Of a stretch of DNA of 64,000 bases, positions 1 through 64,000 are shown one piece after another. Position 1 is the stretch's first letter. The number at the start of each line of letters is the position of its first letter. A program made the translations under genes and the position numbers. The stretch covers positions 1 through 64,000 of the forward strand of contig SCSM01000045.1 of the NCBI GenBank assembly GCA_004322215.1, in the 5' to 3' direction. Origin of the DNA: Bacteroidota bacterium. GTDB lineage: Bacteria > Bacteroidota > Ignavibacteria > Kapaibacteriales > UBA2268. The notes under the pieces were generated by a model. The model had not been told where the DNA came from. It was given only the letters and a program-made list of their open reading frames with translations, and made no database searches.

Positions 1-64
1 CTGGAGTTAATCTTGTAACTTTTAATCTTGATTTTGGCATTTGTACACCTGCATTGTTTGACAT
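1..64 (-). CDS. N-terminal fragment of an unidentified protein (runs off window)
   Basis: An ATG on the minus strand at 64-62 opens a frame that stays open for 21 codons to the window edge and begins MSNNAGVQMPKSRLKVTRLT. The peptide is basic and has no signal peptide. No clear Shine-Dalgarno sequence precedes it. It lies downstream of the nuoN terminator in the same direction, so it would be a separate transcription unit. The fragment is too short to assign to a family, and it could be a chance frame. Confidence 0.35.
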   Translation of the reverse strand, partial: MSNNAGVQMPKSRLKVTRLTP

Positions 65-144
65 AATGCAAATATACGAAATTTTATTCATTGTGTAAAA
101 TATTATTAGACTTTATATAACATCAAGCATTTACGATCTAACAT

Positions 145-171
145 AAAAAAAAGCTGCCCACAGGACAACTT
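145..171 (-). terminator. Intrinsic terminator of the nuo operon
   Basis: Read on the minus strand, AAGTTGTCC, a TGT loop and GGGCAGCTT form a fully paired 9-bp stem with two G-T wobbles. It is followed directly by a run of eight T. It begins 28 nt after the nuoN stop codon, which is where an operon-ending Rho-independent terminator is expected. Confidence 0.85.
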
Positions 172-173
172 TT

Positions 174-208
174 CATTATCAATTATTAATTGTCAATTCT
201 CAATTTCC
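174..208. repeat. 7-bp periodic array over the nuoN stop codon
   Basis: On the plus strand the tract splits into five 7-mers: CATTATC, AATTATT, AATTGTC, AATTCTC, AATTTCC. The nuoN stop codon (200-202) lies within it. The same kind of degenerate heptamer array sits at the 3' ends of nuoL, nuoK, nuoI, nuoC and nuoB. Confidence 0.7.
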
Positions 209-1711
209 TAAAAACAATCCCACTGATTTGTTTGCCCAATAAAGAATCGGTCCATACCAGATTCCAAGTACAAGTGTAGGAATCACTAATAGTAAAAGCA
301 TAACGATGCTCATTGGTGAAAATGACAGTGGCTCATGTTCCTGGTCAACTCCGCGAAGGAACATATTCCTGATTACCTTTGCATAGTAGAACAATGACAC
401 AACGCTGTTCAGCACACCGACTACGGCAAGCCAAATATAATTTGAATTTATGACTGCTATGAACAAATACCATTTTCCGATGAATCCCGCTGTCGGGGGA
501 ATTCCCGTGAGTGAAATAAGGAAAATTACCATACATACAGCAAGTAAAGGAGACCTGTAGCCGATTCCTGTGTAATCGTCAAGCTCTTCGCTACCAATCT
601 TGTTGGCAAACAGCATGATGACATAGAATGCACCAAGATTCATAAACATATAAACTACAAAATATATCAGTATGGAAGCCACTCCTGCGTCAGTCATCAC
701 AACGACACCCATCAGCATATAACCCGCATGTGCAATGCTCGAATAAGCAAGAAGCCGTTTCAGATTAGTTTGCCACACTGCAACGAGATTTCCGAATGTC
801 ATCGTCAACACAGAGAGTATTGCAATAATAAATTTCCAGTCAATTGTGCTGAGTAACTTCCAGGTATCGGCAGCCACAGGGCTTGTATGGTCAAAGAAAG
901 CAACCTTTATAAATCTAATCAATATTGCAAATCCTGCCGCCTTTGAAGCAACCGAAAGCAGTGCGGTGATTGTTACAGGTGCTCCTTCATATACATCCGG
1001 TGTCCAGAAATGGAATGGTACAGCGGAAATCTTGTACCCAATTCCTGCGATAATCATTATACCTGAAATCAAAAGCGGAAACATTTCTGCTTTGCCGTGT
1101 GCTATTGCATAGTTAATATCATATAGATTAAGAGAGCCGGTCAATCCGAATAAAATTGAAATTCCGTAAAGCATCAATCCCGAAGACACGGCACCGAAGA
1201 TTACATATTTCAATGATGCCTCGCTTGACCTCTTGATTTCTTTTGTGAAACCAGTCAGAATATACGAGCTGATGCTCATCGTTTCGATTGCAAGGTAAAT
1301 CATGATTAAATTGGATGCACCCGCAAGAAGAAACATTCCGAATGTCATGCCTGCAATCAGGGAGAAATACTCTCCGAGACGCCTGTCCTTTTCGTAAAGC
1401 TCTTTGGATAAGAATGACATAAGAACAACAATGAAACTCGATATTAGGATTACCCATTTAAAGAATTTTGAAAATGGGTCAACAGCAAGCATCTTCGTAA
1501 ACACAACGCTGTTCTGGTTTCCTGCAGTAATGAGAAGTATTCCGGTTACAATAAATCCAATTAGTAAAATTATACCGGATATATTTTTCGATTTTAGGAA
1601 AATAAGGTCAACAATCAAAGCAACAAGAAAAGTAACAACAAGTGCTGTTTCCGGCTGAAACAGGATTATACTTTTCTTTAGCTCTATTAAAAACTGCTCA
1701 ATTGGTATCAT
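200..1711 (-). CDS. nuoN: NADH-quinone oxidoreductase subunit N
   Basis: Antiporter-like membrane subunit of respiratory complex I, which helps pump protons across the inner membrane. The 503-residue protein is hydrophobic throughout (about 14 membrane helices) and of normal length. The conserved helix-5 glutamate is in IYLAIETMS (E143) and the helix-7 lysine in GIGYKISAVPFHFW (K227), the usual proton-path residues of the Mrp-type fold. It is the last gene of the operon, 28 bp after nuoM. The final codons and the TGA fall inside a short 7-bp periodic tract (174-208), so the extreme C-terminus is written by repeat DNA. Confidence 0.97.
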   Translation of the reverse strand: MIPIEQFLIELKKSIILFQPETALVVTFLVALIVDLIFLKSKNISGIILLIGFIVTGILLITAGNQNSVVFTKMLAVDPFSKFFKWVILISSFIVVLMSFLSKELYEKDRRLGEYFSLIAGMTFGMFLLAGASNLIMIYLAIETMSISSYILTGFTKEIKRSSEASLKYVIFGAVSSGLMLYGISILFGLTGSLNLYDINYAIAHGKAEMFPLLISGIMIIAGIGYKISAVPFHFWTPDVYEGAPVTITALLSVASKAAGFAILIRFIKVAFFDHTSPVAADTWKLLSTIDWKFIIAILSVLTMTFGNLVAVWQTNLKRLLAYSSIAHAGYMLMGVVVMTDAGVASILIYFVVYMFMNLGAFYVIMLFANKIGSEELDDYTGIGYRSPLLAVCMVIFLISLTGIPPTAGFIGKWYLFIAVINSNYIWLAVVGVLNSVVSLFYYAKVIRNMFLRGVDQEHEPLSFSPMSIVMLLLLVIPTLVLGIWYGPILYWANKSVGLFLGN

Positions 1712-1739
1712 ATATCAATTTAATAAAATTAACATCAAA

Positions 1740-3377
1740 TTATAAACCGGCAGACATTGTCCACCAGCCGGTATTCACAAAATAAATCAGATGATTCACA
1801 GATTTTTCCATCAATCCAAGCATTGCGTTCGGCTGAATACCGAGGTAAATAATAATCAATGCAAGTGGTGCAAGAGCGACAAATTCGACTAAATTCAAAT
1901 CGTCGGTCTTATATTTCTTGTGTGTCGGGTCCCAGGGTCCTGCCCATTTTTCAGGAACATTACCAAAGAACACTTTCTGCAAAGTCCACAGCATATAACC
2001 GGCTCCCAAAACAATACCTGTTGCCGCAATGATTGTTAATGTCGGATATGTCTGGAAAGAACCTAAGAACACTAAAATTTCACTGACGAATCCACTCAAT
2101 CCGGGCAATCCGATAGCTGCCATGAATGATATTGTCATGAGTCCTGTGTATATAGGCATCTTGTTAGCCATGCCGCCGAAGTCATCCAATCCTCTTGTGT
2201 GGGACCTGTCGTACAGAACTCCCACAACCATGAAGAGCATGCTCGTGATTGTACCGTGGTTGAACATCTGTAGGATTGCTCCTTCCATACCTGATGTATT
2301 CAGAGCTGCCATACCGAGGACTACAAATCCCATGTGGCTGACTGATGAATAGGCAATCAGCTTTTTGAAGTCCCGCTTACCAACCCTGTGCTGCCCAAGG
2401 GCACACAAGGCACCATATACAATGCTGACTACACCCACCAGGGCAATAAACCACTGGAATTGTTTGACAGCATCGGGAAACATGGGCCAGCTTATTCTCA
2501 TTAAGCCGTAAGTTCCCATTTTCAGCAACACCCCTGCAAGAATCACGCTTATAGGTGTCGGTGCTTCCACATGTGCATCGGGAAGCCATGTATGGAAAGG
2601 TACCGAAGGTATCTTAATTGCAAATCCCACGAAGAGAGCAAAGAATGCTATGTACCGCCACGTAGTATCAACACCGAACAGTATTGAATTGGGATTATAC
2701 TTTGTCGGGTCCATCATGTCGAGCATGTTGAACGAGCCGACAGCAAAGAATAATGCAATCATCACAAGAAGCATGAACACGCTTCCGAATAATGTATATA
2801 AGAAAAATTTTATTGCGGCATATTCTTTACGTGGACCACCCCAGATGCCAATCAGGAAGTACATAGGCAGTAACATCAATTCCCAGAAAACATAGAAAAG
2901 GAAGAAATCGAGTGATACGAAAACACCCATCATGCCTGCATCCAACAGCAGGTACATAGCAAAGTATCCCTTCAATGCTTTTGTAACGCTGAACGATGAA
3001 AATGATGCTACAAAGCATACAATCGCAGTCAGTAAAACCATTGGCGCACTGATTCCGTCAATTCCGACGAAATAGTCAATCCTGACATTCCCAAGCAATG
3101 GCAATCCCCAAAGATAAATCCATTTGAACTTATCAACGAACTGAAAGCCCTTAGGGTCATTAATCCCCGCTAAGTGGTAATTATAATTAGCATAAATCCA
3201 GATAGCGAGCAATAGCTGTAAAAAAGTAAAAATTATTGTAACCCATCTGAACATTGATTTCGAAACATCCTTACTCCGTTCGTCCTTTCCTGATGGGATG
3301 AGTAATATAAGTACCATTCCCAAAAGCGGCAAAAAGGTTATCCACGTGAGAGGTCCAATGCCGAAAATCTGAAACAT
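1740..3377 (-). CDS. nuoM: NADH-quinone oxidoreductase subunit M
   Basis: Second antiporter-like membrane subunit of complex I. At 545 residues it is slightly longer than typical NuoM (about 500), with a longer N-terminal loop between helices 2 and 3. The proton-path glutamate is in YVFWELMLLPMYF (E166). The lysine is in FAIKIPSVPFHTW (K255), followed by LPDAHVEAPTPISV, a strong signature of this family. It lies between nuoL and nuoN in the usual order. The gap to nuoL upstream is about 350 bp and filled with repeats, while the gap to nuoN is only 28 bp. Confidence 0.97.
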   Translation of the reverse strand: MFQIFGIGPLTWITFLPLLGMVLILLIPSGKDERSKDVSKSMFRWVTIIFTFLQLLLAIWIYANYNYHLAGINDPKGFQFVDKFKWIYLWGLPLLGNVRIDYFVGIDGISAPMVLLTAIVCFVASFSSFSVTKALKGYFAMYLLLDAGMMGVFVSLDFFLFYVFWELMLLPMYFLIGIWGGPRKEYAAIKFFLYTLFGSVFMLLVMIALFFAVGSFNMLDMMDPTKYNPNSILFGVDTTWRYIAFFALFVGFAIKIPSVPFHTWLPDAHVEAPTPISVILAGVLLKMGTYGLMRISWPMFPDAVKQFQWFIALVGVVSIVYGALCALGQHRVGKRDFKKLIAYSSVSHMGFVVLGMAALNTSGMEGAILQMFNHGTITSMLFMVVGVLYDRSHTRGLDDFGGMANKMPIYTGLMTISFMAAIGLPGLSGFVSEILVFLGSFQTYPTLTIIAATGIVLGAGYMLWTLQKVFFGNVPEKWAGPWDPTHKKYKTDDLNLVEFVALAPLALIIIYLGIQPNAMLGLMEKSVNHLIYFVNTGWWTMSAGL

Positions 3378-3503
3378 TAATCCTCCGGAAAAATATATTT
3401 ATTTAACTTCATTTTTTAATTCCTTCATTAAATTCCCCCTTATCAAAGGGGGTTAGGGGGTTGTTTTATTTACCCCACTCATTTTATCATCAATCAACAT
3501 ATA

Positions 3504-3567
3504 ATCCCAACGGGATAATAAAGGTAGTTATAATTTATCTGCTACAGATATTTAATCCCTACGAGAT
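3504..3567. repeat. Triple-palindrome element, copy A
   Basis: Two 13-bp palindromes, ATCCC-AAC-GGGAT (3504-3516) and ATCCC-TAC-GAGAT (3555-3567, one arm decayed), flank a central perfect TATCTG-CTA-CAGATA (3536-3550). The starts of the outer palindromes are 51 bp apart, exactly as in the copies at 6143 and 11029. Confidence 0.8.
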
Positions 3568-3660
3568 ATTTATTTTTAACTCAAAGTACAATTCTTATTT
3601 ATTTGGATTCTGAACCATATTAATGCTTCGACTTCGCTCAGCATGACATTTTTCTATTTT

Positions 3661-3728
3661 AATTCACCATTCAGAATTCAGAATTATTAATTATCCATTA
3701 TCAATTTTCAATTATCAATTCTTTTTGT
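3661..3728. repeat. 7-bp periodic array at the nuoL stop codon
   Basis: Reads as consecutive heptamers AATTCAC, CATTCAG, AATTCAG, AATTATT, AATTATC, CATTATC, AATTTTC, AATTATC, AATTCTT. It ends within a few bases of the nuoL stop (3729-3731). Confidence 0.75.
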
Positions 3729-5978
3729 CTATACAAAAAAGTAAATCAAGAGCATCACACCAATCACAACAAACACAAGGTATGTTTGCACTCTTCCTGT
3801 CTGAACTTTGCGGAACATCGCTCCGAAAAATCCTGTTACATTTGCCGACAGGTTTACAAATCCGTCTATAACTATATTATCAAAATGTCCAATGAAATAT
3901 GAAAATCCTCTTGTCATAAATGCAGTCAGGTTGACCAATCCGTCAATAAGGTAGAGGTCGAACCAGGCAAGCACTTTTGATAAACCCACAGTTCCAGCTA
4001 CTACAGTTGCATGATAAATCTCATCAATATACCATTTCCTGTATGAGAACTGATGCAGTTTGCTAAACTGCTTTGCCATATTATCAGCATTGAAGATTTT
4101 AAACTGATACACCATGAATGAAAAAAGGATTCCAAGTCCTGCAATTATTATTGACAAAATCATTGCAGGCAAATGTGCATGATGCATCTGCTCTTCGAAT
4201 TTATTAAAGTATTTATGTCCGCTGCTATGTGAAGTTTCGTGCTTTGTGTTTTGCATATTCGATGAATGTGAGTCACCTACACTTGCTGAACCGGATGCCA
4301 AAACATTTTCCTTTTTATGATGTTCACAATTGCCTTTACATTCGCCTTCCTTGCACTTATGTCCCATTGCCATCAAATATGGATTCTCACCTTTTTCAGT
4401 CGGGGTAAGGAAATTGAACTGGTATTTAGCCGGTACTGCAGTCTGCGGTACAGGTAAATTCTTTACAAACCAGCCCTTGTTAGCATCTGTCGGATTCGGT
4501 GAATAGAAAAACCAGAACGAAAGAACTGCAAGAAGTACCAAAGGAAATACTATAACAAATTTATTTTCATGTGTGTTTTTAGCAATTTCTGTTTTATGCT
4601 CTCCGTGGAAAGCGACAATAGTTAACCTGAACATATAAAATGCAGTCATACCTGCGGCGGCAAAGCCGGCAAGTGGAATAAACCAATGACCGCTCAACTG
4701 TGCAAACGCAAGCGTACCCGCAAGTATTCCGTCCTTGCTCAAAAATCCTGATGTCAATGGTACACCTGACAATGCAAATGTTGCAAACAGGAATGTCATA
4801 TATGTCAGGGGCATTGTCCTTCTCAATCCACCCATATTATTGATGTCCTGCGGGTCAGTGTGATGGTCATGGAATTTATGCATTGAATGATGCATTGCAT
4901 GTATGACAGAACCGGATGCAAGGAATAATGCGGCTTTGAACCATGCATGAGTCACCAGGTGGAAAAATCCTGTGGTATATGAGCATGCTCCCAGTGACAT
5001 TATCATAAATCCCAACTGGCTTACAGTCGAGTATGCAAGCACCCTCTTGAAGTCAACCTGCGTTATTGCAATCGTAGCCGACATGAACGCAGTGAATGCT
5101 CCTACATAAGCAATTGTTGTAAGTGCATCCGCCGAGAACATCGGGAAAACTCTTGCAACGAGATAAACACCGGCGGCAACCATCGTTGCGGCATGAATCA
5201 ATGCACTGACCGGAGTTGGACCTTCCATAGCATCAGGCAGCCAGACATGTAACGGGAATTGAGCAGATTTTCCAATTGCACCGCAGAAAATGAATACACC
5301 TGACAGAGTAAGCCAAAATCCGCTATTGAATGGTAAATGTCCACCTGCTATTCCTGCAAAAATTTCATCAAAGAAAACAGTGTTGTATGTAAAAAACAGA
5401 ATAAGTATTCCTGCAAAAAATCCAAAGTCTCCTATCCTGTTAACTAAAAATGCTTTCTTGCCTGCATCAGATGCGGATTTCTTTTCATACCAGAAGCCGA
5501 TTAACAGGTAGGAACTGACACCGACAAGCTCCCAGAATATATACATAAATAAGAAATTGTTTGCTATGACAATTCCCAGCATCGAAAAAGTGAATAAACC
5601 AAGATATGCGAAGTAACGTGAATATCTCTTATCATCAGCCATGTACTCTGTCGAGAACAAATGCACAAGAAAACTGATTAATGTTACTACTATAAGCATC
5701 ATTGCGGCAAGATTATCAATCAAGATTCCAACTTTAATATTAGAACTGCCAAGATTAAGCCATGATATTTTTGTCTGAATTACACTGACATCAGCAAATG
5801 TTGTGAGCTTAGTATATAGGATAAAAACCGAGAGCAGTACATCTATTCCGACAATTGTTACTGCCAGCCAGCCGCTAATTCTGCCGAGCCGTTTGCCAAA
5901 GAAAATGTTTATTACGAATCCCAGCATAGGGAACACTAATACGAATGCCGCAAGATATAATAATGTGTCAGGTGTCAT
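3729..5978 (-). CDS. nuoL: NADH-quinone oxidoreductase subunit L, with a long Cys/His-rich insertion
   Basis: Distal antiporter-like subunit of complex I, with the long lateral helix at its C-terminus. Key residues are present: E150 in MYIFWELVGVSSY, K237 in GAIGKSAQFPLHVW, and LPDAMEGPTPVSALIHAATMV after it. The protein is 749 residues, about 100 more than usual. The excess is a hydrophilic loop at about 503-600, between the last antiporter helices and the lateral helix. It carries a cluster H540, C542, C547, C551, H553, H554 followed by a Ser/His-rich stretch, which could bind metal. The remaining C-terminal part (602-749) looks like a normal lateral helix and anchor. It lies between nuoK and nuoM. 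Confidence 0.96.
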   Translation of the reverse strand: MTPDTLLYLAAFVLVFPMLGFVINIFFGKRLGRISGWLAVTIVGIDVLLSVFILYTKLTTFADVSVIQTKISWLNLGSSNIKVGILIDNLAAMMLIVVTLISFLVHLFSTEYMADDKRYSRYFAYLGLFTFSMLGIVIANNFLFMYIFWELVGVSSYLLIGFWYEKKSASDAGKKAFLVNRIGDFGFFAGILILFFTYNTVFFDEIFAGIAGGHLPFNSGFWLTLSGVFIFCGAIGKSAQFPLHVWLPDAMEGPTPVSALIHAATMVAAGVYLVARVFPMFSADALTTIAYVGAFTAFMSATIAITQVDFKRVLAYSTVSQLGFMIMSLGACSYTTGFFHLVTHAWFKAALFLASGSVIHAMHHSMHKFHDHHTDPQDINNMGGLRRTMPLTYMTFLFATFALSGVPLTSGFLSKDGILAGTLAFAQLSGHWFIPLAGFAAAGMTAFYMFRLTIVAFHGEHKTEIAKNTHENKFVIVFPLVLLAVLSFWFFYSPNPTDANKGWFVKNLPVPQTAVPAKYQFNFLTPTEKGENPYLMAMGHKCKEGECKGNCEHHKKENVLASGSASVGDSHSSNMQNTKHETSHSSGHKYFNKFEEQMHHAHLPAMILSIIIAGLGILFSFMVYQFKIFNADNMAKQFSKLHQFSYRKWYIDEIYHATVVAGTVGLSKVLAWFDLYLIDGLVNLTAFMTRGFSYFIGHFDNIVIDGFVNLSANVTGFFGAMFRKVQTGRVQTYLVFVVIGVMLLIYFFV

Positions 5979-6410
5979 ACTTAACTATATATTTAATTCT
6001 CTAATATTTTCATTTTTTCTCCTCTATTCCCCCTTATCAAAGGGGGTTAGGGGGTTGTTTAATAATCAATTTACTCTCTGTATTCTTTGTGAATTTCTCT
6101 GTGTACTCTGTGGTAAAAAATTCGCATCAAACACAAAATATAATCCCTACGGGATAACGTTATAATGGTTATACATTATTCTATAGACATATAATCACTA
6201 CGTGATAATTTCATTTAATCTTCAAAGTACATCTCTATTTAAATTGGATTCTGAACCAATACTGAAATAAATTCAGCACAAGGTTTAGAATGACCATTTT
6301 CTATTTTCTATCTTCTATTTTCAATTTACTATCTTCCGGCTCCCAGCTTCCGGCTTCTATCTTCTATTTCCTATTTCCTAATTTTTAATTGTGAATTATT
6401 AATTGTTAAT
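5979..6410. repeat. Composite repeat block between nuoK and nuoL
   Basis: This 432-bp gap has no credible gene. It repeats the parts of the 3378-3728 block in the same order: CCCCCTT-ATCA-AAGGGGG hairpin (6029-6046) with trailing GGTTAGGGGG, a TTCTTTGTG...CTCTGTGGT...AAAAAATTC segment (about 6082-6124) also found near 10961-11003, the triple-palindrome element (6143-6206), a long imperfect hairpin ATTCTGAACC...GGTTTAGAAT (6248-6293) with an inner CTGAA-ATAAA-TTCAG, and a 16-unit 7-bp array (6301-6412). Confidence 0.8.
6143..6206. repeat. Triple-palindrome element, copy B
   Basis: Outer palindromes are ATCCC-TAC-GGGAT (6143-6155) and ATCAC-TAC-GTGAT (6194-6206), again 51 bp apart. In the second one both arms changed together (CCC to CAC, GGG to GTG), so pairing is kept. 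The centre has a decayed palindrome TCTATAGA (6180-6187). Confidence 0.8.
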
Positions 6411-6412
6411 TT
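6301..6412. repeat. 16-unit 7-bp periodic array at the nuoK stop codon
   Basis: Splits without gaps into heptamers, among them CTATTTT, CTATCTT, CAATTTA, CCGGCTC, CCAGCTT, CCGGCTT, CTATTTC, CTAATTT and TTAATTG. It reaches into the TAA stop of nuoK (6411-6413). The unit drifts from a CTATTTT type to a CCGGCTT type to a TTAATTG type while the 7-bp phase is kept. Confidence 0.8.
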
Positions 6413-6719
6413 ATTCTTTCATCCTGTCAATTTCATCAACATTGACATGCTTATAATTCTGATAAATATTAAGCACAATCGCAAGGGCAACTGCAGCTTC
6501 TGCGGCGGCAAGTATAATCACGAAAATAGCCGCTACATGTCCCTCGATATTCATCCCGCCGTATTTTGCAAAAGCTATAAAATTTATATTTGCGGAATTC
6601 AGCACAAGCTCAAGCCCCATCAAAACCATAATTGCATTCTTTCGTGTTATGATGGCGAACATCCCGAGTCCAAAAAGGATTACGCTTAAAATCAAGTAAT
6701 GTGTTAATCCGATTCCCAT
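6411..6719 (-). CDS. nuoK: NADH-quinone oxidoreductase subunit K
   Basis: Small three-helix membrane subunit of complex I in the proton path between NuoJ/H and the antiporter subunits. Its 102 residues match the family length. Both conserved buried glutamates are visible: E37 in LMGLELVLNSANINF and E74 in ILAAAEAAVALAIV. It sits 25 bp after nuoJ, consistent with co-transcription. The stop codon lies at the edge of a 7-bp periodic array. Confidence 0.97.
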   Translation of the reverse strand: MGIGLTHYLILSVILFGLGMFAIITRKNAIMVLMGLELVLNSANINFIAFAKYGGMNIEGHVAAIFVIILAAAEAAVALAIVLNIYQNYKHVNVDEIDRMKE

Positions 6720-6744
6720 TTTATTTCCTGTTAAATTTTCTTAT

Positions 6745-7257
6745 TTAATTAATATTTTTCTTTCTTCTTGCAATCATTGCCGCACCTATTATTGCTATCA
6801 GCAACAGAACGGATGCCGCTTCAAATGCCAGCAGATAATCAGTCAGCAACATTCTCCCAATCGGGGAAATTGTATCCTTCAACGGTTCAGAATCCCTGGT
6901 AAACCATTTAACATTTGAATACATCACACCCATTGTGATTGTAAGAATTGCTAATGCTGCACCTGTTATTCCAATCTGCATCTTTCCCATCAATCCAGAC
7001 TTGATATCTACGCCTGTAATCCTTGTCGTGAGCATAACGCCGAAGATGATTAGAACCAGTATGCCTCCAATGTATATCATAATCTGAGTCAGCGCAAGAA
7101 AATCTGCATTTAAGAGAACATAAATAGCTGCGACTCCGAAAAATGTGAACAGGAGTGCGAATGCAGAATACATTATGTTCTTTGAAAACACAACAACTGC
7201 CGCCGATGCCACAATCAGCACAGCAAAGAAATAGAAAATAATTGTAATCAAATCCAT
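6745..7257 (-). CDS. nuoJ: NADH-quinone oxidoreductase subunit J
   Basis: Membrane subunit of complex I (ND6 homologue) with five predicted helices in 170 residues, the usual length. The helix-3 region with the conserved pi-bulge is seen as QIMIYIGGILVLIIFGVML. It lies between nuoI and nuoK. The basic C-terminal end (ARRKKN) fits a cytoplasmic tail. Confidence 0.95.
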   Translation of the reverse strand: MDLITIIFYFFAVLIVASAAVVVFSKNIMYSAFALLFTFFGVAAIYVLLNADFLALTQIMIYIGGILVLIIFGVMLTTRITGVDIKSGLMGKMQIGITGAALAILTITMGVMYSNVKWFTRDSEPLKDTISPIGRMLLTDYLLAFEAASVLLLIAIIGAAMIARRKKNIN

Positions 7258-7309
7258 ATCAGTTTTTATATATTATTTTTATTCATTTTCTTTTATTAAT
7301 TCTAATATT

Positions 7310-7336
7310 GTCATTCTGAATTTGGTTCAGAATGAC
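7310..7336. repeat. Hairpin between nuoI and nuoJ (GTCATTCTGAA family)
   Basis: GTCATTCTGAA, loop TTTGG, then TTCAGAATGAC: a perfect 11-bp stem. It is a member of the dispersed repeat that also appears at 11137-11157 and, imperfectly, at 6248-6293. Its position inside the operon and the lack of a T-run argue against a simple terminator. Confidence 0.75.
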
Positions 7337-7341
7337 ATTTT

Positions 7342-7383
7342 CCCAATTCCTATTTCCTATTTCCCATCTCCCGTTTCCGGCTT
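7342..7383. repeat. 7-bp periodic array over the nuoI 3' end
   Basis: Heptamers CCCAATT, CCTATTT, CCTATTT, CCCATCT, CCCGTTT, CCGGCTT span the nuoI stop (7357-7359) and extend into coding sequence, so the array writes the last residues of NuoI. Confidence 0.7.
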
Positions 7384-7956
7384 TGGTGCTTCTGCTGCTT
7401 TCGCTTGCTCAGCCGCCTTCTTTGCCTCAGCTTCTTTCTTTGCTTTTTCTGCCGTGAAATTAGCGAGCAGTTCTTTCTTCTGCTTTATTTGCTCATCAGT
7501 CATCTTCGAGAATTTATAAAGGAGATTTCCCCTGTCATATTGAGAATATTCGAATTCAGTCGTCATCTTTATTGCCTCAGTCGGGCAAGGGTCAATGCAA
7601 AGCCCGCAGAAACAGCATTTCGCAAAATCAATCGTATAATTAGTAACCCAAAGCCCTCTTTTCTCTCCGTTCTTTAGTGGAGGAGCATCGCCTGGAACTA
7701 CCTTCAATGTTTCAACCGTTATACAATTCACAGGACAAGCCCTTGCACATCCGTTACACCCGTTGCACAATTCCATATCATTAAAAATCCTGTTACGTGC
7801 ATTCATAGGCATCTTGTCGCCGCCTGCTTTGTCCAAAGGATGTTTATTAGGATACTGAACAGTTACGTTTTTCGCAAACAAATGCACAAAGGTTATCTTC
7901 ATACCGATTAGTACGGTATAAATTCCCAGCCATATATTATTTAAGTATTTTTTCAT
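7357..7956 (-). CDS. nuoI: NADH-quinone oxidoreductase subunit I
   Basis: Peripheral-arm ferredoxin-like subunit of complex I that passes electrons to NuoB. Two 4Fe-4S motifs are seen: C64, C67, C70, C74 in CNGCNGCARACP and C114, C117, C120, C124 in CCFCGLCIDPCP. The 199-residue protein is longer than most NuoI because of a charged Ala/Lys/Glu-rich tail from about residue 158. The last residues (ETGDGK) and the stop are encoded by a 7-bp periodic tract (7342-7383), so this end of the tail probably arose from repeat expansion. nuoH lies 43 bp upstream. Confidence 0.96.
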   Translation of the reverse strand: MKKYLNNIWLGIYTVLIGMKITFVHLFAKNVTVQYPNKHPLDKAGGDKMPMNARNRIFNDMELCNGCNGCARACPVNCITVETLKVVPGDAPPLKNGEKRGLWVTNYTIDFAKCCFCGLCIDPCPTEAIKMTTEFEYSQYDRGNLLYKFSKMTDEQIKQKKELLANFTAEKAKKEAEAKKAAEQAKAAEAPKPETGDGK

Positions 7957-7999
7957 TTCTAATTTGCCATTTCAAAATTTGACAATTTCTCATTCTAAT

Positions 8000-9067
8000 C
8001 TATTTCAACATTGCCCATAGTCCTACTGCAAAAAAGCATAAAAAGGCAACAGGCGTCATTACTTTCCAGCTTACTCCCATCAATTGGTCAACTCTTAATC
8101 TCGGCAGCGTCCATCTTAGCCATATCTGTACAAATACAAAGAAGAATGATTTAGAGATAAACCAGAACACTCCCCATATCGGACCATTCATAAAATCACC
8201 GAAAGGCGAATTCCATCCGCCGAAAAACAAGATTGAGAGCAATGCGGCAACAACAAACATATTCGCATATTCAGCAAAGAAAAACATAGCGAATTTCATT
8301 CCGCTGTATTCTGTATGATATCCTGCAACAATCTCAGATTCACCTTCGGGTATATCGAATGGTGTCCTGTTTGTTTCGGCAAGCGATGCTATAAGGTAAA
8401 GTAAAAACATCCCGAATGTGAATGGAATTACTAATAATTTCCAAATGGAACCCGGTCCACCGAACACATACCAGTTCCAGAACCAACCGCCCTGATTTGC
8501 ATTTATAACCTGCAAATTCATACTGCTTGCTAAAACAACAATACTAAGTATAACGATAGCGGCAGGAATTTCATAGCTCACAATCTGTGCAACCGAACGC
8601 AGCGCACCGAGCAATGAATATTTATTATTCGATGCCCAGCCACCCATTACAAGTCCTATTACCGCAAGAGAACCCATAGCGAAAATATAGAACAATCCTA
8701 AGTTAATGCCTGCAGGTACAAAATGAGAGCTGAACGGAATTACTGCAAATCCGGCATAAGCTGCCGTGAACATCAGGAAGGGAGCCATATTGAATAAGGG
8801 TTTATTCGCAGCATCAGGTGTGATGTCTTCCTTTTGCAACAGCTTCACAACTTCTGCCACCGGCTGGATTATCCCCCAGGGACCCGTCCTCATAGGACCT
8901 AATCTCTCCTGTATGAATGCGGATATTTTGAGTTCGCCGAGAATCGCAACCAATGCGTAAACAATCAGAAAAACAAGAGGCAATGTAACTATCAGAATCA
9001 ATGCTACAAGTTCACTGCTCGAAAGCTTAGCCACCCAATCATAAAATGTTAATATTTGATGTTCCAT
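8000..9067 (-). CDS. nuoH: NADH-quinone oxidoreductase subunit H
   Basis: Membrane subunit of complex I (ND1 homologue) that shapes the quinone chamber at the junction of the arms. It has 355 residues and about eight or nine helices. Family signatures include ERLGPMRTGPWGIIQPVAE near the N-terminus, LAETNRTPFDIPEGESEIVAGYHTEYSGMKF with the acidic loop, and WLRWTLPRLRVDQLM near the C-terminus. nuoD is 24 bp upstream and nuoI 43 bp downstream. Confidence 0.97.
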   Translation of the reverse strand: MEHQILTFYDWVAKLSSSELVALILIVTLPLVFLIVYALVAILGELKISAFIQERLGPMRTGPWGIIQPVAEVVKLLQKEDITPDAANKPLFNMAPFLMFTAAYAGFAVIPFSSHFVPAGINLGLFYIFAMGSLAVIGLVMGGWASNNKYSLLGALRSVAQIVSYEIPAAIVILSIVVLASSMNLQVINANQGGWFWNWYVFGGPGSIWKLLVIPFTFGMFLLYLIASLAETNRTPFDIPEGESEIVAGYHTEYSGMKFAMFFFAEYANMFVVAALLSILFFGGWNSPFGDFMNGPIWGVFWFISKSFFFVFVQIWLRWTLPRLRVDQLMGVSWKVMTPVAFLCFFAVGLWAMLK

Positions 9068-9091
9068 TTTTCGTTCGTTAATAATTCAAAA

Positions 9092-10243
9092 CTATCTGTC
9101 AACTTCACCTAATACTATATCAATACTGCCGAGTATCATTATCAAATCTGCAAATAAATATCCCTTCGAGATTTCAGGAAGCACACTCAGATTCACAAAA
9201 CTTGTCCCACGCGATTTTATTCTTTCGGGTTTATCAGTTCCGTTGCTAACTATGTAAAAACCAAGTTCGCCCTTCGGATTTTCTGCTTTTGTATAAATTT
9301 CACCTTTGGGAGGTCTTATTTTCTTCGGAAGTTTTTCTCTTACGTCTCCTTCCATAGGCATCTGCTCGATTGCCTGTTCAATGATGCGGCAGCTTTGCTC
9401 CATCTCGTGGAAACGGACTATATTTCTATCGAAGCAGTCGCCTACTGTCCCTACTTCGCCGTGACCTGTTATAACATCGAAATCAAACCTGTCATAGAAC
9501 GAATAAGGTGCGTCTTTTCTCAAATCGAAAGCTAATCCTGAGCCACGGACAACAGGACCACTGCAACCATAATTAATAGCAACATCAGCAGGAAGGATTC
9601 CTACATTTGCAACTCTCTCGATGAAAATCTTATTATATAAAAGCAGGTCGGCAATTTCTTTATTGGTCTCTCTCACCTGTTTTACAATTGCAAGTACATC
9701 CTGTTTAAATTCTTTGTGTACATCAGCAGCTAAGCCGCCAACCCAGAAATAATTGTAAAGTAATCTGCCTCCCGACGCTTTTTCAAATATCGAAAGAATA
9801 AATTCCCTGTCCCTGAACAAATAAAGGAATGGGGTAAATGCACCGGCATCGAGACCGAAAGTAGCAATTGCTATTTGATGATTTGCAATCCTGTTTAATT
9901 CAGCAAATATTAACCTTATATATTCAACCTTTTCAGGTATTTCGATTCCCATCAGCTTTTCGATTCCCATAACGTAGGGCCACTCATTATTCATCGCAGA
10001 AATGTAATCCATTCTGTCTATATATGGGATTACCTGCGGATAAGTCATCTTCTCGCAATGCTTCTCGAAACATCGGTGCAGATATCCAATGTGAGGTACC
10101 ACCTCAGTAACAATTTCGCCGTCAAGCTCGACTTCGAGCCGAAGCACACCGTGCGTCGAAGGGTGCTGGGGACCTACATTCAGCCGCATCCTCTCGGAAT
10201 CAATCTGACTATATTCAAATTCTATTCTTTTTGTTTCGCTCAC
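9092..10243 (-). CDS. nuoD: NADH-quinone oxidoreductase subunit D
   Basis: Peripheral 49-kDa-type subunit of complex I, related to the large subunit of NiFe hydrogenases, forming the quinone site with NuoB. It has 383 residues. Signatures include NVGPQHPSTHGVLRLEVELDG near residue 22, HIGYLHRCFEK, and a C-terminal DIVLGEVDR. As expected for complex I, the nickel-ligand cysteines are absent. It is a separate gene here, not fused to nuoC; about 180 bp of AT-rich heptamer-like DNA separates it from nuoC. Confidence 0.97.
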   Translation of the reverse strand: MSETKRIEFEYSQIDSERMRLNVGPQHPSTHGVLRLEVELDGEIVTEVVPHIGYLHRCFEKHCEKMTYPQVIPYIDRMDYISAMNNEWPYVMGIEKLMGIEIPEKVEYIRLIFAELNRIANHQIAIATFGLDAGAFTPFLYLFRDREFILSIFEKASGGRLLYNYFWVGGLAADVHKEFKQDVLAIVKQVRETNKEIADLLLYNKIFIERVANVGILPADVAINYGCSGPVVRGSGLAFDLRKDAPYSFYDRFDFDVITGHGEVGTVGDCFDRNIVRFHEMEQSCRIIEQAIEQMPMEGDVREKLPKKIRPPKGEIYTKAENPKGELGFYIVSNGTDKPERIKSRGTSFVNLSVLPEISKGYLFADLIMILGSIDIVLGEVDR

Positions 10244-10394
10244 TATTTATACCTTAACTTTTATTTCTATTTTAAAAATTTTTAATTTTTAATTTTCAAT
10301 GAATTTTTAATTTTTTAATTTTTAATTTTTTCCTTTATAGTCAATTGATTTAAATTTTATTATCATTTTAAATTTAATATTTAACATTCATTTT

Positions 10395-10422
10395 AAATTT
10401 CAAATTTTAAATTTCAAATTTT
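10395..10422. repeat. 7-bp periodic array at the nuoC stop codon
   Basis: AAATTTC and AAATTTT alternate twice, ending one base before the nuoC TAG (10424-10426). The rest of the nuoC/nuoD gap (about 10260-10395) is low-complexity AATTTTT-type sequence with no gene. Confidence 0.6.
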
Positions 10423-10423
10423 T

Positions 10424-10900
10424 CTAATACGGTACTTTCATCCCATGATATTCATCCGGCTGAACGTAATCTTTCCTCAGCGGAAATCCCTCCCAGTCAT
10501 AAGGGCAAAGTATTCTAATTAAATTATGATGACCTTCGAACCTAATTCCGAACATATCATAAGCTTCTCTCTCGTGCCAGTCGGCAGAACGCCATATTCT
10601 TTCGACCGATGGAACCACAGGATTATCTTTACTTACCGTAACCTTTAATATAAATGAATGTTTTAATTTTATTGAATAAAGGTGATAAACCACACCGAGA
10701 TTTTCCTTATAATCCATTCCGCCGAGCAGGGATAAATAATCGAAATCCAATTCAGGTGTATCCCTAAGATATAAGCTTATATCAAACAATTTTTCAGGTG
10801 CAACCTGAACAAACGGGTCAAAAAATGGTTCCTGCTTAAATTCGATAATTGCATCGCCGAATTCCGCTTTCAATTTCTCATATATTTCCTGAGCCAGCAT
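10424..10900 (-). CDS. nuoC: NADH-quinone oxidoreductase subunit C
   Basis: Peripheral 30-kDa-type subunit of complex I. Its 158 residues match stand-alone NuoC. The diagnostic motif ERIWRSADWHEREAYDMFGI is followed by HHNLIRILCPYDWEGFPLRKDY, which supports the C-terminal docking on NuoD. The gene lies between nuoB and nuoD, with repeat-filled gaps on both sides. Confidence 0.96.
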   Translation of the reverse strand: MLAQEIYEKLKAEFGDAIIEFKQEPFFDPFVQVAPEKLFDISLYLRDTPELDFDYLSLLGGMDYKENLGVVYHLYSIKLKHSFILKVTVSKDNPVVPSVERIWRSADWHEREAYDMFGIRFEGHHNLIRILCPYDWEGFPLRKDYVQPDEYHGMKVPY

Positions 10901-11200
10901 ATCCTTTTTTAAATTTTAAGTTTTAAATTTTGAATTTTAAATTATTTTTTCAATTCCCTGTGTTCTTTGTGCTTCACTTTATGCACTATGTGTTAAAAAA
11001 TTCTTACTTCCAATTCCCCCATCATATAATCCCTACGGGATAAGAGTGGGTGAGGGTAATTTTCTGTTACTGATATTTAATCCCTACGGGATAATGTTTT
11101 ATTATTTTATTCAAAGTACATTTCTTTTTTAAATGGATTCTGAACCAAGTTCAGAATGACAATCATATATTCCTATTTCCAAACTCCCAATTTCCAATTG
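10901..11200. repeat. Composite repeat block between nuoB and nuoC
   Basis: A 300-bp gap without a gene. It contains the TTCTTTGTG...CACTATGTGTT-AAAAAATTC segment (about 10961-11003) also found near 6082, the triple-palindrome element (11029-11092), TCAAAGTACA (11111-11120), the hairpin ATTCTGAA-CCAAG-TTCAGAAT (11137-11157) and a 7-bp array (11172-11220) that runs into nuoB. The CCCCCTT hairpin of the other two blocks is missing here. Confidence 0.8.
11029..11092. repeat. Triple-palindrome element, copy C
   Basis: Both outer palindromes are intact ATCCC-TAC-GGGAT (11029-11041 and 11080-11092), 51 bp apart. The centre (11061-11075) matches the TATCTG-CTA-CAGATA of copy A at 12 of 15 positions. 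Confidence 0.8.
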
Positions 11201-11220
11201 TTAATTATTAATTATTAATT
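11172..11220. repeat. 7-bp periodic array over the nuoB stop codon
   Basis: Heptamers CCTATTT, CCAAACT, CCCAATT, TCCAATT, GTTAATT, ATTAATT, ATTAATT. The TAA of nuoB (11201-11203) lies inside, and the repeat encodes the last NuoB residues (LIINN). Confidence 0.75.
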
Positions 11221-11746
11221 CTTTCTGTTTATCTTCTTCAGCAATTCTTTTTCTTTTATTAAAAATCGCCTGCTGATTTATCTTTTCCTGCAATCTTATC
11301 ATTCCCTCTTCCAATGCCTCAGGCCTCGGAGGACATCCCGGCACATATACATCGACGGGGATAATACGGTCAACCCCCTTCAATACATGATAGCCATGCT
11401 CCCAATAAGGACCACCCGAGTTTGAACAGGAACCCATCGAAATAACATACTTCGGCTCTGCCATCTGCTCGTATAGCTTCTTGATTCGCTCAGCCATCTT
11501 GAAAGTAACCGTACCGGAAATGATAATGAAGTCTGCCTGGCGTGGAGAGGTTCGGGGTATGCACCCAAAACGCATAAAGTCGAAATGCGAGGCATTCATA
11601 GCCATGAACTCGATTGCACAGCAGGCAAGCCCGAACTGGAGATACCAGTCTGATTTGCTCCTGCCCCAATTTAAAATGTCTTCAACTTTTCCTAATATTA
11701 TTCCGCCGCCGTAGTATGGATCGTCTAATTTATTCAATAATCCCAT
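11201..11746 (-). CDS. nuoB: NADH-quinone oxidoreductase subunit B
   Basis: Peripheral subunit of complex I holding the terminal 4Fe-4S cluster N2, which reduces quinone. Tandem cysteines C42-C43 in [14 protein letters not shown]107 in [10 protein letters not shown] and C138 in [10 protein letters not shown] are all present. The 181-residue protein has a short charged tail ending in residues encoded by a 7-bp array. It starts 21 bp after nuoA. Composite repeats separate it from nuoC. Confidence 0.97.
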
Positions 11747-11767
11747 TAATTCACCGTAAAATTATTA

Positions 11768-12199
11768 TTAACTCTTTTTCGTAACCACAAGGTCTTTAAG
11801 CGATGGTATGTAAGGTCTGGGTTTTTCCCAGTTCAAATCGCCTTTTGCCCAAACGTAAGCCAGTCCTGCAAGTAAAATTACAACAAAAACAGCCATCTCG
11901 ATAAATGCAAACCATAAGACCGTATCGCCTATCCTGCTCATATCCCTGAACACTACAGCCCATGGAAACAGAAACACGACTTCCACATCGAAAAGTAAAA
12001 ACACGAGAGCAATCACATAAAACCTGATATTGAATTTAATCCAGGGATTACCCATCGGCTCTTCGCCGCACTCGTAAGTTGATTGTTTAACAGGATTGGG
12101 ATGGTGGGGCCTTATGATTGCCGCTGTGATTAAGCCCGCGGCTACGAAAACAACACCCAGTATAAAAAATAGTAATATTATTCCAAAATCACTCAACAT
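11768..12199 (-). CDS. nuoA: NADH-quinone oxidoreductase subunit A
   Basis: Three-helix membrane subunit of complex I and first gene of the operon. I place the start at the ATG at 12199 (143 aa, MLSDFGIILLFFIL), because AGAAGG lies five bases upstream on the minus strand; an in-frame ATG 24 nt further upstream has no such site. Signatures include YECGEEPMGNPWIKFNIRFY and FLLFDVEVVFLFPW. The gene is preceded at 32 nt by a strong hairpin with a T-run, so transcription into the operon may be attenuated or start very close. Confidence 0.95.
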   Translation of the reverse strand: MLSDFGIILLFFILGVVFVAAGLITAAIIRPHHPNPVKQSTYECGEEPMGNPWIKFNIRFYVIALVFLLFDVEVVFLFPWAVVFRDMSRIGDTVLWFAFIEMAVFVVILLAGLAYVWAKGDLNWEKPRPYIPSLKDLVVTKKS

Positions 12200-12230
12200 A
12201 AACACCTTCTTTTCATATATCAAAGACGGT

Positions 12231-12263
12231 AAAAAAAATATGACAATAGCAATAAATTGTCAT
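12231..12263 (-). terminator. Terminator-like hairpin in the nuoA leader
   Basis: On the minus strand ATGACAAT, an 8-nt loop and ATTGTCAT form a perfect 8-bp stem. After one A follow eight T. The structure ends 31 nt before the nuoA start. It could end transcription coming from the insertion element, or act as an attenuator for the nuo operon. Confidence 0.75.
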
Positions 12264-12564
12264 TAATAAACTACTAAATTAAAAAAATGATTAATGAAAA
12301 ATAAATAATTTTGTATTGCTTTATACTGTATTGAGTTATGTGGTTGTGATTTCGCTAAAAAATTGATACATAGAGATTTAGCTATACCTAAAAATTTTAC
12401 TTTGAGGGATTTCTTATGATAAAAAATTGTATCTTCCACTCTATCTATATATTTTTTTAATAACTTTTGGGGTCTCGATAAAAGCAAAAGAAAAAAATAT
12501 TCCCAACAAATTTCTTTTACATATTTCCAAAAAAATGAAAAACAAAATCGAAACCCCAAATTTG
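12264..12564. other. Region between the IS110 transposase and the nuoA leader
   Basis: AT-rich, with no supported gene; a 98-residue minus-strand frame is Phe/Lys-rich and without family features. Just after the transposase stop lies an inverted repeat, GGGGTTTCGAT and ATCGAGACCCC on the minus strand (12547-12557 and 12469-12479), fully paired in RNA with one G-U. The right end of the insertion element is probably in this stretch but I cannot fix it. Confidence 0.6.
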
Positions 12565-13572
12565 TTAAACTAATTTAAATTTATAATTGGGAAAATCTTC
12601 AAACACCTTTTCGTTGCTTAATATATCATATATAATATATAGTAACTTTCTAGATGTTGCTATTATTGCTTTCCCACTTCCTTTTTTATTCTTTATCTTC
12701 TCGTAAAAAGTTTTTAAATACGATGAATATCTGATTGCTACTAATGTACACTGAACAAGTGTTGTCCTTGGTAATTTGTTTCCATGCTTGGTTATTCTTC
12801 CCTGGTGCATAGTATCATTCGATTGCTTTATTCTCGGGACTATACCAAAATAGGCAGCTAGTTTCTTTTCATTTTCGAAGTCTTTAATATTGCCTATTGC
12901 ACTTAATAGTATGGTCCCGCTTTTTTCTCCTATACCTTTTATACTTGTTATATTTTCAAACCCTTTCAATTTTGAGCCCCTGGAATTCATCTCTTGTTCT
13001 AATTTTAATATCCCTTCATTCAATTTCTTTATTTGGTCTATTATTACTTCCAGTTCGAGTCTTGCTCCTTCATTGACCTGATATGTCCCTACCTTATCCA
13101 AGCCTTTCTTACTTGTAAAGTCTTCCTGCTTTGTCACTATGCCATGTGCATTTAGTATAGCATGTACCTTATTCTTAAGCATTGTTCTCATCTCTACAAG
13201 TTTGTGTCTTGTGTTAGCAATACTCCTTATCTCAGCTATATTGTCATCTGGCATCCTCACTTCGGGCAACATCTCCTTCTGTAAATAAAATGCTAATAAT
13301 TCTGCGTCTTTTCTATCCGTCTTTTGTAATGATTGACTGATTACTTTAAACTCTGTTGTATTTACAACCACTGTTCTTGCCAATCCGTTTATTTGCTTTA
13401 TAAAGTTTCTCGTGTATCCTAATATCTCTACTGCTATGGAATCTCCTTCCCTTAATTCCTGCTTAAACCGGTCAATATTTGCCAGCTTATATTCCTTGAA
13501 TTTTTTAATATCGCCTTCTAAAAAACATGCTGTAAACTTGTTTTTATGCAAATCAATTCCTATACTTCGCAT
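12565..13572 (-). CDS. IS110-family transposase (bridge-RNA-guided recombinase family)
   Basis: DNA recombinase of the IS110 group, 335 residues, apparently intact. The N-terminal RuvC-like domain carries D7 (SIGIDLHK), E49 (SIAVEILG), D86 and D89 (KTDRKDAE). A coiled-coil-like middle (about 120-205) leads to the C-terminal Tnp domain with ITSIKGIGEKSGTILLSAIG and AAYFGIVPR, where S251 (KQSND) is the likely catalytic serine. AGGAGG lies nine bases before the ATG. The leader upstream folds like a guide RNA. The absence of breaks suggests a recent or still active insertion. Confidence 0.95.
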   Translation of the reverse strand: MRSIGIDLHKNKFTACFLEGDIKKFKEYKLANIDRFKQELREGDSIAVEILGYTRNFIKQINGLARTVVVNTTEFKVISQSLQKTDRKDAELLAFYLQKEMLPEVRMPDDNIAEIRSIANTRHKLVEMRTMLKNKVHAILNAHGIVTKQEDFTSKKGLDKVGTYQVNEGARLELEVIIDQIKKLNEGILKLEQEMNSRGSKLKGFENITSIKGIGEKSGTILLSAIGNIKDFENEKKLAAYFGIVPRIKQSNDTMHQGRITKHGNKLPRTTLVQCTLVAIRYSSYLKTFYEKIKNKKGSGKAIIATSRKLLYIIYDILSNEKVFEDFPNYKFKLV

Positions 13573-13599
13573 TGTTCTACTCCTCCTATTTTGTTAAAC

Positions 13600-13785
13600 A
13601 TTTATTAGAGTAGAATAACTTTTCGGTTTGCTCCCATACTCCTATTCAGGCTCATTATGACCTATTGGGACGCTTCGGTTGTAGGTCTGATTATTCTCAA
13701 CATCAGGATCGGTGTCCTAGTTTTGATTGTACAGCCTATAACCTATTCTACTCCATCTTCTTGCTTAAGATGAAGTTTATCAAAC
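13600..13785 (-). ncRNA. Candidate IS110 bridge RNA in the transposase leader
   Basis: On the minus strand a 5' hairpin CTTCATCTT, loop AAGCAAG, AAGATGGAG (13752-13776, nine pairs) is followed by GAGTAGAATA (13753-13744), which pairs perfectly with TATTCTACTC (13617-13608), closing a 126-nt domain. Inside lie AGGA/TCCT and GC-TCCCA/TGGGA-GC stems with internal loops. A 5' stem-loop followed by looped domains upstream of the transposase is the layout known for IS110-group bridge RNAs. The loop-to-target matches were not tested, so the call rests on structure and position. Confidence 0.6.
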
Positions 13786-13820
13786 CGTATTTTATCATGT
13801 CGTCTCAAAACACAACACAA

Positions 13821-15863
13821 TTATTTAACGACCACCACACCCTTCGTCAGTGTCACTGCAGGCGAACGTAGTGTAACAAAATACAAGCCGCTGGGAAAAC
13901 TGCTTATGTCTATTGAATGTCTCTGCTCATTCATTCCATCTTCATAATTCACATTCGCTTTATATACCTGCTGTCCGTAAGAATTAGTTATTATTATTTG
14001 TGCTGTTCCTGATGACTGCAAATTGTACACAATATTAATGGATGAGGAAGCGGGATTGGGGAACAAGGTTAAATCTTGTTTTTCAGGTAATTCCATTACA
14101 TCTGTTGCTTCTAATAAATCTGATATTTTTGCTTTAAATATACCATTGCCGTAGGTACCTGCAAAAACGTAGTCACCGATTACTGTAAGAGTATAGATAG
14201 AATTATTATTTAAACCATTAGAAACTTTACTCCAATTGCTGCCGCTATCAATTGATATATTAACCCCATCATATCCACCTGCAAACAAATAACTACTACT
14301 TGCTGCAATATAATGAGTATAATAACCTGATAAACTCTTACTGATAAGCTGCCAGCTTACTCCGTTATCTGTAGATAAAAGAAAACCTTGATAGGTATTC
14401 ATGAAAATATCATTTCCATTGCTAAAGATAATATAAACTGAAGTATTAATTTGGTCATCCTTTTGCCAATTATCACTTGTATCGTTAGCTACGAACAAAC
14501 CATCATAAGTTCCTGCATAAATATTATTGCCACAATATGCAATAGAATTAATTTCAAAACTGGTCAACCCTTTATTAAAAGCTTTCCAGTCGTTTCCATT
14601 ATTTGTAGAGCGGAAAATCCCGCCGGGAGTGACAGCAAACATTTTATTTCCATTAATGACTAATTTGGAAACTTCATTATGGGTCAATCCATTATTAGAA
14701 GTTTGCCAACTTACTCCGTAATCTGTTGAACGATATATCCCGTATCCTTTAGTCCCTGCATAAATGTTATTTCCCTGAAATACGACCGTTAGAACGCTGT
14801 CATTATATATTTCTTTACTAAGCGATTGCCAACTGTCTCCATTATCTTTTGAGATGTATAGTCCGCCGTATATACCTGCATATATATCATTACCAAAAGA
14901 ATTAAGAGCAAATACATAATTATTATTTCCGCGATTCACAACTTCCCAACTTTTACCCAAATCCGTTGAACGATATATTGGTTTATTATAAGAGCTTACA
15001 AATAAATTATTACCTTTTGCCGCTATTTTTTCAATATACTGAAATTCTAAACTACTATCTAATATCGCCCAACTATTACCACAATTTGTTGATAAATAAA
15101 TTCCTTTATAAGTTCCGGCAAATATGTTACTATCGCTTACTGCAAAAATACGAACACCTTCTTTGGCGAGGTTGCTGTCTGCTTCACTCCAACTATTACC
15201 ATAGTCATCACTAAAATAGATATTATAATAAGTAGAGGCAAAAATTCTGTTACCGCATAAAGCAAGTGCATTTACATGTTTATTATTCCAACTTTGAGAA
15301 ATCGAATGCCAGTTATATCCTTTATCCGTTGATAGAAATAAACCTTCATAAGTACCGGCTAAAATATTATTTCCATCAATTATTAAAGATTCGATAATTT
15401 CATTTGGTAAACCCATATTAGAACCTTGCCAACTTTCTCCCATATCTGTTGAAATCAAAACTCCATTATTATAGGTCCCGGCTATAATGTAATTTCCTGT
15501 CATTGCTAATGAATAAATTCTTGAAAAATTCCGAAATACCAATTTCCAACTATCACCTTTGTTGGAGGTCATATACAAGCAGTCATACGTTGCGATAAAT
15601 ATATTATCACCGCTAACGGCAAAAGAATAAATACCATTAATATAAAAATTATCAGAGATTGAAAGCCATGTGTCACCGTTATTTGTAGATAAAAATAACT
15701 GAGAATAAGATGAGGCATAAATGTTATTACCGCTTATTACGATATTCCGTATATCTATTACTCCCAATCCGTACATACCGTTGTTTGCCGGCTGCCACTG
15801 TGCATTGATTGAAGTAAAACCACAAAACAAAGTAATCAAAAAGTAAAAAGTATATTTTTTCAC
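13821..15863 (-). CDS. Secreted BNR/sortilin-type propeller protein with type IX sorting tail
   Basis: Exported protein of unknown role, 680 residues. It has a signal peptide (MKKYTFYFLITLFCGFTSINA), then 13 full and one partial repeat of about 40 residues, each with GNNIYAGT and STDNGDSW-like motifs, enough for two seven-bladed propellers. The last 85 residues (from LTLFPNPASSSINIVYNL) form a type A sorting domain of the type IX secretion system, so the protein is probably surface-attached or released. The paralogue at 16153-18216 has the same design. The internal repeats have diverged at DNA level, but the tail-encoding 3' end is nearly identical to the paralogue. Confidence 0.88.
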   Translation of the reverse strand: MKKYTFYFLITLFCGFTSINAQWQPANNGMYGLGVIDIRNIVISGNNIYASSYSQLFLSTNNGDTWLSISDNFYINGIYSFAVSGDNIFIATYDCLYMTSNKGDSWKLVFRNFSRIYSLAMTGNYIIAGTYNNGVLISTDMGESWQGSNMGLPNEIIESLIIDGNNILAGTYEGLFLSTDKGYNWHSISQSWNNKHVNALALCGNRIFASTYYNIYFSDDYGNSWSEADSNLAKEGVRIFAVSDSNIFAGTYKGIYLSTNCGNSWAILDSSLEFQYIEKIAAKGNNLFVSSYNKPIYRSTDLGKSWEVVNRGNNNYVFALNSFGNDIYAGIYGGLYISKDNGDSWQSLSKEIYNDSVLTVVFQGNNIYAGTKGYGIYRSTDYGVSWQTSNNGLTHNEVSKLVINGNKMFAVTPGGIFRSTNNGNDWKAFNKGLTSFEINSIAYCGNNIYAGTYDGLFVANDTSDNWQKDDQINTSVYIIFSNGNDIFMNTYQGFLLSTDNGVSWQLISKSLSGYYTHYIAASSSYLFAGGYDGVNISIDSGSNWSKVSNGLNNNSIYTLTVIGDYVFAGTYGNGIFKAKISDLLEATDVMELPEKQDLTLFPNPASSSINIVYNLQSSGTAQIIITNSYGQQVYKANVNYEDGMNEQRHSIDISSFPSGLYFVTLRSPAVTLTKGVVVVK

Positions 15864-16152
15864 AATTTTTTCCCTTTCGGTTTATTGTCATTATGCAATA
15901 ACAAATATAATTCAAAAAAGTTAGAGTAGAAACCAAAAAAAATTTAATATTTTCAATTTTGAAATTAGCTATTTAGTCTGTAGCTTTTTAGGTTGTTAGC
16001 TTTAACCAAACAACCTAACGGACTAACAGACTATTTACATGCTTCCGACTTCCAACCTCCGACTTCCGACTTCCGTCTTCCGACTTCCGACTTTCGGCTT
16101 CCGACTTCCGACTTTTTTCAACTCAACACACATCACTTAAAACACAACACAA
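15864..16152. other. Gap between the two propeller paralogues
   Basis: Contains AT-rich upstream DNA of the left gene, an imperfect inverted repeat TTAGTCTGTAGC...GACTAACAGACTA (about 15972-16033), and a ten-unit CTTCCGA array. No gene is seen. Confidence 0.6.
16042..16111. repeat. Ten-unit CTTCCGA heptamer array
   Basis: Ten consecutive 7-mers: six exact CTTCCGA and four variants (CTTCCAA, CCTCCGA, CTTCCGT, CTTTCGG). It lies about 40 bp from the stop of the 16153-18216 gene and is the most regular of the 7-bp arrays in the window. Confidence 0.85.
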
Positions 16153-18216
16153 TTATTTAACGACCACCACTCCCTTTGTCAGTGCCACTGCAGGCGAACG
16201 CAGTGTAACAAAATACAAGCCGCTGGGAAAACTGCGTATGTCTATTGAATGTCTCTGCTCATTCGTTGCATTTACATTATACAAATTTGCACAATATACC
16301 TGCTGCCCGTAAGAGTTTGTTATTATTATTTGTGCTGTGGTATTATATTGAAGACTATATGATATATTAATGGTTGAGGAAGCGGGATTAGGGGATAGAT
16401 TTAGATTATTATTTGCTCTTAATTTTGGTGTATCTTCAATACTTGTAATTCCAAAATCTGAAAGCTTGGCACGGAAAACACCACAGCCACGAGTTCCTAC
16501 ATAAATATTTTTATCATCATTATATAAAGAACTTATATCAGGATTTGTCAATCCAGAATTCTTTTGTAACCAATAATTTCCATTATTCGTAGATTGAAAT
16601 ATTCCACTATCCATAGTACCGGCAAAAATATTATTGTCAATTATTGATATACAGTCTATATATTTAGTTGTTATTCCTGAATCTTTTTTAGACCAGGTAT
16701 TGCCATAATCCGAAGACATAAATACACCATCCCAAGAACTGGCAAATATAATATTACCGTTAATTGACAAACAAGTAATACAAATATTTGTTATTCCTGA
16801 ATTCTTTTCTAACCAAGTATTACCGTTATCAGTAGATTGATAAACTCCGCTACATGTCCCAGCAAATATATTATTATCATTGGATGTTAAACAGTTTATT
16901 GTTGAATCTTGCAATCCAAAATTCTTTTTTATCCAACTATTGCCATCATTTGTTGTTAAAAATATACCCCTTCCATAAGTTCCGGCAAAAATAATATCAC
17001 CATTAATTAATAAACAAGTAATATATAAACTATTTAATCCAGAATTCTTTTCTAGCCAAGTGTAGCCTTTATCAGTGGAATGGATTACCCCATCTCCGTC
17101 AGTTCCTACAAAAACATCATTATTGTTGACAGATAAACTAATCATAAATGAATAATCTAATCCTGAAAGTTTTTGTTCCCAACTATTGCCATTATCTGTT
17201 GATAAAAATAAGCCATCGTAGGATGTACCAGTAAATAAATTATTATTCATACCATATAAGCAATTAACCCAAGAAGTAGTAATTCCATAATTTTTTTGAA
17301 TCCAGTTTATTCCATTATCTGTGGATAAAAATATTCCGTCTATTGTTCCAGCTAGTACGAAATTTTCGTTTACTAATAAACAATTAATCCATTTATAAGT
17401 AATTCCAGTATTTTTCTTTGACCAGCTTACACCATTATCTGTGGATAAGAAAATACCTTCTTGAGTTCCAGCAAAAATATTATTTCCATTTATACATAAT
17501 GAATGAAGTTGGATATAGGGCATTTCTGTGTTTATTTGTGTCCAACTTAGTCCATTATCATTGGAAATTAATAGTTCAAAATTATCTGTCCCAGCAAAAA
17601 TATTATTACCACTGATGGCTATACATCTTATTGAAAAATCTGTCAACCCCAAATTTTTTTTTGTCCAATTACCACCATTATCCTCTGATAAAAATAATCC
17701 GTCACTTGTTCCAGCTAATATATTACTACCGCTGATAACCAGTGTTCGTATATCAGTATTAGTTAAACCATTATATTTATGTGTCCAACTTTCACCATTG
17801 TTTGTAGATAGAAATATTCCGTAAAAAAAAGTTCCTGCAATTATATTATTACCTTTCATAGCAATTGCAGTTATTCCTTTATATCCCAAACCCACATTTT
17901 TTTCAATCCAACTATTACCCATATCTGTAGATAAAAATACTCCTTCGTGTGTTCCTACAAAGATATTATTATCATCTGTAGTTATGGAACTAATCCATTG
18001 ACAAGTTAAACCTTCATTTCTTTCAATCCAACTATTACCCATATTTGTAGATAAGAATACTCCGCCTCTTTCTGTTCCAACAAATATTTTACTACCGGTA
18101 ACAGCAATTACGCGAACATCACCTCCATATAAACCTTTATTACATTGTTCCCACTGGCAAAAGGAATTCATTTGAATTGTAATTAACAAGCAAAGAAAAA
18201 TTAAACCCTTCTTCAT
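16153..18216 (-). CDS. Secreted BNR/sortilin-type propeller protein with type IX sorting tail (paralogue)
   Basis: 687 residues with signal peptide MKKGLIFLCLLITIQMNSFC, then 13 full and one partial repeat of 40-41 residues. The repeat consensus is roughly GLT..I..L...GNNIFAGT.DGIFLSTDNG.SW..KN. A type A sorting tail begins at LNLSPNPASSTINISYSL. Repeats are more uniform than in the neighbour at 13821-15863, suggesting recent internal expansion or homogenisation. The final 40 residues differ little from that neighbour (SFPSGLYFVTLRSPAV in both). The substrate or ligand is unknown; such propellers often mediate surface binding, but nothing here shows it. Confidence 0.88.
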   Translation of the reverse strand: MKKGLIFLCLLITIQMNSFCQWEQCNKGLYGGDVRVIAVTGSKIFVGTERGGVFLSTNMGNSWIERNEGLTCQWISSITTDDNNIFVGTHEGVFLSTDMGNSWIEKNVGLGYKGITAIAMKGNNIIAGTFFYGIFLSTNNGESWTHKYNGLTNTDIRTLVISGSNILAGTSDGLFLSEDNGGNWTKKNLGLTDFSIRCIAISGNNIFAGTDNFELLISNDNGLSWTQINTEMPYIQLHSLCINGNNIFAGTQEGIFLSTDNGVSWSKKNTGITYKWINCLLVNENFVLAGTIDGIFLSTDNGINWIQKNYGITTSWVNCLYGMNNNLFTGTSYDGLFLSTDNGNSWEQKLSGLDYSFMISLSVNNNDVFVGTDGDGVIHSTDKGYTWLEKNSGLNSLYITCLLINGDIIFAGTYGRGIFLTTNDGNSWIKKNFGLQDSTINCLTSNDNNIFAGTCSGVYQSTDNGNTWLEKNSGITNICITCLSINGNIIFASSWDGVFMSSDYGNTWSKKDSGITTKYIDCISIIDNNIFAGTMDSGIFQSTNNGNYWLQKNSGLTNPDISSLYNDDKNIYVGTRGCGVFRAKLSDFGITSIEDTPKLRANNNLNLSPNPASSTINISYSLQYNTTAQIIITNSYGQQVYCANLYNVNATNEQRHSIDIRSFPSGLYFVTLRSPAVALTKGVVVVK

Positions 18217-18608
18217 AACATTTTCCCCTTTCGGTTTATTGTTTTATGTAATAACAACAAAAAATGCAAAATGTTACAGTGACCAATAAAATATTTTAAA
18301 AAAAATTAAAAAAATTAAAATTATTTAGTCGCACCTAAATTTTTGAAAAATAAGTGTAAAAGTGAAATACACAAAAGGATTATAGAAAATCGGATTTGTT
18401 AGTTTTCTTCTGTTTTATTAGTTTTGAAGACTATATGTTTTGACGGTTTGTTAATTAAAGACTTTAGAGTCTGAATTTAATTTATTGATGGTTATTTTTT
18501 GAGAGTATTTGTTAATTATAGACAACTCTCTGTTGTACTGGTTATTATTTCTGAGGTTTGTTTTTTTAATACCATTCGTTTAATGTTGAATATTATTGAA
18601 GGCAACAG
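18217..18608. other. Divergent promoter region upstream of the Act/Cox operon
   Basis: The 392-bp AT-rich gap separates the minus-strand propeller gene from the plus-strand respiratory operon, so promoters for both should be here. Short near-repeats TTTGTTAATTAAAGAC and TTTGTTAATTATAGAC (18448-18526) and a small palindrome GACT-TTAG-AGTC (near 18461) are visible. No gene and no firm promoter could be assigned. Confidence 0.5.
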
Positions 18609-19181
18609 GTGAAAAAAACTGTATTGGATTATGCTCTTAAGGTGCGTCTGCCTGTAACTGTTTTTGTTATACTTTTATCATTTACATTAACCTTTTTCAT
18701 ATCGCGACCGGAGCGTGACGGCATTGGCTATGCTCCCGTTCAGCCGATTAAGTTTTCGCACAAGCTTCATGCAGGCATGATGAAGATTGACTGCCAATAT
18801 TGTCATACCGGTGTCGAAAAAGGAAGATTCGCAACTGTGCCTACTGCTTCGATTTGCATGAACTGCCATTCTATTGCACGTAAAGACAAACCGGAAATAA
18901 TCAAACTCGCAGGATATTTTAATTCAGGGAAAGCAATTCCATGGAAGAGGGTTCACCGTGTGCCTGATTATGCTTATTTCAATCACAGCGTTCATGTTAA
19001 CAAAGGAATCGACTGCAAGAACTGCCATGGAGATGTAGCAAGGATGGAAGTGGTTTCACAGGTTCATTCTTTCACTATGGGCTCCTGTCTGAACTGCCAC
19101 CGCAATGCACATCAGAAAATGCCTGAACTTGCACGACAGATTAAGAATGGTCCCGATAACTGCAACGCTTGTCACAGATAG
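18609..19181 (+). CDS. actA: Alternative complex III, pentaheme cytochrome c subunit ActA
   Basis: Membrane-anchored multiheme cytochrome of the quinol:cytochrome c oxidoreductase that replaces bc1. It is 190 residues and starts at GTG. An N-terminal helix (about 13-32) anchors it. Five CxxCH motifs are present: C62-H66, C83-H87, C136-H140, C160-H164 and C185-H189. Five hemes match the known ActA composition. It is the first gene of a plus-strand run with very short spacing. Confidence 0.93.
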   Translation: MKKTVLDYALKVRLPVTVFVILLSFTLTFFISRPERDGIGYAPVQPIKFSHKLHAGMMKIDCQYCHTGVEKGRFATVPTASICMNCHSIARKDKPEIIKLAGYFNSGKAIPWKRVHRVPDYAYFNHSVHVNKGIDCKNCHGDVARMEVVSQVHSFTMGSCLNCHRNAHQKMPELARQIKNGPDNCNACHR

Positions 19182-19199
19182 AAAAAAAGTGAGATATAT

Positions 19200-19394
19200 A
19201 TGAAGAATGAAATTATAAATAAAGAAAATTTAAAGAGAAGAAAATTCCTGGGAGTGCTTGGAATCGGAACTGCTGGACTTGCCGCAGGCAAGCTCATTTC
19301 CTCTTTTAAAAAAGACAAAATGGAAAGTACAAAATTAGATGTTTCTGTTCATCCAAATGCCGTACCACGAAACAAAAGAGGTAAGCTGCAATGA
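19200..19394 (+). CDS. Small twin-arginine signal protein in the Act operon
   Basis: A 64-residue protein with a twin-arginine-type leader: LKRRKFLGVLGIGTAGLAAG at residues 11-30. A short polar tail ends in [10 protein letters not shown]. It lies 18 bp after actA, and its TGA overlaps the actB ATG (ATGA), so the two are translationally coupled. It may assist export or assembly of ActB, or be a small subunit of the complex. The role is inference; the gene is supported by spacing, overlap and the clear motif. Confidence 0.75.
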   Translation: MKNEIINKENLKRRKFLGVLGIGTAGLAAGKLISSFKKDKMESTKLDVSVHPNAVPRNKRGKLQ

Positions 19395-22300
19395 ACAGTA
19401 AAGAAAAAAACAAGAGGTTCTGGCTCAGCTTGGATGATTTGAAAAACTCGCTCAGCTTTGCAAAAGCAAAGGAAAATGAGTTTGCCGAAGGAATGACCGA
19501 TAATTTCAATCCCGAGGATATGCCGTCACATTCACGCAGGAAATTCCTCGCACTGGCTGGAGCTTCTGCGGCTTTTGCTGCAACCGCCTGCACCAATTAC
19601 AGGGATAAGGGTGAGATTATACCTTACAACAAAAAGCCCGATGACTTGACAATCGGTACGGCGAGCTATTATGCCTCGACATGCACGGGTTGTTCGAATG
19701 GCTGCGGTATTCTGATTAAGACGAGAGAAGGAAGACCGATTAAAATTGACGGCAACCCCGACCATCCTGTTAATAAAGGAAAGATTTGTGCTGCCGGACA
19801 GGCAAATATACTCAACCTTTATGACCCGGAACGTCTGAAAGAACCGCACTCGGGAGCAAACGGGAAATTCAAATTTGACAACTGGAAAAATATTGATAAT
19901 AAAATCAACGTAGCATTGAATAATGCTTCGGCAAACAATAAAGAGATTGCTATTATAACTCATTCGGTATTGTCCCCCACACAGAAAAAACTTTTTGATG
20001 ATTTCAAAATAAAATATCCCACAACGAAAATTTATTCTTACGAGCTATTCGATGACAGGACCAGGCAATCTGCCTGGAAGCAATGCTATGGCGAATCGGA
20101 GTTTCCGGTCATAAATTGGGGGGATGCGAATGTTATCCTGTCGCTTGAATCGGATATTCTCGGAAAAGAAGGAAACTTTGTCGAGCAAATCAGGTTGTTC
20201 GCAGCAAAGAGGAATGTTGATGACGCAAAGAATTTCAACCGTCTCTATGTGGCTGAAGGCGGGATGAGTTTGACGGGAATGAATTCTGACCACCGGTTGA
20301 GAATCAAACCGGACGCACAATTTGAATTTGTCATGTGTCTTTTGAATGAGATACTCAATGTTAGAAAAGCCGGTACAATTTCATTCGGTCCTTTGGCAAA
20401 ATCTAAAATCGAACAATACCTGCTAAACGAATTTGCACAGAAAGAAAAGCTATCAATGAGTGTATTAAACTCACTGGTAAATGACCTGATTTCTAACAAA
20501 GGAAAATCTATAATATATGCCGGTGACATATTGGCAGAGAAAGTTCATGTTGCAGTAAATCTGCTTAATGAAGTGTTTGGTAATAATACCTTATATAATA
20601 AAGAGAGAAGCAGTGTTAAACATTTGGATCTTTCTGCGAATGAAGAAATTGAACAGCTAATCGGTTCAATGTACAGCGGTAATGTTGGAGTTGTTATTCA
20701 TTTCGATACAAATCCTGTTTATCATTTTGCACCTGACTACGGTTATTCAACAGCACTGAATAAAGTTCCGGTTGTGGTAACAATGTGTGAACACGAGAAC
20801 GAGACATCCTTGAAGAGTCATTTTGCTTTGCCGGTTCATCACAACTTTGAAAGCTGGGGAGATTTTCAGACTAGAACAGGACTTTACAGCTTACAGCAGC
20901 CGGTTATTGCACCTTTGTATAATACAAGACAAAAAGAATCTGTATTACTGCATTGGCTGAGCGGAAGCGTTGAGAATTACAGTGAAGACGGGTATCATCA
21001 GTACTTAATGAAGAACTGGGAGCAATATATTTATCCGCAACTGTCAGTTGCTTCTGATTTCCGAACATTTTGGTTTGCTGCACTAAATGATGGAGTTGTT
21101 AATTATAAATCAGTTGTACAGGGAATCGGGCTATTTAATTATAATAAAATCGAAAATTTAATTTATTCGTACTGGCAGCCGGCATATCAGCACGGCAAAT
21201 CTAATTTCACGTCTCCTGTTATTTCAGTCGTAACTGCGGAATCGGATGCATCGAAAAAATCTGAGTTTTCCGAATCATTAGGTCTTGTGTTAATGTTAAC
21301 GGGGAATTATACAATCGGCGACGGAAGGTTTGCAAACAACGGCTGGCTGCAGGAACTGCCACATCCTGTAAGCAAAGTAACCTGGGACAATTATGCCGCA
21401 ATATCGCTAAATACTTCTAAACAGCTTAATGTTAAAATCGGCGATAATGTTGACATTAATGCAAATGGAAAGAAAATGACTATTCCTGTAATGATTCAGC
21501 CAGGAATGGCAGATAATTTAGTATCCATAGAACTCGGATATGGAAGGAAATCGGCTGGAACAGTCGGCTCAAATGTTGGATTCGACGGAATTCAGTTCTT
21601 GTCGAAGAAAAATTCTTCTGCCAAGCTCCTCAAGGATTTTACCCTTTCCAAAGGGAGCGGAAAATATAAGTTTGCATCGACCCAGGAACACCATGCCATC
21701 AATGAGCCGGAAGTTATGGATTATCACAAGAAAAGGCATATAGTCCAGGAAGGAACTGTTGCCGCATTCATTAAAAATCCTGATTTCTTCAGGGAGAGCA
21801 AGCCAAAAGCAGAAGATATTTCTATTATGAACAGGGTTCAGTATAAAGGAACAAAGTGGGCAATGGCTATTGACCTGAACAAGTGTGTCGGCTGCGGAAT
21901 CTGTGTCACCGCCTGTAATGTTGAAAATAATGTGCCTGTTGTCGGAAAAGACCAGGTAATGGTCGGCAGGGAAATGCACTGGATTAGAATTGACAGGTAT
22001 TACAGCGATTCACCCGTCGAGCCGGAAACGAGCAATCAGCCGATTTTGTGTATGCACTGCGATGATGCTCCCTGCGAGAACGTATGCCCTGTTGTTGCTA
22101 CTAATCACAGTCCTGACGGATTGAACCAAATGGTTTACAACAGGTGTGTAGGAACGAGATACTGCTCGAACAACTGTCCATACAAGGTCAGGAGATTCAA
22201 TTTCTATAATTTCAGGAATCATTTTGAGGATGGCTATTATCATAAAGATTCATTGAGCTTGATGCATAATCCGGAAGTAACAGTGCGTTCAAGAGGTGTA

Positions 22301-22579
22301 ATGGAAAAATGTACATTTTGTGTGCAAAGGATTATGGAGGCGAGACAGGAAGCAATTAAAAACGGTGTTCCTTTAAAAGGTACTGACGTTAAAACCGCCT
22401 GCCAGGAAGCATGTCCTGCTGATGCTATAACTTTTGGGGATGCACACGAAAAAGATTCTCAGATAGATTATATCAGAAACCATAAACTTGGGTATCACGT
22501 ATTGGAAGAGCTTAATATTAAACCGAATGTAACTTACATTGCAAGATTGAGAAACAAAGCGACGGAGGTTAAATCGTGA
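19391..22579 (+). CDS. actB: Alternative complex III, iron-sulfur/molybdopterin-like subunit ActB
   Basis: Large periplasmic electron-transfer subunit, 1062 residues, a fusion of a molybdopterin-oxidoreductase-like half (B1) and a ferredoxin-like half (B2). It has the extended Tat leader typical of ActB: about 47 residues before [17 protein letters not shown]. In B1 a CTGCSNGCG motif near residue 98 and KICAAG remain. In B2, cysteine sets lie at [11 protein letters not shown] (about 832), [14 protein letters not shown] (about 888), [12 protein letters not shown] (about 919), CTFC (about 975) and ACQEACP (about 1003), enough for four clusters. It overlaps both its neighbours by four bases. Confidence 0.95.
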
Positions 22580-23946
22580 GTGTTGATTATTCACAAGAAC
22601 TATCAGTAATCGAAGGCAGACCATCGTTTGCAGATATTACTAATGTTATCTCAAAGCCGCTTGAAACAAAAATCAATAGGAAATATTATATCGCTCTATC
22701 CATTTCTGTTGCCTTATTAATCTGGGGAGCTTTTTGTCTCGGCATGACATTCCTGTATGGCACAGGACTTTGGGGAAACAATAATCCGGTCGGATGGGCA
22801 TTCGATATTGTAAACTTTGTTTTTTGGGTTGGTATAGGACATGCTGGAACCTTAATATCTGCAATATTATTTTTATTCAGGCAAAAATGGAGAACAGGAA
22901 TTGCAAGATTTTCCGAAGGCATGACGATTTTTGCCGTCATGACAGCGGGCTTGTTCCCGTTAATTCACGTTGGAAGACCATGGTTGGACGCCTGGTTATT
23001 CCCTTATCCCAATCAAAACTCGCTATGGGTGAATTTCACTTCCCCTCTTTTGTGGGACGTTTTCGCTGTATCTACTTATTTTACTGTTTCATTTATATTC
23101 TGGTATGTAGGTCTGATACCCGACTTTGCTTCATTAAGGGACAGAACGGTAAAGAAATTCAAGAAGGTAATTTATTCGATTGCAAGTCTCGGCTGGAGAC
23201 ATTCCAACCGGCACTGGCATCATTACGAAATGGTTTACCTGATACTTGCCGGTTTTGCTACGCCGCTTGTGTTATCGGTTCATACCATAGTAAGTTTTGA
23301 CTTTGCAGTGTCAATACTTCCGGGTTGGCACACAACGATTTTTCCGCCATACTTTGTAGCAGGAGCCGTTTTCTCTGGATTTGCCATGGTGCAAAACGTA
23401 TTGATAATAGTCAGGAAAGTTTTCAATTATGAGCACATTATTACACTCGACACACTCGAGAGGATGAACAAGATAATAATAGTAACCGGCTCGATGGTCG
23501 GTTATGCTTATGGAATGGAATTTTTCATTGCCTGGTACAGTGGTAATCCAATCGAGGTATATACATTTGTTAACCGTGCATTCGGAGATTATGCCTGGGC
23601 ATACTGGACGATGGTAAGCTGTAATGTTCTGTTCCCGCAGTTATTCTGGATTAAGAAAATAAGACGTTCTATACCCATAATGTTTGTTTTAGGAGTTCTG
23701 GTTAATGTTGGCATGTGGTTCGAAAGATTTGTGATTATCGTTACTTCGCTTTCAAGGGATTACCTCCCGTCAAGTTGGGGATTTTACACACCTACATTGT
23801 GGGATACGGGAATTCTGATTGGCAGCTTCGGATTTTTCTTTACATGGTTATTGATATTTATTAAGACTATGCCTGTAGTTTCGATAGCAGAAGTAAAAGC
23901 GGTGATTACAGGTGCACAGCCAACTCATCATGGAGATGAAAAATAA
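22576..23946 (+). CDS. actC: Alternative complex III, NrfD-like quinol-binding membrane subunit ActC
   Basis: Integral membrane subunit of the NrfD/PsrC type, 456 residues with about ten helices, expected to hold a quinol site facing ActB. Features include [20 protein letters not shown], the [20 protein letters not shown] segment and [19 protein letters not shown], all typical of ActC. The start is GTG, overlapping the actB stop by four bases. The stop overlaps actD by one base (TAATG), indicating tight coupling. Confidence 0.95.
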
Positions 23947-25085
23947 TGGAGAAACAAAACTTATACTCGATTACCGCTTTATTTGATACACCTGATGAAA
24001 TTATCCGGGCGGTTGAAACAGTGCAAAAAGAAGGATATACTAAGTATGATGTTAACACACCATACCCTGTTCACGGAATGGACACAAAAATGAAACTTCC
24101 GCCCTCAAAGCTGGGATATTTCGCATTGGCTTTAGGTTTGTCGGGAGCAGCAGGTGCATTATTTTTCATGTGGTGGTCATTGTCGAAAGATTATCCGCTT
24201 GTTATAGGTGGTAAGCCCTTCTTCGCATTGCCCGCTTTCATTCCCGTAACATTTGAAGTAACGGTTTTGATGGCTTCAGTCGGGACTGTGTTGACCATGC
24301 TTCTTCTTTATTTTAGACTGCCTAACCTAAGCCATCCCCTGCATGATACTGATTACATGAGGAGCGTATCTAATGATAAATTCGGAATCAGCATCGAAGC
24401 AGAGGATTCACTTTTCGATTCGGAGAGAGTAAATAAATTATTTGAACGTCTCGGAGCAAAAAAAATCGGTGAAGTATGTTTTGACGAAGAAGAAATAAAC
24501 AAGAAGCCGAAAATTTTCGATGGTAAATTTATAATATTTTTAATTTTCACTGCAATCATAATTTCAGGTGCATCATATTTCACTTTTAACAAATTGCTTT
24601 ATATGAGCCCGTACAATTGGATGATGGAGCAGGAAAAGATTACACCGCAGAGCCACAGCAAATTCTTTTCAGACGGCTTCGGCATGAGAAATCCGGTTCC
24701 GGGAACGGTGGCTAGGGGTTCGATGCCTTATCTGTTTAAAGGTCTGCCGGATTTAGCCGGTCAAAAATTAGTGAATCCTTTAATACCTGATGAAAAAATT
24801 CTTGCAATCGGGAAAAAGAAATTCGATACATATTGCAGTCCCTGCCACGGTTACTTTGCCAAAGGGGATGCAAGATTAAACGGGCAGTTTCCTAATCCGC
24901 CGAGCTTACATTCCGATAAAGTCAGGAATTGGTCTGACGGGAGAATTTTCGCAGTGATGACCGAAGGGCAAAACATAATGCCTTCTTATGCACAACAGTT
25001 AACACCGGACGAAAGGTGGGAAGTTATTTTATATGTGAGAGCTTTGCAGAGGGCAGTCAATGCTAAGGAGGATGATTTGAAATGA
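23946..25085 (+). CDS. actD: ActD (DUF3341) fused to a monoheme cytochrome c domain (ActD-ActE)
   Basis: A 379-residue fusion. Residues 1 to about 180 match ActD: two helices (about 57-80 and 95-122) with flanking YDVNTPYPVHGMD, ending near LFERLGAKKIGEVCF. A third helix (about 195-215) leads to a periplasmic class I cytochrome domain with heme motif CSPCHGYFAKGD (first Cys about residue 298) and a likely methionine ligand in IMPSYAQQL. In many organisms these are separate actD and actE genes. It overlaps actF by four bases. A further stand-alone cytochrome follows actF. Confidence 0.9.
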   Translation: MEKQNLYSITALFDTPDEIIRAVETVQKEGYTKYDVNTPYPVHGMDTKMKLPPSKLGYFALALGLSGAAGALFFMWWSLSKDYPLVIGGKPFFALPAFIPVTFEVTVLMASVGTVLTMLLLYFRLPNLSHPLHDTDYMRSVSNDKFGISIEAEDSLFDSERVNKLFERLGAKKIGEVCFDEEEINKKPKIFDGKFIIFLIFTAIIISGASYFTFNKLLYMSPYNWMMEQEKITPQSHSKFFSDGFGMRNPVPGTVARGSMPYLFKGLPDLAGQKLVNPLIPDEKILAIGKKKFDTYCSPCHGYFAKGDARLNGQFPNPPSLHSDKVRNWSDGRIFAVMTEGQNIMPSYAQQLTPDERWEVILYVRALQRAVNAKEDDLK

Positions 25086-26272
25086 GCGATACAAACTTCA
25101 CATTGGATTACCAAAGAAAAGAGATTCCTACTAAAGCAAGGAATGCCGGATTGATTTTTACCGGCTTGGGCTTAATTATTGTAGTTGTTTCTTATATAAT
25201 TAATCCCGAAAGAACTGCTTACAACAGTATTATCGGTTCTTCATTCCTTCTTAGCATCGGTTTATTATCCCTGTTCCTGATTGCACTTGAATATATAGCA
25301 GGAGCCATCTGGAGCGTAGTATTCAGAAGAATAACCGAATTTCTAAGTGCGCTTATTTTCATTGTGCCGGTTTTCGCATTGCCGTTTCTTTTGAATATTC
25401 ACAGTGTATTTAATTGGACTCACGCGGAAACAGTTGCAAAAGATGCGATTCTTATTCATAAATCACCATATCTGAATACGACGTTTTTCTTCATTAGATT
25501 TGCAGCCGTTTTCATCATTTGGTGGTTGTTTTATTTCGTATTAACCGGAAATTCAAAAAAACAGGATAGTACATTTAATCAGACATTGACAAAGAGAAAT
25601 GCATCTTTCGGTGCGGTATTTATGCCGATATTTGCAATTACTATTACTATTGCATCAATTGACTGGCTGATGAGTTTGGAACCGAAATGGTTCTCTACCA
25701 TTTTCGGTGTGTATTTTTTCTCAGGGAGTTTGCTTGCCGCTATTGCCGCAACGACATTTGCCGCAGTCAGGCTGGATGAAAATAACTTATTCGGAATAAA
25801 AATCAAGGGAGACCATTACTACAGTCTCGGTGCATTATTGTTCGCCTTCACAAACTTTTGGGGTTATATTGCCTTTAGCCAATTCATGCTTATATGGTAT
25901 GCTAATCTTCCCGAAGAAACCTTCTGGTTTATAAGTCGCTGGGAAGGAAACTGGAAATTTATCACATTGGGCTTGATTGTTTTCAGGTTTATAGTGCCAT
26001 ATATTTTAATTCTCTCTCAACCGTCTAAGAAAGACCCGAAGAGATTAAAACTTGCTGCAATCTGGATATTATTTACACATTATTACGATATTTATTGGCT
26101 TGTGATGCCGAATTACAGCAGGTCGGGAATTGCTTTCAGCTGGTATGAACTGGGTTACCCGCTTCTTTGTCTCGGAGTAATGATTTTGACTTTCACATTC
26201 AAAGCGAAGAACACAAATTTATTGCCGGTCGGTGACCCAAAGCTGAAACAAAGTATTGATTTTCATTTGTAA
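25082..26272 (+). CDS. actF: Alternative complex III, membrane subunit ActF
   Basis: Second NrfD-like integral membrane subunit, 396 residues with about ten helices. It has PVFALPFLLN..HSVFNWTH, YLNTTFFFIRFAAVFIIWW, SIDWLMSLEPKWFSTIFGVY and a C-terminal THYYDIYWLVMPN, all recognisable ActF features. It probably contributes to proton translocation in the complex. ATGA overlap with actD shows co-translation. Confidence 0.93.
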   Translation: MSDTNFTLDYQRKEIPTKARNAGLIFTGLGLIIVVVSYIINPERTAYNSIIGSSFLLSIGLLSLFLIALEYIAGAIWSVVFRRITEFLSALIFIVPVFALPFLLNIHSVFNWTHAETVAKDAILIHKSPYLNTTFFFIRFAAVFIIWWLFYFVLTGNSKKQDSTFNQTLTKRNASFGAVFMPIFAITITIASIDWLMSLEPKWFSTIFGVYFFSGSLLAAIAATTFAAVRLDENNLFGIKIKGDHYYSLGALLFAFTNFWGYIAFSQFMLIWYANLPEETFWFISRWEGNWKFITLGLIVFRFIVPYILILSQPSKKDPKRLKLAAIWILFTHYYDIYWLVMPNYSRSGIAFSWYELGYPLLCLGVMILTFTFKAKNTNLLPVGDPKLKQSIDFHL

Positions 26273-26293
26273 TGTAGATTAGTTAATAAGGAT

Positions 26294-27238
26294 ATGCAAA
26301 TGCAGGATTTGAAAGATAAAGAAACAGAAATAAATTTCAGGAATGTTCTGAAAACACCAATCAGGTGGTTCGGCATAGTATATCCGTACTTTTTTACGGT
26401 TTTTGTTTTATTCGGGCTTACTTTTATTCATCGTTTGGATATAATACATACCAACGAGACTCCTGCTGCTTTGAAGGACACAACTGCAGTCGTTGAAGAT
26501 TTAACTCCTGTCAAGGGAGAAGTTTCTGCAGGAATTGACTTAGCAACTATAATGAAACCGGGTGAAAAGCAGATTCAAAAAGGTAAAGAGCTTTATGTTG
26601 CTAATTGTTCTGTATGCCACGGAGAGAAGGGCAATGGAGACGGTCCCGGTGGTGTTGCATTGCAACCAAAACCGAGGAATTATCATTCAAAGGATGGCTG
26701 GAAAAATGGCAATAGCTTTTCTCAAATTTTCAAAACTTTGCAGGAGGGTATTCCAAAAACAGGTATGACCTCTTATGATTTTCTTTCAGTCGAAGACCGG
26801 CTGAACATAATCCATTACCTGAAAACTTTAGCTCACGAAATTCCAGCCCTGACTGATGCCGAATTGAAAGACATGGACCAAACTTACAGCTTATCGGCTG
26901 GAAGAAAAGTTCCTTCGCAGATACCAGTCAGTATGGCTGTTGTAAAATTGGATGAAGAATCAAAACCGGAATCAGACAGTTTGAAAAAAATTATTGAAAT
27001 TATACACAATAATTCATCAGTTCCGGGTTATATGTTATTTAACAAAGTTACCGGAAACAAAGTAAAGGCAATTTCAACATTGATGAAATCGCAATCATGG
27101 AAAGCAGGAACAAACGAATTTTTGAATTTCGTTTCGGTTAACAGGCAAAGCGGATTCAATGCAGACGTATTACTTCTTTCAAAAGAAGATTTGTCAATAT
27201 TGTACAATTACTTAACAACTACGATTAAATTAAACTAA
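26294..27238 (+). CDS. Membrane-anchored monoheme cytochrome c (ActE-like)
   Basis: 314 residues with one membrane helix (about 27-47) and a periplasmic cytochrome domain. The heme motif CSVCHGEKGNGDG has its first Cys near residue 105, and the probable axial Met lies in PKTGMTSYDFLS. Residues from about 190 to 314 form an extra domain without a recognised motif. Position directly after actF suggests it is the ActE-like cytochrome or the electron carrier from the complex to the oxidase. Since ActD already carries a fused cytochrome, the operon has two such domains. Confidence 0.85.
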   Translation: MQMQDLKDKETEINFRNVLKTPIRWFGIVYPYFFTVFVLFGLTFIHRLDIIHTNETPAALKDTTAVVEDLTPVKGEVSAGIDLATIMKPGEKQIQKGKELYVANCSVCHGEKGNGDGPGGVALQPKPRNYHSKDGWKNGNSFSQIFKTLQEGIPKTGMTSYDFLSVEDRLNIIHYLKTLAHEIPALTDAELKDMDQTYSLSAGRKVPSQIPVSMAVVKLDEESKPESDSLKKIIEIIHNNSSVPGYMLFNKVTGNKVKAISTLMKSQSWKAGTNEFLNFVSVNRQSGFNADVLLLSKEDLSILYNYLTTTIKLN

Positions 27239-27252
27239 GGATACGAAAAATC

Positions 27253-28044
27253 ATGAAAACGAAATATATATTTTTGATGATTGTTTACCTGATGACTTGC
27301 ATTTCATATTCGAATGCAGAATTCGGTAGAAAGCCGTCAGTCGGACTCGATGAGCAACTCGGTAAAAAAATTCCGTTGAATTTGAAATTTGTAAATTCTA
27401 ACGGTGACACTTCGACTCTTGGTTCATTAATAAACAAGCCGACAGTTCTTGCACTCGTTTATTATCATTGCCCGAATATATGTACACCGTTATTGAATGG
27501 TCTGAGCGAAACCCTGGACAGGATGGATATGGATGCAGGCAAGGAATACCGGGTAATTACGATTAGCTTCGACCAATATGAAACTCCTGCTATTGCGAAC
27601 AAATGGAAGAATAATTATCTTGCCGGGATGAAAAAAAGAATACCCGCAGATGCCTGGCTCTTTATGGTCGGGGATAGTACGAGCATTAAAACTTTAACAG
27701 ATGCAGTCGGATTCTATTTTGAGAGGGATTCTGTAGAAGATTTCATTCATCCTTCTACAATTTTAGTTCTTTCACCGAAAGGTGTAATTTCAAGATATTT
27801 ATTCGGGACTACTTTTCTGCCGTTTGACCTGAAAATGGCTTTGATTGAGGCAAGCGAAGGAAAATCATCACCGACAATTAATAAGGTGCTTCAATTTTGT
27901 TTCGATTATGATAAAAAAGGAAAAACGTATGTCTTCAATTTCAACAGGGTTGCCGGTGGAATTCTATTGTTGTTTGTGATTGTGTTTTTATCAATACTAT
28001 TAGTTAAAGGAAGAAAAAATAATATCGCAGGTCAGAAAAAATGA
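27253..28044 (+). CDS. Sco1/SenC-type copper chaperone
   Basis: Thioredoxin-fold protein that helps assemble the CuA centre of cytochrome oxidase. It has 263 residues: signal peptide MKTKYIFLMIVYLMTCISYS, the copper-binding C73xxxC77 in YYHCPNICTPL, and the third ligand H166 in FIHPST. A C-terminal helix (about 236-255) would anchor it in the membrane. It overlaps coxA by four bases, so oxidase and chaperone are made together. Confidence 0.93.
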   Translation: MKTKYIFLMIVYLMTCISYSNAEFGRKPSVGLDEQLGKKIPLNLKFVNSNGDTSTLGSLINKPTVLALVYYHCPNICTPLLNGLSETLDRMDMDAGKEYRVITISFDQYETPAIANKWKNNYLAGMKKRIPADAWLFMVGDSTSIKTLTDAVGFYFERDSVEDFIHPSTILVLSPKGVISRYLFGTTFLPFDLKMALIEASEGKSSPTINKVLQFCFDYDKKGKTYVFNFNRVAGGILLLFVIVFLSILLVKGRKNNIAGQKK

Positions 28045-29666
28045 GTGAGAATACAGGAACAATGCCATATATTAGTTTTCTGCACGCAGAGAGCAAGCAC
28101 AAGGGAATATTTAAGTGGATACTTTCAACAGACCACAAAAGAATCGGAATCATGTACATGATGGGGATGTTGGGATTTTTGCTTGTTGGAATAACTTTCG
28201 GATTTCTGATGAAACTCGAAATGCTGACACCTGGTAAAACTCTGATGGATGCACAAACCTACAATGCACTCTTTACACTTCATGGTGTAATAATGATTTT
28301 CTTATTTATCATACCGGGTTTGTCGGCTGTGTTTGGCAATTTCATGCTTCCGATTCAAATTGGTGCAAGGGATGTTGCATTCCCGAGATTAAATTTATTA
28401 TCCTGGTGGTTATATGTAATTGGAGGTATTTTAGCAATCAGTTCACTTTTTCTCCAGGGAGGACCTATCGACACTGGCTGGACGTTTTATGTGCCATACA
28501 GTCTGAGAACAGGAACAAATGTATCTTTGCCATTGTTTGCGGCTTTTATTCTCGGTTTTTCATCAATACTGACAGGAATCAATTTCGTTACAACAGTTCA
28601 CCGGCTTAGGGCACCCGGTATGGATTTTTTCAAAATGCCATTGTTTGTGTGGGCTGTTTATTCAACCGCATGGATACAGGTGATTGCAACCCCGGTTATA
28701 GGAATAACAATTATTCTCGTTATTGTTGAAAGGATATTTTCACTGGGAATATTTGACCCTGCTTTAGGAGGCGACCCACTACTCTTTCAGCATTTATTTT
28801 GGATTTACTCACACCCTGCCGTATATATAATGATATTACCGGCAATGGGAGCGGTATCTGAGATTATACCGACATTTGCAAAGAGAACAATTTTCGGTTA
28901 TAAGGCAATTGCTTATTCAAGTCTTGCAATTGCATTCATCGGTTATTTTGTATGGGCTCATCACATGTTTACATCAGGTATTAGTGATACTTCAAGGTTT
29001 ATTTTTTCATTGCTGACATTTTTAGTGGCTATACCCAGTGGTGTGAAAGTTTTTAACTGGGTTGCAACTTTGTATAAAGGTTCAATCACACCGGGCGTAC
29101 CGCTTTTGTTTGTTATGATGTTTATATTTTTATTCTCGATTGGCGGATTGACAGGATTGGTTCTCGGTTCGTTAGCTACGGATGTTCATCTTACTGATAC
29201 CTATTTTGTGGTAGCACATTTTCATTATGTTATGTTCGGCGGCACAGTCATGATTTTCTTTGCCTCACTACACTACTGGCTCCCGAAAATGTTCGGTAGG
29301 ATGTATAATGAAAAAGTGGCGAGATGGTCTGTTGGACTGATTTTTGTCGGATTCAACATGCTGTATTTCACGATGTTCATCCTTGGTTACGAAGGGCAGC
29401 CGAGAAGATATTGGGATTACCTGCCGCAGTTCCAGACATTACATGTAATTTCAACTGTAGGTTCGTGGATACTTATTTCAGGAATTTTACTCATGATTGG
29501 AAATCTACACAGGGGAATGAAAAGAGGTCCTTTAGCGGGTAATAATCCCTGGGGAGGTAAAACTTTGGAATGGACAATACCCTCGCCACCGCCTGTTCAT
29601 AATTTTGATGAAATACCTGTCATTACACATGGTCCATATAATTACGGGGATGAGGAGGTAAAGTGA
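28041..29666 (+). CDS. coxA: Cytochrome c oxidase subunit I (A2-type heme-copper oxidase)
   Basis: Catalytic subunit that reduces oxygen, 541 residues with twelve helices. Ligands are H81 (low-spin heme), H258 and Y262 (CuB, cross-link tyrosine), H307-H308 (CuB), H393 (high-spin heme) and H395. In helix VI the sequence is IYSHPAVY: the D-channel glutamate of HPEVY enzymes is replaced by A260 and the YS pair precedes the histidine. This is the mark of A2-type oxidases as in Rhodothermus and Thermus caa3. It overlaps sco and coxC by four bases each. Confidence 0.96.
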   Translation: MSENTGTMPYISFLHAESKHKGIFKWILSTDHKRIGIMYMMGMLGFLLVGITFGFLMKLEMLTPGKTLMDAQTYNALFTLHGVIMIFLFIIPGLSAVFGNFMLPIQIGARDVAFPRLNLLSWWLYVIGGILAISSLFLQGGPIDTGWTFYVPYSLRTGTNVSLPLFAAFILGFSSILTGINFVTTVHRLRAPGMDFFKMPLFVWAVYSTAWIQVIATPVIGITIILVIVERIFSLGIFDPALGGDPLLFQHLFWIYSHPAVYIMILPAMGAVSEIIPTFAKRTIFGYKAIAYSSLAIAFIGYFVWAHHMFTSGISDTSRFIFSLLTFLVAIPSGVKVFNWVATLYKGSITPGVPLLFVMMFIFLFSIGGLTGLVLGSLATDVHLTDTYFVVAHFHYVMFGGTVMIFFASLHYWLPKMFGRMYNEKVARWSVGLIFVGFNMLYFTMFILGYEGQPRRYWDYLPQFQTLHVISTVGSWILISGILLMIGNLHRGMKRGPLAGNNPWGGKTLEWTIPSPPPVHNFDEIPVITHGPYNYGDEEVK

Positions 29667-30304
29667 GCGAAACAATTACGCATAATCAAATGGAACACAT
29701 ACACACGGAACATGTGCACCGGGATGACTTCGGTGCTAAGATAGGAATGTGGCTTTTCCTATTTACTGAATTGCTTTTATTCGGCGGTTTATTCCTGTTG
29801 TATATGGCTTACCGGCTTCAGTATTCGCATGAGTTTCATATCGGTGCGAGAGAACTGAACATCGGCATAGGTACATTCAATACGATAATTCTTTTGACGA
29901 GCAGTATGACAATGGCTTTGTCTATTGCTGCAATGCAGAGAAGCAGAAAGGGATTGTCGCTTTTTCTTCTTGCCTCGACAATTGCACTTGCATTTGGATT
30001 TTTAGTAAATAAATTCTTTGAATGGTCAGCAAAATTCGGACACGGTTTGTATCCCGGCTCTGAAACATTACTTGGAAAACCGAGAGGTGAATATTTGTTT
30101 TACGGCATGTATTATGCCATGACCGGGCTTCATGCAATCCACGTTATAATCGGTATGATTATTCTGACTTTTATGTTTGTATTCATTGTCAGAAACAGCA
30201 TAACTTCAACTAATTACATCAAACTTGAAAATTCCGGTTTGTACTGGCATTTGGTTGACCTAATATGGATATTCTTGTTCCCGTTGTTTTATTTAATGCG
30301 TTAA
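29663..30304 (+). CDS. coxC: Cytochrome c oxidase subunit III
   Basis: Membrane subunit stabilising the oxidase, 213 residues with about five helices. The N-terminal segment is His-rich (MEHIHTEHVHRDD). Family signatures are KIGMWLFLFTELLLFGGLF, a YYAMTGLHAIHVIIG motif and a C-terminal GLYWHLVDLIWIFLFPLFYL. The GTG start has GAGGAGG seven bases upstream and overlaps the coxA stop. coxD follows after eight bases. Confidence 0.95.
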   Translation: MSETITHNQMEHIHTEHVHRDDFGAKIGMWLFLFTELLLFGGLFLLYMAYRLQYSHEFHIGARELNIGIGTFNTIILLTSSMTMALSIAAMQRSRKGLSLFLLASTIALAFGFLVNKFFEWSAKFGHGLYPGSETLLGKPRGEYLFYGMYYAMTGLHAIHVIIGMIILTFMFVFIVRNSITSTNYIKLENSGLYWHLVDLIWIFLFPLFYLMR

Positions 30305-30312
30305 GGAGATTG

Positions 30313-30606
30313 ATGGAAAACGAACATTCAGAGAAACATCATGCAGTCGGCTATGGAACTTATGTTCTGATATGGCTTGTGCTTGTCGGTTTGACTGTAA
30401 CTACAGTCAGCATATCTGGAATAAACCTTGGGAACATTGCCTTGGCTGTAGCATTGCTGATAGCTGCAATGAAATCTGCATTTGTAATCAATATTTTCAT
30501 GCACATAAAATTTGAGGATAAGATATTTAAGGTATTCATTGCAGTGGCATTGATGACTTTGCTTTCTGTATTTGTATTAACAGCTTTCGATGTATTTTTT
30601 AGATGA
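30313..30606 (+). CDS. coxD: Cytochrome c oxidase subunit IV
   Basis: Small three-helix protein of the prokaryotic oxidase subunit IV family, 97 residues. I use the ATG at 30313 because AAGGAG lies five bases before it; a longer frame upstream would overlap the end of coxC and carries no such site. The sequence starts MENEHSEKHHAVGYGTYVLI and contains the LVGLTVTTV and MKSAFVINIFMHIKFED segments typical of the family. Confidence 0.88.
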   Translation: MENEHSEKHHAVGYGTYVLIWLVLVGLTVTTVSISGINLGNIALAVALLIAAMKSAFVINIFMHIKFEDKIFKVFIAVALMTLLSVFVLTAFDVFFR

Positions 30607-30617
30607 GGTTGTGAACT

Positions 30618-31220
30618 ATGTTTGGTCAAGCTACTAAATATGCAGAATCCGTTGACAGCGTAATGCTGTTAATTGTCGGTATTTCTGTTTTTTTTCTACT
30701 TGGAGTTACTGCTGCAATGATTTATTTTGTAATTAGATATAATAAAAAAAGAAATCCGAAAGCTTCGCAAATCGAAGGCAATACAAAGCTCGAAATTGCA
30801 TGGATTGTTATTCCTACTGCACTTGTACTCGTTATGTTTTACTACGGATATGCGGTTTTCCATGAATCGCGTGTTGTGCCTAAAGGTGCTATGACTGTCA
30901 AAGTAATCGCGAGAATGTGGGCATGGGAATTCGATTATAATAACGGGAAAAAATCCGGTGAACTATATATACCTGTAAACAGAGCAATTAAACTCGAGCT
31001 AAATTCGATGGATGTTAATCATTCCCTTTATATTCCGGCTTTCCGAATAAAGGAAGATGTGATTTACGGCAGAGAGAATTATATGGTGATTCAACCGGAT
31101 AAAATCGGTACATACGTAATCGCCTGTGCTGAATACTGCGGTTTGAATCATTCGCACATGTATTCAAAACTGCATGTTCTATCAAAAAAAGATTTCGAAA
31201 AATGGATTTCCGATAATTAA
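30618..31220 (+). CDS. coxB: Cytochrome c oxidase subunit II (CuA)
   Basis: Electron-entry subunit of the oxidase, 200 residues. Two helices (about 16-40 and 60-80) anchor a periplasmic cupredoxin domain. CuA ligands are H135 (VNHSL), C170, E172, C174, H178 and M181 (CAEYCGLNHSHM). No signal peptide and no fused cytochrome c domain, so electrons must come from a separate or complex III cytochrome. The gene lies after subunits I, III and IV, an uncommon order. Confidence 0.95.
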   Translation: MFGQATKYAESVDSVMLLIVGISVFFLLGVTAAMIYFVIRYNKKRNPKASQIEGNTKLEIAWIVIPTALVLVMFYYGYAVFHESRVVPKGAMTVKVIARMWAWEFDYNNGKKSGELYIPVNRAIKLELNSMDVNHSLYIPAFRIKEDVIYGRENYMVIQPDKIGTYVIACAEYCGLNHSHMYSKLHVLSKKDFEKWISDN

Positions 31221-31274
31221 TGGTTTTAAGTCGAATGGAAACTGAAAATTTATTGAAAATTGTAAAATTTTAAA

Positions 31275-32156
31275 TTGAAAATAAAAATAAAAAATATTAT
31301 AGATAACCTGAATCTGATTCTTGTACTCGGCAAGGTGAGAATTACTTCATTTGTTGCCATCTCAACTGCATTAGGATATGTATTGGCATCAGGAACAATA
31401 GATTATGGTTTGATATTGCCGGTACTCGGAGTATTTCTGCTCGCCTGCGGTTCATCTGCATTTAATCAATTCCAGGAATATATACCTGATTCATTAATGA
31501 AGAGAACCATGCACAGACCTATACCATCATCGAAACTGACACCAATGCAGGGCTTTTTAATTGCTTCAATTTTATCAGTCAACGGGATTATTTCACTTTT
31601 ATTAAGTGGGAATATGCTGCTTGTTTACCTCGGTGTTTTTACATTAATGTGGTATAATCTTGTTTATACTCCCTTGAAGAAAAAGACATCGCTTGCAGTG
31701 GTGCCGGGGGCATTAATAGGTGCAATACCTCCTGCAATCGGCTGGGTTGCCGGGGGAGGGGAACTTATAAATCCACAGGTATGGATTCTCAGCTTGTTTT
31801 TCTTTATCTGGCAGATACCTCACTTCTGGCTTCTTCTCCTGATATACGAGGAAGATTATCGCAGAGCGGGTTTCCCCTCATTAACCGATAGATTCAGCCG
31901 CCAAACAATGACGAGAATAACATATATGTGGATTGCGGCTCTTGCTGCAAGCTGCATGCTGATTCCTCTTTTCGGTTTATCTGATAATATTATTTCAAAT
32001 ATTATATTATTCATTGCCGGTTGCTGGCTGATGTGGAGAACCAAAAACCTGCTCATTCAATTTGAGCAAAAAAATATTTTCAGATTCGCTTTTATGAATG
32101 TTAATCTTTATGTGCTTGCTGTGGCAGTTGTTCTGTCCATAGAGAAATTATTATAA
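31275..32156 (+). CDS. ctaB: Protoheme IX farnesyltransferase (heme O synthase)
   Basis: UbiA-type membrane prenyltransferase that makes heme O for the oxidase, 293 residues and about nine helices. The first Asp-rich motif is NQFQEYIPDSLMKRTMHRPI and the second is IYEEDYRRAGFPSL. The frame opens at TTG (31275); the first 10 residues are Lys/Ile-rich and the true start could be a little later. A 54-bp AT-rich gap separates it from coxB. Its placement behind the oxidase genes fits the role. Confidence 0.93.
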   Translation: MKIKIKNIIDNLNLILVLGKVRITSFVAISTALGYVLASGTIDYGLILPVLGVFLLACGSSAFNQFQEYIPDSLMKRTMHRPIPSSKLTPMQGFLIASILSVNGIISLLLSGNMLLVYLGVFTLMWYNLVYTPLKKKTSLAVVPGALIGAIPPAIGWVAGGGELINPQVWILSLFFFIWQIPHFWLLLLIYEEDYRRAGFPSLTDRFSRQTMTRITYMWIAALAASCMLIPLFGLSDNIISNIILFIAGCWLMWRTKNLLIQFEQKNIFRFAFMNVNLYVLAVAVVLSIEKLL

Positions 32157-32180
32157 TGATTTGAAAAATGGGGATTATTT

Positions 32181-33482
32181 ATGGATTTTTTTGATAAAAT
32201 GATTATTCCGGGTTCGGGAGCCACTCTCGAGCTTCTGAAATATCTTTTGAGTTTGGCTTTGATTATTTTTTCCGTATATGCCGGTGTTTTACTGACAAGT
32301 TCATTATTATCTTTTATATTCAAAATTATTGCATCACGAAAAAATAATATCGTTTATTTCAAACTATCAAAGGATTACATTGACCTCATTACTCCAAATA
32401 AGACTATGGCTCTCGGTTTAGGTATCGTTCCTTTTTTCAGCATAATCCTGATATACATACAAATTTTGAACAAGTTTAATAATGACATTATTTTATTATT
32501 CTTCATATCACTTTGTGCATTTTTTATTGGACAAGTATTCATTCACATTTACAAATTATCATTAAATCAGGTAAACCCGGACAGCGGGAAAATCAGCACA
32601 AATTCCCTTAATATTATTTCAGCAATTATCGGAATTGCATTCCTGTTATTCTCTTTAAGATTATTTTTCGGTCTTGTGAATTTTACTACGGATTCTAATA
32701 ACTGGAATTTTACCGGAAGCATAGCAAAAATTTTATTTTCAGCACAAGCAATTATTAAGTTCATTCAATTCATTACAATATCATGTGCAATAACTTCTGT
32801 AGCATTTATAGTAAAATATTTTTACTGGGATAAGTTAGAAGAGAATGAGCAGCAGGAAAATTCCGATTATGCAAAAAAAATCAATTCATGGCTTGCACTC
32901 GGTTTTGCGTTCATTCAGCCGTTAATTCTGTTGATCGACTTCTATACAATTCCTGATAATCTAATAAACAACAATTCATATTTTTACGGAATGCTTTCAT
33001 TCGTAGCACTACTGATTTTCATGCATCTTGCGTATGCCGGAATCAGGTATAACAAATACCAATTAACATCTTATGCATTTTATTTAATACTTTTATCATT
33101 TACATTTGTTATTCTCAAGGACCAGTCGGAATTGTCACTGAGTTCGAGAGAGCAAATACTTACTCTTGCAGATGGCTATGACAAGCTCGAACTTGCATTG
33201 CTCGAAAAGGAAGGGAAAATGGCACCCCAAATAAACGGAGGAGAGATTTACAAAGCTAAATGCACTGCATGCCACAAGTTTGACCAAAAGCTTGTAGGAC
33301 CACCTCATAAGGAAGTGATGCTCAAATATTTAAACAATAAAGAAGGAATGGTTAAGTTTATTTTGAATCCCGTTAAGGTCAATCCCGAGTATCCCGAAAT
33401 GCCGAACCAGGGCTTAAAACCGAAAGAAGCAGAAGCCATTGTCGAGTTCATGTTCAAGGAATATGGCGATAAACTAAAATAG
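32181..33482 (+). CDS. Polytopic membrane protein with C-terminal cytochrome c domain
   Basis: 433 residues: about eight hydrophobic helices in residues 15-315, then a periplasmic class I cytochrome domain. The heme motif is CTACHKFDQKLVGPPHKE (first Cys near 361), with a likely methionine ligand in EMPNQGLKP. I do not recognise the membrane part. As last gene of the Act/Cox operon it probably hands electrons to the CuA site or serves as a membrane-bound donor, replacing the cytochrome domain missing from CoxB. That role is inference. Confidence 0.8.
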   Translation: MDFFDKMIIPGSGATLELLKYLLSLALIIFSVYAGVLLTSSLLSFIFKIIASRKNNIVYFKLSKDYIDLITPNKTMALGLGIVPFFSIILIYIQILNKFNNDIILLFFISLCAFFIGQVFIHIYKLSLNQVNPDSGKISTNSLNIISAIIGIAFLLFSLRLFFGLVNFTTDSNNWNFTGSIAKILFSAQAIIKFIQFITISCAITSVAFIVKYFYWDKLEENEQQENSDYAKKINSWLALGFAFIQPLILLIDFYTIPDNLINNNSYFYGMLSFVALLIFMHLAYAGIRYNKYQLTSYAFYLILLSFTFVILKDQSELSLSSREQILTLADGYDKLELALLEKEGKMAPQINGGEIYKAKCTACHKFDQKLVGPPHKEVMLKYLNNKEGMVKFILNPVKVNPEYPEMPNQGLKPKEAEAIVEFMFKEYGDKLK

Positions 33483-33733
33483 ATATGGATTGTTAAAAAA
33501 TTTAAAATTGAAAGTAATTCGGTATTTTACATTAGTCTCATTTAAAAAGAAATATCTCAAAAATATAGTTCTACACTAATATATTGTTATTTATTCTCTG
33601 ATTTTTGGCTTTATAATTTTACTTAAAAATTATTTTAACATATAATTATTTTTTTATAAATAGTTGAAAAATTAATTATTAATATTTAATTTAAGACATT
33701 CATATTGTATATTATTAATAATGAATATAAAAT

Positions 33734-34057
33734 ATGGCAGAAGTTGTAGCGGCAAATAATATAAAAATCGGTATGGTTGTCAGTGAACCTGTAGTCAATT
33801 CTTTCGGGCAAATCTTAATATCATCCGGTGTGGAAATTAGTGAGCAGCATATTAAACTACTGAAGATGTGGAACATTTCATGCATCTCAATCAGAACTAC
33901 AGACAGCGAAGAATTGGAAGAACTGACAGAAGAAATGATAAACATGGGCTTGGAACGATTAACAAAAAGATTAATGTGGCAACCCAGAAACGCAAACGAA
34001 AAAGATTTAATTGACCTTGGTATCATTAGTGCGGTGAACATTATTGCAAGAAAATAA
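33734..34057 (+). CDS. Small protein resembling the N-terminal module of HD-GYP regulators
   Basis: 107 residues without membrane segments. The segment NNIKIGMVVSEPVVNSFGQILISSGVEISEQHIKLLKMWNISCISI resembles the small module found at the N-terminus of HD-GYP and related signalling proteins (pattern of GMV..D..N..G.IL...G..L...HI..L). An acidic stretch (DSEELEELTEE) follows. It is 13 bp from the HDOD gene and probably works with it. The ligand is unknown. Confidence 0.7.
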   Translation: MAEVVAANNIKIGMVVSEPVVNSFGQILISSGVEISEQHIKLLKMWNISCISIRTTDSEELEELTEEMINMGLERLTKRLMWQPRNANEKDLIDLGIISAVNIIARK

Positions 34058-34070
34058 TAATAATACCGGA

Positions 34071-34919
34071 ATGGTAAATCTGAATTCGATGGTTGATAAG
34101 ATTGGAGACTTCCCGACCTTACCGACAATTTATACATCATTGCTGGAGATACTGTCTAATCCGCGTTCAACAGTTCAGGATGTTGCTAATGTTATATTAA
34201 AAGACCAGGCATCTACATTAAAAATTTTAAAAATCGTGAACTCTGTGTCTTACGGACTGCAGAGCAGGGTAGATACAATTTCGCAGGCAATTTTTTATAT
34301 AGGTTTCAGCGAAATAAAAAACATAGTTCTTACTTTATCGGTCATCGATGTTTTTTCCAATACGAAATCGCTTACTCATTTCAGCTTAGTCGATTTCTGG
34401 AAACATTCCATAGCAGTCGGAGTCATTTCAAAAAAACTTGCAAAATTAATTGGCATAAAAAGTACTGAGAATTATTTCCTGGCTGGAATTGTGCATGATA
34501 TCGGCAAATTGTTTTTCATCAACACATTCAGCGAGGAATACAACAAAATCGTAAAGTATGCACTCGATAATAAAATGATAATATGGGAAGCAGAAAATAA
34601 AATCTATGGCTTCAACCATATGGATATTGGCGAGATGCTTGCAGATAAATGGCAGTTGCCTGCTACCATTAATCATGCAATAAAATATCATCACAGTAAA
34701 AGCATTGGAACCGGAACTCCGGAATTGACTATATGCGTTCATCTTGCAGATGTGATCGCAAGAATTATGGAACTGGGCAATCCCGGTGATAATCTCGTCT
34801 ATGCTCCATGCGAAGATATTTGGAAAGTTCTGAATTTTCCACCCGATACATTTGCTAAGATGTATAATAGTATAATTTCAGAATACAGGCAGTCCGTTGG
34901 AATTCTTTTGTTGAAATAA
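34071..34919 (+). CDS. HDOD-domain signalling protein
   Basis: Soluble protein with an HDOD domain over most of its length (282 residues from the ATG at 34071; an upstream TTG would overlap the preceding gene). Recognisable parts are IGDFPTLPTIYTSLLEILSN, IVNSVSYGLQSRVDTISQAI, and VHDIGKLFFINTF with the HD pair retained. HDOD proteins act in c-di-GMP, motility and stress regulation. It lies between a small companion protein and a histidine kinase, forming a signalling operon. Confidence 0.88.
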   Translation: MVNLNSMVDKIGDFPTLPTIYTSLLEILSNPRSTVQDVANVILKDQASTLKILKIVNSVSYGLQSRVDTISQAIFYIGFSEIKNIVLTLSVIDVFSNTKSLTHFSLVDFWKHSIAVGVISKKLAKLIGIKSTENYFLAGIVHDIGKLFFINTFSEEYNKIVKYALDNKMIIWEAENKIYGFNHMDIGEMLADKWQLPATINHAIKYHHSKSIGTGTPELTICVHLADVIARIMELGNPGDNLVYAPCEDIWKVLNFPPDTFAKMYNSIISEYRQSVGILLLK

Positions 34920-34935
34920 TAATGACTTAATTTTT

Positions 34936-36246
34936 ATGTCAGAAATGATTGAAATAAGCAGTGGGTTAAGAAATTTTTTTGAAACAATGGAAAAATTCTG
35001 CAATACCCATGTTCATGAAACAGCAGTAATAAATTATATTAAATCTTGTTTGAAAGACCTGTTGGAATTCCCATCTGCAAAATTCAATGCATTATATTAC
35101 CTCAGCCCGGAAAACTTTGAATTCGAATTAAATTCGGTTTATCCTGAAATTAATCGTGATGAAATAAAACAGATATTCCAGGGAATGATTGATTCGAGTA
35201 CACTTGGCAAGTCATTACAAACTGGTGAACTCAGTTTTTATAAAAATGATATACAGGGAACAAGCGAGCATTATATAATTTGTCCATTAATCGGCTCGAA
35301 GGGTGTTATCGGATTGATAATAATGAAAGTTGAAACGGCACCCGATGATATCGAATTTTTCCTTGTTGACCTTTTAAAGATGTTTATCAGCATTATCTCA
35401 ATAGGATTGGAAAAATGCACGCTAACTGAAAATCAAACCAAAGAACTGGAAATGATGGACCAAATGGTGGCGTCGAGAACTATTAAACTTGCTCAAAGCA
35501 AAGTTCAGCTTGGAGAGAAAATCGAAACATTGAAATCGGACCTAACAATGACAATGCCTCATGAGGTGAGAACCCCGATTAACCAGATTCTCGGCTTTTC
35601 GGATTATCTTATTAAAATATTCGCCAAATCCGAAATCAAAGATTCCGAAGATTACATGGAAATTATAAAAGACATTCATTCATCTGCGGAAAGATTGAAA
35701 CAGTTGTTCGAGAACTATCTCTTCTATGCAAGATTATCTATAATCGCATCCAATGTGTTTGAAATTCAAAATCTCAAGAAGAATATCACACCTTCTGTTC
35801 AGCCAATCATTTATGACAGGATTATGATGACAATGATACAGGCAGTAAGACAGGATGATATAAAAATCGAATTATCTGATTCGCCTGTTGCAATGAACGA
35901 GGAATATATAAATAAAATAGTGGAAGAAATAATCGGAAATTGCATCAAGTACTCCGACCCGGGGACAGGTATCGAAGTGTTCTCATTCATCAAAGACAAC
36001 AATTACATACTGACTTTCATTGACCATGGCAGGGGAATGACAGCGGAGCAGATACAGAGCATAGATGCTTATGTTCAGTTCGACCGCAGGTCACATGAGC
36101 AGCAGGGTTCGGGTTTGGGACTTTCAATCGTTCAAAGGATTCTCGACCTGCACGAAGGAGAATTTGCAGTGGAAAGCGACCCCGGAAATTACACTCGGGT
36201 TATGATTAAACTACCCATACCGACTGATTACGAACCGGAATTCTGA
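34936..36246 (+). CDS. Soluble sensor histidine kinase
   Basis: 436 residues with no membrane segment. Residues 1 to about 165 look like a GAF-type sensor. A coiled coil (about 170-200) leads to the phosphoacceptor box TMTMPHEVRTPINQILGFSDYL (His near 211). The ATPase domain has N-box EEIIGNCIKYSD, G1 DHGRGM and G2 GSGLGLSIVQRI. No receiver domain or response regulator gene is adjacent. It follows the HDOD gene by 16 bp. Its stop codon starts a 7-bp periodic array. Confidence 0.93.
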   Translation: MSEMIEISSGLRNFFETMEKFCNTHVHETAVINYIKSCLKDLLEFPSAKFNALYYLSPENFEFELNSVYPEINRDEIKQIFQGMIDSSTLGKSLQTGELSFYKNDIQGTSEHYIICPLIGSKGVIGLIIMKVETAPDDIEFFLVDLLKMFISIISIGLEKCTLTENQTKELEMMDQMVASRTIKLAQSKVQLGEKIETLKSDLTMTMPHEVRTPINQILGFSDYLIKIFAKSEIKDSEDYMEIIKDIHSSAERLKQLFENYLFYARLSIIASNVFEIQNLKKNITPSVQPIIYDRIMMTMIQAVRQDDIKIELSDSPVAMNEEYINKIVEEIIGNCIKYSDPGTGIEVFSFIKDNNYILTFIDHGRGMTAEQIQSIDAYVQFDRRSHEQQGSGLGLSIVQRILDLHEGEFAVESDPGNYTRVMIKLPIPTDYEPEF

Positions 36247-36430
36247 GTAATGAATAATGAAAAATGAATAGTTACGGTTAAAATTTTCAATTTTAATATA
36301 ATTATATCTCCTTAATTATTCACTCTTCACTATTAGTTATTCACTAATTTTGAGACCTTTTGTCTGTTGATGTGTCATTATAGTTAGTGAATAGTGAAAA
36401 ACGAATAGTGAATAGTTATGGTTAACTTTT
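36245..36430. repeat. 7-bp periodic arrays downstream of the histidine kinase
   Basis: Three short arrays: GAGTAAT, GAATAAT, GAAAAAT, GAATAGT beginning in the TGA stop; TTATTCA, CTCTTCA, CTATTAG, TTATTCA, CTAATTT (about 36316-36350); and AGTGAAT, AGTGAAA, AACGAAT, AGTGAAT (about 36384-36412). The middle one is roughly the reverse complement of the others, so the region may fold. No gene is present. Confidence 0.65.
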
Positions 36431-36485
36431 AAGTATCATTTTTTAAATACCTCGACACTTGGAGAGGGATTTAGGGTGTGGTAAA

Positions 36486-37277
36486 ATGAAAACAATATTC
36501 AAAATCTTGCTTGTAATCAGCTTATTTACAAATTTTATTCCAAATGCAAAAGCGGCGGATACGCTTAATCCATGCTGGACAATGTATAAACCTCACGACC
36601 CCGACCATAACTCATTTAATCCCGATTCAGTTATGTGGGATACCTGTGTAACAGGTGATCATAAGGTTCTTTATGCTTATAAATGGTACTATGTTATTTT
36701 ACCTGTTGGTGCACTAAATGTTCCTTGGGCACCCGGAGATTCTTTGATTTACAGAGATTGGAGAGATATTGATTCAAGTTTCACTGAATTAAGAAATGGA
36801 TTTCAATTGATAGAAAATAAATTCGGTCCATTTATTATGAAAAAGCAATACCCCGATGAAATTGATACATCATCAATAGGTAGTAGAAGTTGGTATATAA
36901 AGTTTGAAGAATATTTTAATATTGATAGTATCGTCTATTATTTGGGTGGATTTATTGACCCTCGATATGTTTCTTATGATATGAGAGCTTATAGATTAGC
37001 AGATAATGTAAATGATACAAATGCAATATTAAAACCACTAATAATTAATTTATATCCAAATCCTTCCGATGGCTATATTATAGTAGATTTTTATGACAAT
37101 AAATATGGATTACATGAAATTGAAATTTATAATGAAATAAATAATAAAGTATATCAATATTCATTTATTAATTCCAATGATAATATAATGATAAATTTAA
37201 ATCTATCATTTTTACCAAATGGATTATACTTCCTAAAAAATGGTTCAATAATTAAGAAATTTATAATTTTAAAATAG
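36486..37277 (+). CDS. Exported protein of unknown function with type IX sorting tail
   Basis: 263 residues from the ATG at 36486, chosen because it begins the signal peptide MKTIFKILLVISLFTNFIPN; nine codons upstream add a charged leader that would spoil it. The mature part is rich in Asp, Tyr and Trp, with no motif I recognise. The last 75 residues, from IINLYPNPSDGYIIVDFY to KKFIILK, form a sorting tail, so export by Sec and then the type IX system is expected. It converges with the metal transporter genes, three bases from the stop. Confidence 0.8.
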   Translation: MKTIFKILLVISLFTNFIPNAKAADTLNPCWTMYKPHDPDHNSFNPDSVMWDTCVTGDHKVLYAYKWYYVILPVGALNVPWAPGDSLIYRDWRDIDSSFTELRNGFQLIENKFGPFIMKKQYPDEIDTSSIGSRSWYIKFEEYFNIDSIVYYLGGFIDPRYVSYDMRAYRLADNVNDTNAILKPLIINLYPNPSDGYIIVDFYDNKYGLHEIEIYNEINNKVYQYSFINSNDNIMINLNLSFLPNGLYFLKNGSIIKKFIILK

Positions 37278-37280
37278 ATT

Positions 37281-38096
37281 TTACAAGCTTTCTCTTATTG
37301 TAATTCTTCTGATTAAAATTGAAATGAAGAAAATGGCTGCTTGAACGAGTATTATCGTTGCTCCGCTTGGCAGGTCGAATATATAAGAAGCGATTAAACC
37401 GATTATCGAACTAATTACTCCTAAAATAATCGAAATGATTGTCATTCGGAAAAACGTTCCGGCAACGAGCCGTGCAGAGGCAGCAGGTATGACGAGAAAT
37501 GCAGCTACGAGAATTATCCCAACCAGCTTCACGGAAACGACAATTGTGATTGCCAGTAATGTATTCAGTATGTAATCATCCCTTGTTACCTTGATTCTGT
37601 CAGTGCCCGCAAGCTCCCTGTCGAATGATGTGTAAGCCCATCTTGACCAAAAGCCAAAGAATGATAGCATCGTTATGACCGACAAAATCAATGTTACATA
37701 TAAATCCGAGGTCTGAACTGACAGTATCGAACCGAAGAGATAGGCAAAAGCATCTGCCGTGTAAGAACGTTTCAGCGAGAGAAATATAATTCCGAGTGCG
37801 ACGGAAATGGCAAACAAAATTCCAATTGATGTGTCGCTTCCGAGCTTAGTTTTGTCTCTCAATAGTGTAATACCGATTGAGGCGAGAATTGTAAACGGTA
37901 TTGCAATCCACAATGGCTCTGTGTTCAGAAGTATTCCGAGTGCAACGCCGCCGAAGGCGGCATGAGCAAGCCCGGAACCCATGAAGCTCATCCTTCTCTG
38001 CACGATGAAAACTCCGAAGTAGCTGGACATGAATCCAACAAGAATACCTGCAAGCATAGCCCTGAGCATGAAAGTTTGTAGAAATACATCAATCAT
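37281..38096 (-). CDS. Zinc/manganese-type ABC transporter permease
   Basis: Membrane permease of the ZnuB/TroC/MntB family, 271 residues with about eight helices. I use the ATG at 38096 (MIDVFLQTFMLRAMLAGI), which has AGGGAG five bases upstream and overlaps the ATPase stop by eight bases. Family features are GLAHAAFGGVALGILL near the N-terminus and VKLVGIILVAAFLVIPAASARL. The overlap shows co-translation with the ATPase. No substrate-binding protein gene is adjacent, so the metal cannot be told. Confidence 0.9.
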   Translation of the reverse strand: MIDVFLQTFMLRAMLAGILVGFMSSYFGVFIVQRRMSFMGSGLAHAAFGGVALGILLNTEPLWIAIPFTILASIGITLLRDKTKLGSDTSIGILFAISVALGIIFLSLKRSYTADAFAYLFGSILSVQTSDLYVTLILSVITMLSFFGFWSRWAYTSFDRELAGTDRIKVTRDDYILNTLLAITIVVSVKLVGIILVAAFLVIPAASARLVAGTFFRMTIISIILGVISSIIGLIASYIFDLPSGATIILVQAAIFFISILIRRITIRESL

Positions 38097-38844
38097 GGCG
38101 GCTCCCTGAAAAGAGCATTTCATGCTTGTGTCCTACGTGGCCGAAAGTCTGGCTCAGGTAATCTTCGCTGAAGGCATCTTCGGGCTTGTCGAAGCACACA
38201 GCCACTTTGTTCAGAAGCAGAACGAAATCGGCATGATGGTATGCTGATTCCCAGTCATGAGTAACCATTATAACCGTTGCATTAAATTCGGATTTGTATT
38301 CATCAATGATTTTATGAATGTCTTTTTCGCCAATCCAGTCAATCCCCGTTGCGGGTTCATCGAGAATTAGAATTTTCGGCTTACGGATTAATGCTCTTGC
38401 GAGATAGACTCTTTGCAATTCTCCTCCTGATAATTTATTCAGCGGGCGTTTAGCAAGATTGCCTGCACCGACTCTTTCGAGAGTATCTATTACAATATTC
38501 TTATCGTGTTTTTTCAATCGCCCGGGCCATTTAGCGTTCAATCCGGTTGAAACAAGCTCGATTGGAAGTGCCGGAAAAGTCCTGTCCAGTGTTTTAATTT
38601 GAGGGACATAACCGAGGTCGAAAGCAGATAGTTCATCAATTTGTTTTCCTAATATTGTTATTGTACCATGATTCGGCTTGATTAATCCGAGGATGACTTT
38701 GAGTAATGTAGTCTTTCCTGCTCCGTTAGGACCGACTATTGAAACAAATGTTCCTTTTGGTATGCTCAGTGTGAGATTATCGAGAGCCGAATACCTTGCA
38801 AAATTTACAGACAGATTTTTTAATTCAATAGCAATATCATTCAT
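38089..38844 (-). CDS. Zinc/manganese-type ABC transporter ATP-binding protein
   Basis: ATPase partner of the permease, 251 residues. Walker A is GPNGAGKTTLLKVILG (about 38-53), Q-loop LGYVPQIKTLDRTFP, signature LSGGELQRVYLARAL, Walker B ILILDEPATGID, and H-loop VTHDW. The proportions match ZnuC/MntB-type ATPases. It is the first gene of the two-gene unit. The promoter should lie in the gap to anmK (38845-38989), which is shared with that divergent gene. Confidence 0.92.
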   Translation of the reverse strand: MNDIAIELKNLSVNFARYSALDNLTLSIPKGTFVSIVGPNGAGKTTLLKVILGLIKPNHGTITILGKQIDELSAFDLGYVPQIKTLDRTFPALPIELVSTGLNAKWPGRLKKHDKNIVIDTLERVGAGNLAKRPLNKLSGGELQRVYLARALIRKPKILILDEPATGIDWIGEKDIHKIIDEYKSEFNATVIMVTHDWESAYHHADFVLLLNKVAVCFDKPEDAFSEDYLSQTFGHVGHKHEMLFSGSRHD

Positions 38845-38989
38845 AAATGATGAGAATTTTTCTCAATAAATATGGTAAGTCGTAAAAGTATTTAATTAAT
38901 TTTATCAGCTGATGGTTAAAATATTTTAAGTTAATTACAAAATTCTATTATGAAAATCTTATTTTTGAAATAAATCAAAAATATCAGGT

Positions 38990-40168
38990 ATGGAAATAAT
39001 AAACCATAGAGAATGGCTCTCAAAACCGAGATATGTCTACGGCATTATGACCGGCACCTCCGTCGATGCTGTTGATGTTGCAATTGCATTGTTCTCGTCT
39101 AATAATTACAAGCATGAATTTGATATAATAGCAACCGGGAATTATGACATTCCGGAAGAAATCAGAAATTTGATTTTAAAAATTTTCCATGAACCGGTTA
39201 CTATCTCTGAAGTATCACAATTGAATTTTGCATTATCAAGATTGTATGCAGATTCAGTCATTAATTTATGTAAAGAGTCGGGATTTGATATTGGAAAGTT
39301 AGACGCTGTAGGAATTCACGGTCAAACTCTATGGCATGAGCCGGAAGCCCGATATATATCTGATTATAAGATTTCATCAACATATCAAGCCGGTTCAATT
39401 TCTGCATTATCAATAATCCTGAATAAAATAGTGGTTGGGGATTTCAGGTCAGCAGATATTGCCAATGGCGGACAAGGTGCTCCGCTTGTCCCTATATTTG
39501 ATTATGAATTTCTCAGAGATACGAATGAAAACAGGGTTGCACTTAATATCGGGGGAATAGCAAATGTTACTCTTTTACCTGCGAATTGCAAAAAAACAGA
39601 AGTTACAGCATTCGACACTGGTTCTGGTAATGTTTTCATTGATATGTCGGTTCAGAAATTCTTCAATCTGAAATATGATAAGAGCGGAGAAATAGCAAGA
39701 ACCGGGAACCTTATACCCGAATTGATGAATACGCTCAAATCAATTCCATTCATTACAAAAAAGCCACCGAAATCCACAGGCAGAGAGCTTTTCAGCAAGG
39801 ATTATTTCATTCGTTTGCTCGAAGAATTCGGAACAGAAAATACAAAGAAACAAGATTTTGTTCGGACATTCACCGAATTTACCGCATGGAGCATTGCTGA
39901 AAATGTTCGTTTATTTTCAATTAATACAAATAGAATCATCTCATCGGGAGGCGGAACAGAAAATACTTTCCTGATGGAACAATTGAAAAAAGTACTGCCG
40001 GAAATTCAAATTGATAAATCGGACAAATATGGAATTCCTTCGGATTATAAAGAAGCATTGTGCTTTGCTTATCTTGCTTATCTGGCGTTGGGGGGATTAT
40101 CCGGAAATATCCCTTCAGTAACAGGAGCATCGAAGGAAACTGTTCTTGGAGTAATTGCGTTACGCTAA
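38990..40168 (+). CDS. anmK: Anhydro-N-acetylmuramic acid kinase
   Basis: Kinase that recycles the peptidoglycan sugar 1,6-anhydroMurNAc to MurNAc-6-phosphate. 392 residues, normal length. Motifs are YGIMTGTSVDAVDVAIA at the N-terminus, GIHGQTLWHEP, VVGDFRSADIANGGQGAPLVP, NIGGIANVT, FDTGSGNVFIDM and ISSGGGTENTFLM. The usual M-D-G of the GTSMDG motif reads V-D-A here, a mild variant. The gene stands alone between divergent transporter genes and a convergent flavoprotein. Confidence 0.95.
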   Translation: MEIINHREWLSKPRYVYGIMTGTSVDAVDVAIALFSSNNYKHEFDIIATGNYDIPEEIRNLILKIFHEPVTISEVSQLNFALSRLYADSVINLCKESGFDIGKLDAVGIHGQTLWHEPEARYISDYKISSTYQAGSISALSIILNKIVVGDFRSADIANGGQGAPLVPIFDYEFLRDTNENRVALNIGGIANVTLLPANCKKTEVTAFDTGSGNVFIDMSVQKFFNLKYDKSGEIARTGNLIPELMNTLKSIPFITKKPPKSTGRELFSKDYFIRLLEEFGTENTKKQDFVRTFTEFTAWSIAENVRLFSINTNRIISSGGGTENTFLMEQLKKVLPEIQIDKSDKYGIPSDYKEALCFAYLAYLALGGLSGNIPSVTGASKETVLGVIALR

Positions 40169-40193
40169 TAAAAAGTAATTAAATGTTGTTTTG

Positions 40194-41261
40194 TTAGTTT
40201 GCGATGTAATTGGCAACATATTTTGCATCACGCCCGACTCCACCAATTAATCCAGAAGTCAAACCAAACTGGAACAGCATCCCTACAAAATATAGACCTT
40301 TGACAGTTTCTGATACACCTCTTTTCATAAGTGGCCAACCTGTTCCGTTGGTTATATTCAAATCAATCCAGGAAAAATCGGGTTTGAAACCTGTTGACCA
40401 AATAATGTTATCTGCCCGTATAACTCTTCCGTCTTCAAGTTCAGGCATTCCGTTTTTTACACCGGACACACGTGGTATTCTCTCTATACCTGATGAATCG
40501 AGGTCATCGGCTGAAATTCGAATAAGCGGACTACCACCTTTGATTATTTTTTTCTTAGCTTTTTTCCCGATAGGTGTTTTTTCAGTAATTATATTGCTGA
40601 TAAACCACCAGTATAATCCCCCTGTGTAATTAAATAAAAAGTCAGGTATTTTGAAAGTTGGTTTTCCTGCAATATATGTTTTATGTGTTTTTGAAATATC
40701 CAGGGCAATCTCAATTCCGGAAGTTCCAGCGCCAACGACTAATGTATCACCTCCGGATATAGAGTTGGGATTTCGATATTTCGAAGAATGAATTTGTAAT
40801 ATGTTTGAATCTAACTCGTTTGCAAATTTGGGTATTTTCGGTAATGGATTTGTGCCTGTTGCGACTACCACTCTCTCTGAGTAATATGTTCCTGAAGAAC
40901 TTGATATTTCGAAAATCGAGTTATTAATTTTTAAACGGTTGACTTTTACGCCCATTTGAACGGGTAATTCAAATCTTTTTGAATAAGTAGCAAGGTAATC
41001 AGCCATTTCATTCTTATCAGGAAATTTATTTCGTTCGGAGGGGAATTTCATACCCGGCAGTCCATCGTATTGTGATGGTGTAAAAAGACGAAGTGTATCC
41101 CATCTCTGACGCCATGAATCTCCGATTTGTACGGAAGAATCAATAATTATAAAATCTTCTCCGGCTTGTTTTAAATAATAACCTGTTGCTAATCCTGCTT
41201 GTCCTGCACCAATTATTATAGTGCCGTATTTTTGCTCTGAAAGTTTATTATTATTTTCCAT
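40194..41261 (-). CDS. CzcO-type flavin-dependent monooxygenase/oxidoreductase
   Basis: 355-residue soluble FAD/NAD(P)H protein. The FAD Rossmann motif is IIGAGQAGLATGYYL (about 16-30) and the NADPH motif is VVGAGTSGIEIALDI (about 172-186). RVVVATGTNPLPKIP and IIWSTGFKPDFSWI also fit this family. The physiological substrate is unknown. It converges with anmK, and its own promoter faces the membrane protein gene at 41438. Confidence 0.88.
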   Translation of the reverse strand: MENNNKLSEQKYGTIIIGAGQAGLATGYYLKQAGEDFIIIDSSVQIGDSWRQRWDTLRLFTPSQYDGLPGMKFPSERNKFPDKNEMADYLATYSKRFELPVQMGVKVNRLKINNSIFEISSSSGTYYSERVVVATGTNPLPKIPKFANELDSNILQIHSSKYRNPNSISGGDTLVVGAGTSGIEIALDISKTHKTYIAGKPTFKIPDFLFNYTGGLYWWFISNIITEKTPIGKKAKKKIIKGGSPLIRISADDLDSSGIERIPRVSGVKNGMPELEDGRVIRADNIIWSTGFKPDFSWIDLNITNGTGWPLMKRGVSETVKGLYFVGMLFQFGLTSGLIGGVGRDAKYVANYIAN

Positions 41262-41437
41262 GACAGAATTCCAAAAAAATGTATAATAAAATCATATAAA
41301 TAAATTTAGAATTTTAACGATTAATAAAAAATATTAGTGTTGACTAAAATAATAATTAGCATATAAAAAATTCATATATATTACCGAATTATGCTATTTT
41401 TGTTCAATATAAACTGATATAATTTTGGGGATATTTT

Positions 41438-41836
41438 ATGAATTATAAATTAATACTTCTACTATCCTTATTTGGATTATCCATGGCTATTGCTACAGTA
41501 TTTGTGATACCTTCTAATATCGAACCGTTATTTTGGTTGGCAATTTTTCTAATTTGTGCATACCTGATTGCAAAGAAAGCTCCTGGTAAATACATCCTGC
41601 ATGGTTTCTTAGTTTCGCTTGTCAATTGCGTGTGGGTAACGGGAGCACACATACTATTATTCAATTCATATCTTGCGAATCATCCCTCAGAAGTAGAAAT
41701 GATGAACAAAATGCCTATTCACGGCAGCCCGCGTCTGATGATGCTGATTACTGGTCCGATTATTGGAATTATTTCAGGTTTGATTTTAGGATTGCTGTCA
41801 TTTATTGCATCTAAAATATTCAAGAAAAAGAGTTGA
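41438..41836 (+). CDS. Four-helix membrane protein of unknown function
   Basis: 132 residues with four predicted helices (about 3-20, 29-45, 50-72 and 98-128) and short loops. The third loop holds HPSEVEMMNKMPIHGSPRL. I do not recognise the family. It is eight bases before the next exported-protein gene, so the two are probably co-transcribed. Confidence 0.75.
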   Translation: MNYKLILLLSLFGLSMAIATVFVIPSNIEPLFWLAIFLICAYLIAKKAPGKYILHGFLVSLVNCVWVTGAHILLFNSYLANHPSEVEMMNKMPIHGSPRLMMLITGPIIGIISGLILGLLSFIASKIFKKKS

Positions 41837-41843
41837 GTGAAAT

Positions 41844-42554
41844 ATGGCAAACTTTAAAAATTACATTATTGTTTTGTGTCTATTTCTCTGTATTCAGCAA
41901 TTATATTCTGAAAAGCCGTTTATCGACAGCAACGGGAAGGTAACCGTAAAGCACATTTTTCTTAAGCTCGATGCAAAGCAGGTGAAACAGGTGAGCCGTT
42001 GCTGGGCTTTTGAATTGAATGATAAGCAGATTAAGGAAATAAAAAAAATTAACGGGAAAGTTAAAGTCAAAGTATTAGATATTATTACCTATCCTTATTA
42101 TGGTATTTCTGATAATTTATTCTGCTATGGTATCTGGAATAAACCGGACAGTGTCGCTCTGCCGATTGTTTTTATTAAGGAATATAATGAAGAACTTTCG
42201 AATTATTATGATGCTGACCCTGAGTATTATAATTATCTAAAAAAAAGGACATTTGATGATGTCATCAAAAAGTTGGATAGTTTGACAATCTATATAGACC
42301 TTTCCGGAAAAACATATATAAATAACAATGAATTCAGTATTGAACAAATTTTTAGAATCATTGACAATGTCTCAATATATAATAAAATTCCTGATAACAA
42401 ATTTAATACAAAATCAATTTCAGTTAACACAGCACCTATTTTGAACAAAGCCATAGAAAAAACAATAAAAAGCAAATTACAGGAAATCAAAAATTATACA
42501 ATGGAAAAAGATGTGGATTGCTGGGATAAAATTACTGTGGATATATTTAAATAA
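41844..42554 (+). CDS. Exported protein of unknown function
   Basis: 236 residues with a signal peptide (MANFKNYIIVLCLFLCIQQLYS). The mature part is Lys/Asp/Tyr-rich and largely hydrophilic, with no motif I recognise and no sorting tail, so it may stay in the periplasm. It follows the four-helix membrane protein at eight bases. The TfoX-like gene follows after 23 bases. Confidence 0.7.
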   Translation: MANFKNYIIVLCLFLCIQQLYSEKPFIDSNGKVTVKHIFLKLDAKQVKQVSRCWAFELNDKQIKEIKKINGKVKVKVLDIITYPYYGISDNLFCYGIWNKPDSVALPIVFIKEYNEELSNYYDADPEYYNYLKKRTFDDVIKKLDSLTIYIDLSGKTYINNNEFSIEQIFRIIDNVSIYNKIPDNKFNTKSISVNTAPILNKAIEKTIKSKLQEIKNYTMEKDVDCWDKITVDIFK

Positions 42555-42577
42555 TAAAAATAAAGTTTGAGCAAACA

Positions 42578-42901
42578 ATGACTAAATCAGAAGAACATTT
42601 TTATAAAATAGCAAGAGAATTTCCCGATTCAAAAACGGGTAAAATGTTTGGGGCACTGTGCATAAAGAATTCAAAGGGAAAAGCATTCGCAATGCTCTGG
42701 AAGGATGATATTGTCGTGAAGCTCGACGTAGAAGAAGTTAACAAAGCATTGAAGTTGAAAGGAACAAAGCTTTTCGACCCGATGGGCGGAAGACCAATGA
42801 AAGAATGGGTGCAAATGCCTTACGAATATTCAACCAAATGGGAAAATTATGTTAAGCAGTCATATAAATATGTAGCGACAGCAGATAAAAAGAAGAGATG
42901 A
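42578..42901 (+). CDS. Small TfoX-N/YjbR-like protein
   Basis: 107 residues, soluble. The pattern GKMFGALCIKNSKGKAFAML and IVVKLDVEEVNKALKLKGTKLFDPMGGRPMKEWVQMP resembles the TfoX N-terminal/YjbR fold (K-MFG, buried sheet, then a PMG.R..EWV-like end). Function in this lineage is unknown. The assignment is by pattern only. Confidence 0.7.
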   Translation: MTKSEEHFYKIAREFPDSKTGKMFGALCIKNSKGKAFAMLWKDDIVVKLDVEEVNKALKLKGTKLFDPMGGRPMKEWVQMPYEYSTKWENYVKQSYKYVATADKKKR

Positions 42902-42905
42902 ATCT

Positions 42906-42939
42906 AAAAAAATCCCCAATTGTGAAGTGCAACCGGGGA
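42906..42939 (-). terminator. Intrinsic terminator of the heme-motif outer-membrane protein gene
   Basis: On the minus strand CCCCGGTTG, loop CACTTCA and CAATTGGGG pair over nine positions (two G-T), extended by one T-A pair, and are followed by seven T. The structure starts about 20 nt after the stop at 42959. On the plus strand two pairs are lost, so it mainly serves the minus strand gene. Confidence 0.85.
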
Positions 42940-42958
42940 ATATATTATTGTTTCCAGA

Positions 42959-44161
42959 TTAATAAATTAAAATCATCCTTAATTGTAGAGCATTAATTTT
43001 TTGTGAACCTGCCGAACCTTGCTTATTGCTTCTATTTTGATATTCGGCGATAAATTGCAATCCGTTATAAAATGAATAGTTTGCAAAAACAGTTATTGCT
43101 TGCATAACTGCATCGCTGTTATCATTGTTCGGATTAAAATTATCGAATCGGGCACCAACCCATAGAGGTTCGCTTATATTATAATCAGCTTCGCCAAAAA
43201 ATCCCATATTTTTGACGCTGGATAATGATTTACCTGTTGAATCATTAAAATCATCACCACCGGCTTGTACACCCCCCAACAAAAGCAATTGGCTTATAGG
43301 ATAGCTTGCATATACTGCATAACGCTTAAATGTATTTTGCTCAGATGAGCTTTTATCTGTAGAACCCATATATAAATAACCGCTAATTCCTCCTCCATCA
43401 TCGGTCAGGCGTTGGTTAACAAAAAACTGAAAATCTTTATTGTTAAAAGATGGCTGTCCCTTTGTTTTAACCAAACCGCCACCCTGAGCCGGTTCTCCGG
43501 AACCTAATATACCATTAAATAAAGTAGCATGTACAGATGTATTTCCAAAATCATATCCTACATCAATACCCACTTCATCATATCCCCATGATTTAAAAAC
43601 TGAACCTGATGCTTTAGAAGTTTGCATTAATGGGCGAGATAATGACAGTGGCCTGTCCGAGCCGCCATAACCCTCAAATGGGTGAAAGATTCCTGCTTTG
43701 CAGGAGAAAAATGAATTTTCTTGCCCCGTAGTATATCGTACATAAGCGTTCTCTATCTCAAAAGGTTCATCTGATGCCAGAGATAATTCTATAATTGAAG
43801 ATATATTTCCGGTAACAGCTCCTGTTAATGGATAAAAGGTAAATTCTGCAAAATTTATTTGCTTGCTGTTATTAGTTACTGCTCCTGTCGGGCTTTCTGT
43901 TTGATTCCAATCAGCACGAACCTGGGTACGTGCGACAATTAAGTCGCCAATATCAATCTTTTTTTCTTCCTTTCCTATATCTGCTGGCATTCGATAACCT
44001 GCAGCACGAAACAAATAACCCATTTCATTAAGTCTTGGTACACCATTATGACATGAAGTACATGCTAATCCATATTTCCTGGCGAAATTTGGCATAGCAG
44101 AAACTGATTGAACTAAAGATAATCCAACAAATAGGACTATGATAATTGTACAATTACGCAT
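42959..44161 (-). CDS. Outer-membrane beta-barrel (porin-like) protein with an N-terminal heme c motif
   Basis: 400 residues from the ATG at 44161, preceded by AAGGAG at eight bases. A signal peptide (MRNCTIIIVLFVGLSLVQSVSA) is followed by MPNFARKYGLACTSCHNGVPRLNEMGYLFRAAGYRMP. This holds one CxxCH heme motif (C36, C39, H40 counting from the TTG frame). The rest alternates polar and aromatic residues as in a beta barrel and ends in LQLRMILIY, a typical barrel terminus. Similar one-heme barrels occur in metal-reducing and nitrite-oxidising bacteria; the function is not settled. Confidence 0.85.
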   Translation of the reverse strand: MRNCTIIIVLFVGLSLVQSVSAMPNFARKYGLACTSCHNGVPRLNEMGYLFRAAGYRMPADIGKEEKKIDIGDLIVARTQVRADWNQTESPTGAVTNNSKQINFAEFTFYPLTGAVTGNISSIIELSLASDEPFEIENAYVRYTTGQENSFFSCKAGIFHPFEGYGGSDRPLSLSRPLMQTSKASGSVFKSWGYDEVGIDVGYDFGNTSVHATLFNGILGSGEPAQGGGLVKTKGQPSFNNKDFQFFVNQRLTDDGGGISGYLYMGSTDKSSSEQNTFKRYAVYASYPISQLLLLGGVQAGGDDFNDSTGKSLSSVKNMGFFGEADYNISEPLWVGARFDNFNPNNDNSDAVMQAITVFANYSFYNGLQFIAEYQNRSNKQGSAGSQKINALQLRMILIY

Positions 44162-44789
44162 AATCAAAACTCCTTTTTTTTATTTAAAAAAATATAGTGA
44201 ATTATTATATATGATTAATTTCTCTATTATTTATAGAGTAATCCATACTTCTTTTGTTAATTGTAATTGACTTTTACATCAAACAAAATCTATAAAAAAA
44301 GACTATTTCTCTTTGATGAATAATTAGAAAGTTGAATCAATAAGTATTGTACTTAATTAAATAATGTAACAATTGTCCATAATCAAAAATTGCCAAAACT
44401 TAATTTTTAATTATGTTTAAAATATATTTAATTTATACCAACATTATATTTTATTAAATATGAAAATATAATAATGTAAACTTAAATATATTTATTTTAA
44501 TAAAAAATATTATTTTAATGATTTCCTAATCATTTTTAGATTTAATCTTAACTAAATTTTTAGCTTAAACCTTTTACTGCTTTTTTTCTTGTTTTTCAAT
44601 TAAAAACCAAATCGTAATAATGTTATTTACTAAACATTTATAAATTCATCGGTGAATATGATATTATAATAATCCGGGATACTAAAAAGATTGATATGTC
44701 AAAATATTAAATTTGCTATACCGTTAAATATATTTAGTTTTATTTAAATATACATAGTTATTTTGTTAAACTTATTATGGGTTAGGGCA
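44162..44789. other. AT-rich gap between divergent genes
   Basis: About 630 bp of very AT-rich DNA between the heme-barrel gene and a type IX cargo gene read in the opposite direction. Promoters for both should lie here. I see no gene, tRNA or strong hairpin. Confidence 0.6.
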
Positions 44790-45692
44790 ATGAAAAGAAA
44801 ATACACTCTCTCAAATAAATATAATTCATTTTATATTAACTTTTCTTTCATGTTCATCGGTTTTGTTTTAGCAATTATGTCAACGATAACATTATATTCG
44901 GAAATAACCAATCCGGGATTTGAATCATGGACCGATGGTAATCCGGATAATTGGAGAACAACTAACAATCCGCCTACATTTGTCAATGTGACTCAGACGA
45001 TAGATGCGCACAGCGGTTCCTATGCTTTAGAAGGTGAAGTAAAAACAATCAATGGATTTTCGATTCCGGTTGCTTTGGAATCAGGCAGCGATGGTGCAGG
45101 TTTTCCTGAGAATACAAGACCGGCAGCATTGCACGGATGGTATAAATTCACGAGCATCAGCCAGGATATTTTCATGGTGACACTTGCTTTTCGTAAAGGA
45201 GAACAGGGAATCGGGGCAGGTCAATTTTCTACGACTAATTCTACAGGCAATTGGACTGAATTTGTTGCAAATATTGTCTGGGGTTCGGAGGAAACACCCG
45301 ACGAAGTATTGATAGGATTCCAGTTGCAGGGTACTACCGGTTTGGTTCATGAGGGTTCCTTGTTCATTATAGATGACCTTGCTTATGGTCCGGCAATTCC
45401 AACAGGAGTTGAAGAAAAATCCGGTCCAAATGAAGTATCACTTTTACAGAATTACCCTAATCCATTTAATCAAACTACAACAATAAGGTACAATATTGGC
45501 GAATCAGAACAGGTAAATCTTTCTGTCTATGATTTGCTGGGGCAGGAAGTTGCCACATTAGCAAACGGGAATCAGTCGCCCGGTAATTACGAAATTAATT
45601 TCGATTCATCCAAACTACCCCAAGGCACATATTTTTACAAGCTCCAGGCAGGTGCATCCACACACGTTAAGGTTATGGACGTTGTGAGATAA
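44790..45692 (+). CDS. Secreted protein with carbohydrate-binding-like domain and type IX sorting tail
   Basis: 300 residues from the ATG at 44790 (a TTG nine codons upstream is less likely). A long N-region with hydrophobic stretch INFSFMFIGFVLAIMSTITLYS serves as signal. The mature domain starts ITNPGFESWTDGNPDNWRTTN, typical of jelly-roll modules that often bind carbohydrate. It has SLFIIDDLAYGP before the linker. The tail VSLLQNYPNPFNQTTTIRYN...KVMDVVR is a canonical type A sorting domain. Confidence 0.85.
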   Translation: MKRKYTLSNKYNSFYINFSFMFIGFVLAIMSTITLYSEITNPGFESWTDGNPDNWRTTNNPPTFVNVTQTIDAHSGSYALEGEVKTINGFSIPVALESGSDGAGFPENTRPAALHGWYKFTSISQDIFMVTLAFRKGEQGIGAGQFSTTNSTGNWTEFVANIVWGSEETPDEVLIGFQLQGTTGLVHEGSLFIIDDLAYGPAIPTGVEEKSGPNEVSLLQNYPNPFNQTTTIRYNIGESEQVNLSVYDLLGQEVATLANGNQSPGNYEINFDSSKLPQGTYFYKLQAGASTHVKVMDVVR

Positions 45693-45712
45693 TAAAATTT
45701 TCATATATTTTG

Positions 45713-45738
45713 CAGGGACACAGAATTCTGTGTCCCTG
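45713..45738. repeat. Perfect 26-bp palindrome (GGGACACA family, copy 1)
   Basis: The arms CAGGGACACAGAA and TTCTGTGTCCCTG are exact complements with no loop. It lies 21 bp after the stop of the preceding gene. A second copy with different central bases is at 47683-47704. It could act as a bidirectional transcription stop, but the copies mark it as a dispersed element. Confidence 0.85.
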
Positions 45739-45794
45739 TGAAAAAGTTCATTTTTAAAAAATATTATTAAATAAGTTCTCATTACATCAATGTT

Positions 45795-46686
45795 GTGACA
45801 CTTATCTTTTTAATTATTTACCTGTTCAATTGTTTGTCATATAACAATCTCATTACCGGAATCGAGCTAAATCAAAATGATTCTTATGTTGCAATAAACA
45901 AAATGACAGTAACAAACATCATAAATTGCACTACCGTTGACAATGGTTCTAATAACATTACGATTGAGGGAACAACAAAAATTTTGAATTTGTATAATTC
46001 ATTAATTGTCCGTGGTGTAAATTATACTCAGGATGTAACTCCGAGAGGAATGGTTTTTGTAGCTGACGGTCATGCTGCTTATATGGGAGATTACAACATT
46101 TTTCATTCTATAACCGAAGACAGCTTTGTAAATGAAGTGAAAGGTGATGGGATTTATTATAATTCCGACATGCTGACAGACTGGCAGGTATCATGGGAAC
46201 AAGATTTTCACTCGTACTTTCTCAAAAATATTGATTCGCTCTTTGTCAACCATCAAGGACAGGACTTTCACCTGAGTGCCGGAAGCGAACCGATTAATAA
46301 AGGAAGTTCTGCTTACGGATTTTCATTTGAACATGACAGTGTTTTGAGGGATGCTACTCCTGATATTGGATGCTATGAATATAACCCCGGTAGTTCGGCT
46401 GAAGAAAATTATTCATAATTATTCTCAATCAATATTTACTTTTTTCCCAAATCCAACAAGCACTGATTTAAATATTTATTTCTACCTGACAGAAGACAAC
46501 ACAGTTGATATTTCGATTTATGATATAAATGGAAAATTTGTGCTTGAACCTGTGAAATCAAAGACGTTCAGTATAGGCGGACATACTTTGAATGTAGATT
46601 GCAGTGGATTCACACTGGGTACTTATATTACAGTTTTAAGGTATCAGGGTAAACAGGTTAATAATAAATCTAAAATCAGAAAATAA
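45795..46686 (+). pseudogene. Frameshifted and N-terminally truncated beta-helix protein with type IX tail
   Basis: Two frames make up one protein. Frame 1 (45795-46418, GTG start) reads like the end of a parallel beta-helix protein (INCTTVDNGSNNITI, DFHLSAGSEPINKGSS, DATPDIGCYEYNPGSS). Frame 2 supplies SIFTFFPNPTSTDLNIYFY and the rest of a sorting tail to 46686. The break is explained by a direct duplication: AATTATTCAT (46407-46416) repeated as AATTATTC (46417-46424). Removing ten bases gives the continuous reading SSAEENYSQSIFTFFPNPTS. The N-terminus lacks a signal peptide of normal form and seems truncated too. Confidence 0.8.
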
Positions 46687-46701
46687 TTAATATCTTTCTA
46701 A

Positions 46702-47568
46702 TTACTCCACCAAGCCCTTCAGCTTTGACCAGAGCCCTTCGAAGCACTCCTCGAATTCCTGTGGGAATTTTTCTGTTGGCATTGCTTTTTTAATGTCGCC
46801 TTTTTCGGGAACACAGCTGTCGAATACCTCGATTGATATTCCCTTATGCTCGATAACCGTTTTTGCCTGCTTTGCCTCTTTCAGAAACTTTTTCGATTCG
46901 GGTGTCAGGTAAACATCTCTCATAGTTTTTGCTTTGTTCATTACGACACCGATTTTTGCAGGTGGCAAGGGCTGTATACGGCGGCTCAATCCCTCGAGCA
47001 TTTCATTAATATCCGTAGAGGCAAATATATCGGGATTCACGGGAATTATAATCAAATCGGAATTGCTCAGCACCGAGTGAGTGAGTGCATTGAAATAAGC
47101 CGGACAGTCGAAAAACACGTAATCATAATCAAAATTAGTTGTTCGCTCCAATTTATTTAAAAATATTTTTATAAAGTTTTTAATTCTGTCCCTGTTGCTC
47201 AAATCCGATTCGAGCCAGTACATTTCATCGCTCGATGGAATAAAATGCAGTTTCTCGCTCATCTTATAAATCATCGTTGCATTGATTGGGAAATCGAAGA
47301 AATTACCTTTTCCGTATTCGAATGCTTTCAGTGCATCGAGGAATGTTCTTTTGTTCTTTATATGCTGAAGATACCAGCTTTCGAATTCCTTGTTGAATCT
47401 TCCTTTGGCTTCATCGAAATGTACATCGAGAGTCAGGTTCATTTGGGAATCGATATCTACTACAAGCACTTTTTTCTGATATTTAATTGCTACAAATTTT
47501 GCTAAGAGCCATATTATTGTGGTTTTACCGACACCACCCTTGAAATTGATAGCTGAGATTATCTTCAT
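46702..47568 (-). CDS. Orphan ParA/Soj-type ATPase
   Basis: 288 residues from the ATG at 47568, with GAGG eight bases upstream; a longer frame begins ten codons earlier without a site. It has a deviant Walker A motif INFKGGVGKTTIIWLL, VLVVDIDSQMNLTLDV, YVFFDCPAYFNALTHSVLSNSD and VVMNKAKT. It therefore belongs to the ParA/MinD family. No parB or plasmid genes are near, so it may position a protein complex or be a relic of a mobile element. Confidence 0.88.
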   Translation of the reverse strand: MKIISAINFKGGVGKTTIIWLLAKFVAIKYQKKVLVVDIDSQMNLTLDVHFDEAKGRFNKEFESWYLQHIKNKRTFLDALKAFEYGKGNFFDFPINATMIYKMSEKLHFIPSSDEMYWLESDLSNRDRIKNFIKIFLNKLERTTNFDYDYVFFDCPAYFNALTHSVLSNSDLIIIPVNPDIFASTDINEMLEGLSRRIQPLPPAKIGVVMNKAKTMRDVYLTPESKKFLKEAKQAKTVIEHKGISIEVFDSCVPEKGDIKKAMPTEKFPQEFEECFEGLWSKLKGLVE

Positions 47569-47659
47569 TTTATAATCCTCGAAGATGAATAATAACAATC
47601 AAAAATTTAATATTGTAAAACCAAGACTTTTTCGCTTTGTGGATTTTAATTTTAAATAA

Positions 47660-47676
47660 AAGGGAATTTTTCCCTT
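47660..47676. terminator. Hairpin downstream of asnA
   Basis: AAGGGAA, TTT, TTCCCTT is a perfect 7-bp stem. Together with the adjacent GGGACACA palindrome it fills the gap between asnA and parA. No long T-run follows in either direction, so efficiency as a terminator is doubtful. Confidence 0.45.
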
Positions 47677-47682
47677 AAATGT

Positions 47683-47704
47683 GGGACACAAAATATTGTG
47701 TCCC
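47683..47704. repeat. GGGACACA palindrome, copy 2
   Basis: GGGACACAA...TTGTGTCCC arms with an AATA centre (22 bp). Compared with 45713-45738 the outer eight bases of each arm match, while the centre changed from GAATTC-like to AAATATT-like with self-complementarity largely kept. Confidence 0.75.
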
Positions 47705-47751
47705 TATAGTTCCACAATCAATTAATTATTTTTAAAATTCTAACTTTACTG

Positions 47752-48879
47752 TTATTCCAGAACATGTATATTTTTCTCTTTACAAATCCTTTTCAGCTCA
47801 TCGGGCCATACGGTTACCGTAACTTCGCCAAGGTGTGCCTTACGAAGAAGAAGCATTTGCACACGTCCCTGTCCGATACCACCACCGACACTCAACGGAA
47901 TCTCATCGTTCATTATAGCTTTATGATACGGCAATTCAAGATAATGGCTCAAGCCCGCTATTTCGAGTTGTTTCACCAATGTTTCTTTGATAACGCGAAT
48001 TCCCATCGATGAAAGTTCATGGCGGCGTTTAGTAATGTGATTCCATACTAAAATGTCCCCGTTCAATCCGTAGGTTTCTTTTCCACTTTCTTTCGATGTG
48101 TCTGTCACCCAGTCATCATAGTCTGCGGCACGCATCTCATGAGGATAACCGTCTTTCAATACAGAACCGATTCCAATAATAAACACAGCGGGATATTTCT
48201 GAAGAATCTGTGTTTCTCTTTGCTTACGCGGTAAATCGGGAAATATTTCGAGGATTTCTTCAGCATGAATAAATTTTAGTTCTTTTGGTAAATTTGGAAC
48301 TTTCGGGTTTTTTAGTTGAGGAAACATTCCCTGTATATATTCTTCTGCACCGGTAATCACTTTCCAGATTTTTGTTACAATTTCTTTTAAGAATGCGAGG
48401 TTTCGCTGTTCCATTGTCATAACACGTTCCCAATCCCACTGGTCAACATATGAACTGTGGTCATGGTCGAGGAAATAATCCTTGCGGACAGCACGCATAT
48501 CCGTGTTTATGCCTTCCCCGACTTTGCAGTCGAACTGCTTCAGCGCAGGGCGTTTCCATTTTGTTGCTGCCTGGACAACTTGTGCATTGAGACGTGGATT
48601 GATTCCAAGCCCGCATGGAAATTCGACAGGTGTGCGAGAACCATCACGGTCAAGATTGTCGTTCACTCCACTTTCCCTCGTTACTATAAGCGGCACCTGA
48701 ACCATGAACAGATTAAGTTCTTTGCATAAATTCTTTTCTATGTAGTCTTTCACTGCATAGATTGCTTTTTGTGTGTCTTTCTTGTTCAAAATTGATTGAT
48801 AATCATTCGGGAGAATTTTCTCCACTTCGGGATAAGTGCTTATTCCCGGACCAGCTAAATCTGCTTTCTTGTCTGACAT
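47752..48879 (-). CDS. asnA: Aspartate-ammonia ligase
   Basis: Ammonia-dependent asparagine synthetase, related to class II aspartyl-tRNA synthetases. 375 residues from the ATG at 48879 with GGAG nine bases upstream. Motifs are DYIEKNLCKELNLFMVQVPL, DGSRTPVEFPCGLG, EGINTDMRAVRKDYFLDHD, HSSYVDQWDWERVM and LSVGGGIGQGRVQMLLL. It is about 40 residues longer than the E. coli enzyme owing to an insertion near 185-230. Confidence 0.96.
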   Translation of the reverse strand: MSDKKADLAGPGISTYPEVEKILPNDYQSILNKKDTQKAIYAVKDYIEKNLCKELNLFMVQVPLIVTRESGVNDNLDRDGSRTPVEFPCGLGINPRLNAQVVQAATKWKRPALKQFDCKVGEGINTDMRAVRKDYFLDHDHSSYVDQWDWERVMTMEQRNLAFLKEIVTKIWKVITGAEEYIQGMFPQLKNPKVPNLPKELKFIHAEEILEIFPDLPRKQRETQILQKYPAVFIIGIGSVLKDGYPHEMRAADYDDWVTDTSKESGKETYGLNGDILVWNHITKRRHELSSMGIRVIKETLVKQLEIAGLSHYLELPYHKAIMNDEIPLSVGGGIGQGRVQMLLLRKAHLGEVTVTVWPDELKRICKEKNIHVLE

Positions 48880-49179
48880 AATTACAAACTCCAATAAATT
48901 ATAACTATTTTTTAATTAAAGATTAAAATATATTTATTACGAATCTTACATTTTAAGAAAAGTTTTCCACATTTACAACAAGTAATTTACAGAATCGTGT
49001 TGTATTCGGTAATATTCTGTGATTTATGTTAAAATAAATATTTTCTGTATTTAAAATTAATTTTTTATATAACGAAATAATATATTAGTTATATTAAATA
49101 TCAGATATTTATTTGATTGATTATTTAATGAGTCCAAACACAACAATACAAATAGAAAAGATAAGGTGAATTTAAAATA
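48880..49179. other. AT-rich gap between asnA and the SWIM protein gene
   Basis: 300 bp between divergent genes, presumably with both promoters. The sequence is AT-rich and I see no gene, hairpin or repeat. Confidence 0.55.
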
Positions 49180-49473
49180 ATGAAGTCAAATTCAAAAACA
49201 ATATCTGAATTAATGGATGAGGAATTATTAAGAGAATCGTCTATTACTTCGAATTTTCGATTGGGAAAAGAACTTTACGAAAGTAAAAATGTAGAAATAA
49301 CCGAATTTACAGGTGCAAAAGTATCTGCTATTGTTCATGGAGGAACGAGTAGGAAAGTCGAATTAATCCTGAATAAAGATTTCCTAAACTGGAAATGCAC
49401 ATGCCGACTGAATCAGGATAAATACTGCAAACACACTGTCGCTGTTGGTTTGGAGATAATAAACAAGAAATAA
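49180..49473 (+). CDS. Small SWIM zinc-finger protein
   Basis: 97 residues, soluble. The C-terminal half holds a SWIM finger CxCx(n)CxH: NWKCTCRLNQDKYCKHTVAVGLEI. The N-terminal half (FRLGKELYESKNVEITEFTGAKVSAIVHGG) resembles the strand region that usually precedes SWIM fingers in larger proteins. No helicase or nuclease domain is attached, so it is a minimal version. It converges with the PcrA-type helicase gene at six bases. Confidence 0.8.
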   Translation: MKSNSKTISELMDEELLRESSITSNFRLGKELYESKNVEITEFTGAKVSAIVHGGTSRKVELILNKDFLNWKCTCRLNQDKYCKHTVAVGLEIINKK

Positions 49474-49479
49474 TTTAAA

Positions 49480-51717
49480 TCATGCTTTTTCCAGCTTTGC
49501 AAATTGCATCATCAGCACTTTTTTCCCTACAGAATTGAAATTAACCACTGCTTTTGCATTATTTCCCGTACCGACCATTGCCATGATTTTCCCTTTGCCG
49601 AAATGGGAATGATTGACCCAGTCTCCGGGCTTGAATTTAATGACGAATTCGTCCCTATTTTCGGAAATTTCTTTTTTTGGCTTAAAACTTATCGCTGGAT
49701 ATTGTTTTTTAATATCATTTTTGTAAGGTTGATATGACAAAACATTATGCGGTTTTTGTGAATATTCAAGATACTTTTGGTCAATTTCATTGATGAATTT
49801 CGAGGGAGAAGAAGTCGAATAGGAACCGAATCTCATCCTGTTTCTTGCATAAGTGAGAAAAAGTAGTTTTTCAGCTCTCGTTATTCCGACATAAAACAAT
49901 CTTCTTTCCTCTTCTTCCTCCTCGAAATGGCTGTCAGCCCTGAGCAATGGTATTAATCCATGCTCCAGCCCGGCAATAATCACAACGGGAAACTCCAATC
50001 CCTTCGCTGAATGGAGAGTCATCAGCTTTACTTGTTCTTGTGAAGTGTCCTTCTGGTCGAAATCAGTAAGCAGGGATAATTGGTTCAGGTAATCCTCGAA
50101 TTGTGCATCTTCATTCCTGTTGAAATAGTCAACGAAGTCAGACAGGAACTGTTGAATGTTATTCCACCTGTCGAGTGAATCTTCAGTGTTGATTTCGCGG
50201 TACATTTGCAGTATTCCGGTTTCTGAAACATATTGCTCAGCAAGTTTTCCCGGTTCAGAACTGCTGAGTCGGGAACGGAAATTCCCGATAAATTCAATAA
50301 ATTTTGCTGCTGCATCTTTAGCCCTCTGCTGAAGATGTTCATTCTCATTTACACGGAGAAATGCTTCGTAAAGTGAAATATTATTTTTCTCGGCAAATGC
50401 TTTTATATACTTCAATGAAGTTGGTCCAATCCCCCTTGGTGGTTCATTAATAACTCTTATTAATGATTCGGAATCCTTATTGTTTACTAAAAGCTTTAGA
50501 TAAGCAAGAACGTCTTTGATTTCTTTTCTTTGATAGAATGAAATTCCTCCGATGATGATGTATGGAATTTGAGCTTTCTTGAAGGCATTCTCCAAAGCAA
50601 GTGATTGAGCATTTGTTCTATATAAAATTGCAAAATCCTTGTGAGAAAATTCTCCGTTTTTTGAATTTTCTGATACTATGTTTACTACTCTGTCTGCTTC
50701 TTCCTTGTCATCACCCGACTCGATAACTTTAACCGATTCACCATCGATATTATCTGTCCATAAGGTTTTTGATAGTTGCTTGCGATTGTATTTTATGACA
50801 GAATCGGCAGCACCGAGAATTATTTTTGTGGAACGGTAATTCTGTTCCAATCTGACAACTTTTGCAGAAGGATAATCTTTCTGGAAATCGAGAATATTGC
50901 GTATGTCAGCTCCACGCCAACGGTAAATGCTCTGTGCATCATCACCCACGACACACAGGTTTTTGTGCTTTTGTGCAAGCATATTGATTACTATGTATTG
51001 AGCGCGGTTTGTATCCTGGTATTCATCGACGAGAATGTATTTAAACTTATTCTGGTATTTCTCAATAATCTCGTCTGAATGTTTTAATGCATTAATCATA
51101 TTAATCAGCAGGTCGTCGAAATCCATCGCATTGTTTATTAAGAGTGCTTTTTGATACTCATGATAAATCACTGAAGTCTGTTTTTCGAGTTCGCTTTCAG
51201 CAGAATTTGAGTATGCTTCCACATCAATCATTTGGTTCTTTGCCCATGATATTCTCCCTCTCATGCTTTGAGGTGAGTATTTCTGCTGATTGACTCCAAG
51301 ATTGTTCATAACACTTTTGATTGAGCTCAGGGAATCTTCAGTATCATAAATTGAAAATGCACTCGTATAGCCGATATTTTGTGCCTCGTAACGAAGTAAT
51401 CTTGCAAAAATCGAATGAAATGTTCCCGCCCACACTTTATTAGCTGATTCGTGGGGAACAATTCTTGCAATTCTCTCGAGCATTTCTCTTGCGGCTTTAT
51501 TCGTGAATGTAAGGGCTAAAATGTTGTAAGGATTAATTCCCTGTTCGATAAGGTATGCAATGCGATGAGTCAGGACGCGGGTTTTGCCGCTTCCTGCGCC
51601 TGCCACAATCAACAAAGGTCCGTCAACAGTTTTCACACCCTCCTGTTGCTGCTCATTTAATTTGTCAAGTAAACCCGTATCTATATCATTTGTAACTTTT
51701 ACTAATTTTAATGCCAT
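49480..51717 (-). CDS. pcrA: PcrA/UvrD-type DNA helicase
   Basis: Superfamily 1A 3'-5' helicase for repair and replication restart, 745 residues. Motifs in order: Q-motif LNEQQQEGV, I AGAGSGKTRVLTHR, Ia LTFTNKAAREM, II VDEYQDTNRAQY, III VVGDDAQSIYRWRGAD, IV RLEQNYRS, V LMTLHSAKGLEFPVVII, VI RRLFYVGITRAEKLLFLTYA. The C-terminal FKPGDWVNHSHFGKGKIM resembles the small Tudor-like domain of PcrA that contacts RNA polymerase. It is a single gene transcribed from the 51718-51887 gap. Confidence 0.95.
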   Translation of the reverse strand: MALKLVKVTNDIDTGLLDKLNEQQQEGVKTVDGPLLIVAGAGSGKTRVLTHRIAYLIEQGINPYNILALTFTNKAAREMLERIARIVPHESANKVWAGTFHSIFARLLRYEAQNIGYTSAFSIYDTEDSLSSIKSVMNNLGVNQQKYSPQSMRGRISWAKNQMIDVEAYSNSAESELEKQTSVIYHEYQKALLINNAMDFDDLLINMINALKHSDEIIEKYQNKFKYILVDEYQDTNRAQYIVINMLAQKHKNLCVVGDDAQSIYRWRGADIRNILDFQKDYPSAKVVRLEQNYRSTKIILGAADSVIKYNRKQLSKTLWTDNIDGESVKVIESGDDKEEADRVVNIVSENSKNGEFSHKDFAILYRTNAQSLALENAFKKAQIPYIIIGGISFYQRKEIKDVLAYLKLLVNNKDSESLIRVINEPPRGIGPTSLKYIKAFAEKNNISLYEAFLRVNENEHLQQRAKDAAAKFIEFIGNFRSRLSSSEPGKLAEQYVSETGILQMYREINTEDSLDRWNNIQQFLSDFVDYFNRNEDAQFEDYLNQLSLLTDFDQKDTSQEQVKLMTLHSAKGLEFPVVIIAGLEHGLIPLLRADSHFEEEEEERRLFYVGITRAEKLLFLTYARNRMRFGSYSTSSPSKFINEIDQKYLEYSQKPHNVLSYQPYKNDIKKQYPAISFKPKKEISENRDEFVIKFKPGDWVNHSHFGKGKIMAMVGTGNNAKAVVNFNSVGKKVLMMQFAKLEKA

Positions 51718-51887
51718 GTTTATATTATTTAAATTGTATTCTGAAACTTAGCAATTTAAGAATTATTATTTTAACGATTAGCGTCTTTATAGATAATGCC
51801 ATGCTGAAACCGGTTCGGCATCCGATTGGGATATTTAAAAAAGATTTTTAAAGCACTACAAGACGACATTCTAAATAAAATAAATAA

Positions 51888-52520
51888 ATGAAAAATTTCA
51901 ATTTAAAAGCAGAAAATATTACTAAATCATTCAGCAGAAATAAAACAATTATTTCTAATATAAATCTCGATTTGACAAATGGGAAAATTATTGGTGTTGC
52001 AGGTCCGAACGGCTCAGGTAAAACCACATTCCTGAAAATTCTTTGTTGTATATTAATCCCGACTAAAGGAATTGTTGAATTAAAAATTGATGGTTCAATT
52101 ATAAAAACAGAAAATTATTTCGAGCATCTCGGCTATGTCGCTCCATATCTTAATCTTTATGATGAATTTACTCCGATTGAGCATATAAAAATAATGTCTG
52201 GATTGACAGGTACTATGTTTGATAATAAAAAAGCAATTGAACTTCTCGAAATGTTCAATCTGCACAAGAAAAAAGATGATGTCATCAGAACATTCTCATC
52301 GGGAATGAAACAGAGAATGAAATACATACTCGCAATTCAAAGAGACATTGAAATATTAATGTTCGACGAGCCAATGACCAATCTCGATTCCGCTGGTGTG
52401 GAATCCGTTCACGAAATAATCAAAAGCCGAACATCGTCGGGGGCTGGCGTGATAATTGCTACTAATGACGAGAGGGATAAACTCCTTTGTCATGAAGTAA
52501 TTGATGTATCACAAAAGTAA
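51888..52520 (+). CDS. ABC transporter ATP-binding protein (CcmA-like)
   Basis: 210 residues, a single ATPase domain. Walker A is GPNGSGKTTFLKIL (about 42-55), signature FSSGMKQRMKYILAI, Walker B EILMFDEPMTNLD. The small size and FSSGMKQR signature resemble CcmA of heme export for cytochrome c maturation, which would suit an organism with many c-type cytochromes. No permease gene adjoins it, so the function stays open. Five bases separate it from the transglycosylase gene. Confidence 0.8.
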   Translation: MKNFNLKAENITKSFSRNKTIISNINLDLTNGKIIGVAGPNGSGKTTFLKILCCILIPTKGIVELKIDGSIIKTENYFEHLGYVAPYLNLYDEFTPIEHIKIMSGLTGTMFDNKKAIELLEMFNLHKKKDDVIRTFSSGMKQRMKYILAIQRDIEILMFDEPMTNLDSAGVESVHEIIKSRTSSGAGVIIATNDERDKLLCHEVIDVSQK

Positions 52521-52525
52521 TTAAC

Positions 52526-53395
52526 ATGAAAAAATTTGTATTATCAATAACGATAGTATCGTTTGTATTTTCATTCTCAGTTCTCCAAGCACAGAACTTT
52601 TTCACTTATTTGTCATCGCTGAAACTGCCGAATCAACTTGAATTTTGCGGTGAAAAAATCCCGCTCGATATTCCCGAAGTGAAGGAACGTGCAGAGCGTG
52701 AATTTTATTTATTGATGCAGCAACCGGGACAAATAATACTTTACATAAAGCGTTCGGGAAGATATTTCCCAATTTTCGAGAAAATCATTAAAGAGAAAAA
52801 TCTACCTGATGATTTGAAATACTTATCGGTAGTAGAAAGTGCATTGTATATGTCACGTTCATCGAAAGGTGCTGTGGGGCTCTGGCAATTCATGCCGGGT
52901 ACAGCACGTAGTTATGGATTGCAGGTTGACGATTACGTTGATGAAAGACGTCATCCCGAAAAAAGTACGGAAGCAGCACTCGAATACCTGAAAGACGGTT
53001 ACAAACAGCACAAGTCCTGGATTTTATCTGCTGCCGGATATAATATGGGCAATACGAATGTCGCTTCGCATCTCGATTTCCAGAACGGCAACAGCTTTTT
53101 CGATTTATTTCTGAACGAGGAAACTTCGAGATATATTCTGAGAATTGTAGTAATAAAGGAGATAATGTCCAATACCGATAAATACGGTTTCAAGATTGCA
53201 CAAAGTGAAAAGTACAAGCCGGATAATATAAAATATATCGAATGTAACGAAGAAATTCCAAACCTCTCGAAATGGGCATCAGACCAGGGAACAACATACA
53301 AAGACGTGAAAATTCTCAATCCCTGGCTCCTCGACAAGAAGCTCCCGAAGCCCTCCAAAGGAGATTCGTATAAGATAGCCGTACCTGGAAAATAA
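52526..53395 (+). CDS. Membrane-bound/periplasmic lytic transglycosylase (SLT domain)
   Basis: Peptidoglycan-cleaving enzyme of the MltD type, 289 residues. Signal peptide MKKFVLSITIVSFVFSFSVL. The SLT domain spans about 75-210, with catalytic glutamate in LSVVESALYMSRSSKGAVGLWQF, then MPGTARSYGL and ILSAAGYNMGNTNV. The C-terminal part (about 235-289, YKIAVPGK at the end) looks like one remnant of a LysM module. Full MltD has more LysM repeats, so this is a short form. Confidence 0.9.
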   Translation: MKKFVLSITIVSFVFSFSVLQAQNFFTYLSSLKLPNQLEFCGEKIPLDIPEVKERAEREFYLLMQQPGQIILYIKRSGRYFPIFEKIIKEKNLPDDLKYLSVVESALYMSRSSKGAVGLWQFMPGTARSYGLQVDDYVDERRHPEKSTEAALEYLKDGYKQHKSWILSAAGYNMGNTNVASHLDFQNGNSFFDLFLNEETSRYILRIVVIKEIMSNTDKYGFKIAQSEKYKPDNIKYIECNEEIPNLSKWASDQGTTYKDVKILNPWLLDKKLPKPSKGDSYKIAVPGK

Positions 53396-53396
53396 A

Positions 53397-53424
53397 AAAA
53401 CCTAAGAGTATAAACTTAGGTTTT
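53397..53424. terminator. Bidirectional intrinsic terminator
   Basis: AAAACCTAAG, an 8-nt loop and CTTAGGTTTT pair perfectly over ten positions, with A and T runs at the ends that serve both strands. It lies directly after the transglycosylase stop and 25 bp from the stop of the convergent propeller gene. Confidence 0.9.
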
Positions 53425-53448
53425 AATAAATTAATTATCTAAAATATA

Positions 53449-54423
53449 TTATTTAAGTTTCTTCCTCCATATCTCGTGGAACCCTCCTATTTCCCCATCA
53501 ATATATTCAGTAAATAAATATTCTCCGTTTCCCGCAAGCATAAATGTCGGAAATTTCTCAGAACTGAAATCAAGTGCAATGGATTTGTTATATATTGATG
53601 ACTTGCCAACCCCAAAGTGGCTCCATCCCGCTACAACATAAAGGTTTTCATTGTCAATATAAATATTCCATATATGTTCAGAGAAATTCTTTTTGAACCA
53701 CTCCCAGGTTATACCTCCATCTGATGATTTAATTATCATTCCGTCATTACCTACAATCCATATATCATCATTCTTAAAAAGGATATTATTAATATCCTCA
53801 CCATTGATGTTTGTCAGTATTTTCCAGGATAAACCGCCATCGAACGTTTTGTAAATCCTGGAATCTTTATTTTTTACATTTTTATTAGCTACCTTTACAT
53901 ATAAGGGGCAGCACAAGATATATCCTTCTTCACTGTTTTTCATCTTTATTTTTTTCAATTTAAAACCTTGCGTAAAAAAGATTGAATCCCAGGTTTTGCC
54001 TCCATTACTTGTCCGAAATACAACACCATTATCCGAACCGGCTAATCCTGTATTATTATCAATGAAGCTGATTGCTTTTAAATCATATTTTGAATCAATT
54101 GCAAAATCAAAGTATTTATTTTCTTTTGAATCGTATTTGATAATTGTTCCTTTATGACCGCAAATCCAGATGTTCGACTCATCAATAAAGCTGATACCCC
54201 ACAACTGTGCATCTGTTCCGATATAGACTTCCTCCCACGTCTGACCGGTATCTTTCGATATAAAAAAGAAACCATTATTTCCTGCTCCTGTTATTATATT
54301 TTTCCCATAAGTTTCAAGTGCCCATAAAGGTGCAGGTCCATCAGAATGATACACAAGCTCCCAATTATTTTGTGCAAAAAGTAATGAGCAATTTATTAAC
54401 AATATAAAAAGTAATTTTTTCAT
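53449..54423 (-). CDS. Secreted Ycf48/BNR-like propeller protein without sorting tail
   Basis: 324 residues from the ATG at 54423, with GGGAG six bases upstream. Signal peptide MKKLLFILLINCSLLFAQ. Repeats of about 45 residues include ISKDTGQTWEEV, FRTSNGGKTWDSI, YKTFDGGLSWKIL and IKSSDGGITWEWF, a seven-bladed propeller like Ycf48 and photosystem-repair-like proteins. It ends EIWRKKLK with no sorting tail, so it may stay in the periplasm. It follows the anti-sigma-like gene directly and is probably part of that operon. Confidence 0.85.
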   Translation of the reverse strand: MKKLLFILLINCSLLFAQNNWELVYHSDGPAPLWALETYGKNIITGAGNNGFFFISKDTGQTWEEVYIGTDAQLWGISFIDESNIWICGHKGTIIKYDSKENKYFDFAIDSKYDLKAISFIDNNTGLAGSDNGVVFRTSNGGKTWDSIFFTQGFKLKKIKMKNSEEGYILCCPLYVKVANKNVKNKDSRIYKTFDGGLSWKILTNINGEDINNILFKNDDIWIVGNDGMIIKSSDGGITWEWFKKNFSEHIWNIYIDNENLYVVAGWSHFGVGKSSIYNKSIALDFSSEKFPTFMLAGNGEYLFTEYIDGEIGGFHEIWRKKLK

Positions 54424-54434
54424 TTTCGTCTCCC

Positions 54435-56060
54435 TCAATTAACAATAATTCTTTGTGTTGCCATTTCGCCCTGAGTTGTCTTTATTGATAATATATATAT
54501 TCCCGAACTTACATCGCTGATATCAATTTGAATTTTATGTTTGCCGGCTTCTAATGTTTTTTTCTTTACAAGATTACCTACAAAGTTCCCGGAAAAGTCG
54601 TGAATATCTATCGTTATCTCCCGGTCTTCTGTCAAATTGAATGTTACATTAGATACATTATATGTTGGATTCGGATATATTTTTTCTATAGTTACAGCAC
54701 CGGAACTTATTTTGCAGACATCCAAATATGACTTTCCCCTTATTTCTTCGCATGCTTGAGCAGCAGTAAGTACACCGTTCTTAATTTTTTGTATTACTTC
54801 CATCTCATTTTTTAATGGAATGCTGTACCTTTCCGATAATCTGCTAATTAATTCATCTGTAGGGACAAACCAAAATACTATCCTCTCGATGAGTTTTGAT
54901 TTTTCAAATTTTATCTCGAGTGGTATTAATTCAGCAAAACTAATATTTGTCCAATTCGTTCTAACTGTAAATATCGGACTTTCATATAAAATATCTTGTA
55001 CTTTTCTTTCTATGGGGTTGTATTTAAAAGCGTAAGCAACAGGATAAATCTTGGAATATGATTCCTTGCTCCAGCCAGTATAATTGACCAACTCTTTTTT
55101 GAATCCTATATTTGATTTTTCTTTGAGTTCTTCAATTTGTTCCTGTGTTAAACCCAGTATCTTCGGTTCACGAGACCAAATACAAACCATCCTCGATAGT
55201 GTCACTTCCTTCCCGTCTATTATTTCAGTTACAATCGAATCATCCATAGTATATCCTTGCAATTCATAAATTTCATCCCGGGCAGGATTATACTGGTAAT
55301 TCAAATCAAATGAATAATGTCTTCTTACAAGAAAATTCTCACCTGTAGTCGGATATCCTGTCTTGAAATACGGATATACTTTATAGCTGTAATGATAGCC
55401 GTTGTCATTTCTGAAAGGAATAGGATGAATCCTGTTGAATTCTTCTGTATTAAATTCCAATTTATCATCATTACAGGTTATACCGATATTTTTCAATTCA
55501 TCATTGGTTAATTCTAATATCGTAACTCCGGGTATGGCGTCTCCGCTTGTTGTTATTTTAAGTTTTGCAGGTTCGAGTAAGTCAATTCCATCTTTGTAAA
55601 CTATTTTTACCTCAAAACCAGAAGAGTTGCTAAGAACCTTATCGAAAGGCCTCCTGATTTCACCATTCTCATCAACTTTTGTTATGTATTGATTTGATCG
55701 CTCCTCATTCAAATTTTGTTCCCCTTCATTTAATTCTGTCGAAGAACTTTTTAACTCGTTCATTGAATAAAATTGTGGTGAATTATTTTCATTCTTCATC
55801 TCAACTTTTTCTGATGTTGCACTACCGGTAAATTTCTTACTCTCATTTGTTGTGTTACCTGTTTGAACAGAAGAATTAATCACCAGGTATGCTACAATCG
55901 AAATAATTAAAGTAGTCATAATTAATAGTCCTTTGAATTTTGTTACATTTTTTGGTTTTTTTCTGTTGAACAATGCAGTTAAATCTTCCTCTGAATAAGG
56001 CAATGAGCCGTCAATCAGCAGTTTTGCTTTTTTAAAATAATTATCAAGCTCTTTCTTCAT
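54435..56060 (-). CDS. Membrane anti-sigma-like protein ending in a type IX sorting tail
   Basis: 541 residues from the ATG at 56060, overlapping the sigma gene by 17 bases. Residues 1-43 are short, charged and cytoplasmic (KKELDNYFKKAKLLIDGSLP), in the position of an anti-sigma domain. One helix follows (about 44-61, GLLIMTTLIISIVAYLVI). A long extracytoplasmic part has ILELTNDELKNIGI and further beta-rich sequence. The last 85 residues, from IEKIYPNPTYNVSNVTFNL to MATQRIIVN, form a clear type A sorting domain. A sorting tail on a non-cleaved membrane protein is odd. The anti-sigma role is inferred from overlap and topology; no conserved anti-sigma motif was seen. Confidence 0.75.
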   Translation of the reverse strand: MKKELDNYFKKAKLLIDGSLPYSEEDLTALFNRKKPKNVTKFKGLLIMTTLIISIVAYLVINSSVQTGNTTNESKKFTGSATSEKVEMKNENNSPQFYSMNELKSSSTELNEGEQNLNEERSNQYITKVDENGEIRRPFDKVLSNSSGFEVKIVYKDGIDLLEPAKLKITTSGDAIPGVTILELTNDELKNIGITCNDDKLEFNTEEFNRIHPIPFRNDNGYHYSYKVYPYFKTGYPTTGENFLVRRHYSFDLNYQYNPARDEIYELQGYTMDDSIVTEIIDGKEVTLSRMVCIWSREPKILGLTQEQIEELKEKSNIGFKKELVNYTGWSKESYSKIYPVAYAFKYNPIERKVQDILYESPIFTVRTNWTNISFAELIPLEIKFEKSKLIERIVFWFVPTDELISRLSERYSIPLKNEMEVIQKIKNGVLTAAQACEEIRGKSYLDVCKISSGAVTIEKIYPNPTYNVSNVTFNLTEDREITIDIHDFSGNFVGNLVKKKTLEAGKHKIQIDISDVSSGIYILSIKTTQGEMATQRIIVN

Positions 56061-56553
56061 CGTCAATCCCCATCAATTGTGATAATTTCTTTTTGCCTAA
56101 TGCAAGGCGAGATTTAACAGTTTCCTCACTGACTTTCTGAATCTCTGCAACTTCCTTTCTCGAAAATCCTTCAATATTGTGAAGGATTAATGCTTCCTTT
56201 TGTTCTTCAGGAAGTTTGTTCAGGCATTCATAAAGCAGTGAAATATCCGTTATGATATCAGCAGAAAGATTTTGAACGAAAAGGCTATCCAACTCGACAT
56301 TGACAAATCTTGCCGAATCCTTCTTTCTTTTCAGCTTATAGTATATGCGGCTGGATATTGTGAACAAGAAGCTGAGAAATGCTTTCTCATTCGATAAGCT
56401 ATTGAATCCTTCATAAGCTGAAGCGAGTGTTTCTCCAAGCAAATCCTTAGCAAACTCCCTATTCTTAGCCATAAAAAGACAGTAGCGCCAAATATTATCC
56501 TTTACTCCGCTATACAACTGAATAAACCGTTCCTGCTTTTCTTTCTGCGTCAT
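56044..56553 (-). CDS. ECF-type RNA polymerase sigma factor
   Basis: 169 residues with sigma region 2 (IWRYCLFMAKNREFAKDLLGETLASAYEGF, and FLSFLFTISSRIYYKLKRKK) and region 4 (CLNKLPEEQKEALILHNIEGFSRKEVAEIQKVSEETVKSRLALGKKKL). No extra domains. The 3' end overlaps the downstream membrane protein gene by 17 bases, the usual layout of a sigma/anti-sigma pair. The promoter lies in the gap to 56803 and may be autoregulated. Confidence 0.94.
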   Translation of the reverse strand: MTQKEKQERFIQLYSGVKDNIWRYCLFMAKNREFAKDLLGETLASAYEGFNSLSNEKAFLSFLFTISSRIYYKLKRKKDSARFVNVELDSLFVQNLSADIITDISLLYECLNKLPEEQKEALILHNIEGFSRKEVAEIQKVSEETVKSRLALGKKKLSQLMGIDDEERA

Positions 56554-56728
56554 TCAAAAAACAATTGGTACCAAAACAATGTAGTAAGTGCAATATTATC
56601 GAAAAAAGGGTTAAACAATAATTATTTTTTTTGCATAAAGGTTCATTTTCCTTGGCACAATTATTGTTCAATTAATCATGTTAGCGGTGAGTTCATAAAA
56701 CCGCAGATTTTTTGCCGTGCTCATGGTC

Positions 56729-56752
56729 TCCCCTCTCAGCGATGGGAGGGGA
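56729..56752. repeat. GC-rich hairpin in the gap between the sigma factor and 56803
   Basis: T-CCCCTCTC, loop AGCGAT, GGGAGGGG-A gives nine pairs (one G-T). It is markedly GC-rich against its AT-rich surroundings and lies in the 5' leader of the gene at 56803, 50 bp before its start. It may be a small dispersed repeat or a leader structure. Confidence 0.6.
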
Positions 56753-56802
56753 ACTTATCGGTGACGGCTTGATTTATCTAAAAAAATGGTTGCGAGGTTA
56801 AT

Positions 56803-57456
56803 ATGAAAAAACATATATTGAGTTATTTGCCGCTTTCGGTTGCGGCTTTCTTCCTTGTCGTTTTCATTCTTTTTGCCCAGACTGAAAAATCTACCGAAGA
56901 TAAAGATAATCCAGTAAAAAAGGAGCTGAATGAACTTTATAAAAAGTACGACAAATCTTTATTCAAAGCAATATTCTCACTTGAGGAACTCAGACCCTTT
57001 GCTATTATCCAGGTTGACAAACTGAGCGACACATACAAGAACGAGTGGACATCCCCGGATGCAATGTATGACATGCTGAACAAAAAAGACAGGGAACATC
57101 TTTTGAATCAGATTGCCATATATCTCCATGATTCAAAAGACCAGAACCGAAGCTTAAGAATTATAGATAAGTTGAAATACTGGTGCATTGCTGATGCCCA
57201 GTTTTCAATCATAACCGATAAGTTCGGTTTTTACAACGAAGATGTATTCCGTGCTTTGATGGAAATAGCCAGCACAAAGCAATTCTTTATTCGCGAGATA
57301 GACGGCCAGCCGCTCGACATCAAAACATTGACCAAACCACAGACCGAGAAAATATATAGCGATGCTATGAATTATATCAGTTCACTCAGTATGAAAGACC
57401 AGTTAAAATGCTATTCCGAAGTGTATTTGCAATTATCTAATATTAGTATGAGATAG
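56803..57456 (+). CDS. Exported or membrane-anchored protein of unknown function
   Basis: 217 residues starting with MKKHILSYLPLSVAAFFLVV and a hydrophobic stretch to about 26, either a signal peptide or an anchor (ILFAQ|TEKS could be cleaved). The remainder is helical and charged (KKELNELYKKYDKSLFKAIF), with no recognised motif. GAGG lies eight bases before the ATG. It is divergent from the sigma factor gene and could be one of its targets; that is speculation. Confidence 0.75.
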   Translation: MKKHILSYLPLSVAAFFLVVFILFAQTEKSTEDKDNPVKKELNELYKKYDKSLFKAIFSLEELRPFAIIQVDKLSDTYKNEWTSPDAMYDMLNKKDREHLLNQIAIYLHDSKDQNRSLRIIDKLKYWCIADAQFSIITDKFGFYNEDVFRALMEIASTKQFFIREIDGQPLDIKTLTKPQTEKIYSDAMNYISSLSMKDQLKCYSEVYLQLSNISMR

Positions 57457-57492
57457 GAAATAAAATTAAATAATTAATGAAATAAATAATCT

Positions 57493-57759
57493 ATGCTTGA
57501 TATAAAATATTCAGATAATGCTACAAAACAATTATCACAAATCTCAAAAGGTGATAAATCAAATGCTAAATTAATTTTAAAATCTCTTGAAAAATTTGCA
57601 GAATTTCCATTAGAAAAACAAGACGTAAAAATTCTAAAAGGCAAATTTGGTTTTCTTAAAAGACTAAGAGCAGGCAATTATAGAATAATTTTTGAAAATG
57701 ATAATCAATGTATTTACGTCTATGAAATAAAACATAGAAAGGATGTGCATCGTGATTAA
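57493..57759 (+). CDS. RelE-type toxin
   Basis: 88-residue ribosome-dependent mRNA interferase-like protein. The pattern LDIKYSDNATKQLSQI, FPLEKQDVKILKGKFGFLKRLRAGNYRIIFE and YVYEIKHRKDVHR fits the RelE/ParE fold, with the R-x-G-xYRI core and the C-terminal H-R-x-x-VHR positions. It comes first in the pair, overlapping the antitoxin start. Confidence 0.88.
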   Translation: MLDIKYSDNATKQLSQISKGDKSNAKLILKSLEKFAEFPLEKQDVKILKGKFGFLKRLRAGNYRIIFENDNQCIYVYEIKHRKDVHRD

Positions 57760-57940
57760 AACTCAGGTAATAAAACAAAGCAGAAAACCTATTGCTGTAA
57801 TTATGGATTATGATGAATATAAAAGATTGAAGGAAATCGAAGAGGATAACGAAGACTATAATTCGGCAATCAAAGTCAAAATTTCAAACAAAAAATGGAC
57901 AAGCCATAAGACTTTAAAGAAACAACTTGGGATTGATTAA
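57752..57940 (+). CDS. Antitoxin of the RelE-type pair (Phd/YefM-like)
   Basis: 62 residues from the GTG at 57752, preferred over the ATG at 57743 because AAAGGA then lies at a normal distance (eight bases) rather than touching the start. The N-terminus TQVIKQSRKPIAVIMDYDEYKRLKEI is Phd/YefM-like (dimerisation and DNA binding). The C-terminal part would bind the toxin. It overlaps the toxin stop (GTGATTAA). Confidence 0.82.
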   Translation: MIKTQVIKQSRKPIAVIMDYDEYKRLKEIEEDNEDYNSAIKVKISNKKWTSHKTLKKQLGID

Positions 57941-57978
57941 AGAATCACCATTAAAGTATATTATTAAATACTGGTAGG

Positions 57979-58572
57979 TTATTTTAATTTATATTCCAAT
58001 AATTCCCATCTTTCTTTAAGTTCTTCCTTCCCATCACCTATTTCATAAATTTCATATAATATACGCCCAATGCCAGGTGAACAATATATGAACATTTTAT
58101 ATGAAACTTTATATGTCCTCTCAACACTATACTGGATGCATTTGTAACTCTTATCGGACAATTGCAATGTTACATCCATACTATCAACTTTAATAGTATC
58201 CGTTACTCCTCTGAATATATCTCCTTTTTGAACAGGATATTTTAAAATCATAACCGATTCATATTTTATATATGAATATAATCCATCGGACTTATTTATA
58301 TAGTAATTTCGGGATTGAACTTTCCCGTTTGAATCGCACACTTCAACAACATAATATTTTTCTGATTCTATTAAAGTATCAGCAATGACTTTTGTAATTC
58401 TTTTGTGACAATTAACATCTCCATAGCTGCCAAAGCGGCAAATATTTTCTACCCATTCATTCCCGATTTTTAGAGGTAATATTTCTTTTGCTGATTCAGA
58501 GCAAAGTAAATAATTATCATGAGTAAATAGTAAGATAAAAATCAATATTGGTAATTGGAAAATTCTATTCAT
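57979..58572 (-). CDS. Exported protein of unknown function
   Basis: 197 residues from the second ATG (58572, AAGG at a better distance than for the ATG at 58578). Signal peptide MNRIFQLPILIFILLFTHDN. The mature part begins LPLKIGNEWVENICRFGSYG, like a loose group of FCB exported proteins starting LPL..GN.W. Function unknown. It is 17 bp after the SprA-like lipoprotein gene and probably co-transcribed. Confidence 0.72.
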   Translation of the reverse strand: MNRIFQLPILIFILLFTHDNYLLCSESAKEILPLKIGNEWVENICRFGSYGDVNCHKRITKVIADTLIESEKYYVVEVCDSNGKVQSRNYYINKSDGLYSYIKYESVMILKYPVQKGDIFRGVTDTIKVDSMDVTLQLSDKSYKCIQYSVERTYKVSYKMFIYCSPGIGRILYEIYEIGDGKEELKERWELLEYKLK

Positions 58573-58595
58573 AATCATCCTTATATTAATTATTA

Positions 58596-59630
58596 TTATT
58601 TTAAAGTCTCAACAACAATCAAATACCTGTCCCTCTCGGTTTTTGACCTTGCCTCTCCATAAGTCTTGTCATAAACTTCAGGATACATATACTTTTGGAC
58701 TAAATCTGTACGGTTAATTTTCTGCAAATATGATATTATCCCGGAATAAAATGGCTGAAGTGAAGGGAGCATAATGATACCTTCATTTTTATCAAAGTAT
58801 GGTAATCGCAAATCAAATTTCCCGTCTGGAACAGGATTTCCTGTTTCATTATCAACGCGGTCAACGCCAAATATCGTAACAAGCTTGTCGGGTAAACTGT
58901 CTAACACATCGAGTGTATCGTTGTTCTGATTTATATAAAATAATTTGACATCGGTTTTATTTACATCAATACCTTTTGCATCAAAAGTATAATAATTCTT
59001 GAGCAATCTTTGCCAGATTGTTCGATAAGGTGGTATCAGATTTGGTCTGTAAATCAATTTCAGAATCAATGTATCACCAGGATTTGTAAAGGATTTCATT
59101 GTACCATAGTATGCATCATCATCATTTGCATTAGTTTCGCCTTCGATTCTGTAAGAAACAGCATAATACCTGTCGGATTTTAAATCTTTTAATCTTATTA
59201 TTCCCAAATTATAATCAATAGTATATTTTGTTGAATCTAATAATGCAAAATTTGACATTTCAACAATACCGGATGTTGGTGGTATATGTAATAAAGAATC
59301 GTTATATCGTTCTCCTATAAGATATTTCTTTGTCTCAAGGTCGGCAAAAGCTATCCCAATAAATGTAACCGATGAATCATTAAGATTATTATTCGATTCC
59401 CAAACCTCAATTTGTTTAATCCTCAAAGGTGTTGCTGATTGCGGTATATATCCCAATTTGTAGAAATCATTTATAATAGAATAATAAGATGTATCGAGAA
59501 GGAAATAATTCCTCGAGTAATCGTAAGCATGATAATATGTTCTTTTAACGTTGTTCACCGGCTCATTCGTGGAATTATCAGAGCAGGATACAGCTAACAG
59601 AATAAAAAATGTAAAAATTAATTGTTTCAT
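58596..59630 (-). CDS. Lipoprotein with a SprA-like domain
   Basis: 344 residues. The signal MKQLIFTFFILLAVSC ends in a plausible lipobox (AVSC). Two segments recall SprA, the giant translocon barrel of the type IX system: IDYNLGIIRLKDLKSDRYYAVSY, and VDRVDNETGNPVPDGKFDLR followed by GIIMLPSLQPFYSGIISYL (compare D..PDG.FDF..G..I....GRIIFP.LEPFG..L). Full SprA exceeds 2000 residues, so this is a short relative or stand-alone module. It may be a surface lipoprotein tied to type IX secretion; this is inference. Confidence 0.72.
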   Translation of the reverse strand: MKQLIFTFFILLAVSCSDNSTNEPVNNVKRTYYHAYDYSRNYFLLDTSYYSIINDFYKLGYIPQSATPLRIKQIEVWESNNNLNDSSVTFIGIAFADLETKKYLIGERYNDSLLHIPPTSGIVEMSNFALLDSTKYTIDYNLGIIRLKDLKSDRYYAVSYRIEGETNANDDDAYYGTMKSFTNPGDTLILKLIYRPNLIPPYRTIWQRLLKNYYTFDAKGIDVNKTDVKLFYINQNNDTLDVLDSLPDKLVTIFGVDRVDNETGNPVPDGKFDLRLPYFDKNEGIIMLPSLQPFYSGIISYLQKINRTDLVQKYMYPEVYDKTYGEARSKTERDRYLIVVETLK

Positions 59631-59659
59631 AATAATTCCTTTTTCAAATTATCTCAGGC

Positions 59660-59675
59660 GTTCGAGGTATCGAAC
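59660..59675. repeat. Palindrome between CreD and the SprA-like lipoprotein genes
   Basis: GTTCGA-GGTA-TCGAAC is a perfect 6-bp hairpin, flanked by GGC and CCCCTACGC. It lies 36 bp after the CreD stop in the transcribed direction without a T-run, and looks like one more small dispersed element. Confidence 0.6.
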
Positions 59676-59695
59676 CCCTACGCATGATTTTAATA

Positions 59696-61054
59696 TTATT
59701 TCTTTTCCGTTTGATTGCCAACCGAGTACCAGTCAATTTTTCTCGTTATAAACATAACAAAAGCCAAAATCAAAAACAAACCGACCGAGCCGAGCAGCAA
59801 TGCATAATTTTCAATTTGCAAAAGTACATATAAATATCCGTAAAGAGCAATTAATACCACAGCAAGTAAAAATCCTTCCTTTCTGCTTTTCAGAAACGCA
59901 AAAACGTATGTGCCGATTAATAATATATTAGCCGCACTTGCAGTGATATAAGCATAAATGAAATTCCAATGTTCCGACAGCGATAATAGAAGGAGATAAA
60001 ACAGTGTCAAAGCCAATCCGACTAACAGGTATTGGAGCGGATGTATCCTCATCTTTCTCAGAATTTCAATAAGGAAGAATGTTAGAAAAGTCAGTGCAAT
60101 AAATAAGATTCCGTATTTGACCGAACGGGATGTTTTTTGATATGTATCAACCGGAATCAGGAGTTCGGTTGTAGATAATGAATTAGTTATTTTACTGTAA
60201 ATGTCGGATTCATTATCACCTGATTTCCATTGCTGCGGATAACTCCTTCCGAAATAGGTTATTTCCCAGTTTGCCACGAATTGTCCCTTATTAATAGTCC
60301 TCGAAGACGGGAGAAATGCACCGGAAAAACTCGGAGTTGACCAGTTTGATTTAATTGTTACATTATTAACTTTTCCTAATGGCGCAAAACTAAGAGAACG
60401 GCTCCCGTTCAGATTTAATGAAAATGAATACGTATAGGATGTATCATTTGTTCTGTTTCTCAAACTTGGAAGTTTTACGTGCATTCCCGTATTGAAATCA
60501 TATAAGCCAACTAATCCCGGCAAGAAGTATAATTTATCATTTCCTTTATTTTGAGAATTATTCCATTGTAAATCAATTTCATTTTTTATGCCTCTCAAAT
60601 CCGAAAAGCTTGCAATCAGATAGGCATCATCCCAAAACACATCAGCGGAATCAATATTCAAAGATTTAATGTCAGGGAATGGAAATTTTCCCTCAAATTT
60701 TAATGATGTTTCATAAACCGGAATTTCGTAAATATCGCGGTATCTTATTTGTGGTTTCAATTCGGATTCGATTTTCATTTCATCAGGTAGGAAGAATGCA
60801 TATTTATAAATTAGATTTTCTGTGGTTTTTCCGTTACTCTCTACCTTCTTTTCGTGTTCATTATAGGGAATCACCATAATAGGTCCCTTTATCTCCTGTG
60901 CCTCTCCCCACAATTGGCTAACTTCATTTTCGACTTCTGCTCGGCGGCCTTTTCTGTCTTCAACTATGAAACCAATTAGTACAAGCGGTATTATCGAACA
61001 GATAACAAGAGCAGCAATGATTATCACTTTGATAATGATTTTCTGGCTTGACAT
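59696..61054 (-). CDS. creD: Inner membrane protein CreD
   Basis: Cell-envelope protein of the CreD family, 452 residues from the ATG at 61054 (GAGGGA six bases upstream). One N-terminal helix (about 6-30, KVIIIAALVICSIIPLVLIG), a large periplasmic domain with GEAQEIKGPIMVIPY and FFLPDEMKIESELKPQIRYRD, then a C-terminal block of about five helices from residue 315. CreD is linked to envelope stress in E. coli. No creBC regulators are nearby. Confidence 0.92.
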   Translation of the reverse strand: MSSQKIIIKVIIIAALVICSIIPLVLIGFIVEDRKGRRAEVENEVSQLWGEAQEIKGPIMVIPYNEHEKKVESNGKTTENLIYKYAFFLPDEMKIESELKPQIRYRDIYEIPVYETSLKFEGKFPFPDIKSLNIDSADVFWDDAYLIASFSDLRGIKNEIDLQWNNSQNKGNDKLYFLPGLVGLYDFNTGMHVKLPSLRNRTNDTSYTYSFSLNLNGSRSLSFAPLGKVNNVTIKSNWSTPSFSGAFLPSSRTINKGQFVANWEITYFGRSYPQQWKSGDNESDIYSKITNSLSTTELLIPVDTYQKTSRSVKYGILFIALTFLTFFLIEILRKMRIHPLQYLLVGLALTLFYLLLLSLSEHWNFIYAYITASAANILLIGTYVFAFLKSRKEGFLLAVVLIALYGYLYVLLQIENYALLLGSVGLFLILAFVMFITRKIDWYSVGNQTEKK

Positions 61055-61172
61055 AATATTCCCTCGAATTTTGTTTTTAAATGTTGGATAATAACTAATC
61101 CAATTATTTATCAAGGTTCAATTTATTATAGGCATATCAAATTAATTAATAATGATTTTTATAGTTTAGCTC

Positions 61173-61364
61173 TTATTTCTTCAAAACAGCTTCCTTGTTG
61201 GCTTTATCATTCCTATCGGCTTCTTGCATTAACAAACCCAAGCCAAAGTCTTCGAGTTCTTCAATACTTAAAACCTTTGATTTGATTTTTGTTTTTTTGA
61301 AAAATTCTGAAATAAAATTAAATTCAGATTTATCTTTCGGCGTTACTAATATTGCTGTATTCAT
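61173..61364 (-). CDS. Small antitoxin-like protein without partner
   Basis: 63 residues: MNTAILVTPKDKSEFNFISE, then KTKIKSKVLSIEELEDFGLG and an amphipathic charged end. The layout (short strand, helix, acidic linker, helix) is like small antitoxins found with RelE-type toxins in Bacteroidota. GGAG lies about five bases upstream. No toxin gene follows in the 118 bp before creD, so it would be solitary. The family call is weak. Confidence 0.55.
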   Translation of the reverse strand: MNTAILVTPKDKSEFNFISEFFKKTKIKSKVLSIEELEDFGLGLLMQEADRNDKANKEAVLKK

Positions 61365-61437
61365 TTCTACTCCATTACCATTTAAATTATAATTTTCAAA
61401 AATAATTAAATCTATAATTTTTTAATAAATAATATTT

Positions 61438-63363
61438 TTACTCAATCACACCCGGCTTATTTAAATCATTAAACAGATTCACTAATTCATCAATTGTTTT
61501 TGCTCCTAAATCGCCCTTGCCGTGCTGACGCAGTGCCACTGTGCCGCTGTCGGTTTCTTTCTGACCTATAATTAATGCAAAAGGTATTTTCTGCTGTTCC
61601 GATTCTGCAATTTTTCGGTTAACTTTTTCGCTTCGCAAATCAACAGAAACCCTGAATCCAAGCTTGTCCAACTTCTTTTCAATCTCCTGCGCATAATCAT
61701 GCTGCTTGTCGCTGATTGGAAGAATGCTTGCCTGAACGGGTGCAATCCAGAACGGAAAATTACCCGAAAAATGCTCGATTAATATTGACATGAATCTCTC
61801 CATCGAACCAAATGGCGCCCTGTGAATTACTACAGGTCTGTGCTTTTGATTGTCCTCGCCGGTGTATTCGAGCCCGAACCTTTCTGGCATAACGTAATCA
61901 ACCTGTACAGTTCCTAACTGCCACTTACGCCCAATCGAATCTTTAACGATAAAATCTATTTTAGGACCGTAGAATGATGCTTCACCCATACCGATTTTAT
62001 AATTCAATCCTATTTCATCGGCAACTTCTTTAATAATTTTCTCTGCTGTTTCCCATGTTTTCAAATCACCTACATATTTACCTTCGCTATCATCCCGGAA
62101 TGATAACCTTGTTGTAACCTCCATACCGAAAGTCCTGAATACAAGCTGAGTCAGGTCAATATTGTTTTTCAATTCATCTTTCAGTTGTTCGGGCATACAG
62201 TAAATATGTGCATCGTCTTGAGTGAATCCGCGAACACGTATTAACCCGGTTAATTCACCTGACTGCTCATATCTGTAAACAGTCCCAAACTCTGCAAGCC
62301 GCAAAGGAAGCTCTTTGTAGCTTCTCGGTCTGGATGCATATATAGAGTGGTGATGAGGACAGTTCATCGGTTTCAGCATATATTCTTCTTCCTCGACTTT
62401 TATTGGAGCGAATTGAGAATCGGAATAGTATGGATAATGCCCGGATGTTTTATACAAATTCAGATTCCCGATATGAGGTGTAATAACTTCCTTATAACCG
62501 CGCTTTTTCAATTCTTCGCTTATAAATCTTTCCAAAATTCTTCGGACAATTGTACCCTTAGGAAGCCAGACAGGAAGCCCTACTCCTACCTCCGGGGTAA
62601 TTATGAATAATTCAAGTTCTCTTCCGAGTTTGCGGTGGTCCCGCTTTTTTGCCTCTTCGAGCATGCTCAGATGTTCATCCAGCATTGACTTCTTCGGGAA
62701 GGTCACACCATACACCCTTGTCATCATCTTTCGGCTCGAATCACCTTTCCAGTATGCTCCTGCAACCGAGAGTAGTTTGACATGCTTAAGCACTGCCGAA
62801 TTCGGAACATGTGTGCCTCTGCACAAATCAATAAAATTTCCCTGCTGGTAAAATGTGATTTCATCATTCTTAAGTCCATCGAGAAGTTCAAGTTTGTACT
62901 CATCGCCAACTTGTTTGAAATGCTTTACTGCCTCTTCCCATGAAATTTCAATTCTTTTATATTCTGATTCTTTTTTTGAAAGTTCTCTCATTTTTTCTTC
63001 AATCTGAGAAAGATTATCGAGTGATATGATTTCACCTTCCGGCAAATCAACATCATAATAAAATCCGTTTTCGATTGCCGGACCTACGCCGAATTTTACA
63101 CCGGGGTAAATGCTTTGAATTGCTTCCGCCATTAGATGAGCTGATGAATGCCAGAAGATTTCCTTTCCTTCTTCATCATTGAATGTAACAATGCGAACCT
63201 TAGCATCCTCATTAATAGCCCGCGATAAATCATATTTTTTTTCATTTACAATAATCCCGAGGGCTTCCCTTGCCAAACCGTCTGAAATGGATTTTGCAAT
63301 CTCCATTCCTGTTGCTCCTGCGGGATATTCTCTCACACTTCCATCCGGAAAAGTAATTTTCAT
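61438..63363 (-). CDS. thrS: Threonyl-tRNA synthetase
   Basis: Class II aminoacyl-tRNA synthetase charging tRNA-Thr, 641 residues, full length. Order: TGS domain (1-60), editing domain (about 65-230, HSSAHLMAEAIQSIYPG and CRGTHVPN), catalytic core with zinc-site cysteine in LKPMNCPHHHSIY, motif 2 YRYEQSGELTGLIRVRGF, motif 3 HRAPFGSMERFMSILIEHF, then the anticodon-binding domain from about 535 (APVQASILPISDKQ). No T-box leader was recognised in the upstream 200 bp. Confidence 0.97.
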   Translation of the reverse strand: MKITFPDGSVREYPAGATGMEIAKSISDGLAREALGIIVNEKKYDLSRAINEDAKVRIVTFNDEEGKEIFWHSSAHLMAEAIQSIYPGVKFGVGPAIENGFYYDVDLPEGEIISLDNLSQIEEKMRELSKKESEYKRIEISWEEAVKHFKQVGDEYKLELLDGLKNDEITFYQQGNFIDLCRGTHVPNSAVLKHVKLLSVAGAYWKGDSSRKMMTRVYGVTFPKKSMLDEHLSMLEEAKKRDHRKLGRELELFIITPEVGVGLPVWLPKGTIVRRILERFISEELKKRGYKEVITPHIGNLNLYKTSGHYPYYSDSQFAPIKVEEEEYMLKPMNCPHHHSIYASRPRSYKELPLRLAEFGTVYRYEQSGELTGLIRVRGFTQDDAHIYCMPEQLKDELKNNIDLTQLVFRTFGMEVTTRLSFRDDSEGKYVGDLKTWETAEKIIKEVADEIGLNYKIGMGEASFYGPKIDFIVKDSIGRKWQLGTVQVDYVMPERFGLEYTGEDNQKHRPVVIHRAPFGSMERFMSILIEHFSGNFPFWIAPVQASILPISDKQHDYAQEIEKKLDKLGFRVSVDLRSEKVNRKIAESEQQKIPFALIIGQKETDSGTVALRQHGKGDLGAKTIDELVNLFNDLNKPGVIE

Positions 63364-63577
63364 TTCGATTCTTTATTTAATTAATATTTCAATTTAGTTA
63401 GAATTTTAGTTAACGTAATAAATTAAAGATTATTACTAATAATTACCGGTAAAAAGAATATTTCCTACTCATATTCGTTTCGTTTCTTCAATAAAATGCA
63501 CATCTTATTAAAATGTGTTCTTGTTACTATTATTGATTATTTTTGAAAAAACAAATAAATAAAAAACGGGGAAAATT

Positions 63578-64000
63578 ATGAAATTGAAAACAATAGTAAT
63601 TGCAATTTTACTGCTCGGTTCAAATTATCTTTGGTCACAGGACGATATGCTCGACTCGCTCGACCTGTCATTCGAAAGCACACCGATTAGAGAAGAAAAA
63701 GTACCATACTTTTCAATTGCCGGTGGTTTTACTGGAACATTTTTCTTTGCAAATTTCGATGAGTTGGATAAACTAATCGAAAAAAATTTCCCTTCGATGG
63801 GGAATGAAAGATTCAGTGGCTCAAATATTTTCATGCCCGGTGCCGAAGGTTTCACAGCAATTGGAATTATTCCGAATATGAGATTGAGTTTCTTCGGAAC
63901 AGGCGGCTCAAAAAATATTAAGGTTTCTGATACAGCATCTACAAGAAGCATTGACTATTCTGTAAGTTTCAACGGACTCTCATTCGATTATGCATTTGTA
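63578..64000 (+). CDS. Exported protein, N-terminal part (runs off window)
   Basis: An ATG at 63578, with CGGGGA six to eleven bases upstream, opens a frame that stays open for 141 codons to the window end. It begins MKLKTIVIAILLLGSNYLWS, a signal peptide. The mature part has FSIAGGFTGTFFFANFDEL and, later, alternating polar and aromatic residues (MRLSFFGTG, YSVSFNGLSFDYAF), which suggests a beta-rich, perhaps outer-membrane, protein. No family recognised. Confidence 0.8.
   Translation, partial: MKLKTIVIAILLLGSNYLWSQDDMLDSLDLSFESTPIREEKVPYFSIAGGFTGTFFFANFDELDKLIEKNFPSMGNERFSGSNIFMPGAEGFTAIGIIPNMRLSFFGTGGSKNIKVSDTASTRSIDYSVSFNGLSFDYAFV

Follow-up and report, generated by a model that had tools for sequence, protein, structure and literature searches.

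Genetic context of the gene pair

The window (the whole 64,000-nucleotide stretch of DNA analysed) carries on its reverse strand a gene for an ECF sigma factor that is overlapped by the start of a gene for a membrane-anchored, anti-sigma-like protein ending in a type A sorting tail of the type IX secretion system (T9SS). The features of the locus are as follows.

56584..56611, (-) strand: putative self-controlled sigma promoter, ACCCTTTT-N13-CACTTAC, upstream of the sigma gene
56044..56553, (-) strand: ECF sigma factor, 169 aa (Sigma70_r4_2, E 7.6e-17; TIGR02937, 66.2 bits, cut-off 42.9)
54435..56060, (-) strand: T9SS-tailed membrane anti-sigma-like protein, 541 aa, its start overlapping the sigma gene
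55932..56060, (-) strand: residues 1-43, predicted cytoplasmic sigma-binding segment with two short helices, 2-14 and 24-32 (AlphaFold)
55875..55934, (-) strand: residues 43-62, single transmembrane helix (hydropathy; AlphaFold helix 46-62)
55566..55868, (-) strand: residues 65-165, low-confidence tether (pLDDT <50 over 36-161)
54942..55565, (-) strand: residues 166-373, variable middle with a conserved LxLTxxELxxIG motif (alignment and AlphaFold model)
54690..54941, (-) strand: residues 374-457, conserved pre-tail module (alignment A1, 26 rows; pLDDT 73-89 in blocks of ten)
54438..54680, (-) strand: residues 461-541, T9SS type A sorting domain (PF18962, TIGR04183)
53449..54438, (-) strand: Ycf48/BNR-type exported protein, third gene of an apparent operon (PF14870, E 1.8e-16)

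The anti-sigma-like open reading frame begins with ATG at 56060, and an in-frame TTG is present at 56066. The product of the third gene gave no match to sorting-tail models in the Pfam scan. By eye, a Ycf48/BNR-like gene is also next in loci L032-L035 and L053.

The genome to which the window belongs encodes T9SS machinery, including PorU (836 bits, cut-off 420), four PorV-family proteins scoring over the cut-off and SprA; in the class sample, each of the 178 good genomes has SprA. At least 150 sorting tails of this genome score above the cut-off, 150 of 353 candidates having been scored.

Domain architecture of the 541-aa protein

About 40 residues precede the sole hydropathy helix of the window protein. 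A signal peptide in place of a membrane anchor was ruled out by the hydropathy profile, in which the hydrophobic stretch starts near residue 39-46. No known anti-sigma domain was matched at the N-terminus in the Pfam scan, nor was a FecR domain found in the protein at up to E 1. A simple positive-inside count is obeyed by 55 of the 70 relatives described below and not by the other 15. For 15 complete tail-bearing ORFs from the same genome, the hydrophobic stretch, defined by a threshold, lies at residues 1-4 in eight and later in three, and is absent from four.

The tether is the least conserved region, sharing 7-10% identity with four full-length relatives, and the middle region (residues 166-373) matched no Pfam family over its cut-off. 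Directly N-terminal to the tail is the pre-tail module, which has the pattern LIPV...LWYxPTxEFxxxLPERY...C...C and is the most conserved stretch apart from the tail itself. The tail, modelled by AlphaFold as a confident beta-sandwich, matches both PF18962 (E 3.1e-14, 53.4 bits, cut-off 27) and TIGR04183 (E 1.5e-11, 44.1 bits, cut-off 23) over the full model length and to the last residues. The sequence-only reading had described an ECF sigma gene overlapped by an anti-sigma-like gene with one helix and a type A tail, and the coordinates, both tail models and the hydropathy profile agree with that description.

Conservation of the pair and the tail

When the part of the protein that precedes the tail was used as the query, matches were found in 15 of 54 genomes of the family, the window's own genome included, and among 197 genomes of the class 33 matched a profile of the pre-tail module; the query reached one residue into the tail's PNP motif and profile A1 took in YPNP, hence neither was quite free of tail sequence. 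A phylum-wide draw of 395 genomes, in which no more than 12 candidates per genome were scored, gave matches in 18, all of which belong to the class. An ECF sigma gene was located upstream of the partner in all 31 extended loci, usually no more than 25 bases away, though 259 bases in one locus.

The set of module-bearing relatives reached 70. It omits L091, whose reading frame is broken, the leading ORF of L139, which is cut at the contig side, and an additional sigma pair in L064 that is unrelated. A sigma ORF is present upstream in 69 of these, and the two genes overlap in 45 of the 69; L115 was counted as paired, though its nearest intact sigma ORF is 1003 bases away and a nearer sigma reading includes one stop. 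The only relative without a sigma gene, L124, has a signal-peptide-like start. Exactly one hydropathy helix was predicted in 69/70 relatives, a P-[NSD]-P motif is present near the C-terminus in 69/70, and a tail match at E 0.01 or better was obtained with PF18962 in 68 and with TIGR04183 in 65, this threshold being looser than the curated cut-off: of ten proteins rescanned, four match at E 0.01 but score below that cut-off. The NCBIfam anti-sigma model NF052375 matched two of the 70 (best E 9.5e-4). Six proteins of this kind, 449 to 772 residues long, are encoded by genome G028. A TonB_C domain is carried by two relatives.

Named relatives come from metagenome-assembled genomes labelled Ignavibacteriae, Candidatus Kapaibacterium and Chlorobiota, among others. 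In 18 named loci the pair was found in 16, while L158 has the module and tail with no sigma gene and L159 is a false hit. A sorting tail on a membrane anti-sigma-like protein is therefore a recurring arrangement and not a one-off. With at least 150 tails in the window's genome, luck could have placed one beside a sigma gene; however, chance placement of this common domain was ruled out by the conservation of pair and tail together with the single sigma group described next.

A single group of partner sigma factors and a natural fusion

In a tree, 68 partner sigma factors were split from 19 other ECF sigma factors of the window's genome by a branch with 100/100 support. A sigma profile built from the first loci gave 38 held-out partners 117-207 bits, whereas none of the 19 others exceeded 88 bits. 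The window's genome has three sigma factors of this group at E 1e-26 (L031, L072 and L111), all with tailed partners, and in a search at the level of the order 76 of 123 genomes were found to carry sigma factors passing the same threshold.

In genome G578 (locus L307), a single ORF of 840 aa fuses a sigma factor, an anti-sigma segment, a helix, the module and a tail-like end, arranged as follows.

Residues 36-200: sigma factor
Residues 240-309: anti-sigma segment, with one helix in the protein
Residues 531-619: PPIC-type prolyl isomerase
Residues 669-764: pre-tail module
Residues 760-832: tail-like end

The tail-like end was found with the tail profile built here as a weak match (E 3e-4), and Pfam was silent at E 0.01. 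The G578 genome is a draft and the fusion may be an assembly error. If the ORF is real, the sigma factor and the envelope part form one machine, with the sigma factor inside and the C-terminus beyond the inner membrane. The PPIC domain of the fusion has a parallel in the T9SS translocon of Flavobacterium johnsoniae, one subunit of which is described as a prolyl isomerase whose function is unknown (PMC10994853); the parallel was given no weight.

Exchange of the outer end

Partners were also sampled from the sigma side, using 40 new loci chosen to spread over genera and not at random. One locus (L304, masked) was dropped, leaving 39, and L303, cut by a contig end, was kept and counts as a miss. 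PF18962 was matched at E 0.01 in 24 of the 39 partners, eight have barrel-like ends and one ends in an SLT transglycosylase domain. The remaining six comprise L275, L278 and L291, which are tail-like by eye but under the threshold, the truncated L303, and L302 and L306, which gave no match either to the tail or to the N-terminal profile. Absence of the tail from most homologues, named in advance by the sequence-only reading as evidence against itself, is thus not what was found either here or in the set of 70 relatives.

A profile of the N-terminal segment and helix, made from tailed proteins, found all eight barrel-ended partners (E 5e-9 to 4e-4) and the SLT-ended partner (E 5e-10). In comparison, the best E was 0.03 for the nine barrel-like proteins that the window's genome pairs with sigma factors outside this group, and 0.1 for real decoys; the 150 decoys included the window protein, which was not counted, and some such barrel-like proteins. 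In a second tree, of 70 sigma factors, those linked to tails, to barrel-like ends and to the SLT domain were placed together with the unmatched ones and apart from 12 others with 100/99 support. The eight barrel-linked sigma factors sit at about four places among the tail-linked ones, such that at least four changes are needed, and three changes between tail and barrel-like end are forced by well-supported branches: L280 pairs with the tailed L079 (99/98), L285 with the tailed L286 (96/87), and five barrel-linked sigma factors form one group (100/99). The outer end thus appears to have been replaced repeatedly on one anti-sigma chassis. As the tail was exchanged on a constant chassis, this suggests that it serves as an envelope address rather than as a dedicated probe of the T9SS.

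Judged by eye, the alternative ends are putative barrels, in keeping with weak strand alternation and one OMP_b-brl match at E 0.03. Pfam over the cut-off did not bear out a barrel in these partners, and a PDB sequence search with their profile against solved structures found nothing. A terminal Phe is present in 17/17 barrel-like proteins and 0/70 tailed ones, a difference that is partly circular as the barrel-like proteins were sorted by eye with terminal Phe among the cues.

Tail subtype and fold

The end of type A tails is reported to include a near-invariant, functionally important Lys (PMC10994853). In this family, Arg precedes the last hydrophobic strand in 54 of 68 tails, as it does in the window protein, with Lys in 6 and neither in 8, whereas 33 cargo ends from the window's own genome have Lys in 20, Arg in none and neither in 13; as the tail rows are mutually related, these figures describe a pattern and are not a count of events. 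In fetched flanks, mostly from other genomes, the same kind of pattern, to be read likewise, was seen for 77 anti-sigma tails (Arg 60, Lys 10, neither 7) and 18 cargo tails (Lys 9, Arg 2, neither 7). On sequence, the tails of the family are an Arg-bearing subtype, and as Arg mostly replaces the Lys of cargo, engagement of the translocon cannot be assumed.

A fold search with the module and tail retrieved the tails of PorU and mirolase (Z 9.6 and 9.4), as well as RgpB and RemA, and many unrelated Ig-like domains at scores similar to those of the T9SS tails, so that the fold alone is no proof of a sorting tail. The tail sequence found nothing under E 0.001 among solved structures. A generic Ig-like fold had been named at the outset as a sign against the sorting-tail reading. 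An Ig-like fold was indeed seen, but known T9SS tails share it, and the fold does not discriminate between the two.

Putative promoter and regulon

The putative promoter upstream of the window's sigma gene is shared, in one register, with four full-length relatives. The exact motif occurs at one site per genome in 5/5 genomes, each time upstream of the sigma gene, while the motif with up to two mismatches was no commoner in the five genomes than a reversed control. A relaxed motif was found upstream of 34 of 110 sigma genes of the clade, against a shuffle mean of 0.68 (at most 3 in 50 rounds), an excess that is partly selected because the pattern was shaped once an earlier result had been seen; the other strand of these regions gave none. 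Three barrel-linked sigma genes (L288, L292 and L293) are also preceded by the relaxed motif.

In the window's genome, the relaxed motif has 9 sites as against 11 for the reversed control. Two of the nine are before clade sigma genes, one is intergenic, before a gene with a Sec-type start (C16:52877), and six are inside ORFs. The third clade sigma gene of this genome (L072) has a variant motif that the relaxed pattern missed, and other true sites may be missed in the same way. No recognised T9SS gene was found under the motif, whether exact (five genomes) or relaxed (window's genome). Judged from these sites, the simplest reading would be that the sigma factor controls itself and a small regulon.

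Proposed mechanism and alternatives

It is probable, though well short of certain, that the window protein is an envelope-spanning ECF anti-sigma factor with an outer end addressed by a T9SS sorting tail, working in a manner similar to that of the Dma proteins (see below). Residues 1-43 would hold the sigma factor in the cytoplasm, the single helix would anchor the protein in the inner membrane, and the disordered tether of about 100 residues would span the periplasm. The SprA-PorV translocon would recognise the tail and either retain the C-terminal part at the outer membrane or surface or bring it there. A protein combining a sorting tail, an inner-membrane anchor and a tether would link both membranes. 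The signal at the outer end could be undocking, a pull from the powered translocon, cleavage or a bound ligand; it would free the sigma factor, which would then transcribe its own operon.

Type A substrates are described as remaining on PorV within SprA until they are extracted by an input of energy (PMC10994853). A tethered substrate might simply jam the translocon, which speaks against this reading. In a more speculative version, which is rather unlikely, the protein would be a T9SS substrate that is never undocked, the pull of extraction on its tethered tail turning secretion work into sigma release, and the different ends would be modular sensors of tension or contact with secretion, the outer membrane or the cell wall.

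The sequence-only reading had proposed a built-in sensor of type IX secretion, in which the tail probes the translocon and its free, blocked or pulling state is relayed to the sigma factor, by proteolysis or pulling, to adjust secretion. The underlying parts of that claim held, namely a membrane-anchored anti-sigma-like protein, a conserved tail and genes for SprA, PorV and PorU. A sorting tail is a transport signal and not a passive anchor, substrates await extraction on PorV (PMC10994853) and a tethered one would hence feel force, the tail-bearing PorA is reported to act upstream of PorXY-SigP in Porphyromonas gingivalis (PMC7712824), and the family has an Arg-bearing tail subtype of its own. 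However, its strong form, a dedicated sensor of T9SS status, is doubtful, with perhaps a modest chance of being right, as an SLT domain or a barrel-like end takes the place of the tail on one chassis, the exact motif lies only at the sigma operon in all five genomes and the relaxed motif precedes no recognised T9SS gene, and the six proteins of G028 exceed the need of one status sensor. Proteolysis is a usual release route for membrane anti-sigma factors, and the tail is C-terminal to the helix, hence periplasmic in the case of a cytoplasmic N-terminus, as the L307 fusion would imply. Site-1 cleavage could on these grounds free an ectodomain that becomes ordinary T9SS cargo, the tail merely disposing of the fragment or displaying it. 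This is improbable, since barrel-like ends on the same chassis are unlike disposable fragments and the tails mostly depart from cargo tails at the functional Lys.

That the tail is a generic Ig-like domain which no longer engages the T9SS and serves dimerisation or ligand binding would account for the tie with unrelated Ig-like domains in the fold search, the Arg mostly found in place of Lys and the several tails under the Pfam curated cut-off. It is nevertheless a very improbable explanation when the two sorting-tail models match nearly all of the relatives and P-[NSD]-P recurs near the C-terminus. Least credible by far, and hardly to be entertained, is an unrelated membrane protein that is merely co-transcribed with the sigma gene: the N-terminus does match no known anti-sigma Pfam domain, but the pair is kept in all but one of the 70 loci with one sigma group, a natural sigma fusion exists, and a single N-terminal profile spans three kinds of C-terminal end.

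Significance and comparison with known systems

Sorting tails are taken to mark cargo leaving the cell, yet here a whole group of regulators with an inner-membrane anchor and a tie to a sigma factor keeps one. The tail on an anti-sigma factor would offer a possible direct line from the T9SS to transcription. In the open-access literature, with most subscription papers and all bioRxiv preprints outside the scope of the search, no description of a sorting tail on an anti-sigma factor was found. The bacteria concerned are known here mostly from metagenome-assembled genomes.

As expected for a membrane anti-sigma factor of an ECF sigma factor, the window gene is directly downstream of the sigma gene and overlaps it. 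In FecR-type signalling, an inner-membrane anti-sigma factor is linked to an outer-membrane machine. The layout would be shared, but the window protein is without a FecR domain and its link would be a tail on the same chain and not a TonB-dependent transducer. With T9SS type A cargo the window protein shares a full type A tail; it differs in having an internal anchor helix after about 40 residues in place of an N-terminal signal peptide, and the tails of the family differ in mostly having Arg and not the near-terminal Lys. The PorA/PorXY-SigP pathway of P. gingivalis likewise has a T9SS-tailed protein feeding an ECF sigma pathway (PMC7712824), but PorA carries a signal peptide, is located at the surface and is no anti-sigma factor, and its route passes via a two-component system and controls T9SS genes.

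The closest parallel is with the Dma proteins of Bacteroides thetaiotaomicron, which are described as having an N-terminal anti-sigma segment, one helix, a long disordered tether and an adjacent ECF sigma gene (PMC13088901), a plan that the window protein appears to follow. Dma1 is reported to control its sigma factor, and Dma3 has a sigma factor fused at its N-terminus, like L307 (PMC13088901). In both cases the C-terminus appears meant for the outer membrane, but in Dma it is a beta-barrel (PMC13088901) and here a T9SS tail. The window protein, having no C-terminal beta-barrel, is not placed in the Dma family though it may work in a Dma-like way, and by analogy its tail is taken to be a T9SS-dependent version of the Dma outer address. 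How anti-sigma factors read the outer membrane is a question raised by the Dma proteins too, and the repeated exchange of the outer end in this group provides a natural series in which to study it.

The pre-tail module and added domains

The conserved module that precedes the type IX sorting tail (window 54690-54941, minus strand; residues 374-457) includes one Cys that is invariant in the alignment of the window module and its family (26 of 26 rows). A second Cys was seen by eye after the invariant one in the printed rows, and is set further on where the row has Trp. The two Cys residues suggest a periplasmic disulphide. In G139:C8 (locus L121), G126:C73 and G021:C119, a single protein contains two or three copies of the module's first half, which covers roughly profile positions 3-53.

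Further domains are carried by two tailed relatives and a fusion protein:

L112:2479-4482, TonB C-terminal domain (E 7.9e-20), located after the helix and before the tail
L113:2397-4331, TonB C-terminal domain (E 5.5e-17), likewise located after the helix and before the tail
L307:268-2787, fusion of sigma and anti-sigma that includes a PPIC prolyl isomerase domain, then the module, then a tail-like end matched by an in-house profile only

The module and tail were also found in L124:2253-3125, which has a signal-peptide-like start and is encoded without a sigma gene, and is possibly a secreted relative.

Other partners

An SLT transglycosylase gene is located near the sigma/anti-sigma operon:

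52526-53395, plus strand, SLT transglycosylase gene

Its product shares 46% identity over 273 residues with the C-terminal part of L297:2693-4036, the partner of a clade sigma in another genome, in which the SLT part is fused to an anti-sigma segment of the same kind as that of the window partner. The clade sigmas of loci L302 and L306 form one well-supported pair in the sigma tree, and their membrane partners, which gave no match to the tail or to the N-terminal profile, possibly represent a further kind of partner.

The window's own genome includes nine more ECF sigma genes (L191, L197, L198, L200, L201, L202, L204, L205 and L206), the partners of which have an N-terminal segment, a single helix that begins at residue 89-114 and a C-terminus ending in Phe that was classed as barrel-like by eye, with the terminal Phe among the cues. 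These nine partners are apparent Dma-type anti-sigma factors.
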